DNA of 64,000 nt from Melieria omissa (lineage: Eukaryota; Arthropoda; Insecta; Diptera; Ulidiidae), in NCBI GenBank assembly GCA_963971225.1, contig OZ020269.1, positions 92,814,865-92,878,864 on the forward strand, given 5' to 3'. Below, one piece after another: positions 1 to 64,000 of the stretch. Below the pieces are notes generated by a model that was not told the DNA's origin, ran no database searches, and saw only the letters and a program-made list of their open reading frames with translations. Both the position numbers and the translations under genes were made by a program. Numbering within the stretch: position 1 is the first letter of the stretch; every line of letters starts with the position of its first letter.

Positions 1-121
1 GTTTCTCCATATAAGGTCTTAACCCATCGTTGACCCTGACAGATTCCGATTTAAAAAAAAATTAAGGACATGTGTCCAATTATTGTCTATTGCAAGTGTT
101 TTAATGAAATTGTAATTGTAT

Positions 122-533
122 TGAAACGAAAAGGCACTCTGTGCTGTGCATGAACGCTTTTGCAAGCATACTTTTAGGCATGCACTGTGAAGTACGGCGA
201 ACTGGTATAATTCGCTTAGTATAGTCTGATATGGCAAAGTTCGCGAGAAATGGGCTGTGCGAGAATGGTCGAGCATTTTCCAATTGGAAGTTGCAAGAAA
301 CTTCGGCGCGATAAGAAAACTGGTATAAAAGCAGCAGTGTGCAGCGCAGTGAGTGGAGTCTGTGTTGAGCAAGCAATGGGGAAACATGCAATAGTAGTAG
401 TGTAAAGTAGAACAAGTGCAAATTTGTAAATAAAGCGATTGTCAGTTTTGACTGCGTTGCGCTGAATAACTGAAGTTGTTTTATTTTCAAACACAATCAA
501 ACGAACCTGGGAAAACTTGAGATTTTCGTAACA
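122..533 (+). mobile_element. Solo LTR of a gypsy-like retrotransposon, copy 1
   Basis: The 412-bp unit begins TGAAACG and ends CGTAACA. It is flanked by GTAT on both sides (118-121 and 534-537), a 4-bp target duplication typical of gypsy-type insertion. A TATA box (tataaaa, 324-330) precedes a CAG-rich segment, and an AATAAA signal lies near 430, as expected for U3-R-U5 order. The 3' half is clearly similar to the LTR at 10273-10602 and more distantly to the LTR at 9787-10268. No internal retroviral-type coding region adjoins it, so it is a solo LTR left by LTR-LTR recombination. The gypsy-like assignment rests on the 4-bp duplication and general LTR layout only. Confidence 0.85.
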
Positions 534-897
534 GTATTTTTGAAGTAAAAAAAACCGTTTGCACACACAATTTTAACCCATTGTTGGCACCGTTAGATTT
601 AATTTTTCAAAAAATTAAAAACACGTATTGAAATATATCTCACTAAGAGTCCTATTACCAAATTTGAAGTCAATTAATTAATTTTTATTTTTGCATAGTC
701 TCTCTATACAAACCTTTAACCCGTCGTTGACTCCGTCAGATTTTTGTTTTCGAAAAAATGAAAACGCTACTTCACATTTGATAAACTTTTACCAAATTTG
801 AAGTCAAAAGATCCACAATGTTTTGTTTCTCCACACAAACTTTTAACCCTTGCTTGAGTTTTGATTTTCAAAAAAATAAAAAACACGTGTTTAATTA

Positions 898-2562
898 CAC
901 TGCACAACAAAATCAAACTTTTTTTTTAAATAACAAGGTTCTGACAACGGATTCTGGTAGAGGGGACCAAAAAAAAATATACGTGTATCGGTGTTTTGAA
1001 AGTTTACGTCTGAATTTTTTTTTAGGGGGGGTCAAAATTTCCTCCTTTTTGCTCATTCTTATGGTGATTCGGCATACGAAAACCATGTAACCTCACATTT
1101 TAGGTATGTGATGTTTTCAGCAATTTGATGTAAAATACTACGAAGAATATTTATGTGGAGCATTTTAACCCTGTAGCTCCTGTTTTTATGGGTCAATTTG
1201 ACCCCTTTTTTCTAAAATGCCAAAAATGTCCTGTAAAACAGGACTTTTTAAGGACAAAATATGCAACGAAAATATTCACCATGGAATCCTACTATAGGTC
1301 TCTGAATACATCAAAGTTCAGAAATTAACTTGAACGCCAGAATTAAGTCAAAACTGAAAATGTGTTTAAGTGTTTATTTCGTACTTATTCAAAATTGGTA
1401 CTAAAATCTCCTACAAAACTTCATTTTGGAGGATTAGTGTGTATCGGAAAAATGTTGAACGCAAAATTTCACTATAAGTCACCGTACAAAGGAAAGCTCT
1501 AGATATAATATATATAGAAGAATTAGAACGAACAATTTTGGGTATTTAAGGTATTCATTATTTATTTAAGGTATTCATTATATTTTTCATTTAGCTCTTG
1601 GCAATTCCACACCGTTGTCAATAATGTCCAGCATACATCAGCTATAAAAGAATGAATACTCTTGCCTTCATACCGGTCCTCAATGAGGGCCAGTGGCGGA
1701 TTCAGGGGGTTTGGGGGTTAAAACCCCCGAAATATTAGGATCGACTTTAAAACTAAATACAAATTAAAAGACATTTTATAAGTGTTAAGAATTACTTTTT
1801 GAAACCCCGCCCCCCCTGAAATATATTTCTGAATCCGAGCCTGATGGGGGCATATGTCTGATGAAATCGTTCCCCATGTTTATCGGATTCTGTTGCCAAC
1901 TGATGTTCGAAGTAATCCACATGAGAATTCAGAAAAATTTGGATATTGAACGAAAAGTGTTAATTCTATTATGTATATTATATCTAGAGCTTTTTTTGTG
2001 AAATTTTGCGTTCAACATTTTTCCCATACACACTAACCCTCAAAAATGAAGTTTTGTAGGAGATTTTAGTACAAATTTTGAATAAGTACGAAATAAACAC
2101 TTAAACACATTTTCAGTTTTGACTTAATTCTGGCGTTCAAGTTAATTTCTGAACTTTGATGTATTCAGAGACCTATAGTAGGATTCCATGGCGAATATTT
2201 TCGTTGCATATTTTGTCCTTAAAAAGTCCTGTTTTACAGGACATTTTTGGCATTTTATAAAAAAGGGGTCAAATTGACCCATAAAAACAGGAGCTACAGG
2301 GTTAAAATGCTCCAGATAAATATTCTTCGTAGTATTTTACATCAAATTGCTGAAAACATCACATACCTAAAATGTGAGGTTACATGGTTTTCGTATGCCG
2401 AATCACCATAAGAATGAGCAAAAAGGAGGAAATTTTGACCCCCCCTAAAAAAAAATTCAGACGTAAACTTTCAAAACGCCGATACACGTATATTTTTTTT
2501 TTGGTTCCCTCTACCAGAATCCGTTGTCAGAACCTTGTTATTTTTTTTTGTGTTGTGCAGTG
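898..2562. mobile_element. DNA transposon with about 640-bp terminal inverted repeats (CACTG ends), non-autonomous
   Basis: The element begins CACTGCACAACAAAA and ends with the inverse (TTGTGTTGTGCAGTG). It is flanked by TTA on both sides (895-897 and 2563-2565). The inverted arms run from 898 to about 1535 and from about 1950 to 2562 with few differences, including the shared inner segment around 'ctctagatataata'. The centre is occupied largely by a hAT-type MITE (1691-1843). No transposase is visible. Ends and 3-bp duplication match the elements at 13036-15928 and 17222-18369. CAC...GTG ends with a 3-bp duplication recall the CACTA (CMC) group, but this is only inference. Small open frames at both ends are mirror images of each other and are not genes. 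Confidence 0.88.
1691..1843. mobile_element. hAT-type MITE nested in the long-inverted-repeat element
   Basis: The 153-bp insert starts CAGTGGCGGATTCAGG and ends with a diverged inverse (CTGAATCCGAGCCTG). It is bounded by ATGAGGGC (1683-1690) and ATGGGGGC (1844-1851), an 8-bp target duplication with one mismatch. CAGTGGCGGA ends and 8-bp duplications are characteristic of hAT elements. It sits in the centre of the 898-2562 element and is therefore younger than it. Confidence 0.82.
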
Positions 2563-3790
2563 TTATTTTTGATCTTAAGTGTTTTCACCAAGTTTGAAGT
2601 CAATACGACCATTAATTCATATTTTTTCACAGTTTCTCCGTACAAACATTTAACCCCTCGTTGACCTCGACAGATTTCGATTTTCAAAATACAAAATTAA
2701 AAACAGGTATCGAAATGTTTCTCACTAAGAATACATTTACCAAGTTTCAAGTAAATTAATTATTTCTAAGCGATAGCGTATTTCTAGGTGATAGCGTATT
2801 TTGTTTTTGTTTTTTGGGTTTAGATTTTCAAAATCAGCCAATCAGAACAAAGCTTGCTTTTTTCATTTTTAAACTGTCAAAGTTTTACGTAGGCATTTTG
2901 ACAATCTAGACCTTTTCCACCAGAAAAAAATCAATTCGCCTCATTCTACGAGGGCACCTGGTATAAATTCGCCTTGGTTCCTCCATACAAACTTTTACTC
3001 TTAGTTTACCCCTTGGACGTTTGATTTTCACAAAAATTAAAAACATGTGTCTTATTATTTTTGATTTCAAGTGTTTTCACCAATTTTCATCAAATCATGC
3101 ATTGTCAACAATTTCTCTAAACAAACTTTCAACCCGTAGTTGACCCCGTCAGATATTGATTTACAAAAAATTAAAAACACATATAGAAATAATTCCCACC
3201 AAGAGTACTTTTAGTAAATTTGAAGTCAGTACGATTTTTAATTTAAATTTTTTCACAGTTTCTCCATACAAACTTTGAAACCGCCGTTGAACCCATCAGA
3301 TTTTAAATTTCCAAAAAATTAAAAACGCATATCAAATTACTTCAATTTGATGAACTTTCATCAAGTTTGAAGTCAAAAGGTCCACAAAATTGTGTTTCCC
3401 CATACCAATTTTAACCCTTGGTTTACCTCTTTGAATTTAGATTTTCAAAAAAATAAAAAATGTGGTCGAATTATTTTTGATTGGCTTATTGATTCATGTG
3501 TTGTTTGGAGTTTTCCCCCTATACGAAACTTAACCCATTTATGACCACGTTAAGTTTTGGCTTTCGAAAATTTGAAAAATATGTCTGCAATTATTTTTGA
3601 TTTTGTGTATTTTCACCAAGTAGGGTGTATTTCACCACCACCAAATCACATTTCTTTACACAACACTTTAAGTCACGTATTGTCCCTTTTGACCCCGAAT
3701 TTCTAAAAATCCCGTCTTAGCATAGGTTGATTTGTTTTTATGTGTTTACAGTTCAAACTTCATGTTTGTAATTTTAGCGGGTTGCCTGGG

Positions 3791-4141
3791 CGATGATGTG
3801 ATGTGATGTTATGTAATGTGATGTGATGTGACGTGACGTGATGTGATGTGATGTGATGTGATGTGATGTGATGTGATGTGATGTGATGTGATGTGATGTG
3901 ATGTGATGTGATGTGATGTGATGTGATGTGATGTGATGTGATGTGATGTGATGTGACGTGATGTGATATGATGTGATGTGATGTGATATGATGCGATGTG
4001 ATGTGATGTGATGTGATGTGATGTGATGTGATGTGATGTGATGTGATGTGATGTGATGTGATGTGATGTGATGTGATGTGATATGATATGATATGAGGTG
4101 ATGTGATGTGATGTGATGTGATGTGATGTGATGTGATGTGA
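3791..4141. repeat. Pentanucleotide satellite (ATGTG)n, about 350 bp
   Basis: About 70 units of ATGTG run almost without interruption, with occasional variants (atatg, acgtg, atgcg). An open frame on the minus strand through this block would give a Ser-His-His-Ile-Thr repeat only because 5-bp units in an open frame never meet a stop; it is not taken as a gene. Confidence 0.97.
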
Positions 4142-6330
4142 TTAGTCATCGATCGATTAGTGAGAATGTGGTTAAATGTTTTTTTTTGTGCGAACAACTT
4201 TTCAAAACGAATCCCCCAATTTTACTGATGTCGATGTCGATCAATCGTTCAGGCTCCTCTACTTTAAACGGCTCCAGAGAAACCATGAGGCACGCGCCAG
4301 TGCTTATGCACCTTTGTGATTACGCTACAATAACAACCACAACCATACTAAAAGAAAAAACAACAGCAGCAACCAAAATTGCACAATTATTCCTGTTCCA
4401 TCAGTTGCGACGGCACGTCACGTTTGAAGACACACTGCCGCGTGGTCAAGTAACGCGAACTGCTCACGTGGTGGCCACACATTGTGTAGGCGCACTCGAC
4501 TACTTGGCACGGAAGTAGCAGTAACAACAACAACAACAACAACAGTGACTTAAACAGCAGTCAGGCGCGTGACTTATTTGCTTGTTGAACAACACAATCA
4601 GCGGGAGGGGGAGCGAAGCTAACAACAACAACAATAATAATTACAGCAACAAGCAGACAAATTGATTCGCGACAAGAAACAAAACGGCAGCAACACAAAA
4701 GGAAGAGTCAGCAAAGTATAAAAAGACAGTAAAATAAGTGAGAATGAGGGGGAGGAGAAACGAGGGACGCATGGCTTTGTTGCAAAACAACCAAATCAAC
4801 AGTAACGCACCGATGCAGGCGACCAACGCCGCCGTCGCTGTCAATGGGCACCAATTGAGCCAATTTGCAGCGAGCCGCACACACACACACACAGACAAGT
4901 GAACAGCTCTCAGCAGAGTCGAGTGAACAAGAAACAAGTTTGCGAAAGGCGAAAAATGCCCAAATGAAACGAAGCGCGAAAACGAAAACAAAAGCGAGCC
5001 AAACGTTAAGAGATGAGGTGAAGGTGGGCGGGCGGGCAGTGAGCGAGTGGGTGCCAGGCGCTTCGTGCAATTTTATTGCCATTTCGCAGCCACCTGACAG
5101 ATTGCGTGCATTGGCGATTGGCGACCACGTAGACGCTGGCCAAGGTGCCAGCCTTATCAGCGATGCCGCAAGAGACCACCAACGCAGCTACAACAACAAC
5201 AACAACATGAACAAGAACAACAGCAACACGCATTCCGCATTCACTCGTAAAATTCATGCTTGAGTGGCAGTGGAAACAGAAGCAGTGCCGGAAACTGGCA
5301 AAAAATGAAACGAAAATCGCACACACACACACACAAAGAAGTGAGGGAAAAGCACGCAGCGTGGGAATTGTTAGCGTTTTTGTTGCTGTAATGTGCCGTC
5401 CAAGAGAAGCCCAGTGGGTGTGCGGCGCGCATTTTCCGCAACAGTGCAGATTTTTATTTTACAACTCGAAAGGTTGGAAAGCGTCCTTTAATATTCCTTT
5501 TCCACTCGCCTGGCGCTGGCTGCCAAAAATTTCCACTGTGGCAGCGGCACACCCACACAATTGTTGCCCCCGCACACAGTGCGAAAACAATAAAAGTCAT
5601 CGGTGGCTCGTAGTTTTTCAATTTTAGCTTTCGTGCAATCATTGATTGGTGCGCGCAAGGTGCAGGTGTCCGTCCGGCCTGCAAACGTTCGCATTACGCA
5701 AGTGAAATAAATGAGCAGCCACTTCGAATGCAATGCTGCGCACAAACTGCAGCAAAGTTTTGGCCGCAGCCGCAGCCACCGTTGCCGCCGCTGTCGCTGT
5801 CGCTGCCACAACGACGACACTTGAATGCGATAAAAAATGAGCGAATAAATTTCAAATGACAACTTCTTGAATTTCAGTACATTCCCCCCTCTCTCCGCCA
5901 TCCACCCAACTTTGTGTTTTCTTTCCTTTTCTTTTGGCCGCCCTCACACCCGCCGGTCGCTCGACTTTTTGGCCGCGTCTCGGCCGCACATTGTGGCACA
6001 TTTTAATTGAAATCAGAGCCGCGTAAAATCCATGCCTCGTTTGCCGAAAAGTGCAAGTTGCCGCCATTGCTGACGCAGTGACTTTTGTGCGCCAGCCATC
6101 AGACAGTCGCCTGCGCCTGCTCGGGCTTTTGTTATTTTCGGCAAACTTTTCACGCGTCGTTTCGTCTTTTCGCCGAAAAATGCAATGACAGCCAAATATT
6201 ATTCTTTGTCGACTTCAACGGCGAAATGCTTAAAACTCTCGTACAAGTTTGTTTTTTTTTTCTCAAAAATGTTTTCGGCAACTTTTATGAAGTAAGCTTT
6301 TTAAATTGTTATTATTGGTATTTTTTTTTT
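4142..6330. other. Host-like non-coding DNA with triplet and CA runs
   Basis: This is a GC-richer block of mixed complexity with CAA/CAG triplet runs (around 4520, 4620 and 5190) and short CA tracts (4877-4893, 5320-5336). I find no inverted-repeat ends, no retroelement protein and no frame resembling a known protein. Open frames of 60-137 codons overlap on both strands, as expected by chance in such sequence. It could be intronic or intergenic regulatory DNA of a fly gene outside the window. Confidence 0.5.
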
Positions 6331-7024
6331 ATATGAAAGTACAGGGTTAACCATTATGTGGTTTAAAAAGTTTAAGTAGAATAGAATATATTTGCCATTC
6401 AGATTGCAATCACATGTGGAAGACCGACGAATCTTTAACCCTTTGAACTGTTTTCATACTCGATGGAGATTTGGTTGGATCGCTGATCAGGTCAGGAAAG
6501 CAAATGGACCATTTTTGAAACCCTGGGGGTACCAAAGAGAGCTTCTTAGTGTTATGAATCGACGTAAAAGGTATCAATGAGAATTTTAGTGTTCTGCAAC
6601 GACTTATGTCGTGCAAGGACGAGAGAGGAGAAGGACCAGAGAAGAACGGGCTTCCTAAATGAATAAGCCGCAGTCTGAAGAAAGTCGACTAGAAGCACCA
6701 ATGTGCTCCCAAGTTTCCTTGACACGGTTTTTTTTAGCATTTCCAGCATTGATTCGAGTCTTTGATGCCTCTTTGTTAACGGCGCTATTTCGTTTTTTGT
6801 CGTTTTGTTCTTTTGTAGATGTTGTAATATTTTTTATTTAAAAAAACCTAAGCAATATCAAAATGTTAATGTCAACGTGGAAAAATAAAGTTCTTAGTTC
6901 GGAATAAAAACGATATGGAAATACTTATTCTTTGCGCGTGAACAGCTGGCGAATATCTCCTTTCCTTAAAGTTTTTGCTTAAAATCCTTTTTTCAACGGA
7001 AATTTTGTAGCATTTTATGAAAGA
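6331..7024. other. Unassigned AT-rich stretch, possibly inside a TTAA-flanked element
   Basis: There is no convincing gene. A TTAACCCTTT phrase at 6434-6443 has an inverse near 7384-7395, which would be compatible with a piggyBac-type non-autonomous element of about 0.95 kb containing the fragment at 7025-7261. The inverted ends align only with a gap, so this is tentative. Confidence 0.3.
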
Positions 7025-7261
7025 AGATCTTATTGACCCATAAAAATAGGAGCTACAGGGTTAAACTTTAGTAGTAGTTAAATTTTACATCAAATTTCTG
7101 AACACATCATATACTCAAAAACCATGTAACATTTTCGTATGCCAATTCACCATTCATTAGAATGTGTAAAAGGGTGAAAACTTTGCCGCCCCCCCCCCTA
7201 AACAAATCCATTTTCACAACCTTATTATTTTGGGAAACAAATTTTATTTTGTTATTCAGTG
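7025..7261. mobile_element. Fragment of the 898-2562 long-inverted-repeat family
   Basis: The segment follows the right arm of the 898-2562 element in order. Shared phrases are 'ttgacccataaaaa', 'aggagctacagggtt', 'ttttacatcaaatt', 'aaccatgtaac', 'ttttcgtatgcc', a CCCCCC tract, and a terminal CAGTG at 7257-7261. It is diverged and shortened. Only one end is recognisable. Confidence 0.7.
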
Positions 7262-7702
7262 TAAATAACCAAATGTGAGCCTCCAGAATACTATTATGTT
7301 TCTGTCGAGTAACTCGTCTTCGCTGCAGAATATTTAAGCAGGGAAAACGAGTTTTGCGAAACAAAACTAAACAGTTCCATGGTTAAAGGGTTAAGGTTAA
7401 GAACAAAGCTGTGATTCGGTTCCGAAAGACACCGGTTCTGAACTTGACTATCCGACCTTTTGGCCGTTTCACCGAACCGAAAACTAAACCAATGACATTC
7501 GTTTATGTCGGCACCGAATCTAAACTTTTCGGCTTTTTGAACCGAATTTTAAAATGAACAAATAACTTTTTCTTTTATATAAACTGAAACCAGAATCAGG
7601 ACGTTTTCGCCATTCCAACCCAACCGATTTTAAATTGAACCGTCTTGCGTCTTGTTGGCCCACTCAATCGAACCTTACACCGAAACAAAAACATTTTCTA
7701 AT
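7262..7702. other. Unassigned stretch rich in 'gaaccgaaa' phrases
   Basis: 7400-7670 contains repeated CGAACC/GGTTCGG-type phrases on both strands without a clear repeat unit. No gene or element ends are recognised. Confidence 0.35.
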
Positions 7703-7706
7703 ATAT

Positions 7707-7815
7707 TGTAACGATAAGACAGTCTGTCGCTGTGCAAAGCAACCCTGTCGCTACGCGCGTGCCATAATTCAACCTGGCAATGATGACCGCGATAATGGAA
7801 ACTTTTAGTCCAACC
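7707..7815 (+). mobile_element. LTR 5'-end fragment, inverted relative to 9787-10268
   Basis: It starts TGTAACGATAAGACAG and follows the LTR at 9787-10268 (read from its minus strand) for about 109 bp, up to 'ttttagtccaacc', where similarity stops and perilipin-derived sequence begins. Its 'ggactaaaag' segment supplies the TAA stop (7805-7807) of the perilipin frame on the minus strand. Confidence 0.85.
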
Positions 7816-8467
7816 CATGACGCTTGATCTGTCGGGAGACGTTCTGATAGACACGACGCGATATCTTGTGGGAGAGTCGGCCAACGGTCTGTACGGTGTG
7901 CAGTACGGGGTCCTCGCTGGCGGAAACTGGCACATTGTCTTCCTCGACATCGGTGTCGCACTTGGGAAAGTAGTACTCGAGCAGACACTCGGCGCGCGCT
8001 GTGGTTGTGTCGACGCCGGTCACTGCCAGGCTGCCGAACTGTGTGGCCAGCACTTCGTTGGCCTTGTGCCAAGCGAGCTCCTTCAGCGAGGAGGCCTTCT
8101 GTTGGTCGGCCGCCATGAATTTGTAGACGCGATCAATGTGGGGCGTGATCTGTCGGGAGACGTTCTGATAGACACGATTCGATATCTTGTGGGAGAGTCG
8201 GCCAACGGTCTGTACGGTGTGCAGTACGGGGTCCTCGCTGGCGGAAACTGGCACATTGTCTTCCTCGACATCAATGTCGCACTTGGGAAAGTAGTACTCG
8301 AGCAGACACTCGGCGCGCGCTGTGGTTGTGTCGACGCCGGTCACTGCCAGGCTGCCGAACTGTGTGGCCAGCACTTCGTTGGCCTTGTGCCAAGCGAGCT
8401 CCTTCAGCGAGGAGGCCTTCTGTTGGTCGGCCGCCATGAATTTGTAGACGCGATCAACGTGGGGCTT
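7805..8467 (-). pseudogene. Perilipin C-terminal segment, tandem units 2 and 3, cut off by a MITE
   Basis: Two copies of a 321-bp (107-codon) unit lie head to tail on the minus strand. Each runs from PH(V/I)DRVYKF to RQI(T/K) and matches residues 134-240 of the perilipin frame at 8850-9611. Both carry changes not in unit 1 (QFGS for QYGS, ARAEC for ALAER), so units 2 and 3 arose from each other after unit 1 was duplicated. The frame is open to a TAA inside the LTR fragment, reading RQIKRHGLD before the stop. An ATG created at the edge of the MITE (IMKPHVDRV) could in principle restart translation. Removing the MITE and one duplication copy joins this frame to the upstream one without a shift. 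Whether any product is made is unknown. Confidence 0.85.
8459..8467. repeat. 9-bp target duplication, left copy
   Basis: GTGGGGCTT precedes the MITE and is repeated exactly at 8886-8894. On the minus strand it encodes the KPH of the unit 1/unit 2 joint. Confidence 0.8.
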
Positions 8468-8885
8468 CATGATACAATTATAAAGGTAGTGTATTCCGGG
8501 AGAAAGCCAGAATGGCAATGCCTTATACAGAATGTTGCTCATAATGATGGGGACAATTTCACAAATGGGGGAAAAATTCGTATCCTGTAAGTGATAAAAC
8601 AAGATAAGTTATGGACCTTTAGATTGACATATTTTGACAAAAAAATATCACAAATATATATTTATTCGCCCACGATTTCCGGCACAGCGTGCAGCTTGAT
8701 TTTCCTATTTTCGAATGATTTAATTGAAACATAAAATCTTTTTTCGTGTGCCTATCAATACATGTGCACGTAAGCAAACGAAAAAAAGCAACATTATTTT
8801 TCATTTCGAATTCAATAAGCCATCGAGTTGACAGCTTTTGCAAGAAAGCCTATCGGGAATACACTACCTTTGTAATTGTATCATG
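8468..8885. mobile_element. MITE-like element inserted in the perilipin coding sequence
   Basis: The 418-bp element has inverted ends of about 30 bp: CATGATACAATTATAAAGG at the left, and the inverse of CATGATACAATTACAAAGG at the right, each continuing through 'tagtgtattcc'. It is flanked by perfect 9-bp copies of GTGGGGCTT (8459-8467, 8886-8894). Deleting the element plus one copy (427 bp) restores the 321-bp repeat period exactly, which confirms it as an insertion. The 9-bp duplication fits Mutator-like elements better than hAT (8 bp), but the superfamily is not certain. The interior is AT-rich and has no transposase. Confidence 0.88.
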
Positions 8886-9611
8886 GTGGGGCTTGATCTG
8901 TCGGAAGACGTTCTGATAGACACGACGCGATATCTTGTGGGAGAGTCGGCCAACGGTCTGTACGGTGTGCAGTACGGGGTTCTCGCTGGCGGAAACTGGC
9001 ACATTGTCTTCCTCAACATCGGTGTCGCACTTGGGGAAGTAGTACTCGAGCAGACGCTCGGCGAGCGCTGTGGTTGTGTCGACGCCGGTCACTGCCAGGC
9101 TGCCGTACTGTGTGGCCAGCACTTCGTTGGCCTTGTGCCAAGCGAGCTCCTTCAGCGAGGAGGCCTTCTGTTGGCCGGCCGCCATGAATTTGTAGACGCG
9201 ATCAATGTGGGGCTGCACAACGTCAATCACTTTGCTCTTGGCCTGATTGTAGATCTCCTGCAGTGTGTCCTTGATTATGGGCGCCGTCACCTCTAGCTTA
9301 TCAATGCCTTTGACCAGAGTCTGATCTACATACTGAATGAGACGATCGAGTTTGGAGACAATGGGCACTGCCGTTTTAACGGCACGCGAGACACAATCTT
9401 CGGCGGCACTCAGAGCCCAGTTTAAGACGCGATTGTTTTCTTTGAATTTCCCGTAGACATCCTGACTCTTGTCCCAGGCCGCGCCCACCAACTTGATGAT
9501 GCGCTCCAGCGGCTCGAGGTGCGACAGCAGATTCTGCGAGTCCTTGGACAGTTCGACAGCGGCGGTGCCATTGGCAGCCGCATTCTTGCTTTGCTCAGCA
9601 CTTGTGGTCAT
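8850..9611 (-). CDS. Perilipin (PAT family, Lsd-2/Plin2-like) retrotransposon-borne copy, truncated
   Basis: Perilipins coat cytosolic lipid droplets and control lipase access to stored triglyceride. This 253-codon frame starts at ATG 9611 and is open with no sign of introns. Residues 31-66 (HLEPLERIIKL, AWDKSQDVYGK, RVLNWAL) fit the N-terminal PAT region. Residues 95-133 (YVDQTLVKGIDKLE, IYNQAKSKVIDVVQ) and 160-240 (ANEVLATQYGSLAVTGVDTT, YYFPKC, HTVQTVGRLSHKISRRVY) fit the conserved fly perilipin-2 body. The normal C-terminal part after RQIK is missing. The frame runs into a MITE and stops after PHHDTITKVVYSR, the last residues being MITE-derived. It lies 175 bp downstream of an LTR in the same orientation, so expression could be LTR-driven. 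Fly perilipin genes normally contain introns, which suggests a cDNA origin. The assignment comes from remembered family sequence, not a search. Confidence 0.85.
   Translation of the reverse strand: MTTSAEQSKNAAANGTAAVELSKDSQNLLSHLEPLERIIKLVGAAWDKSQDVYGKFKENNRVLNWALSAAEDCVSRAVKTAVPIVSKLDRLIQYVDQTLVKGIDKLEVTAPIIKDTLQEIYNQAKSKVIDVVQPHIDRVYKFMAAGQQKASSLKELAWHKANEVLATQYGSLAVTGVDTTTALAERLLEYYFPKCDTDVEEDNVPVSASENPVLHTVQTVGRLSHKISRRVYQNVFRQIKPHHDTITKVVYSR
8886..8894. repeat. 9-bp target duplication, right copy
   Basis: An exact repeat of GTGGGGCTT at 8459-8467, immediately outside the right end of the MITE. Confidence 0.8.
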
Positions 9612-9786
9612 TTTTACAGTTTTTTTGCTTTTTTTTAATTAATTTCTATTTATTTCTGATGTGAAAAGTCTGTTTTTCAACTTGGGCAAGTTTACGAAAC
9701 ACTTGAAAATAATTTTTTTTCTGTATTTTTATTTTTTTTTTGTTTATTTCTGACACCAAATCTTACGAATACTAGTTCTAGTGGGC
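9612..9786 (-). promoter_or_regulatory. Leader between LTR and perilipin ATG, with candidate primer-binding site
   Basis: On the minus strand the leader follows the LTR terminus directly. About 25 bases in, TGGTGTCAG (plus strand near 9752-9760) is the form expected for pairing with a tRNA 3' end ...CTGACACCA, as in fly tRNA-Leu (tRNA sequence from memory). The rest is A-rich with long A/T tracts. A retroelement leader directly joined to a host coding sequence supports transduction. A primer site normally abuts the LTR more closely, so this is only a candidate. Confidence 0.45.
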
Positions 9787-10268
9787 TGTTACGTATCTCT
9801 GGATTGCGTAATTTGAAAATAAAACACACTCAGTTTCTCAAACGCAGTCAATAAAATAAACCAACAATCACTTTATTTCACAGATTTACACTTCACTGTC
9901 TTTACACTTAAGTATTTGCTTAATTACTCCGTGTGGCACCTTCACTAGTCAAAATCAGATTGACTCGCTGCGCCGCATCCGGCTGCCTTTTATACCTGTC
10001 CGGCCATCGCGCAGATCGTTCTCGCACATTCCAGAGTGGACTAAAGGTTTCCATGATCATCGCGACCATCATTGCCAGGTTGGACTAAAAGTTTCCATTA
10101 TCGCGGTCATCATTGCCAGGTTTGACTAAAAGTTTCCATTATCGCGGCCATCATTGCCAGGTTGGACTAAAAGTTTCCAGTATCGCGGTCATCATTGCCA
10201 GGTTGAATTATGGCACGCGCGTAGCGACAGGGTTGCTTTGCACAGCGACAGACTGTCTTATCGTTACA
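9787..10268 (-). mobile_element. Complete LTR, minus orientation, with internal 47-bp tandem repeats
   Basis: Read on the minus strand it begins TGTAACGATAAG and ends GATACGTAACA. It contains a TATA box (ggtataaaagg, about 9988-9998 on the plus strand inverse) and AATAAA, followed by 'tattttattgactgcg', and it ends with the same 'ttttattttcaa' block as the solo LTRs at 122-533 and 10273-10602. The U3 holds about four tandem copies of a 47-bp unit ('ggactaaaagtttccattat' to 'atcattgccaggtt', 10040-10205). It is the likely promoter for the perilipin frame at 8850-9611. Confidence 0.85.
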
Positions 10269-10272
10269 ATAT

Positions 10273-10602
10273 TGTAACGGTGAGTCACTCTGTGCTGTGC
10301 TATGCATGAATGCTTTTCCAAGCATACTTTTAGGCATGCACTTTGGAGTACGCCAAACTTGCTATAATTCCGTTATGGCGCGGATGGTTCGCCAAAGGTG
10401 ATGAACTATGCTAGAACAATCGAGATAGAAAGTACAACTGGAATGTGCCAGAAACTTCGGCGCGATAAGGAAACCAGTATAAAAGCAGCAGTGTGCAATA
10501 AAGCCATTGTAGGTTTTTGGCTGCGTTTTGCGCTGAGTAATTGAAGTGGTTTTATTTTCAAGCACAATCCAAAATGAACTTAGAGAAGTCATTTTCGTAA
10601 CA
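10273..10602 (+). mobile_element. Solo LTR, copy 2, inserted at the ATAT flank of the composite element
   Basis: The 330-bp LTR runs from TGTAACGG to TTCGTAACA, flanked by ATAT (10269-10272 and 10603-10606). It is the same family as 122-533: shared phrases include 'cactctgtgctgtgc', 'catacttttaggcatgcact', 'aacttcggcgcgataag' and 'tataaaagcagcagtgtgca'. It used the target duplication of the neighbouring composite element as its own target, so it is younger than that element. Confidence 0.85.
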
Positions 10603-10606
10603 ATAT

Positions 10607-11810
10607 GTAACGAATCGAAAATCGAACTATACATACATTTTCAAAAGTGGTTCGCTTTTAATCACAATGTGTATATGCAAAAATTTAAAAAGTCATTTAT
10701 CAAATTACAAACTTGACTTGGCAAAGTGTAGAGTTTTTGTAAACAATTTTGAAAACAAAATTTTTTCAATAATACTATGAACCAATTTGGTTATGTTCAA
10801 CAAATATTTATCAAGTTTTGTAATGTTTTATTTATTAAAAAAAGTTGGTCCAATATTAAACTAAAATGGGTTTTAGACGATCCATGTTTGGAAACTGGTA
10901 AAGCTTTAACAAAGTAAATATCTCTTTTATCATCTATGTATGTTTGAGAATTTTCAAATATCAGTGCTGCATATTTTCAAACTATGAAATGGATAACCCT
11001 GTATACTCCTATGTTTTTTTATGAAGGTTCGCAGCAGCTCTTAAGTTTTAATAGTTTTGCGCTCAGTTACGTTTATGAATATTGACTGCAATTGAAAATG
11101 CGACCTTTCACAATTGTCTTTTTGTCACTTATTGTTATTATGTGCATTGTTACGTCTCGAGGGTTTGTTTTTCAAATTTGTTTTTTGAAGCTGTAAAAAT
11201 ATCTAAATTATTTTTAATTTTGTTCAGACCAATGTTCTCTTTATGAAGAATTTATATTTCACGCATCCTTTTTCAACGACCTCAAGAATTTTTTCGGTAC
11301 AAAAGAACAAGGGAAGAAGAAGAGAAGAGTGCCTTACGCAAGGGGTGTTTTAGAGGTTCAAACCTTGAATATCTGCTTGTTTAAAAAAAAATTGGATTGC
11401 AAATACATTTTCAATTGGTAGTTGTCCCAAAAGTTGTGTGCAAACGTTCACCAAATATGAAACCCTACGTGAGTTACTGCTGAATTTTGGCTTAACTAAA
11501 AAAACAAAAACAAATTGTTTTTCTTGAAACAGATCTGACGATTTCAAATTCAAACTAATTTTATCGAAATTATTTCAACTTACAAACAGACCTTAAAGCA
11601 TCTTGATTGTCCAATTCACAACGACAACTCATTCTCGATTCAATTCAATATTTCTTATAAGTATACAGTAGACATGATTTTGTTCACGATTTTTCGATTT
11701 CGATAACCTCTCATTTTATGCGGTTGGGTGAAAAAGTGCATGAGCCAAAAAATTTTGGAGCTACAGTGGGGCTAAATGGCGTCGCATCGAAGTCAAAGTT
11801 CACAAAAAAG
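10607..11810. other. AT-rich stretch with nothing recognised
   Basis: There is no gene, no element ends and no clear repeat unit. Open frames are short and lie in AT-rich sequence. Confidence 0.4.
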
Positions 11811-11813
11811 CTG

Positions 11814-12380
11814 AGAAATTCGGAAAATTGCTCCACAGCTGGTCAGAAGTTGCTCTTAGAGGGTTCATATCTATGACTTACCCCCACTAATTGTTCGTTC
11901 TGAACATTTCTTTCGAACATTACTACCCCCTTTCTCCAACCCTTAATGAGGCTCCCATACAAAATAGTCATCTTTACAGAACAGGCTCCCACTGCCACCA
12001 GGTTGCCCCCAGAGATGTCAAATGTAAGACTGACACCCATTTATTTTCCCTTTCGAATGTTTCTTTCAAACATATCTACCCGCTATCTCCAAGTCCTAAG
12101 GAAGCTGCCATACAAAAGTGGCCATTTTCTCTGCCATTGTAAATGAAGTAGTTAAGTAAGCGAGAAAATCATCGTATCTCGGAAACTACTGCACCAATTT
12201 GAATGATTTATTTAACAGCCAGCACCATTTTTCAGTGCCAAAAATACAAAATTAACTTATGTTCAGAAATTCACCATCAGAGGGCGTCTCCCATACGAAC
12301 GGAGTTGTGAGGTTGTCAACTTTTGGGTTTCAAAGCAATAATCATTGTCATGAATTGTCGAAACCCCATTAACCTCCACA
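11814..12380 (-). mobile_element. Dispersed element with internal 170-bp repeats, short copy
   Basis: The reverse complement follows 20830-22085 in order. 'attgctccacagctg' and 'ttgctcttagagggtt' (11826-11865) match the right end of that element. 'ttcgaacattactacccc' and 'ggctcccatacaaaa' match its repeat unit. 12145-12380, including 'gttgtgaggttgtcaacttt', matches its left part. This copy has about two repeat units against five in the other. No protein is encoded. Confidence 0.75.
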
Positions 12381-12740
12381 TACTGAATATAATTGTAACT
12401 TTAGATTAGTATTTTAGTGTTTAGATTAGGTTTGATTAGGTTCACAGGGCGTAGAGAGAAAACCCTTAATTTTCTTCTGAGACATCAGTGCCTATTGTGA
12501 GTGTCCTCTATGACTGCCAGGACGAGGCACATCGCTCTAACTGGGGTTCCTGTAAAACCTCAAGGTGCTGTTTTTGTTAAATCATCTGCTTTCTCAGCTC
12601 AAATTGAGAGGTCCGATAATTTTACTTTTGTTATCTCTGTAACACATCAATCAGTAGTAATAAGTAAAAGTAAGTAATCATGTCAATCATAATAAGTAAG
12701 TAATCATGTCTAATATACAGTTACGGCTATAAATAAGTAT
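12381..12740. other. Unassigned stretch
   Basis: No gene is recognised. A phrase 'aagtaagtaatcatgtc' is duplicated near 12670 and 12700. Otherwise nothing distinctive. Confidence 0.3.
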
Positions 12741-13819
12741 CCCTACAAGAAATGCCTAACCGAAACTCCAAAAATAAGTTTGAAATTTGTCTCAAAACTA
12801 CAACATTTTGTGCATGAAGTTAGGTGGCACGCTTTGTTTATATTGTCATCTCACTCTTTCATACAGAAAATGTATGGAAAATGTATTGTTTCATTCCTTC
12901 TTACTAAATAAATTTCCAAAATGTGGGAAATTTTTACGCATGTGTTAGTTTTAAGACATTTTTATAGTGTCCAACCGAATATTCGGTTTCGGCACAAATA
13001 AGTGGCTTCCGTTTCGGTTGCAGCCGAGCAGATATCACCGTGCGACAAAAATCAAAAAATTTCAAAACACACGAACAAATCGGTATACTCGCAAAACTAG
13101 GGGCCAAACGTAGTAAAACTGCGTTTTTAGTTTTTCTCTCTGACGTCAGGATTTTTTTTAAAAGGACTTTGAAATTTGAAGGACATGTTTATTTCAAAAA
13201 ATTATTTAAAAAACAGAACGCATTGTAGAATAACAATATGGGTATCAAATGAAAGAAAAAAATCCTTAGAATCTTAAAAAAATAATTTTTTTGGTGTAAA
13301 AGGACGAAGAGGTATTGAAAATGTCCTTTTAAAACTTTATCCTTGAATATCCTTGAAAATTTCCAACATTTTTTTTGGAAAAGAATATATCTTAAGGACT
13401 AATATGTACACTACCACATCCTCGAATTTCGTTCTTCTAACTTTAATAGTTAAGGATATAAAAAATTTTATATTTCTCATTATAAAACAAAGATATATTG
13501 CACCGTACGACAAAAATAAAATATTTAATTAACGCATGTATAAATCGTTATGCTGCTAATACTGGAGGTTAAATACACTAATTCTGCAACTTCAAAATTG
13601 CGTTTGAACCTAAGTATTTGTTTTCACAAGACATTGAAAATTAAAAAATTGAGTTGTCTTGAATAAAACTCACCCAAGAAAAACAAGATGAATACGTAGG
13701 ATACGTACTTACAGTGAATACTCGGGCTCATAACTTAATTTCATTTTGGTACGTGTCACGGCTTAAAAAGGGCTTCTCAAAAAATTAATGTTTTTTATGC
13801 CTATATCAACCACAAATGG

Positions 13820-15171
13820 GAGCCTCGCATAACTCATAAACTTGGCCGCGACAGCATCGATCATATGCCTCTAGTCCCTTCATCAAAAATAATACTTCCA
13901 CCGCTCTACATAAAGTTAGGCCTGATTCGACATTTTATTCGCTCTCTTGACGCTGATGGTCGAGCTATTAGGTCTGTTTGGCAGAGAATAATTTGTACGA
14001 ATTTGTACAAATTTGTACACATTTTTACTGGATCCTGTTTGTTGACGCCAAATCTCCAGTAACGAGAGAGTAACTGAGAGCGTAAAGTGACAGTTCGTTT
14101 CGTGAGAACTTGCAAGTTTTTACTGGAGATATTTTGTCCAGTAACTTTTAGCCAGTAAGAAGAAGAACAAGAAAAACATATGACTTGCGGACATATGATC
14201 GAAATAATTTTTGCAAAATTTTTTAGGCAAATGGAACCTGCAAAGAACTTGTGCGTTCGCAAGTCTGCTGACCCACAACCGTCTTGCTCAGCTTAATCCG
14301 CTGAAGCTGAAAGGGAAGAATCGCAGATTGAGCGCAACGAACTGTTTGCCTTTTGCATTAAATGTATGATTAAACTTAATTTTCCCTACCGCTTCAAGCC
14401 TCAAATGAAACTTTTAGATCAGCTGTTGCTTTCTTTAACCCTCCTGTTTAGACCCTTTTTACTGTGTATTGTGGGTGTGCGAAGTACCACTGGTGTAACC
14501 AAGAGTTAAAACTTACAAATTCTTACAAATTGCTGTTTGTTCACTTTTTTGGATAGTTTGATTTTAGGGAGCGTAAGCTGGCTTACTCTCTTGATATTTT
14601 TTACTGGATAATTTTTACTGGAAAACTGGCCAAACAGACCAATTAATTATTTAAAACTAATTTTCCAAAACTAAGCGATGCAAAGATTTCCGCTGGTACG
14701 TTACCCGATTGTAAAACTTTGTTTCTATTAATTTTTATATGTTTTTCAGGGGTTTTAAACGGGTCACAGTTGAAGAAATTATTGCAGCATCAGGAAATTG
14801 CTGATCTTTTGAATCCGGTTGAACTAACTGCCTGGCAAAGCTTAAGCGATGTAATAAATAACTTCTTAGGAAACATGAAGGCTGAGAATTATAAAGAACT
14901 TGTCCGCAAGATGATTGACGCCTATCGCGAAATGGGGGTCAACATGTCTCTCAAGATACATTTTTTAGAGAGCCACTTGGGCTTTTCCCCCGAAAACTTA
15001 GGTGACGTTAGTGATGAACACGGAGAGCGCTTCCACCAAGACATTGCGCTAATTGAAAATCGCTTTCGGGGAAAAGATATGTGCCACATGCTTTCCGAGT
15101 ATTGTTGGTCGGTGTGCCGTGACCCGTACCAAAAACATAAACGGCAAAGTAAACGCATACATTTTTCTTAA
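13820..15171 (+). pseudogene. Transposase C-terminal remnant with one intron, split by a nested TE
   Basis: Exon pieces in one reading order can be joined. About 13820-13970 encodes ...LPPLYIKLGLIRHFIRSLD. The nested element 13971-14640 follows. About 14650-14695 encodes KTNFPKLSDAKISA. A 54-bp GT-AG intron spans 14696-14749. 14750-15171 encodes GVLNGSQLKKLL, ELTAWQSL, NNFLGNMKAENYKELV, MSLKIHFLESHLGFSPENLG, DEHGERFHQDI and MLSEYCWSVCRD, ending at TAA. The motif set LPPL-IKLGL, KIHFL-SHL-FFPENLG and GERFHQD belongs to a transposase-like family I recall as dispersed in insects and cnidarians. The N-terminal part and most catalytic residues are missing. Location between the arms of 13036-15928 ties it to that element. 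The superfamily name is uncertain. Confidence 0.75.
13971..14640. mobile_element. Nested element with GGTCTGTTTGGC ends inside the transposase remnant
   Basis: Twelve-base perfect inverted ends, GGTCTGTTTGGC (13971) and GCCAAACAGACC (to 14640), bound 670 bp that interrupt the transposase frame. The sub-terminal phrase 'ttactgga' recurs several times in the same orientation. GGTCTGTTTGG-type ends resemble PIF/Harbinger elements, but the expected TTA or TAA duplication is not clean: TTA lies on the left, AAT on the right. There is no transposase inside. Confidence 0.7.
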
Positions 15172-16026
15172 ACAATTTGTTTCAAAATAAATTATTCATA
15201 AAATGCATTTTAAATGACTTTTGTAAACTTTTAAATTAAGTTATGAGCCCTAGTATTCACTGTAAGTACGTATCCTACGTATTCATCTTGTTTTTCTTGG
15301 GTGCGTTTTATTCAAGACAACTCAATTTTTTAATTTTCAATGTCTTGTGAAAACAAATACTTAGGTTCAAACGCAATTTTGAAGTTGCAGAATTAGTGTA
15401 TTTAACCTCCAGTATTAGCAGCATAACGATTTATACATGCGTTAATTAAATATTTTATTTTTGTCGTACGGTGCAATATATCTTTGTTTTATAATGAGAA
15501 ATATAAAATTTTTTATATCCTTAACTATTAAAGTTAGAAGAACGAAATTCGAGGATGTGGTAGTGTACATATTAGTCCTTAAGATATATTCTTTTCCAAA
15601 AAAAATGTTGGAAATTTTCAAGGATATTCAAGGATAAAGTTTTAAAAGGACATTTTCAATACCTCTTCGTCCTTTTACACCAAAAAAATTATTTTTTTAA
15701 GATTCTAAGGATTTTTTTCTTTCATTTGATACCCATATTGTTATTCTACAATGCGTTCTGTTTTTTAAATAATTTTTTGAAATAAACATGTCCTTCAAAT
15801 TTCAAAGTCCTTTTAAAAAAAATCCTGACGTCAGAGAGAAAAACTAAAAACGCAGTTTTACTACGTTTGGCCCCTAGTTTTGCGAGTATACCGATTTTTT
15901 CGTGTGTAAAATTTGTTGTCGCACGGTGTATTTAGTGAAAGGAGGAGTCATTTAGATGCTTTTTTTAGCATATAATATTACATTATTTAATTTTGAATAT
16001 TAGCAAGTAAGGTAAGGTAACCTTTA

Positions 16027-17157
16027 TGTGTGTGATGGGGCACCCGGGTACCCAAATCACTTTAATATCAAATCAAAAAATATAAGGGAGAGGGCTGGGT
16101 TGTGAACCAGGCTGGGGTGTGAACCATTGCCGTTTTTTCTTTCCCCAATTGACATATCGCCAATCTTTCAACTGTCAATTTTGTCTTATGATATGACTCT
16201 GCTTTTGTGGTTACACCGAAGTACAAACACGTATTGCACGTGGCACCAATCGAGTTTGAAAATCGACTGCGAAAACTTGTTTGCTTTTTTTTAAAGTGCG
16301 ATCCAAGTGACTGAGCTTATTGCAAAAAGGTTAGTGTAATACATGTTTATTTAGTGTTTTGATTCTATTTTACGATGCAATATTTGTTTATGTCGAATTA
16401 TGATTGGAAGTGTCGTTTATTTTAAAGTTTCCAAAATGGCATCGTGGTTGGGCTGTGAACCACTGAGGTGGCTGGGTTATGAACCACCTGTTTTTCGTAC
16501 TACATTTGTTCTAACACTGTCAAATATGGACGGATATATTAAAATAAAGTAATTTTATGTAATTTCACTCGATTTCGTTGAGTTGACTTGAAGTGGGCCA
16601 ATGCGAGAACGCATTCGTATTTCACAAGCAAACATTGCGACACCGATTAGGATGAAAATTCAAAAAATTGAGCACTTTCATTCATTGCGATTTTTTGGCC
16701 CAAGTGGCGTCATTATAACTTTTTTCACCTCTTGAGGCCTCCTGATTAAATGAATTCTCAACTTACTTAAAAATTATGGGTGTTTTCTTCGTATTTTCCA
16801 ACTTTAATAGGGATCTTCCAGATGGTTCACAACCCAGCCACTTTTTTGGAAAAGCGAAAAATCACGTCCTTAGAAAATTGAACGTAGAGAGTTAAATACC
16901 AATCAAAACAGTAGTCCGTCTTCATAAAAAAGTTGCGTTTTATATTTACCTTTCCAACGGTATCTTTGATTTTTCGATATCTTTATTCTGAGATAACTTA
17001 GACCAAAAAAACAAAACCCGGTTCACAACCCAGCCCTCTCCCTTACTTTTATATTACTGAGAGCTTTAAAACTAAGCAAAAATGGTAAAATTTCGTACAT
17101 TGAGTTAGAAATTTTCATAGAATTTGTACTCAGGTACCCGGTTACCTCATCACACGG
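16027..17157. mobile_element. Probable DNA element with imperfect inverted ends, host of 16085-17043
   Basis: 'gtgtgatggggcacccgggt' at the left and 'acccggttacctcatcacac' at the right form an imperfect inverted repeat about 26 bp long. Between them lies almost entirely the nested element 16085-17043. The exact ends and target duplication are not determined. Confidence 0.45.
16085..17043. mobile_element. TA-flanked non-autonomous element, 24-bp perfect inverted ends
   Basis: It starts AGGGAGAGGGCTGGGTTGTG, continuing to GAACC, with the exact inverse at the right end. TA lies on both sides (16083-16084, 17044-17045), as in Tc1/mariner-type insertion. Internal phrases such as 'ctgggttatgaaccac' and 'gggctgtgaaccact' repeat the end motif. 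There is no transposase. Confidence 0.82.
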
Positions 17158-17221
17158 GTAAGAGTGTTTTTTCAGCACACACATTAGGGTTTAAAAATGA
17201 ATGAATTGTTTTTATTAATAA

Positions 17222-18369
17222 CACAGCGCAACAAAAAAACACTTGTTTTCTGTTGCATGGAGTTTTTCTACTGTTTCTTACTAATTTGGGTGCGCTGATT
17301 CCGAATCTACCCTCCGATTTTCTAGCAGCTCTAGTTTGTGAGATATAGGTACCCTGTCATTTTTTCAGTTTTTCCTCTACTTTTTCCATATTTTCGATCG
17401 TAGTTTCTAAACCAAAAACCCGACTGACATGATTTTCACCTTCTCGCATTAACAACACCGCACGGCTTCTTTTCCGATGCAACTTATTTTCATAAATGTT
17501 AAAATGCCGCGGTAATTGGACCTCAAAGTTGGAAAAAATGTAATTTTAAGGCGTTTTCTTTGATGGTCAAAAACATACACATTTTTTGTAAAACAATTAA
17601 CGAGTTAGGTGTATAACGAAAGTCGACACATCAAGCAATACAACACAGCTACATTATTTGGCGGAAAACACATTCGCATCGAAATAACAGGAAAAATGTA
17701 CCATCGCGATTTTCATCACTTTTCATACTTTTTCCTTAAAAAATTAGGGGCCTGAAAATATGCAAAGTTTTTAATTTTTTTTTGTTTCGAAAAATTCAAA
17801 ATATTTTTGTTTTTGCTTGTATTCCAAACTATAAATGGAACATAAAAAAGAGCATATTTTTTAAGGAAAAAGTATGAAAAGAGATGACAATCGCTATGGT
17901 AAAGTTTTGTTATTATTTCGACGCGAATGTGTATTCCGATAAATAATTTGGCTGTGTTGTATTGCTTGATGTTTCTTCTTAAGATATTCATATACTTCGA
18001 AACTTGATTTATGAAACATCTGTACAATTTTCGCCATCAGAAAAAACGCCTTGAAATTCAATATTTTCTTACTTTGAAACCTTATTACCACGCCCATTTA
18101 GAACGCATAAAATTGATTAATGTCAGGAAAGATGGCGTGAAATGTTGTAAGTGCAACGATATAAAAATAATGTCGATAGGATTATTGGTTAAGAAATAAC
18201 AGTCGAAAACGAGAAAAAAGCCGAGGAAAATTCGAAAAAGTGACACGCCCATTTTTTGCAAAAACTAGAGCTGTTACATAAAAACGGAGTATGGTTTTGA
18301 AAACAGCGTGGAAAAACGATTCAGATTCATGTAAAAAACTGCATGCAACAGACATGCTGTTGTGCAGTG
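17222..18369. mobile_element. Older member of the CAC...GTG long-inverted-repeat group
   Basis: The ends CACAGCGCAACA and TGTTGTGCAGTG are flanked by TAA (17219-17221, 18370-18372). The arms are diverged but still pair in order: 'ctgttgcatg', 'agctctagttt' and 'tttttcctc' recur inverted. The 1148-bp body is AT-rich and has no recognisable transposase. Greater arm divergence than 898-2562 and 13036-15928 suggests an older insertion. Confidence 0.75.
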
Positions 18370-18521
18370 TAATTATTTATTCATTTATTTCAACTAGAAA
18401 GTTTCGGTTTTGGCCGAATATTAAAAAAAAACTAAATTCGGTTTCGGTTTCGGCTCAAAAAGTGGTTTCGGTCGGACACTACAAATTTCGAAGTTTCAGT
18501 TAGGCATTTCTTGTAGGGTAT

Positions 18522-19860
18522 TATATGCATTGCCATATTAATTTGCCATGCCTAATGTATTCTTCTTCTTCTTCGTCTTCTTTCATTTGATTACATCAAG
18601 TTATGTAAATGCACGAAAATTATATAAAATTTTGGAAAATTAATTGATCCGACATGTCGACATGGTAATTGTCAATAATATTGTAGGTATGTAAGTATGC
18701 ATGTGTGCGACTAAGTGCACATGTGCACGCGTTATGTATATTCGTGTGCCTCAAAATCGGTTTGTTTGTTGTTATGTGAATGTGTGAGTGTGTTTGTGTG
18801 CTGCGTGTGTTGTGCGTTGAGCGGCCACAATGTGTCGTAATGTAATGCATACTTCTTCGCTTCCAGATTAAATTAATCTCGAATAATTTGGCAACAACAA
18901 TTTATAGAACAAAAAAACTCCAACAATATAAGCAATAACAACAAATCATAATCAGAAACGAAAACAAATCAAATGCAAAAACAAAAACAATATAAACAGT
19001 AACTATGACAGCAACAAATAACAGCATTAAAATGACAGGCGCCAGTGACAGTGACAGCGACAGCCTGCAATCAGCGGCAGCGCAACAGAGATGCAATATG
19101 TGAAATGCACAAATGGGCGCAGAGAAAGAGTTGCCGCCGCTTGTGGCGCACTTAACTGACATGTGGAAATCCTATTAAAGTCCTGGACTGACACACATAA
19201 ACATACACACACACGCACACATAAACACAAACGCATAAACACACGCACGCCCTCAATAATTGATGACACCAAATGCAATGCAAATGTTGCTATTGCCAAT
19301 GCAACAACAATGCCACTCCGATGGCAGCCAATGTTGCCACTGTTGCCGGCCTGTTATTGATGTAATTGTTGCTACTGTTGTGATTGTTGTTGTTGTTATT
19401 ATTGTAATTTCTTTATTAGCCCAATCAGTTGTAATGCGAGCGAATGCGCTTATGTTGCAAGCTGTCAGGCAACGTTTGCCGCCGCTTAGGCGCATTTCCT
19501 CGTTACTCTCGTTGTTGTTGTTATTATTGCCATGGCTATCGATTAGTTACACAAATTAAATTTAATGCAATCAAAATATTTTGATGCTCGAGCATTGTTT
19601 GGCCACATATGTGAACATTTACACGTAGCCGCAACTGAGCGGCGCAAGCAAAACTTGAAAGAGGAGCGGAGTCGAATCAATCCGTTTGTGTGTAGTAAAC
19701 TTAAAGTTGCACATTGCAATTGAGTAACAACAAATGTTGCCAATGCGCTCAGTTATGCAATGCATTACGCTGACTCTTCTTCTTCCCTTCCACATATTTG
19801 GCGTGTGCCCCACAGTGTTGCGAGTAGTGACAACAATGCCAAACTAAAATGTTCTAAGCA
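18522..19860. other. Host-like non-coding DNA
   Basis: The stretch contains GT/CA-rich segments (18690-18840, 19200-19250), CAA/TTG triplet runs and unique-looking sequence. Open frames are low-complexity and overlap on both strands. No gene or element is recognised. Confidence 0.45.
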
Positions 19861-19869
19861 CAAAAATCT

Positions 19870-20470
19870 GAGTATGAGGTTTTATTGGAAATATTTCAAT
19901 TAAGAGAAATTCCAAGTTTTAAGAAAATATATTTGATAATGTATAAATAATGAACTCTTAAATTGCGCTTTTACAGAGTTAACCAATTTTTTGTACAAAT
20001 TGCAAATTTTTGCTTCACTTTGAGATTCAATATTTCAAAATAAATTATGGGTCAGTCCCTAACACTTGTTTACTATAACTTAGAAAAAATGTCAGTTGAA
20101 AGAAATCACAAGTTCTAAGAAAATATATTGGATAATGTAGAAATTATGAGGTCTTAAATTGCGCTTACAACAAAAAATTTTTGTAGAAACTGCAAATTTG
20201 TTCTTTCAGTTTCAGGTCCAATATTTCACAATTTATTCTGTGTGAGTCCCTAAAACTTATTTACTTTGCTTAGGAAATATTTCAATTAAGTGAAATTCCA
20301 AGTTTTAAGAAAATATATTGAATAACATAGAAGTTATGAGCTCTTAAATTGCGCTCTTACGGCGTTGAAAAAATTTTTGTACAAACTGCACATTTGTTCT
20401 TTTAATTTGGGATTCAATATTTCAAAATGAGTTATGATTGAGTCCCTAAAAGTTACTGTTGTTGTAAGTT
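19870..20470. repeat. Three tandem copies of a 190-bp unit
   Basis: 'gaaattccaagttttaagaa' or a close variant occurs at about 19908, 20101 and 20290, followed each time by 'aaatatattg/ataat', 'tcttaaattgcgct', 'tttttgta', 'tgcaaat' and 'ttcaatatttca'. Spacings are 193 and 189 bp. The unit is AT-rich and non-coding. Confidence 0.85.
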
Positions 20471-20829
20471 TCATATAATTTGGGTCTGACAATACCAACA
20501 TTTTGCTGATTCTTCTCATATCTGAGCAGTACTGTTATGAACAAAATTCAACAAAAAAACAAGTAAATAAAAACTGAGTTAAAACTTTAAAGGTGATTTA
20601 TAAATAAAAAGAATTTGTTTTCAATTTAAACATAAAACAGCATAAAATTTTTAGCTGCTCATAATTGCGCAAAAATAAATTATTGCCATTTTTCGATGAA
20701 GACCTGTGTGCAAATTTGCTATATTTTCAACGTTTGTTTGAATACTAACAGCATTAGTCAAATAATGTTTTATTGTGGATGGAACATTTTATTGACGATA
20801 GCTTCGGAAAATCATTTACAATTACAATT

Positions 20830-22085
20830 ATATTCGAAAATGCGAGGTTAATGGGGTTTCGATAGTACATTTTAATTTTTGCTTCACAGAAACGCAAAAG
20901 TTGACAACCTCACAACTTTGTTTGTATGGGAGGTGCCCTCTGGTGGTGAACTTTTGAACTTTTATTATTTTTGTATTTTTTGCACTCAAAAATGTGGCCA
21001 ACTGTTGAATAAATCAATCAAATTGGTTTAGTAGGTTTTTAGATACTAGGTTTCCTTGCTTACTTTAGTACATTTGCAAGTGGGGAGCCAATTCCCTAGA
21101 AAATTGTCAGTTTTGTATGGCAGCACCCTTAACAGTTCTAGATAGCGGTTAGGTAAGTATGAGAAAAATATTCAGAAAGTAAAATAATTCAGGGTCAGTC
21201 TTAGATTTGATACGTCTGGGAAGCACTTGAAAGCAATGGAAGCTTATTTTATAAAAACAATGATTTTATATGGAAGCCTCATTAAGTGGTGAAGATAGAG
21301 GGTAGTTATGTTCGAAAGAAATGTTCAGAATGAAAATTTAGTGGGGGTCAGTCATAGTTGTTAACCCTCTAAGAGCAATTTGTGAGCAGCTGTGGATCAA
21401 CCTATGGAGCAGCCTATTTTATAAAAACAATGATTTTGTATGGGAGCCTCCTTAAGGGTTGAAGATAGAGGGTAGTTATGTTCGAAAGAAATGCTCAAAA
21501 CAAAAAATTAGTGGGGATCAGTCATAGTTGTTAACCCTCTAAGTGCAACCTCTGAGCAGCTGTGGGGCAACCTATGGAGCAGTCTATTTTATAAAAATTA
21601 TGATTTTGTATGGGAGCCCCATCAAGAGTTAGAGATAGGGGGTAGTTTTGTTCGAAAGAAATGTTCAGAACGAAAAATTAGTGGGAGTCAGTCATAGTTC
21701 TTAACCCTCTAAGAGTAACCCCTGAGCAGCTGTGGAGCAACTTTTGGCGCTATTTTATAAAAACTATGATTTCGTATGGAAGCCTTATCAAGGGTTAGAG
21801 ATAGGGGGTAGTTATGTTGGAAAGAAATGTTCAGAACGAAAAACTAGTGGGGGTCAGTCGTAGTTTTTAACCCTCTAAGAGCAACCCCCGAGCAGCTGTG
21901 GAGCAGCCTATGGACCAGCTTATTTTATAAAAACAATGATTTTGTATGGGAGGCTCATTAAGGGTTGCAGATAGGGGGTAGTTATGTTCGAAAGAAATGT
22001 TCAAAACGAGAAATTAGTGGGGGTCAGTCATAGTTGTTAACCCTCTAAGAGCAACATCTGAGCAGCTGTGGAGCAATCGGTCGAA
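20830..22085 (+). mobile_element. Dispersed element with five tandem 170-bp repeats, long copy
   Basis: The left part (20830-21080, with 'gttgacaacctcacaacttt') is inverted relative to 12145-12380. It is followed by units starting near 21248, 21417, 21588, 21752 and 21923. Each unit has 'ttataaaaacaatgatttt', 'tatgggagcc', 'agatagggggtagttatgtt', 'gaaagaaatgttcagaac', 'gtgggggtcagtcatag', 'aaccctctaagagcaac' and 'gagcagctgtggagcaa'. Spacing is about 165-170 bp. Presence of the same non-repeat flank and repeat unit at two loci with different copy numbers suggests a non-autonomous mobile element with an expandable internal minisatellite. Confidence 0.78.
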
Positions 22086-23800
22086 TTTCTAATTTCCTCC
22101 TTTTTGAATGAGCGCATTTTATCTATCTGCACATTAAAAAAAAATTATATAAAAATACGAATATTATTAACGCAGATTATAGAATATTCGAAGACATTTT
22201 TCATTGTTAATACCAGGTTTTTTTCAAATCCGGTTGTATGGGAAATGATCGCAATTTTTCTGCGTTTCCATTGAAATTTTGCACTTTAAATTCTTTCCTC
22301 ATACAATAACTGCATTCGCAATTTCATTATGTACAACTCCTCCCTTCTATTATTTTTTGTCACTCCGCTTTATGAACTCGCAACACTGTGTGCACCCCTT
22401 CCCCGCCTCCCCATCGAACGCTGGGCCGCATCGAGCGTGACTCGTTGGCATGTTGTGGCGTGCGTTGCCACTGTCAATGACAGTTGCCGATCGCATTTCG
22501 GCTACAAGTTAATTTAATTTCAATAATTGAGTGCAACAACAACAACAACAACAACTAAACACGCACATCGTACAACTTCATTTAAATGCGCTCATGTCAA
22601 ACGACAGGCGAGCCGTGTGGCGTGCGGCGTGCGGCTTCGCAGCCAAACGCAACGCCAAGCCACCAAAGTCGGTGCTGAAGCCTGCTGGAACCTGCACCGA
22701 GCGTCAGGTGGCGCCGCCAGTGGCATGCCACATTTAGTCTGCCGTTTGCTGCGCAAATTTTGAATTATTGACAGCCGTACAAGCCGCCAACAATTGACAG
22801 CATCAATTGGGCAAAATTGCGCGACAAACGGTCGGTTGCCACGACAAAATGCGTCTAACACGCAGTTTAGTTCAACGCCGCCACGGTTCACTCCCACCCC
22901 TCCCCCACTCTAATTTTTGGCAACAAATAATACAGTCATCGATATGAAGAGCCAAACAGTTGGACGAGCAGTCGTGCAGACTCACGAATTGGCGATAATT
23001 GCGTAACAATTGAGTCGCGTCGCTTGTCGCACGTCGCCTTCGACCGAAATGCGCAAATAATTAAGCGCAGCCGTTCAACTGTGTGACTGTGTGTGTGACA
23101 GCATATCAAACTTATAACAACAACAATAACAACAACCCCCTTCAACCACAATAACAACGCACTAAAATTGATAGCCACATTGACAGTTGATGCATTTTTG
23201 CCCGACAGCTGCTGCGCCGCTTGCAACATTGACACTTTGAGCGGCACGCTGCATAGCACACACACACACAGACACACTCACACTAAGCCTAAGCATCGCC
23301 TTGGCAAGTGCACTGCAATTGCAATGATCGATGGATTTTTAATGACGTGCGCGCAATATCGCTGCGCCACAGCGTGCGTGCGCCTAAGTGTATTTCGCTG
23401 ACTATTTGTGTCTAATGTCACATTAGCGTTTGGTGACTGTGTGTGTGTGCGCCACCATTGCTGCCAATGCCAATGCAATATTCGCATTGGACATGCTGCA
23501 TTCTGCATGCGACGCGCTGCGTTTGCCACGCATAATGTCGGCCAATTGAGGCCGTTCAGCGTTTTGGTAAATTGCCGAATTATAGAAAAAAACTCCAGGC
23601 AGCAGCATCAACAATTCACATTACTGATGCCGCCTTGCGTTTATTGCATTTTTGGCGTTCGCCGTGGGAACTCAACGCGCAGCGTAGCTGTCAAGGCGAA
23701 CTAAATGGTCGCCGCGTGAGTGGCCTGAAGCGAGCTATAACGCACTAATTACTGGTTGTGGTATTTTTAGTAACGTAAATTGGTTAGAAAATTTGCCAAA
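22086..23800. other. Host-like non-coding DNA
   Basis: This is a GC-richer, unique-looking block with CAA triplets (22532-22555, 23120-23145) and a CA tract (about 23258-23270). No element ends and no frame with recognisable protein similarity were found. Confidence 0.45.
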
Positions 23801-24462
23801 TTCGCTATAAGTTAGGTTCGGTTAAGTTATAGCGGCTGTCCGAACCGAACATGGACCCATTATGATACCACAAGAAGGTAGTAATGGATGAATCCTAGCA
23901 GGTCTCTATATTGCCTTCTCTGATCAGTGGAGCACACAGAATTTCATTTGGGGGGTGGGGGTGCTTTGTACACAGCTTTTAAGCCTAATACCATTTGAAA
24001 CTATAGTTTTTGCATACAGTTTTTCCAACAAATAGATAATTGTTCCTTTAGTTTTATTTAGCCTTTAGTTCTGATCATCTGTTCAGTTATTCAAGTTTTC
24101 AAAGAATGGTGAGCCTAGAGTTTTCTATTTTCGTCTAGAGAAACTCGGCCAAGCCGGCCCAGAAGTTGACTTATAGTTTCTTTTTCCTCCAGATTCTGGT
24201 CTCAACGAATTACAATTCGATTACACCTAATTCTCTTTTTACACGATAGATACGATCCCAAAAAGTTCGTGTAAAAAATATCGTGTAAAAAGAGAATTAG
24301 GTGTAAACAATATTAAAAAATTCTTGTTAAGGTTCACTTAATCCATTTCGTTCTTACACATTTAAATTCATTAAATTTATTTAAAAAAAATCAATTGTAT
24401 CTTGGAAAAAAGGAAATATGTCAAAAAATCATTAATATAAAAAAGTTAAAATTATATAGACA
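23801..24462. other. Mixed TE debris left of the copia element, with an 86-bp palindrome
   Basis: 24221-24306 is a hairpin with 28-bp perfect arms (TTACACCTAATTCTCTTTTT continuing to ACACGATA, and its inverse). Around 24100-24180 a phrase with 'gagcctag' and 'gacttatagt' also occurs near 35690-35735 and, inverted, near 56880-56970, so it is a dispersed repeat of unknown class. Confidence 0.55.
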
Positions 24463-24628
24463 TGTTAGAAGGTTTGCAGAGCACGGTACTTTATTTGGCT
24501 GAGTTCGAACACAGAAGAGAAAGTGATTTCATTTTTACATACTATTTATACAGTGTATGCTTATGTACTAAGAAGGTTGGAACACTGGAATATCAATGGG
24601 AAATATATTGAGTTGCCAACTCTTAACA
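24463..24628 (-). repeat. 3' LTR of copia-type element (left in window)
   Basis: The 166-bp LTR starts TGTTAGAAGG and ends ACTCTTAACA on the plus strand. By eye it is identical to 28643-28808. AGACA at 24458-24462 is the left target duplication. Inboard of it, the minus strand carries GAGAAGGCG, a short candidate polypurine tract. Confidence 0.95.
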
Positions 24629-24687
24629 CGCCTTCTCAACGAAATGTATTTCAAATTACCAGAAAAATAAATCAATATAATGAAACA

Positions 24688-27600
24688 TTAGTACAATCCC
24701 ATTTCTTTAGTAAACTTACAATGTTTTAGCCTTTGCAAATTTTTCGTTAGGATATCGGATAACATTTCATTACTACAAACATAGTTTAATTCAATTTCAT
24801 TATTCTTATACAAATTTCTAATATGGTGATATTTTATATCAATATGTTTGCTCTTGGCATGGTAAACTTGATTCTTAACTAAATGTTGAGCGCTTTGATT
24901 GTCGCTATTCAAAACCATAGGCGTCGTTTTGGGAAAACCAATTTCGTTCAGCAACTTGTTTATGTAGACTGCCTCTTTTGCTGCTGTTGAGAGAGCGACG
25001 TATTCCGCCTCGGTGCTGCTTAGTGCCACTAAATTTTGTTTTCGTGACTCCCACGAAAACACGCTGCCGGCTAAGACGAATGCACACCCAGTGTAGGACT
25101 TTCTGTCGATCGTATCGCCACCCCAGTCTGCATCCACAAAACACTCAATCGGCTTACCCGTCTTCTGATAATGGAGCTTCAAATCAGCTGACCCTTTAAG
25201 GTAACGCAAAATATGTTTTGCGCCAGCCTCATGCTCGACGTGAGGGTCGGTGTTGCGCTGCGCAAGCTTGCTGACAGAGTGTAGAATGTCAGGGCGCGTT
25301 GATATTGCTAAGTACATAAGGGCACCGATGAGCGACTGGTACCTCGTAATGTCGACCGTTCTGCAGCTGTTATCGTCGCATCGTACTTGAAATCCTGCGT
25401 CCAGTGGCGTCGCTACGCTCTTACACTCCTCCATGCCATACTGTTTTAGCAAATTGAAAATGTACTGCCGCTGACAGATAGTAATAGGTCCTGTAGCGCC
25501 TTCCCGACTGATCTCCATGCCAAGGAAGTACTTCAGCGGTCCTCCGTCGACAACGTCAAATGCGTTCGCGATTCTTGCTTTGAATTGTTCCAAGTCTTCA
25601 AGCTTTGTGCTGGCTAAAATAAGGTCATCAACATAAACGGCGATTATATTAAAATTACCTCCGTTATTGAGCGTATACACACACGGCTCGCTAACGCATG
25701 GCATGAAGCCCATGCCTCTCAGCACTTCATCTAGCTTGCCGTTCCACTCACGACCACTCTGCTTTAACCCATAAAGCGCCTTCTTAAGTTTCAGAACCCG
25801 ATGTGGAAATCTGGTACTAATGAAATGCTCCGGCTGTTTCATATACACTGTGTCATGTAGCTCACTGTTCAAATACGCCGACGATACGTCCATTTGGTGC
25901 AAATGCAATTTGTACTCGCACGCTAAAGCCAGCAACATACGAATAGTGGCGTATCTGACCACAGGTGAAAATGTTTCGGTAAAGTTTACACCGAACTGTT
26001 GGCTGCAGCCCTTTGCAACCAATCGGGACTTAAACCGCTGAACGCTGCCATCTGCATCTCGCTTTACGTTGTACACCCACTTACAACCGATAACTTTTTC
26101 TCCCACTGGAAGGTCAACTAACGACCATGTGTCATTGCGTATCAGAGCATCAAACTCCTTCTGCATCGAGTTTCGCCACTGCTTGGAATATTTACCGCTT
26201 AATGCTTCTTGTACGCTTTGTGGAATTTCTACTTCTTCTGCCTCCAATAAATTCACCATATGGCGCCTTTTACGTGGACGACCACGCTTACCGGTACGGA
26301 TTATCATTGGCCTACCTCGACTTGTAGATTGCGCGGCGCTGCTGGGTGGTATAATGCCACCAGCGTTGCTCTCAGGTGGTACGTCGTTGCTGTCGTCGTT
26401 CATGCCCTCGGCCACATTTTCGCGTCTTCCAGTCAACAAATCTCCAGCATCAAACGTTACTAAATCGCTCTCCGCGCCTTCTCCTTTTGCACGACCATAC
26501 GCGCTCTCCATGAATATGACGTCTCTACTTATAACCACCTTTTTGGCTGCTACATCGTACAAACGATAAGCCTTTGAGGTGTTGGAGTAACCCACCATAA
26601 TCATCTCCTTGCCCTTTGCTTTAAACTTTTTATGCTGCGTTTTGTCGATTGCCACCGCTAGGCAGCCAAACACTTTCAAATGAGACACGCTCGGCTTCTT
26701 ACCGGTCCATACTTCGTACGGCGTCTTATCCACAAGTGTTTTTGTTGCAGCTCGATTTCGGAGATATGCTGCAGTCGCCACTGCCTCCGCCCAAAAACAC
26801 TCGTGTAGCTCACTATGTACAAGCATGCTTCTCGCCGACTCTACCAAAGTTCGATTAGCTCGTTCAGCTACACCATTCTGCTGAGGTGTGTGCGGAACTG
26901 TAAGTTGGCGCACAATACCATTTTCACGCAGCACATCTTCAAAGCCCTTGCTCAAATATTCGCGACCATTATCGCTTCGTAAAATTTTAATTTTTCGACC
27001 CGTTTGTTTCTCCGCCATTGTCTTAAATGCTTTGAATACCGACAACACTTCGTCTCTAGTTTTCAAAAAATATACAAAAGTATAGCGCGACATGTCATCA
27101 ATAAATGTTACGAAATATTGTGACCCGCCAATCGATTTTGTTTTTATAGGACCGCATATGTCCGTGTGCACAACCTCTAGCAACACTCGCGCGCGATTTC
27201 GTGACACATGTGGAAACGGTTTAACACAAATTTTACTCTTTGCACACGTTATGCACTGTTCGTCTTTTTGTATTTCTTTAATATCAAGTCCATTTACTAG
27301 TCTTTTAATCGACATTTCTTTTAAAGTTTCAAAATTTAAGTGGCCGAACCGATTATGCCATACAATTCCGTCTTTATTCGCATTTTGTGCATAGAAACAT
27401 TTATTCGTGCGATTTTTAAACATAAATAAACCGTGTTCTTCCTTCGCTCTCATAACACCCGCGCCGTTTGCACTTTTTATCACCGCATACTGTTTTTCAA
27501 AGCTAACCGTGAGACCATTGCTTGTCGCTTTACTTACGGACACGAAGTTGCTTTGCAATGCAGGTACGTGTAGTACATCGTTTAATATAATCTCACAGTC

Positions 27601-28569
27601 ACCACGAAGACGAATTTCACCTCGACCGCAAGCCTCTATGTAATTACTCCCCGCTAGCATGATCTTCTCTTTGTGCACTTCATACGTAGAGAACATAGAA
27701 CGGTCGCAGCATAAGTGGGCTGTGGCCCCACTATCAATGCACCAAACATCACGCGCCAAGCTGAGTGCAGGTGTAGCGGCAAGAATGGAAAACGACGATT
27801 GCTGAACTCTCTTCGGCTCTCTGCACTTCGCGGCGAAATGACCTCTACGACCGCAATTGTAGCACTTGCCGTTCATACGTCTGTTGTTGTTGTTACTGCT
27901 ACTGCTGCTGTTGTTGTTGTTAACGGAGCCCTTTTCCCCATGCGTGCGTGCGACAAACGCCTGATGACTTTGATCACCTTCCAATTGCTCGCCCCTCTCA
28001 CGTCGTCGTTCGCATTCCTCTAACAGCTTGACCCTGAGAGATTGCAAGGACGGCAAAGAATCACGCGTTTCGATGGCTATGACGAAGTTTTCGTAAGCTG
28101 CAGACAAACTCGACAGCAAGATGATGACCAGGAGCTCCTCTGGCACGTCAACTCCAATTTCTGACAATTTCTCCGTCACCTCGTAGAATTCGTTAATATG
28201 CTCCACCATGTTCTCACCTTCATTCAGCCGCAAGTATAACAGTTTTTTAAAAAGTGTAACCTTCCGCGCCGGTCCGGTTGGCTGGTAAATCTCTTTCAAT
28301 TTTGCCCACGCCTTTGCCGATGTGTCGCAATGTTTGACGAAGTTGAGTTGGGATGGTTTTATGCACAGCATAATGCTCGCCAACGCTTTCTCATCTTTTG
28401 CGTCGAAAGCAGCAGACTCTGCCGGTGTCACTAAGTCACTTTTTAACTGCTTACCGCTGACTATGCTCCACAGCTCCGAATGTATCAGCACGCTTTTCAT
28501 ATGGACGGACCATGATGTATAATTTTTATCATCTAACTTTTCGATAGCGTACAGCGCGGCGGAACTCAT
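24688..28569 (-). CDS. Copia-type Gag-Pol polyprotein
   Basis: The single frame of 1293 residues drives element packaging, reverse transcription and integration. Start is taken at ATG 28569 (MSSAALYAIEKLDD, NYTSW); seven upstream sense codons lack an ATG. The N-terminal Gag helices are followed by an Asn/Ser run and a zinc knuckle CYNCGRRGHFAAKC (236-249). The protease motif is DSGAT (about 279). Pre-integrase His/Cys residues are H405, H410, C439 and C442. The integrase triad is about D470, D533 and E569 (HTDICG, RSDNGREY, QQNGVAERANR). RT has RLVAKGCSQQ, TFSPVVRYAT, HQMDVSSAYLN and YVDD (979-982). RNase H has DADWGG (about 1146), SSTEAEYVALS and KSKHIDIKYHHIR. All key residues seen are present, with no frameshift or stop. 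Confidence 0.97.
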   Translation of the reverse strand: MSSAALYAIEKLDDKNYTSWSVHMKSVLIHSELWSIVSGKQLKSDLVTPAESAAFDAKDEKALASIMLCIKPSQLNFVKHCDTSAKAWAKLKEIYQPTGPARKVTLFKKLLYLRLNEGENMVEHINEFYEVTEKLSEIGVDVPEELLVIILLSSLSAAYENFVIAIETRDSLPSLQSLRVKLLEECERRRERGEQLEGDQSHQAFVARTHGEKGSVNNNNSSSSSNNNNRRMNGKCYNCGRRGHFAAKCREPKRVQQSSFSILAATPALSLARDVWCIDSGATAHLCCDRSMFSTYEVHKEKIMLAGSNYIEACGRGEIRLRGDCEIILNDVLHVPALQSNFVSVSKATSNGLTVSFEKQYAVIKSANGAGVMRAKEEHGLFMFKNRTNKCFYAQNANKDGIVWHNRFGHLNFETLKEMSIKRLVNGLDIKEIQKDEQCITCAKSKICVKPFPHVSRNRARVLLEVVHTDICGPIKTKSIGGSQYFVTFIDDMSRYTFVYFLKTRDEVLSVFKAFKTMAEKQTGRKIKILRSDNGREYLSKGFEDVLRENGIVRQLTVPHTPQQNGVAERANRTLVESARSMLVHSELHECFWAEAVATAAYLRNRAATKTLVDKTPYEVWTGKKPSVSHLKVFGCLAVAIDKTQHKKFKAKGKEMIMVGYSNTSKAYRLYDVAAKKVVISRDVIFMESAYGRAKGEGAESDLVTFDAGDLLTGRRENVAEGMNDDSNDVPPESNAGGIIPPSSAAQSTSRGRPMIIRTGKRGRPRKRRHMVNLLEAEEVEIPQSVQEALSGKYSKQWRNSMQKEFDALIRNDTWSLVDLPVGEKVIGCKWVYNVKRDADGSVQRFKSRLVAKGCSQQFGVNFTETFSPVVRYATIRMLLALACEYKLHLHQMDVSSAYLNSELHDTVYMKQPEHFISTRFPHRVLKLKKALYGLKQSGREWNGKLDEVLRGMGFMPCVSEPCVYTLNNGGNFNIIAVYVDDLILASTKLEDLEQFKARIANAFDVVDGGPLKYFLGMEISREGATGPITICQRQYIFNLLKQYGMEECKSVATPLDAGFQVRCDDNSCRTVDITRYQSLIGALMYLAISTRPDILHSVSKLAQRNTDPHVEHEAGAKHILRYLKGSADLKLHYQKTGKPIECFVDADWGGDTIDRKSYTGCAFVLAGSVFSWESRKQNLVALSSTEAEYVALSTAAKEAVYINKLLNEIGFPKTTPMVLNSDNQSAQHLVKNQVYHAKSKHIDIKYHHIRNLYKNNEIELNYVCSNEMLSDILTKNLQRLKHCKFTKEMGLY

Positions 28570-28627
28570 TTTATACACGGCAACGATCAATATTAAAACT
28601 GTTTTATTTTTTCAAAGTCAATGTCGG

Positions 28628-28642
28628 CCTGGGCCCATAACC
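28628..28642 (-). promoter_or_regulatory. Primer-binding site matching the anticodon arm of initiator tRNA-Met
   Basis: Directly inside the 5' LTR the minus strand reads GGTTATGGGCCCAGG. Its complement (CCTGGGCCCATAACC) is the anticodon-arm sequence of eukaryotic initiator tRNA-Met, with one outer base differing, not the tRNA 3' end. Copia of Drosophila uses such an internal half-tRNA primer (established knowledge). This explains the absence of a TGG-type site. Confidence 0.88.
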
Positions 28643-28808
28643 TGTTAGAAGGTTTGCAGAGCACGGTACTTTATTTGGCTGAGTTCGAACACAGAAGAGA
28701 AAGTGATTTCATTTTTACATACTATTTATACAGTGTATGCTTATGTACTAAGAAGGTTGGAACACTGGAATATCAATGGGAAATATATTGAGTTGCCAAC
28801 TCTTAACA
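28643..28808 (-). repeat. 5' LTR of copia-type element (right in window)
   Basis: It is 166 bp long and identical by eye to 24463-24628. AGACA follows at 28809-28813. In element orientation this LTR should hold the promoter for the polyprotein. Confidence 0.95.
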
Positions 28809-28813
28809 AGACA

Positions 28814-29737
28814 CAAAAGATTGTAAACGCATACATCCTTGGAATATTAAAAATCGTGTTAAAACAAAAAAATGCGTGTAAAAACAAAAAGTTTTTTTTT
28901 TTAATTTGTGTTAAATCAAATTCGTGTAAAAAAACGTTGTTTTAAAAGAGAATTCAGTGTATTTGTAAAACCTAAAAATTATATATTTTAAATTTTCGGA
29001 ATATTCGGAGTAGTTCAGCATTGATTAAGATGAACCACTACACATTATATTAATAACTTAAGCTTAAAACTTGCCTAAATGAGGTTTTCGGACTATTCGG
29101 AGTGTACATTTTTTTATTTTTTTGTGGAATATATATTTGTTGTTGTTGTAGAATCATTTAAATTTAGCTAGGGGACATGACTTAAACTATTTAAACCCAA
29201 AATTTATAGAATCAAATATTTCCGAATTTTCGGAGTAGTAAAATATGGTTCGTCTAGTGTTATAGGTATTTTCGAAATGATATAATATTAGTTTTAAAAA
29301 TAATTTCCTAGATTATGTTTATGAAAAACCTCAATAAACACATTTTTATACTTTTCGGAATTATAGTAGTGAAGTATTAACAATTTTAAATACAAAACAA
29401 TAACTGATGTATATAGATATTATTGCTTTAAACATTATGTGACATGATTCTCCTTATTTATGCTGGAATATTTGAAACCATTAAGAAGACAACAAAGCAA
29501 AACACAACATTTTCGAAGTATTTGAAATCAAAAGAGAATTTTTTTATCGGTTGATTTCAATACAGTCAAGACCGAATGTTGTCCGCCATTTTACAAACGA
29601 GTTTATCCCTAAATTCCAGTACATTTCGTTTCTCGAATGGTGTGATTATGAAATTGTGTCCTTACGGATATTTCCCTGGCACCTAACCTTGGTAGGTTAA
29701 AAGATCCTTTAAGAAGACTTACTATTATCCGGAAATG
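28814..29737. other. AT-rich stretch with 'gtgtaaaa' phrases; otherwise nothing recognised
   Basis: 28835-28965 has repeated GTGTAAAA phrases and ends AGAGAATTCAGTGTA, resembling the arm of the palindrome at 24221-24306; it may be a related MITE. 29000-29680 is AT-rich with 'ttcggaatattcggag' phrases near 28995, 29090 and 29225. No gene is seen. Confidence 0.4.
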
Positions 29738-30228
29738 CTACAAAAACAATAGCAATAGACTTGATGGTGATGATAATGATGATGTGAAGGTAGGCATGAG
29801 TGCCACAGGCCTTTTAGAATGCTCACACCATTGTACTGTGCCCAAAGGGATAGGAAAGTCGTGGAAGGGATTAAGTATTATCACTCCCCAAAATTCATAG
29901 TTACTTTGAGAAGCCTGAGGAAGTCGACAGAGAGGAAGAGTATGAGCAAACCCCAATATGCACCTCCTGGAATGAAATGCTCTGTTGTGTACACATCCTC
30001 GAGGCAAGATTTGCATGTAGTTTCATTGATGATTTGCGAGTTTGCCATATGCTGGCTACATGCATTGTGCCCTGTACATGCTCCCATTGTGAGTCGCAGT
30101 TCTCTTCTTAATTTGTATTCTCTGAAAAGACTTTGCGATTTTACAGGATTACACTCGGCAAGGTGTTCGATGCGGCAGTTGGAGGTTGACAGCGAAACGG
30201 GATGCATACCTATGGTAGAATGGACCAA
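29738..30228 (-). pseudogene. Non-LTR retrotransposon 3' fragment (post-RNase H Cys/His region)
   Basis: The minus strand encodes a frame with YKLRRELRLTMGACTGHNAC, then CKSCLEDVYTTEHFI. This matches the LTGHC...C-x-x-C...EHFL arrangement that closes ORF2 of jockey/R1-type elements. Frames break repeatedly and there is no RT domain, so it is a 5'-truncated relic. Confidence 0.6.
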
Positions 30229-30520
30229 GTTGAGGAGGCTCTATGAACTCTTGGTGTGACCAACTGGAGAAGGCGCGCGCAAAGCAGAGGCATCTGGAGA
30301 GATCTTTGGAATAGGTTTATACGGCCAGTTAAGTAAATACGTAAGTACACTTTGCACCAATGCTGATGCAAGTTATTGGCTTTGGTCGCACTGGATTTCT
30401 TGCTGTTCTAGATTGGTCAGTTTTATAATTACCATTACTATTTCTAATGTTATCTCTTAGTCAGTAAGTCTTAATGTACATTTGGCCAATAAAATAAATA
30501 AATAAATAAATAAATATGTT
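30205..30520 (+). pseudogene. Non-LTR retrotransposon 3' end with AATA-type tail
   Basis: 'gaatggaccaagttgaggag' and 'tggtgtgaccaactggagaa' correspond to the conserved RW-DQVE...L...NWR block that ends ORF2 in a group of insect non-LTR elements; related copies lie inverted at 57280-57490 and 61515-61725. The sequence finishes in (AAATA)n at 30489-30516, a plausible 3' tail. There is no intact frame. Confidence 0.6.
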
Positions 30521-30879
30521 TGTTATGCAGGAGTTCTATGTACTATTTTATGAACCCAACCTAACCTAATCTTGGTTGGATCAAAATAAATTATTTATAG
30601 ATTCTTTAATTCTAAATTCTGAATTATTTTGATTCTAAATTCAGTATTTCGAAGTCGAATTGATTTTTTTTCCAAATTCTGATAATTGCATATAAACTTT
30701 CCTTAAACTTTTTACAGGAAATATGTATGTACTTAGGTTGATTCATTTGCAAAATTGAAAATTGTTGTAGGTTCTTTTTCGACTCTCAAAACTTTTGAAA
30801 AGTACCTCACTCACGCACTTGTCAGGGCAATATCCATTGTTGCTGGCCCCTAAAGACTGCCTGATGCCTGTAGTATTCT

Positions 30880-31782
30880 TTGGGAGAATTTTTGAAATCA
30901 AGTTCTCGGTGCGAGAACAAATGGTATGATTTCGAGTCCATAGTAGAGAACATATTCTCAACTGTCGGTTCCAAGACCAATAGAGGTACTGGAGCTGGAT
31001 GGCAGCTAAATGAGAGTGTTAACTGTTACTGTTCTTTAGGAGGGCTGGAAACCATTTTCCAGTCGGAGGTCTTCGCCATTCTGAAAGTAAAGGAATGGAT
31101 AATTTAGAAGAAATTACGGGAAACGTATCTGTCAGTAGTTTGTAGTGACTGACAGTCAGGCTACACTTAAGGCCTTGGAGAACGCGCGAGTGACTTCGAA
31201 GATTGTCCAAGAATATGAGAAGAAGCTCAGGTCGACATAAGCCACACCTTATCTGAGTTCCTGGACACTGTGGTGTTCAAGGCCACGAAACTGACGATAA
31301 ATTGGCTATCTGTGGATCATGAGGCACGCCCTTGGTCGCCCACCAATCGGTACCAGTCTCAGGCAAGCACTCTGAACTGAATCAAATCCTATGTAAACAG
31401 TTAACATGGGAAGCTTTGCTCTAGTTTGGGAAGCAGCAGGACTGTCAAATGGTTTATGTTAGGCACGAGCAGGAAGGCAGGGTATTCCTTCTGAATTTAA
31501 GAAGGAAAGATCTTCGCCAGATCGTCGTTCTAATAACAGGACACACTTTTTGAGGCCAACATTTGGCCACAATGGGCATCATCAAGGATCCAACTTGCAT
31601 ATCTTGTCTGGAGGAGTTATACAGCACAGATCACTTTCTCTGTGCATATCCTGCCTTCGCTAGAACGAGATTGCGCATTTTGGGTTCTGATGTTGTTAGG
31701 ACGGACGAGGTCCATTCTCTTATCCTACGCGATCTCCTGAGATTCATTAAAGAATCCAGGAAGTTCGTGCAGGAAGACTAGT
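30880..31782 (+). pseudogene. Non-LTR retrotransposon RNase H and C-terminal fragment
   Basis: Around 30960-31100, GSKTNRGTGAG, SLGGLETIFQ and EVFAIL match the RNase H domain of jockey/R1-type ORF2. The expected first catalytic Asp of the TDGSK motif reads Val (TVGSK). A frame change leads to SQATLKALENARV near 31150. 31563-31781 encodes CISCLEELYSTDHFLCAYPA followed by FARTRLRILG and LRDLLRFIKESRKF before TAG. Several stops break the reading, so it cannot act. A shorter related piece lies at 56460-56830. Confidence 0.72.
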
Positions 31783-32206
31783 AGTCCTTATCCCTTCTCT
31801 ACTACCAACCATTCTCTATCACTCTTTTCCTCTCGAGTCTTAAGAACAGCCTGCGAAAAGCCTGAGTGCTTGAGAAATTGGACCCTCTAGAATTCACTTT
31901 CTTGGCGCCTCTCATATTCATTTCATTCTATTCATTCCAACTCACACTATATCGTGTGTAATAGGTTTTAAAATACAATTTAAGCTAAGAATTACTAAAC
32001 TTTTTCCACAAAATGCTTCTAATGTTTGCAGAACAACAGGTCATTGAAAATCAGAAAAGAGGTTCTCGCTTTTACATCTCCAAAAAAACCGAAGAATATC
32101 CTGTTCAATGCATTAAAACTTCAATTTTAATGCATAAAAGTGTCCAAAAGAAAATAACTCAGCCAACTGCCAAATTTATTATGGAAGGAAATCCCCCATC
32201 CTTGAT
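31783..32206. other. Unassigned AT-rich stretch
   Basis: It may include the 3' untranslated part of the preceding retroelement. An open frame of 72 codons at 32013-32231 has no recognisable similarity. Confidence 0.3.
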
Positions 32207-32208
32207 TA

Positions 32209-33238
32209 GTACAGTAAATAGAGACAAATAAATCACATTTACTAAAAAAAAATACTTAATGGCTGAAATTTTGAGGGTGTGCTCGGGGGCATGTCCTGAG
32301 TCTAAAACTGAGTTTTCGTATTCGAGGGGGTGGGGGAAGATACTACCCCCTGCTTATTTAGGGGTGAGCTCGTTTTAATTCCTTATCTCCGGTGCTATTG
32401 CTCGTACCGACAAGTCCGAGGGATCAAATTTGTGGGGAATAAAATGATCTATCTAATGATATGTAATAAAATCGAGGTCATAGGTCGATAAGGTGAATCA
32501 CAATGGCCGGTCAAAGGTCAAAAGTGAGGGAAGTTTTTCGTTTTTCGTGAATACCGTGAAACCGAGAGTTTTTTCGCATACTGCTTCGATACCATTTTAA
32601 AGTACTTGAAATTACCTACAAAATAAGTGCTCGAACACTCATCTACTATAAACAGTTTGCCGTCAATCCAACGACCAAGTTGACCGCGCGCGCTGTACGT
32701 GCGAGCACGTAGAGAGTGCAATGTATGCGCAATGAGTACTTTTCGCGCCGTGCGCGGCTCAACATCGGCGCGCGCGGTCAACTTGGTCGTTGGATTGACG
32801 GCAAACTATTTATAGTAGATGAGTGTTCGAGCACTCCTTTTGTAGGTAATTTCAAGTACTTTAAAATGGTATCGAAGCAGTATGCGAAAAAACTCTCGGT
32901 TTCACGGTATTCACAAAAAACGAAAAACTTCCCTCACTTTTGACCTTTGACCGGCCATTGTGATTCACCTTATCAACCTATGACCTCGATTTTATTATCA
33001 TTAGATAGATAATTTTATTCCCCACAAATTTGATCCCTCGGACTTGTCGGTACGAGCAATAGCACCGGAGATAAGGAATTAAAACGAGCTCACCCCTAAA
33101 TAAGCAGGGGGTAGTATCTTCCCCCACCCCCTCGAATACGAAAACTCAGTTTTAGACTCAAGACATGCCCCCGAACACACCCTCAAAATTTCAGCCATTA
33201 AGTATTTTTTTTTAGTAAAATATACCTATTTACTGTAC
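32209..33238. mobile_element. Near-perfect 1-kb palindrome (fold-back element), TA-flanked
   Basis: The arms of about 480 bp (32209-32692 and 32767-33238) are almost identical inverted copies around a short GC-rich spacer. The tips are GTACAGTAAATAG and its inverse, with TA on both sides (32207-32208, 33239-33240). Mirror-image open frames on both strands encode the same peptide (RGQLGRWIDGKLFIVDE) because of the symmetry. TA flanks suggest Tc1/mariner-type mobilisation of a fold-back unit. No transposase is present. Confidence 0.85.
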
Positions 33239-33239
33239 T

Positions 33240-34360
33240 AGATGACGTCAATCAATGTTGACAGGGCAGCTCACACCTCCGCATCACCCCGAATGCAATT
33301 CAAATTCATTGTAGTTGCAGCCAGTGACGCGGAAGTGCATTCATTGGCAGTTTATGAGAAATCCGCACAAAGCGCACCGCTTAATAATGTTGCGCGCCGC
33401 GAAGGTCGAATCGAGTCGATTTTTATGCACTGCGACGCAGTGCAGCGCGGCGTTCATTATGCGCCAATGCAATCTAAATTACGGCGATCAGTGGAGAGCG
33501 GAGCCGCCGCGCCGGTATCGTCGGCATTGTTTGCGCGCCGGCCAAGTTTTATTGCTCAACATAAATGCAGCAGCAGTTTTGTATTTTCGGTTTTGTTTTG
33601 TTGCAGGCAAATTGCCGCTGAACGAAGTTAATCTGATGTGCATTTTGTGCTTTTTTAATTATATCCAATTTTTTTCAATTGCCAACGTTTTTTATGGCTC
33701 TTTATGTTGAAATTGATTTTATGACTTTCGACGAGTCCCGCAGGACTCGGACTGAATGGCGCTGATGCAGCAGAAACTGGTCGGCACTGGTTGCTGCTAG
33801 TTGACAGGTACAGCGGCAGATGAACAGAGACAGCAACAACAACAACAACAACAACAACGGCGACTGCAGTCACATCAGATCGAACATTACAAAATCAATT
33901 AATTAATTGGGAAAATTAAGTGCTTCAATTGCACGAAATGAAATGACTTGCGAGCAACAATTGCCAGCTGCATGTTGCCAACAACAACAACAACAACAAA
34001 AACAAAGACAACAACAGTAAAAATAGCAAATTACATGACAGTGTTGACAGGATTGCCGTGTGGCCTTGCAGCAGCCGTCGAAGAGTGCGGACAGGTGGCG
34101 TTGAAGTGGCGTGCAATTTAAATGTGCGACAAGGCCAGACAGACCAGTGACCAGAGCGAGAGCACCAATGCAGGATGAATAAAAGCGACAATGACAATAA
34201 ACGGTGCAGCATTTTTAATGAGCGAACAAATTGCTTAATTTTCATTTGCAAATAGCACTTAACCCACTAATCAGCGTCGTTGCGTATATGCGACAGTTGT
34301 GTGTCGTAGAGGAAATGCCAAGAAAATTTTACATTTTCTGCAACATTTAACAATGAACGA
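33240..34360. other. Host-like non-coding DNA
   Basis: This is a GC-richer block with 'aac/caa' triplet runs (33832-33857, 33980-34015). Overlapping small frames on both strands show no recognisable protein, and no TE ends were found. Confidence 0.45.
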
Positions 34361-35290
34361 AGAAGAAACGCTAATGTGAAGATGAAGGGGGGAAATTAAT
34401 GAACAGAATGGATCAGTGAAAAAAATGTATGTGAAAAAGGAAAAGATAATTAAGGTGACAAAGGAAGCTAGGAATGATGGGGGTTACCAGCTGATAAATA
34501 TCTTAAAGAAGGACATGTGTTGAGTTTTTATAAAATGTAAATAGTTAGAAGCTATTTTAATCAAAATGTCTAAATGTTTTGCATTCGCTTCTTTGAAGGA
34601 CAAGTCATCGCCTGTGAGCACCTAGTAGAAGCAGATCAGTCGAATCTTGCTCTGGCTGGAAACAGACGGAACGCACAATATGGAAGCGTCTGGGGAGAAG
34701 TGTTAAAGGAAGGTGGTTTCTTTATTTGAAGTTAACAGTGGTTGTTTTTTAGTTCTTAGTTCTGTTTTTCTATGTAGCAACTTTTTGTTAACAGTTCACT
34801 GACCAGTACCAGTAAACTAAGATAGTTCCATCTTTACCCCAACCATCCCTATCAATGATTTTGAGATATTTCTACCACGAACTTTTCTGTGATTTTCTTA
34901 AAAAGTCAATTTTCATGGGTACATTTTTACCCATTAGACAGCAATGGGTTAAGGGAGTTTCAATGTTTCGATGTTCAATGAAGCTGATGGCAGTTCTTGT
35001 TCTTGTTAACATAATGAATACTTTGGAATATATCCCTTTTCATAAGCGACATTTAGAACATCAAACTAACAACATATCTTTTCTTCTAAATGTAAAGTTC
35101 CAAACTTAATCTATTTCTCCATCTAGAATTAATGCAATGCCTGAGCACTTTTAAGGTACTTTCCGGATCCATAGAAAAAAAATTATATTATGATTTTAAT
35201 GCAAAGGCAAAGACGACACAACAACACTGGATAAACATGAGCTGCTGTACATTGCATACGTTTAGGCGCCATGTTAATATTGCGGGAGTT
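34361..35290. other. Unassigned stretch
   Basis: No gene or element is recognised; open frames of 81-84 codons near 34855-35377 lack similarity. Confidence 0.3.
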
Positions 35291-35302
35291 AACGCAAATA
35301 TG

Positions 35303-35600
35303 GTTCGAGGCAATGCTGGAATGTTTGAGAACGAGTTACGCTCCGAGAAGACAATTATAAAAATCAGCTGGGAATGATGCTGACAGTCAGTTTAGTCAGT
35401 GTCGCCAGATCAGGAAGATCAGATCAGTCTTTTATGAGAAATTTTAGGAGGAAAAATTGTTTTGAAGATTTTAATGTTGATACTTTTGACATCATTAATG
35501 GCACTGTAGCCAAAATATGCAATAATGAGGCTGGAATGTTTGAGAACAAGTTACGCTCCAAGGAGACAAGTATAAAAAGCAGCTGGATTCAGGAGATTTC
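35303..35600 (+). repeat. Direct repeat of a TATA-containing 65-bp segment
   Basis: 'gctggaatgtttgagaac', 'agttacgctcc' and 'tataaaaa', with 'cagctgg', occur at about 35311-35371 and again at 35529-35588, about 217 bp apart. A TATA box beside a CAG-rich start recalls the LTR promoters elsewhere in the window. It may be a diverged LTR with an internal duplication; that is not proven. Confidence 0.5.
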
Positions 35601-35932
35601 ACCCTAAATTTAGTACATTTTACGCGTTCTATGATCTCTATTCTAATGATCTCTTTACCGATACAAGTTGTCGAAGAATTGCGAGCCTAGTGAGTCGAAC
35701 AGTGGTAGAAAAGATGACTTATAGTCTCTCCTTCTTCTATATTTAGGCAACTGTGACATAGTTATAACTTAGTAACATAGTAGGGGTTTTCACACCGTTT
35801 TTGTAAAAGAATTGAACAAAAACAAAATACACATAGAAAACTACCGAGTACCGAACTAACGAAGTAACGAGCTCGGTGTGAATACCCCTAGTAACTTTCA
35901 TTTATTGCCAAAAGAATTTTTCAGGCCATTAA

Positions 35933-36752
35933 CCCTTTCGAGCCCAAAGTTGCCTGAGAGCAACTTCACTTATTTGCCATCTTATAGCAAAAGCTATGAT
36001 TGATTTATGAGTTTAATTTAAGTAGCACCAACAAATTAATATTTTTAGAAGTGAATTCACAGCAGCCGCCGTAGCTCAGCAAGCTAGTGCGTTGAGCCGC
36101 GAGGCAAGTCTCGGCGAGTTCAATACTTCGTTGCGTTAACACAAAAAAAAAGAAAAAAACCAACAAAAAAGGAAACCAACAATTTTTCTTTCGGCGGCTG
36201 TCCTCTCAGCAGGAAATGGTAAACCTCTGCGAGTAAAATTGCCTATGAAAAAGCTCCCAACTCGCCGTTCGGAATCGGCATAGAACTGTAGGTCTCTTCC
36301 AACACGCGCAACACGGTTGGTTGCGGGTAGTTAGTCAAGAAGAAGAAGAAGAATTCAAAGCAAATTACAAAAATTTTAGTGTTATCCCCAAAATAATTTC
36401 CAATAATTTGCAGCGATATCAGGGAAAGTTTGTGTTCTAATTGAAGTCTACGAATTGGGCGCGTTTGATCCAAACCCTGTTTCTTTAATAATGGTTAAAT
36501 AAAATCAAAAAGTAATAATTTTGTATTTTTCCAAAAATATTATAACATTTTTCTGCATTTAAAAAATATTGATACAATATTTATTTAACCCGTTTTAAGC
36601 TAAAATTTTGCAAAAGTAAACTAGCTCTAGAACTCTAACAAAGAGGCGTGGCGATTTTAAATGCCGTGTGTACATTTCTTAGGGAAGTGTTTCACGATTT
36701 AAATACCAAAAAATAATATCGAAACACAGGGTAAAATTCGTGTTCGAAAGGG
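35933..36752. mobile_element. piggyBac-type MITE (TTAA-flanked) containing a SINE
   Basis: The ends CCCTTTCGAG and its near inverse (TTCGAAAGGG) are bounded by TTAA at 35929-35932 and 36753-36756, the fixed piggyBac target. A tRNA-derived SINE (36061-36350) is inserted within it. The remainder is AT-rich without a transposase. Confidence 0.7.
36061..36350 (+). mobile_element. tRNA-derived SINE with pol III A and B boxes
   Basis: The head contains GTAGCTCAGCAAGCTAG (A-box type, 36071-36087) and GAGTTCAATAC (B-box type, from about 36116), spaced as in a tRNA. The body phrases 'gaaatggtaaacctctgcga', 'tatgaaaaagctcc' and 'gccgttcggaatcggcatag', with 'aactgtaggtc', match a SINE I recall as abundant in tephritid flies. 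It ends in (AAG)n. GAATTCA at 36053-36059 and 36351-36357 is a plausible target duplication. Confidence 0.82.
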
Positions 36753-36756
36753 TTAA

Positions 36757-37800
36757 TACAGATTTTGAACGCTGTCTATGGAGTCCTTATTTCATTGTGT
36801 AACTTCTGATCAAAATGACCGGAATTTATATTATTTGATTTAATTTGATTTCTTTCAAAGGATTCTACATTGTAAACATTACACATAATCCAACGCTTCC
36901 TACAATCAAATGTTTTTTAAATTCAGATTCTGATTCGCCTTAATTGCCTCAATCGTTTCGTTTCGCTTTTTCAATAAATTTGTAAAAATTTGCAAGTGTA
37001 CAAATGTTTGTGGGCCAAAATGTACACAAAAAAGTGTATCGACTGCCGCTGCGGGATTGAGGGCCAATCGAACATGCCACGAGAAATGAAAAAAAAACTA
37101 TCATAATAATTCAAAAAAAATTTCAACATTTTTTCGAGTGTACAGATTGCCACTACGAGTGTGAGAGCCAAAACTTACATAAGAAAGTGTTGAGATAGAT
37201 ATCTGGAAATGACTAATGTACAAAAAATTTAAAATTTTCAAATATTAACAGTTAATTTTTCTAACTAATAACTTCGTTTCGCTTTATGCCAATTGGCAAC
37301 TTGAGTCCTGAAAATAGGAAAAAGTCAAACGCACAAACTCCCGACAGATGGAGTTCAAAGAGATATTGGATCACCAGATGACAGATGTACCAACCTATGA
37401 AAAAAACAGATTTTTAGAATATCTCAACTGCGCTTTGTTTTTCTTTCTTTCCATATTCCTTCCAAGATTTCTTGAAATTGTTCAACACTATTTCGCATTG
37501 CGGTATCCTTATGCGTGGATGTTAATGTTGTGGCCTATGTCAATAAAATTTTTGCTTCTATCCTTACACCCTCCAACCTCTCTTCATCATCCGAAACTTA
37601 CCCATATGACTGCCCAGTGATAATCACATTTTGTTTAGCAAATATATTCTTTAGGGGCTTTGCTCTTTCTCCTCATTTCTCCTTACAGACATCGACACTT
37701 TTCCATAGTCCAACTCATTAGCTCTGCGGCAATAAAGAAATTGTTTTGGTTTCGCCTGTAAAAGACATTTTGCCTGATTTGCAGTGACTCGACGCAAATT
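36757..37800. other. AT-rich stretch, nothing recognised
   Basis: Small frames only; no element ends were found. Confidence 0.35.
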
Positions 37801-38600
37801 CGACGTACACACACACACACACACGCACGCAAGCACACATAGAAGCGCCCGCTTGCATTAAATTAGGCAGCAATTAGAATTGACCGAAACGGACAACGAC
37901 GAGCCACTTGTGCCAGCGAGAATCACCACACGACACCCCACCCACCCCCTTCCATCACTAACTCTAAATAGACACCAGGCACCAGTCACTCCAGCACAGC
38001 GCAAATTCAGCCAGAAATTAACCACAAAGGGCCGAAATAGAGCAGAAAATTATTTTTCATGCACACACCTACACTCTCCAAGCACAGACACACACACACA
38101 CATAGCGGCAGTAAGTGCTCGGCCTAAATGGCTGTGCGGAATCTGTAAGCGGTGGCAATAACAGCCGCAGGGGCACGCAACCCGAAGCAGGCTTCTTCTT
38201 TTGCAAATGTGACTTTGAGCCTCTGCTGTCACTCACACACACCCACACGTGCGTGCATGTGAGCCAGTGTCAAGTGAGCTGACAATCGTTCAGACAATGT
38301 GAACTGACACTGCGGCCAATTCGAAGGCCAACATGTCACAACAACAGGTAATTCCGTAAAGTGTTTATTTTTTGCTTTTGCTGGTTAGTTGGCTGAGTGT
38401 CACACAACCTATCTTACTGATTGTTGGCAACATGGTGTGGGTAGCAATAGTCGCATATACGAGTATTGCATTAACTTTTGCAAAATGGCCCAAAACCGCA
38501 TCAAGTTGACCGCAGCCACAATGCTTTGGTCCATGGAAATGTGCCGATCGCTTTGAAGACTCTAAAGTGATTTGGAATATTTGATGAGTGATTGGTTTTT
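37801..38600. other. Host-like non-coding DNA with CA tracts
   Basis: There are CA microsatellites at 37806-37824 and 38088-38102, then mixed sequence. No protein-like frame is recognised. Confidence 0.45.
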
Positions 38601-38821
38601 GGGGGAACTGTCATAACAAACACACACAAAAAATGAAAACATTAGGTCACAACATTACCAAAAGATCTCCAATGTAACCTTTAGTGAGGCAGACCTGACC
38701 AAATGTATTAAAAATAGAGAATAAATTAATGAGTAGAGCACTTAAGCAAAGGAACCGAAAATTATGAGCAAATAAAAATTGGGAAAGGTCAAAGTTTAGC
38801 TAGAAATATCGATCCAATTAA

Positions 38822-38947
38822 CCCATTAGTGCATAACGTTCGATAAATCGGACGCCAATAAAATTGTTATTTTAGGAGATATGTATTTTCCTCAAGGTTT
38901 ATCCTTTAAAACAGTAGTTTAATATTTTAACTTTATGCACTAATGGG
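38822..38947. mobile_element. piggyBac-type MITE, 126 bp
   Basis: CCCATTAGTGCATAA and its exact inverse (TTATGCACTAATGGG) are flanked by TTAA at 38818-38821 and 38948-38951. The inverted ends are short and there is no coding capacity. Confidence 0.88.
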
Positions 38948-38973
38948 TTAAATATAAAGATGGTATAAGAATG

Positions 38974-39517
38974 CAGTGTTGCCAAATACGTAAAATTACT
39001 TTCTCCTAAATCTTGAAAATAACTCAAATTTTCTGCCAAAAATTAAAAACTCTTCTCAAATTTTTTTTATAATTTCAAAGGATTTAAACTTCTCATAAAA
39101 AAATTAAAATATATACATATCATCTTCAGCTTAACAACAAAAACTTAACAGAAAAAAAATATGTAACAAATACATTAAATAAAAAGTGAAATTTTTGGCG
39201 AGATTTCATTGTGACAGAAATGAGTGAGAAGGAGATAGAACGAGCTTACATTTTGTGAGCTTACAAATTTTTAACACAATAAGGTGCTTTGGCTATTAAA
39301 ATAGTTGCCAAAATATGTTTTGTTGCCAGTGTTCCCCATACATCATACTTCGTTATCCTAAAAACTTCCAAAAATCAACTAAGGATCCGAAAAATGCCCT
39401 AACATAAAATATAAATCTCCTAAACTTTCACCTAAACAATTCTTTCTCCTAAAAATTATCCTAAAAGGCCAAGAATCTCCTAAATCTAGGAGAAAATCTC
39501 CTCGTCTGGCAACACTG
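38974..39517. mobile_element. hAT-type MITE, 544 bp, perfect 8-bp target duplication
   Basis: The ends CAGTGTTGCCA and TGGCAACACTG are flanked by TAAGAATG on both sides (38966-38973, 39518-39525). Sub-terminal 'ctcctaaatct' also pairs inverted. The body is rich in 'ctcctaaa' phrases. A partial relative lies at 50423-50672. Confidence 0.92.
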
Positions 39518-39677
39518 TAAGAATGGTCATTATAAGATATTATGACCTTTTTTCCTTTGTCGAAACAACCTACCAACCTTACATCACTCAGACAGACTGT
39601 ACTGCGGCTTGAGATTCCCTGCTGCCTTACATATACCCAACCTATAGAGATATCTGAATGAATCATATACTGCCACC

Positions 39678-39807
39678 AGTGGCTGCGTTTGAACCCCGAA
39701 ACCCCCCCGAACACAAAAATTGCTAATTCAATATATGGTTTCGAATGGAATTCGGCTCAAAAGTTGTACGCAAAACACCCCAAAATGTAATCCTGTGTGC
39801 ACCACTG
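39678..39807. mobile_element. hAT-type MITE, CAGTGG...CCACTG
   Basis: It starts CAGTGGCTGCGTTTGAACCC and ends TCCTGTGTGCACCACTG. The flanks are ACTGCCAC and AGTGCCAC, an 8-bp duplication with one mismatch; coordinates may be off by a few bases. A related copy with the same body ('attcggctcaaaagttgta') lies at 56074-56210. Confidence 0.7.
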
Positions 39808-39809
39808 AG

Positions 39810-40095
39810 TGCCACTGAGCCAAGATCGCTTCTCTAAATCCATCTCCATCAGTGCCAAATGTCTCAAATCGATTCGAACGTACGCAGAGTAGACACACCG
39901 AAAGTGATCCACCGTCGCATCATCCGTCCCACAAACCACAGGACATGGCGCGCTGCCAGATATGTCTACCTTTTCCATGTGATACTCCCATAGGAAATCT
40001 TTAGGGCTACATAGGAAAAGAAGAAACTGCGAGCATTGCACTAAGATGAGCTTTGGTGAGCCTTCGATGTTCACTCGTTGTTTAAAATTACACAT
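39810..40095 (-). pseudogene. Probable non-LTR retrotransposon C-terminal fragment
   Basis: The minus-strand frame carries CPVVCGTDDATVDHFRCVY and YVRIDLRHLALMEMD, in the style of the C-x-C...H-x-x-x-x-C end of insect ORF2 proteins. The hAT MITE at 39678-39807 interrupts its continuation. The match is weak and the piece is short. Confidence 0.4.
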
Positions 40096-40699
40096 TGGTT
40101 AACAGTGGCTTTAATGGCCGCAGATGGAAGTTGAGGAACAAATTCCATTAGCCCATTCTAGCTAAGAAATCTAAATCCTTAACCCGCTTATCAAAAAAGA
40201 AGCGCTACCGTTTGCCGAAAGAAAGAACTTGTTAATCTTTTGAAAATAATTGATTTATTAGATAAACAATTTGCAGACCTAATCATCTCCCGAAGTTGCG
40301 ATGCCAACTGGCCACCAAGATTGTGCGATCCTCATCGCACCATCCTTACTTGGATTTATGTGAAATCTCTAATCTATGCAAATCAACCACAATCAATTCC
40401 TAAGCTCAATTCGAGATTCAACATGTCATTTGTGAAATGGAATCACTTCTTTCGTAAAACTTCATAAACAAAATTATGAAAAGAGAAAAACATCTGTGAT
40501 CAAATCTGAAAGGATACTTAATGATAAGTTAAGTTATGTATATTGTACTCTAATTTAGTTATAGGTTCAATATCGTTGTAAATAAATAAATTAATAAATA
40601 TATTCCTTACTTAAGTGGAATATGTCTACTTTAGGTAAGTTAAATTACATAAGTTAATGTGACTGCCTCTGTATGAGACACGTTGAGCCCGTTGCGATA

Positions 40700-40985
40700 G
40701 CACGAATTTCACCCGTTTTAAAGTGAAGTGTATGCAACACTATTTTCCAACATGTGTTACAACACACATTTCACACGGATGGAGGAAAGTGAATCCGAAT
40801 CCGAACGGTGGTTGGTAGTTGTCAGTTCTTTCTCCACACTTGGAGCTTTGATCATTGCCTACCAAAAGTGCGCTTCTGCGTTTCTTAATAATTTTCATCT
40901 GCTTCATGTATCAGAAATAGACAAGTGTTTTTACCAGCAGCCAAACCTAAGGTCTGAAACAAACCTAAGGCTTCTGGCATGAAAA
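40700..40985 (-). mobile_element. Diverged SINE copy related to 54893-55168
   Basis: Shared in order with the other copy: 'gtatgcaacac', 'gtgttacaacac', 'cggatgga', 'gaatccgaacg', 'ggttggtagtt/ggctggcagtt' and 'catctgcttcatgta'. The tRNA-like head is decayed here (40930-40985). Confidence 0.6.
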
Positions 40986-41179
40986 GCCAAATGCATGAAA
41001 AGCCAGACGCCTTAAAAAGCTGAAACCTGAAAAAGCTGCACTATCGAGGCCAGTTTTGTCGACTTTACAATGTAACAAAAATCTCACCACACGCTGAATA
41101 GATTTGTGTTTTTTATTATTAAATTAAATCGGGCACTTTTATTAGCTAACTACTGAATAGCTAACGATATCATTCTTTA

Positions 41180-43560
41180 GACTAACAGTCTTTCTAAGTT
41201 CTTCTTCTTCTTAAATCTCTAATCTGATTAAGTTCAGCTTCTTCTTTGAACTCTAATCTTCTTTAAATTTTTTACGATTAAGTCGACTTTTTTTGCTTAG
41301 AATTTCTACTCAAAATCAGTAAAAGTAAGATTCTCGGTTTCTTCTTTGTTCCACGTTTTTATTGACATTTTCTGTTTCGAAATTCAATTTGAAGTGAATA
41401 ATAAATGAAATTCTTCTTATTCTATTTTGACCTCTGACGTTATTAATTTTTTGTTATGGTTTTAATTTTCGATTTGAACAGAATACATAAGCATTGCATT
41501 ATCTAAATTAGAATTATGCCGTTTAGTTCTTCTCTTTCTTAGATCTCTAATATGTGAATTTGTTTATGATTTATCAACGTCTTCTGTTTCAAATCTCAAT
41601 TTTAAGTAGATAAAAGTTAAGTTCATCTTCAAAATTCTTTAAATTTGTGTATTATTTCAAGACTTTTTAATTCAAATTTCCAGTGAGTAGCTAAACACAA
41701 CATTATCTACCTTCATCAACCTTCTCTCTCTACTCCGTATAAGTTCTTCTTCTTCTTTTTGATCTGTAAAAATGTTTCACGATTTCATGATTCAACGTAT
41801 TCTATTTTGAATATCGATTTTAAGTGAGTAAAAGTTAAGTTTTTCTCTTTCTTTTTTGGTCTCTGAAATTCTCTCATTTTAAATTCCGAGTGAGTAGCTA
41901 AACACATCTTTCTCTGGACTAGAATAGTCTGTTTAAGTTCTACTTTTTTTTCTTTGATCTCTAATCCTTAATATGTTTCATGATTTCATCGACGTTTTCT
42001 TTTTCGAATGTCGATTTATATGGATTTCACGGACCTTTTCATTTCAAATTTCGAATGAGTAGCTAAACACAGCATTCTCTAAATTCTCGATCCTAGGCTC
42101 TAAAATACTTCGTTTAATTTATTCTTCATCTCTTTTGATCTGTAACCTAGAAAGACCAATTTTGACGGTTTATTATTTGTATTTTCTTTAGTATTTCTAT
42201 CCACTTTTGCTTAATGACTTTTATTTTTTAACGTTCTACAATTAGTTCTACAATTAGGGTTCTTCTCAATTACGATTAGTCAAATCCGATGGGTACTTTT
42301 CGTGATATCAGTTTAAAAATCAGTTAAAAAATAAGTTTTGAAATTCTTCATGGTTTAATTGAAGTTCGTTGTTTCGAATGCCGATTTGAATGGTTAATGT
42401 AAAATTAAAGTTCTTCTTTTGCTTGCTTGGTCTCTGAAATTTTTTAAATTTGTTCATTATTTCAAGGGACTCATTTTAATTTGCGAGTGAGTAGCTAAAC
42501 ATAGCAATCTCTAGAATAGAATATACTCCATTTAAGTTCTTCTTCTTCTTTGTTTCTAATCCTTAAAAAGTTTCATTATTTCATCGATTTTTCGAGTGTC
42601 GATTTAAATGAAGTAAAATAATGTTCTTCTTTTGTTCCTTTGATCTCCGAAATTATTTATAATATTTCATGATTTCATAACTGTAAAGCCGACGAGCTGG
42701 CCAGAGCAGGCACGGAGCTGCAATCTATAAACGCTATAGAAGAGGCTGGCATTCCACTCTCTACCTGCAAATTACGCCTCAGGAGCTTTTATCTTCGTAG
42801 AGCAAACACTAGATGGCTCGAAGAAGATACATGCCACACAGCAAGACAGATCTGGCCAACAATCGATCTGAGCAGATCCAGGGAATTGATCCTGCTAAAC
42901 AAACCCTCAATAGGGATTGTCGTAGGAATCATAACTGGACACTGCCCCAGCGGTCAACACGCCAGAAGACTAGGCCTGCTGTACAATGATTTCTGCAGAA
43001 GCTGTAGGAACGAAGACTAAGAGGAAACTGTTGAGCACTTCCTCCGCGAATGTCCGGCGCTTGCAAGAACACGCCTACGTCTCTCGGGACAGCACTCCTT
43101 CAGCTGTTAGCAGATCTAGAGCAGATGCCCCCAAGCAATCTTAACAAATTCATCAGAGCCACCAGATGGCTCTCACCTTAGGGAAGTGTGTAGGTGGAGT
43201 CATCTCCCCACCATGTGGTAACACAATGGGCCACCAGGCCTAAGTGATGCCCGTGAGGCGGCCACTTAACCTACCTACCTACCTACCTATGATTTCATAA
43301 ACTGTTTTATTTCAAATCTTGATTCGAAGAGAATAAAAGTTAAGTTCGCCTTCTTCCTCTTTGGTCTCTAATCTTTAAAATGTTTTAATGATTTCATCAA
43401 GGTTTTTTGTTTCCAATATCGATTTGAATGGAGTGAAATTGAAGTTCCTTTTTTGCTTCTTTGATCTTTGAAATTATTTGAACTTTTTTATGATTTCATC
43501 GACGTTTTCCATATTGAATTTCGTTTTAAAAGAAATTCCCCTTTTCTATTTTTTTAGTTT
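41180..43560. repeat. Degenerate pyrimidine-rich repeat field, unit about 200 bp
   Basis: Phrases 'gagtagctaaacac' (near 41690, 41891, 42054, 42487), 'aagttcttcttctt', 'tttgatctctaat', 'atgatttcatcgacgtttt' and 'tcgatttgaatgga' recur in loose order. The repeats are strongly diverged and the field is split by a non-LTR insertion (42685-43288). Non-coding. Confidence 0.72.
42685..43288 (+). pseudogene. 5'-truncated jockey/R1-type non-LTR retrotransposon with target duplication
   Basis: The plus strand reads ADELARAGTELQSINAIEEA from the end of RNase H, then TARQIWPTIDLSRSRELILL, GIITGHCPSGQHARRLGLLY, CRSCRNED, a stop codon, EETVEHFLRECPALARTRLR, a frame break and NKFIRATRWLS. The 3' end finishes in (CTAC)n repeats. 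'atgatttcata' occurs at both edges (42669-42679, 43289-43299), a target duplication formed inside the repeat field. The ORF2 tail is broken by a stop and a frameshift. Confidence 0.85.
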
Positions 43561-46190
43561 TTTTTTGCTATAAATTATTCATTAAAATCTTTGTACCATT
43601 ACCATTATCATTACCATTATACTAATATAAATAACTAACTAACTAAACTAATATAATAATAAAATATCTTAAGGGTTTTCCCAGTTTTACCGTAATTTGA
43701 TACCAAAAATAATGGTTCCACCTAAACAAAAAATATTTCCATATATAAAAATGAAATAGAAACTACGTTATGGACAAAAATGCAACATTTCCAAATTTAT
43801 TATTTAAGTAACTTAAAAACTATTTATAATATATCTAACTTCAAAATATGTATAAATAACTTAAAAATTGTAAAAAGGGATTCACAATGGGCCAATTCGA
43901 CCTCCGAGAGGAAGTGCGGTCTCTGTGCCTCACACACCCTTTCCTACCTAACCTTACCAAATGTAAGAATTAATTGCTGGATAAAATAATTTATTTATGA
44001 TTTGTATTGTATCTAGAAAACGTACTACAACAACTGTTTAAATATACATATATAGTTTATATGTACATAAGTATATCGTACTGACTTCAATTTACTTTAT
44101 TCGTAAAAAAAATTTGTTAAGGTTACAGTTTTGCATTTTGCTGTGGAGCTCCTCAATTGCTTAAAAAAACATTATCCAAACTATTATTGGAATACCTTCC
44201 TTAAGTTCTTTCTCAACTTTAATCTCTAATGTTTAAATACTTTACATGATTTCATCAAAGTTTACCTTAAAATTAAAAATTGCCCCATTATCCTAATTTC
44301 AAATTTAATTGAGTTGTCTATTCTAGAAAAAAATGTACTCACTATTTCTGTAATTTATTCCGCTACTTATCGAACGCATATTGCAATAAATTTCATTAAA
44401 TTTGTCCACAAATTTGTGTACACTTTGAAGTTTACAATTCAATTGAGTCGCCGAACGTTCTCGGAAATTATTGCAATATGGTCTAAGAGACGCACAAGAC
44501 ACAATATGAATGCAAGATTTGACGCATTTGACTACTTATGGGCCAACGAAACGAATTCCCGGCCATTATGTCATACAATTTCAATTTACTAGCGAACATT
44601 TGGCATTCACCTGCTGCCAAGTGGAAATTACCTTCGATCGGATTTCGGACGTGTGCGCCTACGCCGCAGTGCGTCCTTGCCGCTGGCAATACTCGTATTT
44701 GGCATTTATCTGCCGCCTCAATGCTGCGCTACGTAGGCCGATTGTGCGTGGTGCCTTGCACTAAGATTGATATACATATATTTATATGTCGCATGGTGCC
44801 AGGTAACTAAGGAATATGTTTTTGTGATTATTTTTTGCTCGCCTTAGCACACTGCCACACTTTGTGTATGTGTGGGTGGAAGTGTGTGTTTGGGTGTCGC
44901 ACACACACACACCCACATACAGCGTCCTTGCAAGTGGAAGCCATTAATGCGCGCTGGCATACTGAAGGGAAGCGTCGCCGAACGCCGCTGTCGTCTTGCC
45001 ACTGCTTGGGCTTTTGATTTTATTATGCAGCAATTATTGGTCCGCAAAGTAAATGGCGCACATTGTGGCCGGCAGACAGCTGCCCGAGCAGCTGAATGGC
45101 CGCACAGGGGGATTGACCAACGACACGAGGCCTCCTTCTGAATAGCAACGCGTCGCTCCTGGGAGCGAATTGTGGGCCGATTTGTCGCTGTGGCCACTGT
45201 TGATTTGCTGCTTGCACGACAACTACAACGCATATGCGTGAAGGACACAAATACTTATTAGTGAACTTGTTAATAATTAAGGCGCACACAAATGGCACCG
45301 AACGGCTGGGAAGTCTTCTTGCGTCTGAGACCGTAAAGAAACAACAAAAGCAAACAAAACATATAGAAACCAGAATAACTCAAATTCGTGTTTACGCCTG
45401 AAAAAATCGACAAAATCGCAGCGTCGAGACATAGTGGAAGCCAAAGCGAAATGTGGTTGTTATTGTTGCAATTTTGTTGTTTCTTATTTTCTTTTTTTTT
45501 TAAATAAGCCGCAAAAGTAGTGAGAGAGCCAGCAACCGAGACGGAAAGCTCAGAGGTTGAGGCCGAACTGAACAAAACAAAAAAAAAGAAACCGCTGACA
45601 CAACAGAAAATTGCCAACCATTTCAATACATAAGTAAATACACGCACACATACACAAACACACATCTCTATTATTACACCGCCAAATGCGTCACATGCTC
45701 ACACAAACATACTGACAAATGGCCGGCATGCAACAACAACAAATATACACACACAAAATAAGCCAAAACCAAACGCATGCGACATTATGCCACACTTCAA
45801 GGACATTCACTTCTGTTTATCCTGCGCTCACATACATAGAAGCAAACACATGAATATATGCACACATACATATGTAAGTAGATGGAAACGCAATATTCCT
45901 TGGTTACGACCAGGCATTTACCTTGATTACCTTGCAACATGTCGTACACAAACACAGCTGTACACTCACACACACACAATCACACCGGAGTGTTTATACA
46001 AATAAACAAAAGGCAGCTTAAGCTGGCTGGCTGGCGGCTTTGACGCTTCAAGGCTAAAACGCTTTGTGCCTATGTTCCTAGTGACGAAATTCGGTTGAGC
46101 TCGAGGCGGCAAGTTGGTAATGAGTTGACAAAACTGCAATACCACACACACACAAACACACACACATACAGGGTGCGCCAAAGTGGCGCG
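43561..46190. other. AT-rich then host-like non-coding DNA
   Basis: 43561-44300 is AT-rich with nothing recognised. 44400-46190 is GC-richer with CA/GT runs (44898-44915, 45640-45665, 45965-45980, 46143-46167). Overlapping low-complexity frames lie on both strands, and no gene is recognised. Confidence 0.45.
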
Positions 46191-46209
46191 TGCAACTCGT
46201 TAAGTAAAA

Positions 46210-47360
46210 AGCACAAAAAAGCACATTGTTGTTGGTGTATTAAGTTTAATCAAACTAATAGGTTACTACTAACCGAAAACTAACCGATTTTCTTAGATTT
46301 TGGAAAAAAATTAAACATGTGTTTTAAGCGTAATTAGTTTATTTACCTAATGGTTACTATTGCATCAAAAATAACCGAAAAATAACCAATTTTCATAGCT
46401 TTTGGAGACAGCATGAAAATATTTTTAAAAAATATTTTTTTTACTGGCGAACTTAATTCATTTGGACGAATCAGTTACTACTGCATCAATAATAACCATC
46501 AAATAACCACTTTTCATTCAGGAAAATTCACATTTTTGTTGGTGTAATTAGTTCAAACTAATAGGTGACTACTAACCGCAACATAACCAATTTTCATAAC
46601 TTTTGGAGGAAAATTAAAAATATTTTTAGTGGCGTAGTTAGTTTAATTAAACGGTTACTAGTTTTTTAACCGGTTACAACTGCATCAATAATTACTCAAA
46701 AATCACCAATTTTCATAGCTCTATTTTTAATGCCGAACTTAATTCCTTTGGACCAATCAGTTACTATTGCATCAATAATAACCGCCAAATAACCATTTTT
46801 CGCTCAGGAAAATGCACATTATTGGTGATGTACTTAGTTCAATCAAACTAATAGGTTACTACTAACCGCAACATAACCAACCACAGATTTTTGAGGAAGA
46901 TTTTACATCGTTTTTATGGCGTCATTGGTTTATTTAACTAATCGGTTACCACTGCACCAATAATAACCGAAAAATTAATCATTTTAAAAAATATTTTTTT
47001 ATTGACAAACTTAATTCAATTGAACCAATCAGTTACTACTGCATCAATAATAACCGTGAAATAACGACTTTTCAATTAAAAAAAAGGCACTTTTTGTTGG
47101 TGTATTTAGTTCAATCAAACTAATAGGTTACCACTAACCGCAACATAACGAATTTTCTTATATTTTAGAGAATAGTTAAAAATATTTTTTAATGGCGTAA
47201 TTGGTTTATCTAACTAATCGGTTACCACTGCTACAATAATAACTGCAAAATAACCAATTTTCATAGCTCTTGGAGGAAACATAAAAAACGTTTTCAAAAT
47301 TTTTTTTAATTCCGAACTTATTTCTATGGGACCAATTAGTTACTAGTTCATCAATTATGA
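46210..47360. repeat. Four tandem copies of a 270-310-bp unit
   Basis: 'gttggtgta', then 'ttagtt-aatcaaactaata' and 'ggttactactaaccg-aacataacc', occurs near 46226, 46533, 46819 and 47092. Within each unit 'ttactgcatcaataataacc' also recurs as a sub-repeat. Units are 10-20 percent diverged by eye and do not encode protein. Confidence 0.85.
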
Positions 47361-47594
47361 CCACAAAGTTTTTTAAAATAATAAAGGAAAAACATTTTAA
47401 TTACAAACATGAATAATACAAAAAAAATCCATTTTTTATTTTATTTTTGCAATAGATGACTTTACTAATCTGTATCTCATGTTGATTAAAAGCAATCAAG
47501 TTACTTTGGAAGCCTTTACAAAGATAAGACTTCATACTAAAAAAACTTCTCAGAGAGTTTCATGATTGCTTTACTCAGTTTTGTTTGTACACGC

Positions 47595-48320
47595 GTCAAA
47601 GATGAACAACAGCAAAGACAGAATATGCCATATTTTATAGGTTCTCCTCGATAGAAGCGGCTGAAAATGTAAATAGTATTTCTAGTCCTGATACTGAAAA
47701 AGGTAAACGCGCAAATTTTGGTTTCCTCGATGCCATTCCGGTAATTTTTATGTCAAAAATGTTTCACGCTCAGGAAGGTCAAGTGTGAAAAATGTCAATC
47801 AAATCATGGAAATCTTCAATCACATAAGCACTGCTTTGATTCTACAGCAAATACTCATTGCACTCACTCACAAAACCCATTTCGAACCACTTGAATTAGG
47901 CTGAATACCAAACAAAGCTCAATGTGTGGTCTCATGGTCTCATGGACCAAACTTCCATCTGTGAAACTAAAAGAAGTCAACTCATTTCTAAAGCGAATGT
48001 CAAGTGATGATGAAAAATGGATCACATACGACAACCTCAAGCAAGGACAGTTGTGGTCAAATCACAGTTTAAAGTTCGGATTGATGCGAAGGAAAGTTTT
48101 TCTTTGTGTTTGGTGGAATGGACAAGGAAAAGATCTACTAGGAGCTGCTCTACTACGGGGTGTCTGAAGAAATCAATCACCCAGAAGCAGTAAACTTTAG
48201 CCAATAGGAGAGGAATTGTGTTGTATCAGACTCGTCAAAAGCTTTGGAAATTTTTTTGTAAGTTTATGTGCCTAGAAGTGTCCAAACTTTGGCCAATAGA
48301 AGAACAATAGTGTTCAAACA
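47595..48320 (+). pseudogene. mariner-type transposase relic
   Basis: Segments in several frames follow a mariner transposase in order: SKMFHAQEGQV (degenerate), then LVSWTKLPSVKLKE, FLKRMSSDDEKWITYDN, QLWSNHSLKFGLMRRKVFLC, VWWNGQGKDLLGAAL, LANRRGIVLYQTRQKLWK and a duplicated-looking LWPIEEQ stretch. The DEKW-TYDN block contains a catalytic-type Asp. The HQDNARPH block is not recovered intact. Many stops and shifts show it is long dead. No inverted ends were identified. Confidence 0.78.
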
Positions 48321-48995
48321 GGACCTACATCCATAGTAACTGGCCAGAAGCTTCGGCAGTTGAGTTGGGAGGCACCAAATGATTAACACCAATCTATATA
48401 TTCCGTCTATGACGAATGATTTTGCTGGTGAAAAATTACCCTCAAGAGAAGTTTGTGAAAAACCACTGTCCTCGAGATCCCAGGGCTTGAGGGTTTCTAA
48501 TAGAGGGCTAAATTTGTTTTGTTCCATGTTAACTCCTCTCTGGAGCATAGGGCCTCCACCAGACAGCCTTGTGTTGGTTATGTTAATCAGTTGTGTTGTT
48601 CTGGCAGGGTAGGTGATTGGCCTGCCGCAGGTAGACCTAAGTGATGGGGTTGCCATCTAACGCCGCTTAGGAACGTCGCCTCCGTTATTTCGAGCTACCG
48701 CTCGTAGCGCCATCTGTTGTGTGAGGAGGTTACAGCAGAATGGTTGGGGACCTCGCTAGATCAATTTGGTGCGCTGTTTTCGCAGTTGTCTGCTTCCCCT
48801 TGCAGATGTCGCTCGTGCGCCGTGTAGCTTTGTAACGCAGAATTACGCGTACTATTGCGTGGAAGTGAGTGGGATAGGAATAATTAGGTTGGGAATCAAT
48901 GAACTTTGGATATGTTGCAGGGTTTTAGGAAAATTTGGAGAACAGGAAAAATCTGAAAAATTGGTTGGAAAAGTGCGGGACCATGCACGCGGCGG
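48321..48995. other. Unassigned moderately GC-rich stretch
   Basis: 48500-48730 contains phrases such as 'gcctgccgcaggtagaccta' and 'gttgccatctaacgccgc' that read like retroelement 3' sequence, but no protein motif is seen. Confidence 0.3.
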
Positions 48996-49050
48996 GAGTT
49001 GAACCCACGACTTCTGGGATGACAGATGAGATACATAGTGAAATTATAAT
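48996..49050 (-). mobile_element. tRNA-like SINE head (partial)
   Basis: On the minus strand, CATCCCAGAAGTCGTGGGTT followed by CAACTCCCGCC gives a good B box (GGGTTCAACTCCC). The 61390-61475 copy shares 'catcccagaggtcgtg'. The A-box half is not convincing here. Confidence 0.5.
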
Positions 49051-50422
49051 ATACCTTTTTTTCAAAGCGCAATTAGCATCAAAATGGCAACAAGTCATTG
49101 AACAAAAGGTGCAACATTTGATCTAAATTGGATCATTCTACACTAAATGAAGCCTCCAGTTGCATGTAAAAATAATAGATTCCTTTTTACTACACCTGAT
49201 ATTTATTTTTATTAAAGCTAATTTGCCTCACTCATTAAATAGACAAAAATTTCCAAAGGTTACCAAATGAGCAAATAATTTGGTTTCAATATTATTGCAA
49301 AGTTTCATAAGTTTCATCCCTGTTTTCTTCAAACTTTCTCTATGGTTTGCTATCCCCCAATCCAGCCACTTTTTCTTGCTATTTCTTAAACTTTAAGTCT
49401 AAACTTTTTGTTGTTGCATAAAACCTTATTTGACTCATGAATATGCAAAATTTGTCCTTAAAAGTACTTAAACGAGCTTAACCGAAAGCCATCATCCATC
49501 TACCTTGAATGCATGACATTATTCCTTTAGTTTAGTTGTGAAAAGGACCAGAAAAGGTCACACACAAACTATCGCATTCATCGCATTTCCTGTATATTCA
49601 CTTGAATCATTAGCCGCCGCCACTTGAGTCACTTGCGAATAATTAAATTCTTCAAATTTCTTTCCATACTTGTGGCATAACCTTTCAAAAATGTTCCAAA
49701 AGTTAGTTAAATTTTAATCAAATAATATTCATATTTTTGTATTATTTTCTTATTGAACAGCAACAACAACAAAACTTGAAACATTTTGTGTATGAAAAAC
49801 TTAACAAAACTTATAAATAGCCGAAAAGCTACAAATCCCCAGCGTTGGTGACTAATTTCCTCTTAGCTTTACGCCCACATCGAGTGGAAGTTTTTCAAGT
49901 GTATCGACTGTGTCGACATGGAAGTGTGGGCAGTGGAGTTTTTCGTTAATATTTATTAGTTGTGCCGAAGCTAAACAAAAACGAAAAACGATGCAAAGCA
50001 AATGTGAAAAAAAAGTTTCATTTATTGCCTGTAAAATTAAATCAATAAACAAAACTGGTTTTTATGGGCGATTTTTTTTTCAATACTGAATTTTCATATT
50101 CATATTTGTGCGAGCATAAAAATCTCAATGAAGATTGAAGATAAAAAGTTGACAGCCGATAGCTGAAGTGGTGGTAAATCACTGAAACCAATGGATATGA
50201 GAAATGAAAATTATGGAAAATGTATGCTGAACACTGCTGGCACAAAGATATGGCATCTACCTGGCGACATAAATTTCAAATATAATGGAGTGGACTTCTG
50301 GGCTTCACTTGTGGGCAATCAATGGCGGAGTTGGCTCAAGCGAAAGCGTGGAAGATTGGACTTATTGGTCTTCTGAACTTATATCATAGTAGAAGTAGAA
50401 GAGGTTGCTGTATGTACCACAC
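49051..50422. other. AT-rich to mixed host-like DNA
   Basis: No gene, element ends or repeat unit are recognised; small frames only. Confidence 0.4.
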
Positions 50423-50672
50423 AGTGTTGCCAGATCAGAATATTTCCTCCTAGAAACATTGTTTAGGAGAAAGTTTAGGAGATTATTATATTTTATGTTA
50501 GAGGATTTTTCGGATCCTAAGTGGATTTTTGAAAGATTTTTACATAACGAAGTATGATGTACTGGTAACACTGATAACAAAACATATCTTAGCAATTATT
50601 TTAATAGTCAAAGCACCCAATTGTGTTAAAAATTTGTAAGCTTACAAAATGTAAGCTCGTTCTGTCTCGAAG
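50423..50672 (-). mobile_element. Truncated hAT-type MITE related to 38974-39517
   Basis: It begins CAGTGTTGCCAGATCAG, then 'ctaagtggatttttg', 'cataacgaagtatgatgta', 'aacaaaacatat' and 'acaaaatgtaagctcgttct' follow the reverse complement of the right part of 38974-39517. The other end is missing. Confidence 0.72.
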
Positions 50673-51054
50673 CTTCTCAATACACTTGCCGCACAGTAAT
50701 AGTTTTTTACTTTTTTCTCTCAGTTTTTACTTGCATAAATTTTTTTCATCTCTTTCGAGTTGCAGTTTCCAAATTTTCATTCAACTTGTACACATTTTCA
50801 TATACATTACTTCAACAGTAAAAATCTAAAAAAAACGAAAACCATATCCTCAACATTTGGCTTTCAGCCACAAAAAAAATTTCGCAAAATTGCGCAAGAA
50901 TGCTGAATGATGATTTCAAAGCAAAGTTTCAATTGCAACGAATTCATTCGTCCAAAGCTGGTCAAACCGCAATTGTTTTTGTTGTTTCGTAGAGGAAAAC
51001 CCAAGCAACAATAACAATAACAACAACAAATGGCAATAGCAAACTTTTCAATAT

Positions 51055-52490
51055 ATTTTTATTTGAAATAATTTAATTTTAATTTAATTTTTAAATAATT
51101 TTAAGAATTTTGAATAATTTAAATAGTTCCAACTATAATTTTAAAAAATTTTAATAAAGTTTTAATAAGATTTTAAAATTTTTTAATAATTTAAATAATT
51201 CAACAAATAATGTGAAAAGTTTTAAATAATATTTTTTAAAGGATTTTAACATTTTTTCATAATTTAAATAAATCAACAATTAATTAAAACATTTTAAAAA
51301 TATTTTAATAAGATTTTGAAAATTTTTAATAATTTAAATAATTCAACACATAATTTGAAAAAGTTTTAAAAAATATTTTTTAAAAGATTTTAACATTTTT
51401 TCATAATTTAAATAAATCAACAATTAATTCAAAAAATTTTAAAAATATTTTAATAAGATTTAAAAAATGTTTAATAATTTAAATAATTCAACAAATAATT
51501 TGAAAAGTTTTAAATAATATTTTTTTCAAGGATTTTAACATTTTTTCCTAATTTAAATAAATCAACAATTAATTAAAAAAATTTTAAAATATTTTAATAA
51601 GACTAATAATTTTTAAAAATTTAAATAATTCAACACATAATTTGAAAAAGTTTTAAATAATATTTTTTAGAGGATTTTAAAATTTTTTCATAATTTAAAT
51701 AAATCCACAATTAATTAAAAAAAATTAAAAAAATATTTTAATAAGATTTTAAGAATTTTAATAACTTAAATAATTAAACAAATAATTTTAAAAAATAATA
51801 AAATTGATATAACATATCAGTACGATTTCAACACTTTTTTATAGTTTAAATAATTAAAAAAATTAAATAATATTCTAGTAATTTTTTAACAACCTTGAAT
51901 ATTTCAATAATTCAACAAATAGCTCAAAAAAAATTTTAATAAAATTTGAACAGTTTTTAATATTTGAAATAATGCGAGAATTAATATAAAAAAATTAATA
52001 AATATTTTAATAATTTTGAATAATTTAAATAGAACAACAAATAACTAAAAAAAAATTAAATAATATTTTAGTAATATTTTAGCAATTTTTAATTATTTAA
52101 CTTATTCAACAAATAATTACAAAAATTAATAAATAAAATTCTAATGAGTTTTTAAAAACTTTGATATTTAAATAATTCAACAAAAAATTAAAAAAAATCA
52201 ATGAGATTTTAACAATTTTGAAAAATTTAAATAACACAACAAATAATTAAGAAAAATTTAAATAATATTTTAATAATATTTAAACAATTTTGAATAATTT
52301 CAGTAATACAACAAATAACTACAAAAAATTGCAATAATATTTGATGAGATTTTAACAATTTCGAATAATTTAAATTATTCAACAAATAATTTAAATATAA
52401 TTTAAATACCATTTTTTAAGATTTTAACAATTTTGTATAATTTAAATCACAAAACAAGAAAATTAAAAAAAATTTTAAATAATATACCTC
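51055..52490. repeat. AT-rich satellite-like field, unit about 145 bp
   Basis: 'gattttaacattttttcata' followed by 'atttaaataaatcaacaatt' recurs near 51241, 51388, 51528 and 51673, with 'taatttaaataattcaacaa' between. Later units are more diverged. The sequence is over 80 percent A+T. The same family occurs at 54465-54895. Confidence 0.85.
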
Positions 52491-54460
52491 GCCACTTAAC
52501 CCCTTTAGTGAACCACACTATCGGCGCATAACTATTTTTTAAGTTCAGTTGATTTATAGCCAATTTTTGCATTAGAAATGGAAAAATGTTTAGTGTAGCG
52601 CATAAAAAAGTCGTTTCAGACTAACTTAAGCACTCTTTCTTGTTTTTATGTGCAACATCCGGTGGTTGCGTTGATAACGCAACGTCTAGTTGCATGTGGC
52701 AGGCTGCATGCATTTGGACGCGTTTCAAGTGCGTTAACCAGCAAAAAAAAGAAGCAAATTATTTTTAGCAAACTACAACAGCAAACGCAGTAAAATTATA
52801 CACCAGCGTAACAACTACAACACCAACAGCAACAACAACAACAACATCAACATATGAATGCATACAGAAAACTGGTAGCTTAGCATATTGAAAGCTTCCT
52901 TCGGTGGCCAACAACAGCCACAAGGAAGCAATGATCATTGGCAGCAGCAGCAACAAGAACAACAACAACAACTACACCAATAACTCCATGTATGTGTGTA
53001 AAATGTGGCTGTTGTTGTTGTTGGTGCTGTGGTTTCTGAAGTGAAAGCGGATGTGCCGCTTGTTGCTGCACTGCGCCAAATACAACAAAACAAACGAAGA
53101 CATAACACGGACGAGCAGCCAAAAAAAAGGCCGCAACTTATTACAATTTTCCAATGGTTAGCATGGACCAGTGAGTGAAGAAGGGGAGGCGGTGGTGGGC
53201 GGCGCTCAGAAACTGGGCCGTGCTGCTTAAAGTTGCTCAAGCGAAAAGTTTCGAATGCGCATTACTTGCGTACAAAAGACTCAAAGGTTCAAAGGTTATG
53301 CGCGTTGTAGTTAGTGCGGCTTAAATGGTGACCCCTCCGACCCGCGCGCCCACAGTGCCGCCAGCGCGCTGCCAGAAATTTACATGCGGCACATGTCGTC
53401 AGGTGTGGCGCATTGAACACTCAGTCGCCGCCGACGCCGCCAACGCTGCCGCAGTTGTCGTTGCCGCCAAGTGTTGCAGCAGCAGCAAACTGCCGCTTCA
53501 GCTCGGGCTGGGGGCTTGACATGTGTGAACGCGAGCCGGTCAGGCGAAGCACTGTTGGGTTTTAAGGATTTTGTGCTTTAGCGGCGCCAACGTCGGCGTC
53601 AGTCAATTCAAATTTTCAGTTACATGCTTCGATTGGCAATTGAAAACGCATTTCAGGCACATTTGCACCACACCACACACACACACAGACACACACACAC
53701 ACTCACACACAATCAGACAATCTCTCTCACACTCGACCAGCCAAAGTCTTTGAAAGAAAAGTTGTATTTTCTTTTTGTTGGCAGCGTTTTCGGTACGTTT
53801 TAAGGCTTACAAAGTTTTCGGCCGAGTCGCTGCTGGCGCACGCAAATACGTGAGGTAATTTCCTAATATTTAACTGTAAATTAAGTTAGAGACACGTGAA
53901 GGGGTTGCAGCGCACGTACCGCGCACACATGGCTCATCCATCTAAACAACGATTGAACACAGCCGCTGGATTTGCGGTCGTCGGAGCGAGGCAGGTGGCA
54001 CTTTTGACAATTCGTGGCAAATGGACCGGCACAACGGCGACTGAGACGATTGAAAGTGGTCGGAGTGGGCGCTGAAAGGCTGCCGGCAAAGTCGTCCATG
54101 TAAATATCGCAGAAAGGCAGAAAGTTTACTTTGAATGCAGCGACACATTTTGGGGATTTCAGCGTAAATTACTGGAAAAGGTTAAATTTGTGAATCTTGC
54201 AAAAGTGTGAGAAGTTGTCGTTGTCAACCTTCAGATGAACCACGACAGCAAAGGGTTGAAATTTAAACGCTCTCTCATCAGAAATTCGTGGTGAGATGGT
54301 TTCTCTTTAATGTTGCCTGCAATCGATACTGAAAGTAAGCTAAGCTTGACTACCAAAAGAATTGGCAGTAGTCTGTAATATTCGATACTTGAAACTATCG
54401 AAACTGTGTTATTTTATTTTCGAAATATATATACTAGTTTTTCATCAAAGAGTAATTCAT
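52491..54460. other. Host-like non-coding DNA
   Basis: A GC-richer block with CAA/GTT triplets (52820-52850, 53010-53025) and CA tracts (53674-53710). Frames such as 53325-53519 are Ala-rich chance frames. No gene is recognised. Confidence 0.45.
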
Positions 54461-54464
54461 TTTT

Positions 54465-54892
54465 TTTTCTTTTAAATAATATTTTCATAAGATTCTAACA
54501 ATTTTGAATAATTTAAATAATTCAAAAAATTATGTTAAAAAAAATTATGTTAAAAAAAATTATATACTATTTTAATACGATTTTAACAATTTTAAATAAT
54601 TTAAATGATTCACCAAATAATTTATAAACAAATTATATACTATTTTGATATTATTTTAACAATTTTTAGTAATTTAAATAATAAAAAAAATAATTTTAAA
54701 GCACTTTAAATAACATATTAATACGATTTAAACATTTTTTAATAACTTAAGCAATTCAACAAATCATTCAAAAAAAATTAAATAACATTCTAATAAGTTT
54801 TTAACAACTTTAAATATTTAAATAATTTAACAAATAATTTCAAAAAAATTTCAGTAAGATTTTAACAATATTGAATAATTCAAATAATGAAA
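54465..54892. repeat. Second AT-rich satellite-like field
   Basis: 'taatttaaataattcaac', 'aaataattt' and 'gattttaacaatttt' phrases are shared with 51055-52490 but with shorter spacing. It abuts the SINE at 54893. Confidence 0.75.
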
Positions 54893-55168
54893 TAATTATG
54901 ATACCACATATTTCACCAGTTTTAAAAAATGTATGCAACACAGTGTTACAACACTCAAATCAAGCGGATGGAGAAAGGGGTGGGGGACCTACAGTTCAAC
55001 GTAGAATCCGAACGATGGCTGGCAGTTTTTCTTTCCCTGTGCAATTCTTGTGATTCTCATCTGCTTCATGTAGATATCAATAGAACTAAACGAGTGTTTT
55101 AACCAGCCGGAGCTAAGATTCGAACCTAGGGTCTCTGGTATAAGAACGCTACCCTCTGGACTATTGGG
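54893..55168 (-). mobile_element. tRNA-derived SINE, minus strand
   Basis: On the minus strand the head reads TCCCAATAGTCCAGAGGGTA then GCG (A-box type, 55147-55163 on plus) and GGTTCGAATCT, a consensus B box (55116-55126 on plus). The spacing is tRNA-like. The body matches 40700-40985. It is called a SINE rather than a tRNA gene because the acceptor stem does not close and a shared non-tRNA body follows. Confidence 0.75.
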
Positions 55169-55450
55169 ACCGACTAAAACTTTCGAAATTGTAAAAATTT
55201 AATTTCAAAGTATCGATACTATTTTTTCATGAAAGTACAATTCTTAAACTGAAATCTACTGAAATGATTCAACCACATTATAAATCTCCGCATAGCATCA
55301 AAATGTGTAAAAACTTGTTATTAGACTTCAGGTAAACCATGAGAACAAAAGAAAAGAGACTTGAAATCCAAACTCTCTACGTCAAACTCTCTACGGCACA
55401 GTTGAAGTTCGTTTTGATTTGTTTTTGATTTTCTCTAATTTTGATAATAT
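55169..55450. other. AT-rich stretch, nothing recognised
   Basis: A short spacer between the SINE and the following MITE, ending in GATAATAT. Confidence 0.3.
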
Positions 55451-55698
55451 CATAGTATAATTATAAAGTAGTCTAACCTGAACTCTCCCCTCTTTTGAGT
55501 ACAAATTTTTTGAAATTTCTTTCACAATATTTCATTTTGATGTACAAAATTTGTCAACAGAAAACATAAACTCATATTGATTTGACACCAAATATTTTCA
55601 AAACTCTGTTCATAAAATTTTCTGCCAATTTTTGTAAACAAAATAGAAATACATTAGAAATACTCTCTCAGGTTAGACTACTTTATTATTATACTATG
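55451..55698. mobile_element. hAT-type MITE, 248 bp, 34-bp inverted ends, perfect 8-bp duplication
   Basis: It begins CATAGTATAATTATAAAGTA, continuing to GTCTAACCTGA. The right end is the inverse with one difference near the tip. GATAATAT flanks both sides (55443-55450, 55699-55706). CA-xx-G tips and an 8-bp duplication fit hAT. There is no coding capacity. Confidence 0.9.
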
Positions 55699-56073
55699 GA
55701 TAATATATAAAAAAATAAAATAAAAAAATGTCGATGGGAAAATTAAGTAAATCTCAATTTTCAAAAGAATCATCGATGAATACTCGATGTATCTGATTTC
55801 CACTATCCATTCACAGTACTAATCAATACTTTTCTTCACTATTTTCTTGATCAAGGAATAATTCTTAAACTTAAATCTACTGAAATTTCAGGCTAAATAC
55901 CTGGACTACTGTTGGACGGAAACTAAATGGATTTAAATAGGCTAAAGGAAATCGAACATACCAGAAAGGCTTCGAAAGGTAAATATTACTGCAAAAGAGC
56001 AGTTGAGCCCTACAATCACGAAAAATGCACTGGATTTTTATTACCGTAAATTGCCCTGGATATGGGGCGCATC

Positions 56074-56210
56074 AATGGCGCACATAGAGGGCTATACAGC
56101 TTCGAACCCCCAAGCACCAAAATTGTTGGTACAAAATATGCTTTCGAATGGGATTCGGCTCAAAAGTTGTACACAAACCCCCCAAATGGAATCCTGTGTG
56201 CGCCACTGCA
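56074..56210. mobile_element. MITE related to 39678-39807
   Basis: The body 'ttcgaatgggattcggctca' continues with 'aaagttgtacacaaa' and ends 'tcctgtgtgcgccactg'. The left end is diverged ('caatggcgcacatagag'). No clean duplication was found. Confidence 0.6.
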
Positions 56211-56459
56211 TACGATCGACACCATCTAAAGGACTTTATGCCTTGCTCCACATTCTTACTGTTGACCTTTCGGGAAACAAGCTGCAAGCTGCAAGCTGCC
56301 TTCACTGCAATGAGACTGATTACAATTAGAAGATGAGTACCTACTGATTTCGACCGCTGTCGCACTTTATTATAGGTAAACTAAACCACTTTATTATAGG
56401 TAACATAGACTACTCCCTGGCATCATACATCTTTGGCTTCAAATTCCAAACCCACATAC

Positions 56460-56830
56460 CTCAAAGGTACCTCAAATGTAGGAATGGGAACAGGAAACAG
56501 AGTGTAAAACTGGAATATGCGTCTATGCAGTCAGCTCAAGGTTAGATGATAAAGTAGATATTGGCGTAATGTCTGCATACTCACCCATGAAAGACTGTTT
56601 CCATCTTCAAGATTTCTGTAGCGTCTTCCAAGCGAAAGTACTTGCCATTTTTTTGTAATTTTTCTCTAAAAGTACGGTTTGAATTTTCACGGACAGTCAG
56701 GCAGCAATTAAAGCCTTTAGGAAGGTTTCCAGCATACCGAAAGTGGTGACTCTTTGACGCGCCCTGCTCAACGAGTATCAACAGTAGGAACTATTGTCAG
56801 GTATTAGGGCGTGTACCGGGGCAACAAATT
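56460..56830 (+). pseudogene. Non-LTR RNase H fragment
   Basis: In shifting frames, GVKLEYASMQSA, SVFQAKVLAI-like and TDSQAAIKAFRKVSSIPKVV match the RNase H region also present at 30960-31170. Stops and frameshifts are frequent. Confidence 0.55.
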
Positions 56831-56869
56831 AGAAATTGACAATTAACACTATTGCCACATTTACCACAA

Positions 56870-57275
56870 TTAAGAGAAGAAAGCGACTATAAGTCATCTT
56901 CTCTGCTGCTGTCCCGCCCTCTCCAGACGATTGTAGAGATCCCTATGATTTCCCTTTTTCGACAACTCGATTAACCTCAGTTCAGTTAACACCAGAGTTT
57001 TCTAGGGTTTATTCACAAAACAAATTGGCTTGTTGTGTGGACTCTTTGAATTGCGGTTAGACAAAACACTCACAGCTTGTAGTATCACAAGGGGCGAATT
57101 TTAAGGCCTAACATCTTAAACCTTCTCTTGTCACATCACCTCCGGATCCGGAACCCGGAATGCCCTCCGAACAATACCGTTAAGTATTACGTCAGAAAGC
57201 AGTTTTGAGCACTTGGCTCACCCGTAATTTCGGTCACAGTGCAGTTAGTCACTTGTTGCACTTACTAGGTTCCCT
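56870..57275. other. Dispersed repeat fragment and unassigned sequence
   Basis: 56880-56975 read on the minus strand contains 'gttgtcgaa', 'agagaagatgacttatagtc' and 'ctttcttct', shared with about 35665-35735 and weakly with 24100-24180. The remainder has no recognised content. Confidence 0.45.
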
Positions 57276-57279
57276 CACT

Positions 57280-57490
57280 TACTTACTTAACTGGCCATAA
57301 CAACCCGTTATCGGGTTACGGCTTACCGCAAAACTATTCTCCAGGCGCCTCTGCTTTGCGAGCACCTTCTCCAGTTAGTCATACCAAGAGATGATAAGGG
57401 TCCTTTCAACTTGGTCCTTCCACCGGAGACACGGCCTCCCTCTTCGCCGTCGTCCTGCAACCATCGCATAGAACACCTTTTTCGCCGCAG
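57280..57490 (-). pseudogene. Non-LTR retrotransposon ORF2 end fragment
   Basis: The minus strand encodes KKVFYAMVAGRRRRGRPCLR then WKDQVERTL, followed by a broken NW-type block and a '(C)GGCCAGTTAAG'-type 3' sequence also found at 30325-30335 and 61525-61545. Confidence 0.68.
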
Positions 57491-57950
57491 GTTCCCTCAC
57501 CGTATGTCAGAAATAGGTCCGTCGCTGTATGAGGTGTCAACCAGCCCTCCTTGAATGTAGTATATAGTATCTGTTCACTTCACCTGGTTTGCGCCCGATT
57601 GCCATTGTCAACACGTCTGGGCCTTTCTCTCTTCTGGCATAAGCCATGGTCAGGAACTGCATCAGGCGAAAGTTTAGTTCGCCATGCTTGCGATTTACCT
57701 ATGTTTTAAGTCTAGTATCTGTATGTGGGTCCATCTGCCTTTAGAGGAGGAATCCCAGCGTTGCTTGCACAGTTGTAATGACTCCTTTTTCTCCTTCCTC
57801 CTCGTATTCACCCTATGGTCATGTTCACCCCTCTTCTTCCTGATGTGAATTCGGTGTCTTTCGGGGCCAGGGCATGGCAGGGCATGGCATCTAGCCCTGG
57901 CAGTCACTTTAACCTAACCTAAAAACTACTGAAATCATTCATCAACCACA
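57491..57950. other. Unassigned stretch
   Basis: It probably continues the retroelement debris; no motif is certain. Confidence 0.3.
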
Positions 57951-59750
57951 TTATAAATCGCCGTACAGCTTCCGTGACCTGCACTTTCCCACTGATGGCT
58001 GCTGCAACCGTGTTACGCATTTATTGGCAAAACTGATTTTCTGTGTTTGTCTGTTGTGGCTTTTTATTTATTTATGCCCACTAATTGCCCACTCAACGTT
58101 TGTGATTACAATTTGCAGCAGTTAACGCATTTCATTTCGCATTCAACTCAGCAACAGCAGCAGCAAAGAACGGCGGCAACATTGGCAAAATCACAGCCGG
58201 CAGAGCGGAGCGGGCAGCCATTTGTGGTCACTCGGTTTCCAGGAATATTTGATTGCAAAACTTTGAATGAAATTAAATCTGTTCGGTTGCGTCTGTGTGC
58301 AACGGGAAGATGTATAACAAGAGCAACAACAACAACAAATATGTATGAACAAAATGAAACAAGCCAGCATGAAGAAGCAAACAACGAAAACCTCAAACGG
58401 CGAATGCAACGCGACGACGACGGCTACGGCGACTGCGTGCAACTTGCAGTTCTGCTGGCTGGCCGATCGACCAGTGATGTCTTAGGTGGGAATTGCAAGT
58501 TTATTGGTCACACTTGGCCACATTCATAATTTATGTGAGAATTTCTGCAGCAAACTCAAACTGCATGCAGCATGCGATAATTTTTTCTGCTACTAATTTA
58601 ATTTTTTTTCATTTTTTTTTTCTATTTTTTATGCAGTCTTCCTCTTTGCTCACTGGCGCAGTCTAATGAATTGTGGGAATATTGTGTGAAAATGGGAATC
58701 AGAGTCAGTCAGCTTGTGGCAGGGAGCGTTTTGCTAGCAGTGCGCCACCCACCGACTGCGCCCGCCTGACACCACAACGAGCAGAAGAAGTGGCAGCCAA
58801 AGTTGCGTGTGCAACGATGCCGCGTGTGAATTGCACACACACACACACTCACATACATAGAGGTTAAGCAATTCTAATAGAAATGAAAACCTGCACAATT
58901 TCGGGCACACGAACCGTCCAGACAGGCGCACGTTGCATTTGGCTTCGACTTCGACTTGTCGCGGCTAATTACAGCCGCAGGAAGCGCACTGCCGCCGGCG
59001 CACAGCAATGCGCTTTAATGAGTGTGTTTTGTGGCGCTGTTACGTGCGCGCGGCTAAAAGCGCTTATTAAGTTTATTAGACACTAAAGCTGCACGCCGAG
59101 CGCAATCAAAGAGACATTCACATTGAACGCCGACAAGGCGCAGACGCAGCCGTGGCCGTGTCGAGTCTACTATGCGAACTTTTATGTAGATAAAAGTGTA
59201 CACATGTGTGTGTGTGTTTGTGTTTGTGTTGCGCATAAATTTCCGCAAAATAATGTTTGACTTTTGTTGTTTTTAATTTAATTTTTTTAATATCATTTAT
59301 TAATATTTTTATGGTCCAACAACTGGAGAAGAAAAGCAAAGCAATCGGAATGATACCAAACGACCCACGCCTATCACTCGCCACTGTCGTTAACACTATT
59401 TTACTATCACACTAGTCTACACAAAAAATGCACTTTAAACAAAGTATTTTTTAGACTAATTTTGGTTGAATTGAAATTTGGCTGAGGTCGAAAATGAAAA
59501 TAATTTTTTTTAATGTTTTCTAATCCCTGTCACGACCGGACAAGCGCAAAGGTTATGGTTTAAGGAATCTTGCTGGTTCCGGTTCCCGTAACTTCGATTG
59601 TATCAGTTATGGGGGATTTGCAGGGGGATTTCCCACTGATAAATCATCAGTGAGAATAGCGAGGAACCTTGCAATATTTGTACAAAGATTTGAAAAAGTT
59701 ACTGACACTGACAAATTAAAATAATTGTATAAACCTTTTCCAAATTATTC
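57951..59750. other. Host-like non-coding DNA
   Basis: CAG/CAA triplets (58148-58165, 58320-58340), CA/GT tracts (58835-58850, 59205-59228) and mixed sequence occur. The longest frame (58047-58529, 160 codons) is unlike any protein I recognise and is rich in Gln and Asn/Thr from triplet runs. Confidence 0.4.
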
Positions 59751-59754
59751 TGCA

Positions 59755-60630
59755 ATGCCTTTTATTTTATTTCATTTTACTTCATTTTAATTTATTTTTT
59801 ACTTAATTTTTTTTATATTAATTTATTTAATTTTTTAATTTTCCTTTCTTTTTTTATTTTATTTTTTTTTTATTATTTGATTGTGGCGATGGTTATATTA
59901 TTTTTTAGGTTTTTTTTTATTTCATTTTATTTTATTTCATTTTATTTTATTTTATTTTATATTATTTATTTATTTCTTTATTTATTTATTTATTTCATTT
60001 TTCATTTTATTTTATTTTTTTATTTCATTTCATTTTATTTTATTTCATTTCATTTCATTTTATTTCATTTTATTTTATTTTATTTTATTACTGTACAATA
60101 AACGTAGACTAGCCACGATTCGATTCCACGAAAACTATATATATTTTTAATTTTTTTTTATGGACAACAAAATTTGTTTTCCTTTGTTTACAATTTTTAT
60201 TATTTATTTGATTTTTGTATTTATTATTTTCACTATTATTTAATTTTTTCCGAAGCTTGTTGTTCTTTGTTTATTATTTTCATTATTTGTTTTTGTTTGT
60301 TTATTAATCATTTAAATTTTTCCAAAATTGTTTCCAAAAATTCTTTATGGAAGTGATCATTCACTATGAAACTATATATATTTTTAAGATTTGGTTTTCT
60401 TTGTGTATTATTTTTATTTGTTATTTTCATTATTATTTTCATTGTTTCCAAAATTTTGTGTTCCTTGTTTATAATTTGAATTATTTATTTATTTTTATTT
60501 ATTACTTTCATTATAATTTGAATTTTTTCCAAATTTTCGTTTCATTGTTTATTATTTTAGTTTTTTATTTTAATTTTTTTATTAATTATTTGCATTATTT
60601 TCATTTTAATACAACATTTTTTTAGAAAAT
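59755..60630. repeat. T-rich (ATTTT)n-type low-complexity field
   Basis: Strings of ATTTT, ATTTC and TTATT dominate, most regular at 59915-60090 ('tttcattttattttat' repeats), and are looser after 60180 with 'tttattattttcattattt' phrases. Phe/Ile/Tyr-rich frames in it are artefacts. Confidence 0.9.
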
Positions 60631-61385
60631 CCTTTATGAAAAGTGATAAGCCCGTTTCCACCAACTTCCCGAGTTCTTACCTACTAAAAGCTATCACCCG
60701 TTCGTTGAATTGAATAAGTTAAAATGTTTTTCTTTCTTTACTTCTCTAGGAGCTATGGGGTCTCAACAAGGCAAATGGACTACATAGTGGGTCTCTTTTC
60801 GTTCCCATGAAATTTGTGCCTACTCACTCGGAGGTCTGCCGACTATCGACCAAATCACTATGTTACGCTTTCTTTCTGGTAGATTTCTCTGACTAATGGT
60901 TCATAACTGATTCGATTTTAAAACGTTTGTCCCAGAATGCAGTGTCCCCTTCTACCAGCCAGAGCCGGACCGCTGTCTTGTCAACTTAAAATCTCATTTT
61001 ACAGATAACTTCTACGACAAGGTTTTACCGTGGCAGGTGCCTTCTAACAAATAACTCACGAAATTGTCAGCCATTTAAGAGGTCTGATCTATACAAAGAA
61101 CTCTTGCAGCTTTGCTGCCCATTAACACTTTTAAGGTTTCTCTAGACAGTCTACAGTTGTTCATTCCATTTCACCCACCACGGTGCACTGAGGACACTCA
61201 ACTGTGAGCCAAATCCTCAACTCTTAAACTGCTTAATCCAACTCTTGATTCATGTCCACAAAAGTCTTTTCATTCTCAGAAGTGTTGCTAATTTTGCTTT
61301 GTATTGACATGACCTCTTACCCAAAACCGAATGACATCAAGGTAACAGGGCCTGGAACGCATCTGTTGAGTTTTTGTGCAGCTCT
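60631..61385. other. Unassigned stretch
   Basis: Mixed sequence without an open frame of note. It has a retroelement-debris flavour but no motif I can name. Confidence 0.3.
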
Positions 61386-61389
61386 ATAA

Positions 61390-61500
61390 GAATGTCACTA
61401 CTTCGGTAGCCCAGCGTGAAAAGTACCATCCCAGAGGTCGTGCGGTTGAATACCACTTAAATGTTTGGGCCGGGTTTGGGTTTTTTTCTTCTAATTATTT
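61390..61500 (+). mobile_element. tRNA-derived SINE head
   Basis: GGTAGCCCAGCGTG (A-box type, from about 61405) and GCGGTTGAATACC (B-box type, from about 61441) are spaced as in a tRNA, followed by a T-rich end. It shares 'catcccagaggtcgtg' with 48996-49050 on the other strand. Confidence 0.58.
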
Positions 61501-61514
61501 TTCCAATCCATCGA

Positions 61515-61725
61515 CACTACTTACTTACTTAACTGGCTTTAGCAACCCGTTATCAGGTTACGGTCTGCCGAAAAGCTCTCTCCAGGCGCTTCTGTCTTGC
61601 GTGTACCCTCTCCAGTTCGTCAGAGCAAGGACCTCAACTTGGTCCTTCCACCGGAAACACGGTCTCACCCTTCGCCGTCGGCCTATTGCATCGAACACTT
61701 TTTTTGCCGAAGCTTCATCGTCCAT
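61515..61725 (-). pseudogene. Non-LTR retrotransposon ORF2 end fragment, partly open
   Basis: The minus strand encodes KKVFDAIGRRRRVRPCFRWK, DQVE and LALTNWRGYTQDRSAWRELF before the stop, the conserved end block also seen at 57280-57490 and 30205-30330. The frame stays open upstream to 61899 but that part has no recognised similarity. Confidence 0.72.
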
Positions 61726-61899
61726 CAACATTTTCCAGTCAAATTCTTTTCCTAGCGATAGCTTTCTATCCTTTTCACTGTAATCGGTCAATGAGCAACA
61801 TGCAACATATTCAGTAAACGTACACTCGCAACAAAGACACCACCAGTAATGCCTGAGCGCTCTAACGGAAAACGAAGCAGCGCTCATCAAAGACAGCAA

Positions 61900-64000
61900 C
61901 CTTCTGATATATCAACTCCTTACACCTATGTTATCAGCAGCGGATGCGCAGAGGGCGCTCATACAACTTTATACAAATTTTCGCTAATCGCTCACCCTAG
62001 CAGTATTTCAATTAAGTAATGCAACCAATATGAGATAATGGTCTTGTTGAGATCCTATGCTTCCAAATGCAGTGACTACGATTCAACATTCGACACCTGA
62101 CCCTCAACTAGGTAATCCAATGCAAGAGTTAACCTCGGCATGACTTCTTAGTTCTGTTTATTTTTCGTTTATTTCATTTTATTTATTTAGTAGAAGGCAG
62201 TGAAAGGCATAATTTGTAGATCAGTGTTATTGTTGTTTTTGTTACCATTGTTGGTTTTTCTATTTTGCATTTAAATATGAATCGGATCTGAATGTGAATT
62301 AAAACTACAGCAGCTACCACTATCACAAGCAACCAACAACAACAACTCCAATGTGCCACCACCTGCCGACGTGCCTGTGGCTCGTCAAAGCAAACAAGTT
62401 TATTTAATTCACAACTATGAATTTTGCACTCGCTGCGCAGCTTTCGACTGGGAGTTGCAGTTGCCATTGTTGTTTTTGTTGTTGCTTTTGCTCTATTCAA
62501 CATACGCATACGCAGCACCAAGCGGCCCACACAATGACGGCCCCCTGCCAGCGTCGATACTATTGCCGAGCAGCTGCGCCACACCACGGTCGCACTACTG
62601 CTTCCTATTCTCCTCTGCTGCCCTCGCGCCCAGCTTCCTCTTTAAGCCCAGAAAACGCACTAAACGCGCGCTGTTTCGCTTTTCTTTCATAGACGTTCAG
62701 CGACTTTTGTGGCAACCGGTGCCGTCAGCAACTGCTCAATGGCAGCAACAACAACAACAACAACAATAACAACAGCAACAGCAAGTGTAATGCGCAGGTG
62801 AGTGCGGCTCGAAGGTGGCTGCGTAGTTTGGCGAAAAGTAAAAACCGGATTTGCTGTTTGTTGCGCGTTTTATGAATGAAAAAAGCGTCGTTTGCTGCGC
62901 AACTCTTTTACTATCAGCAACAGCAGCAACACTGCATTGGCAGCAATAATAAGTTATAGCAACAAGTCTAACATGTTGTTGTTGTTGCTGTTGTTATGGT
63001 TGTTGCGGCTGCCAATAAATCAGAACTTAGTCGTTTTGCTTTTGTTTTTCTTTCCGCTAGTTTCTTGTAACTTTTTTCACTTTAGTTGTTGTTGTTGTTG
63101 TTGTTGTAATAAAAATCTGAAAGATACGCCGATAGCGCTCTAATGAATTCAAAAGCTAATGATGCAGGTGTAAAGACACAATACACATACAATCGACGTG
63201 TAGAAAACACACACATACACACACACACACAGACACAGCTCACCATACTTGCTTGCAATATTATTGAGCGGCCCACAGGATGTGTGGGTTTGGTTGTTAA
63301 TTTTTGTTGTTTTGTTTTTGTTTTTCCTTTTTTTACTTTCTTATTTCACTCTTTTACTTGGTTGTTTGTGATTTTCTCGCTTTCATTAAATAATAAAATC
63401 TTTACGCCAACAAAATCCTTGCACAGTCACCAAATGCCAAGAGCAATAAACATCTTCATTACAAGACGAAGAACAAAAAACCATAATTTCTATGCCTCGG
63501 TTTGGCGCTGTCAACACGTTCTCCAGCTACGGTTACCACTGACCCCCGCTCGAGTTAGCACTAACGCTGTTGATTCGTGTTTGAATGTGTGTGTTCATGC
63601 GAAGAAAATCTCATTTTAATGTCGTCTTGTACAAAAATTAATTGACTCATCATTTTCATTTTGATTTAAATTGAAGTGAGCTGAGTTCGCGTTCGACATT
63701 TGTACAACTGGCATGAAATCATAATTTTGCCGCTTTGGCAACTTTCACCTTCAGTGCGCACTTCATTACTCGTGCGCCTCGTTGCAGTTAATGATTATGA
63801 GCAGCGAAACTGACTTCAAAAAACATATCAAATTAGCTTTAAAAGTTGGCAATGCACATTAACGTAATTAGCGAACTATTCGTGTCTGCAAACGATTTTA
63901 GGCGCATAAAAGATGTACATAAGTGAACACAAGCCACAAGAAAATATGAGATACTTTCTTTCATTTATTTTCATTATTTACAACATTCAATGTAGTGACT
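61900..64000. other. Host-like non-coding DNA
   Basis: Repeated CAA/GTT and CAG triplet runs (62744-62782, 62970-62990, 63086-63107), CA tracts (63209-63232) and mixed GC-richer sequence are present. Frames of 60-158 codons on both strands are low-complexity. No gene recognised. Confidence 0.45.

Follow-up and report, generated by a model that had tools for sequence, protein, structure and literature searches.

The window analyzed here, 64,000 nucleotides of Melieria omissa contig OZ020269.1, contains a 2,562-bp unit that reads on the minus strand and consists, in this order, of an LTR (LTR1), a leader, a perilipin coding segment, an inserted element, two further tandem copies of part of the perilipin segment, and an inverted piece of U3 (Table 1).

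Table 1. Features of the perilipin unit and of the related LTRs in the window
Feature	Position	Strand	Remarks
LTR3	122-533		Related LTR, aligned as 123-533, between GTAT repeats
ATAT	7703..7706	.	Left target duplication of the unit
Inverted U3 start	7707..7815	+	First 109 nt of LTR1, in inverted orientation
Perilipin segment copy 3 (c3)	7822..8144	-	
Perilipin segment copy 2 (c2)	8143..8465	-	In tandem with c3; repeat length 321 bp (107 codons)
GTGGGGCTT	8459..8467	.	9-bp duplication at one side of the insert
MITE-like insert	8468..8885	.	418 bp; 30-bp terminal inverted repeats (CATGATAC..., arms 97% complementary)
GTGGGGCTT	8886..8894	.	Second copy of the 9-bp duplication, at the opposite end of the insert
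Open frame from ATG at 9611	8850..9611	-	253 codons, of which 240 are perilipin (up to where c1 ends) and 13 come from joint/insert
Perilipin segment copy 1 (c1)	8891..9213	-	Contiguous with the N-terminal part
Leader between LTR1 and ATG	9612..9786	-	175 nt; outer part holds the primer-site-like word
TGGTGTCAGAA	9748..9758	-	Primer-binding-site-like, 28 nt beyond the end of LTR1
LTR1	9787..10268	-	482 bp, TGTAACG...CGTAACA, with TATAAAAG
AATAAAG of LTR1	9871-9877	-	Position read by eye
TATA-like signal of LTR1	9987-9994	-	Position read by eye
41-bp repeat, four copies	10037..10205	-	In U3 of LTR1
ATAT	10269..10272	.	Shared: right duplication of the unit, left one of LTR2
LTR2	10273..10602	+	Solo LTR related to LTR1, to which it lies head to head; abuts the unit
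ATAT	10603..10606	.	Right duplication of LTR2

LTRs and boundaries of the unit

An alignment of LTR1, LTR2 and LTR3 revealed that they are alike at their termini, at TATAAAAG, at AATAAAG and over much of their 3' portions; the three diverge in the middle of U3, and LTR2 lacks the stretch from TATAAAAG to AATAAAG. Each carries a 4-bp A/T-rich repeat (ATAT, ATAT and GTAT, respectively). The two relatives in the window thus back the preliminary description of a full LTR with TATA and AATAAA signals, and that description was also accurate in placing the perilipin frame 175 bp downstream in the same orientation, the leader up to the ATG at 9611 being exactly of this length. At its inner edge, LTR1 reads GCCC... 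with no ATAT or other duplication, which disfavors a solo LTR lying beside a retrocopy. Separately, residues 300-800 of the copia frame had their best named relative, at 59% identity, in Ceratitis capitata.

The primer-like site that had been noticed between LTR1 and the perilipin frame is likewise present, as TGGTGTCAGAA. The first nine bases of this word can pair with the 3' end of tRNA-Leu, and two further bases presumably match insect tRNA-Leu as well. Consistently, a reverse primer described for human tRNA-Leu(CAG) starts with TGGTGTCAG, the complement of the tRNA 3' end (PMC7229842). Scanning the window for TGGTGTCAGAA with at most one mismatch gave one match, an exact one, with 1.24 expected, so that the word is informative solely through its location just inside the LTR. 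The shortness of the apparent primer match and its offset of 28 nt from the end of LTR1 would count against the origin that we favor below. A search of the Micropia literature returned nothing on tRNA primer sites.

The unit had further been described as bounded by LTR termini and matching ATAT duplications. ATAT is indeed found on both sides; the left terminus, in contrast, is formed by the inverted 109-nt U3 piece and not by a second direct LTR. Pairing the left ATAT with the right one is plausible but not unique, as LTR2 uses the right one too. Because LTR2 also sits at ATAT and ATAT is favored as a target by some elements of this type, less weight can be put on the match around the unit than one might suppose (0.67% of the four-base words in the window are ATAT). 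Palindromic targets including ATAT, which is frequent among them, are reported for some groups of Drosophila LTR elements (PMC5408687), which makes two insertions at one ATAT understandable. That the unit integrated as a single piece is suggested by one observation, the flanking ATAT.

At the left end, positions 7707-7815 are identical to the reversed positions 10160-10268 at 108 of 109 nucleotides, with the single difference at 7795. The inverted U3 runs to the exact LTR terminus, and both outer ends of the unit are therefore U3 starts. We found no direct 3' LTR in the unit, whose 3' side holds only this inverted 109-nt piece. Six bases (7816..7821) lie between the perilipin part and U3, the first of them possibly still perilipin, and the joint displays no clear microsimilarity. 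The perilipin part does not, by eye, terminate in a poly(A) run, U3 beginning within six bases. The inverted arms differ at 1 of 109 positions and the tandem copies at 6 to 14 of 323, numbers too small to order the events firmly.

The perilipin cargo

The perilipin frame matches PF03036 in Pfam with an E value of 3.9e-21. A protein search with the copy yielded 377 relatives, and all of the 120 listed contain the perilipin domain; the named ones among them are fly proteins, mostly Lsd-2, with the best reaching 83% identity. Neither gag nor pol was detected in the unit when its two main minus-strand frames were scanned with Pfam, which, apart from perilipin, gave three weak matches below the cut-off, and no solved structure matched at an E value of 0.001 or better.

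In an alignment with 14 relatives, the copy joins DVEEDN straight to VPVSA, as does the predicted isoform X2. In Bactrocera, Teleopsis and Drosophila, the predicted X1 isoform contains a cassette of 16 to 17 amino acids exactly at this join, and in isoforms X3 and X4 of Bactrocera dorsalis the sequence switches there. Judging from these predicted isoforms, native genes would have an exon boundary, in this case a single one, at the point where the copy runs on. A literature search on Lsd-2 splicing found nothing. The statement that the frame has no visible introns was hence borne out as far as the continuous X2-like join is concerned, and has to be amended in that the perilipin sequence is not uninterrupted, comprising three tandem copies and a 418-bp insert. 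The perilipin sequence also ends after about 240 residues, where the 14 aligned natives continue.

The 321-bp segment is present in three tandem copies, all of them in frame. Per 323 positions, c1 and c2 differ at 14, c1 and c3 at 8, and c2 and c3 at 6. Copies c2 and c3 have in common the states D, F, R and C, compared to G, Y, L and R in c1 and the 14 aligned natives, and two states, N and F, are found in c1 only, against D and S in the 97 relatives retained for the analysis of conservation (see below). Given these states shared by c2 and c3 and those peculiar to c1, the array seems to be the product of two expansion steps, between which changes accumulated, rather than of one slip, even though gene conversion among the tandem copies could blur this reading. 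The tandem joint contains a possible three-base overlap (AGC), as read by eye. No known protein with a tandem perilipin array was found among the 120 listed of 371 matches, which cover at most 46% of the query at 56 to 84% identity, or 72% at 49 to 54% identity.

The 418-bp insert lies between c1 and c2 and breaks the perilipin frame, which is open up to this point. The c1-to-c2 spacing of 748 exceeds the c2-to-c3 spacing of 321 by 427, equal to the 418 bp of the insert plus the 9 bp of its duplication, and the two pieces of the frame are in register when the insert is left aside. Since the duplicated bases span the tandem joint, the insert came after this joint had formed. We take the first six bases of its termini to be reminiscent of the P element; the duplication is, in contrast, 9 bp and not 8 bp long.

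We then compared the copy with its relatives in terms of constraint. The ratios of nonsynonymous to synonymous codon changes were 10:2 for c1-c2, 6:2 for c1-c3 and 4:0 for c2-c3, counts that, though small, fit an absence of constraint. The 97 relatives used (out of 120) are not independent, as they include several isoforms and many close species; the other 23 were dropped either because their last 35 aligned positions were off the canonical segment or because their N-terminal part was missing. The copy was changed at 7 of the 90 columns invariant in these 97, one change being a deleted residue, and leave-one-out analysis found as many changes at invariant columns in only 1 of 97 relatives (median, 0). 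The contrast was weaker for columns conserved to at least 97%, of which 8 of 127 were changed, a level reached by 4 of 97 relatives. An earlier count based on all 120 relatives, alternative isoforms included, gave 5 of 73 columns changed and 1 of 120 relatives with as many. In a tree, the branch of the copy was the third longest of 98, and the copy grouped with tephritids with a support of only 0.75.

Judged by its sequence, the copy is thus probably a pseudogene, although some of its divergence from the natives may be that of the host. A functional perilipin gene is disfavored by the codon changes among the copies and the changed invariant columns, despite the open frame of 253 codons. An effect of LTR-driven perilipin fragments on lipid storage appears less likely, since the perilipin frame is broken and apparently relaxed.

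Origin of the unit

The proposal of the preliminary description that an LTR element captured a perilipin mRNA after splicing is supported by the X2-like exon joining, the order of 5' LTR and primer-like site, the absence of a duplication at the inner edge of LTR1 and the outer ATAT. For the unit as a whole we favor, with moderate confidence, an LTR-mediated retrocopy of a spliced Lsd-2 mRNA that underwent aberrant strand transfer and thereby acquired two U3 ends. An LTR-element transcript and the perilipin mRNA would have been joined during reverse transcription, or a read-through transcript used, giving the order LTR, primer site, leader and perilipin. Rather than being finished by a normal 3' LTR, the distal end of the extending cDNA would, we infer, have been linked to a nascent U3 DNA from this LTR family that lay inverted and ended exactly at the U3 terminus. 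With a U3 terminus at either end, the resulting linear cDNA could then have served as a substrate for the element's integrase, which would have inserted it into an ATAT site and thereby produced the 4-bp duplication. The 107-codon perilipin segment would have been duplicated in tandem twice, at different times, and the inverted-repeat element would have inserted later between copies 1 and 2.

A possible though clearly less likely origin involves two LTR insertions followed by a deletion. An ordinary LTR-perilipin retrocopy, or its 5' end, would later have been struck by a second member of this LTR family, inserted the other way round, and the DNA between the perilipin part and the last 109 nt of that member's LTR would have been lost. 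The family has several copies here, at least two of them at ATAT, so that a second insertion at ATAT is not far-fetched, and at 7795 the left U3 matches another repeat unit of LTR1. This scenario nevertheless demands that the outer duplication of the second insertion match and that the deletion stop inside U3, and the left U3 is 99% like LTR1, far nearer to it than LTR2 or LTR3 are.

The two-step tandem history and the exact U3 ends also allow for a self-perpetuating, non-autonomous family with two U3 termini that would need no 3' LTR and whose cargo array would have grown stepwise over several rounds; we consider this unlikely.

It is quite improbable that the perilipin retrocopy arose independently of LTRs, for example by a LINE, and that LTR sequences later inserted on both sides. 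While an intronless copy does adjoin several LTR insertions, LTR1 has no 4-bp duplication at its inner edge and is followed by a primer-site-like word just inside, and the perilipin 3' end has no poly(A) run, the A-rich runs of the leader lying upstream of the ATG.

Foldback-like transposons have terminal inverted repeats, and 109-bp inverted termini that agree at 108 of 109 positions and have tandem repeats next to them would also suit a TIR DNA transposon of this or the Pack-TIR type with part of a gene as its cargo. Animals are reported to have Pack-TIR elements (PMC8277862), and the unit resembles these and Foldback-like elements in that a piece of a gene lies between inverted termini in the company of tandem repeats. 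Even lower odds should be given to this origin, however, as the termini are those of an LTR family whose members carry TATA and poly(A) signals, occur as solo copies and are flanked by 4-bp duplications, and the cargo looks spliced.

Least probable of all is a native perilipin gene with an LTR upstream, or a misassembly: LTR and frame do share one orientation, but the joining of exons at a native boundary and the stop after about 240 residues, where natives run on, led us to reject the former, to which the in-frame triplication is also contrary, and the window contains no N that would hint at the latter. With its X2-like join and an LTR1 inner edge free of duplication, the locus is thus probably not the native gene, and probably not a retrocopy with a solo LTR next to it either.

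Relation to known systems and implications

In retroviral transduction, the captured host coding sequence follows an LTR and a primer site and is oriented like them. The LTR and primer-like site of the unit are similarly placed upstream of host sequence; unlike a transduced provirus, the unit has no direct 3' LTR, and its two main minus-strand frames contain no viral coding sequence, gag and pol included, so that the suggested parallel with retroviral transduction does not hold. Compared to a canonical LTR retrotransposon, the unit is without two direct LTRs, while a primer-site-like word after the 5' LTR is present.

The closer parallel would be LTR-mediated retroposition, an established process. 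According to a review, all polymorphic Drosophila retrocopies of Tan et al. 2016 are LTR-made (PMC5408686), and such reports lend no support to the earlier view that capture of this kind is rare in insects. LTR-made retrocopies are described as having flanking LTRs (PMC8232201). The unit shares with products of this process, as the work of Tan et al. 2016 is outlined in PMC5408686, PMC8232201 and PMC9674220, a spliced partial cDNA combined with LTR sequence, a 5' LTR, a primer-like site and a short A/T-rich duplication outside the unit. It differs in its inverted 109-nt U3 end, its internal triplication and the lack of clear distal microsimilarity. From its sequence, the unit would thus work like an LTR-mediated perilipin retrocopy from which one defining feature, the direct 3' LTR, is absent.

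Another insect case is Pxyfem of Plutella xylostella, described as W-linked partial PxyMasc retrocopies joined to LTR-element sequence (PMC9674220). The likeness lies in a partial host-gene cDNA joined to LTR-element sequence. Pxyfem is, in the account given there, multicopy, with LTRs not identified and with small RNAs that silence the parent; in these respects it may differ from the perilipin unit.

Since LTR-made retrocopies are known in Drosophila, the capture itself would not be exceptional; the double-U3 architecture appears to be so. Judged by titles and the beginnings of abstracts, the papers listed for inverted-LTR or strand-transfer products contained nothing on point, a narrow basis for calling the double-U3 form unreported, and no such unit appeared among the listed matches on perilipin, retrotransposons and tephritids. 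A long-read paper on flies contained nothing on retrocopies.

If this reading is true, the double-U3 unit, with its apparent 4-bp target duplication, would mean that aberrant strand transfer can still yield an integrable product, and such units might account for gene copies that are missed by screens for paired LTRs. If transcribed, the LTR-driven sense fragment could give rise to a truncated perilipin or, by analogy with the moth retrocopy (PMC9674220), to small RNAs.

A copia-type element

Besides the perilipin unit, the window contains a copia-type element bounded by direct repeats of 169 bp each (24460-24628 and 28640-28808), which are 99% alike. Its minus-strand frame runs for 1,307 codons without interruption, and when residues 300-800 were compared, the closest named relative was from Ceratitis capitata (59% identical).

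Positions of the additional elements and repeats in the window
Feature	Position	Unit	Copies
LTR3, solo LTR	122-533
Short tandem repeat	3794-4142	TGATG	~70
LTR2, solo LTR, with ATAT	10269-10606
170-bp tandem repeat	21241-22076	170 bp	~5
Copia-type element	24460-28808
A/T-rich satellite-like array	51088-52485	~145 bp
Similar-looking array	54472-54865

Tandem repeats

Several tandem arrays were also observed. Judged by eye, parts of 11843-12040 resemble the 170-bp repeat.

Solo LTRs

LTR3, flanked by GTAT, is related to both LTR2 and LTR1, the LTR of the perilipin unit. LTR2 stands head to head with this unit, inserted at a common ATAT; since both elements lie at the same ATAT, the motif occurs three times around the two.
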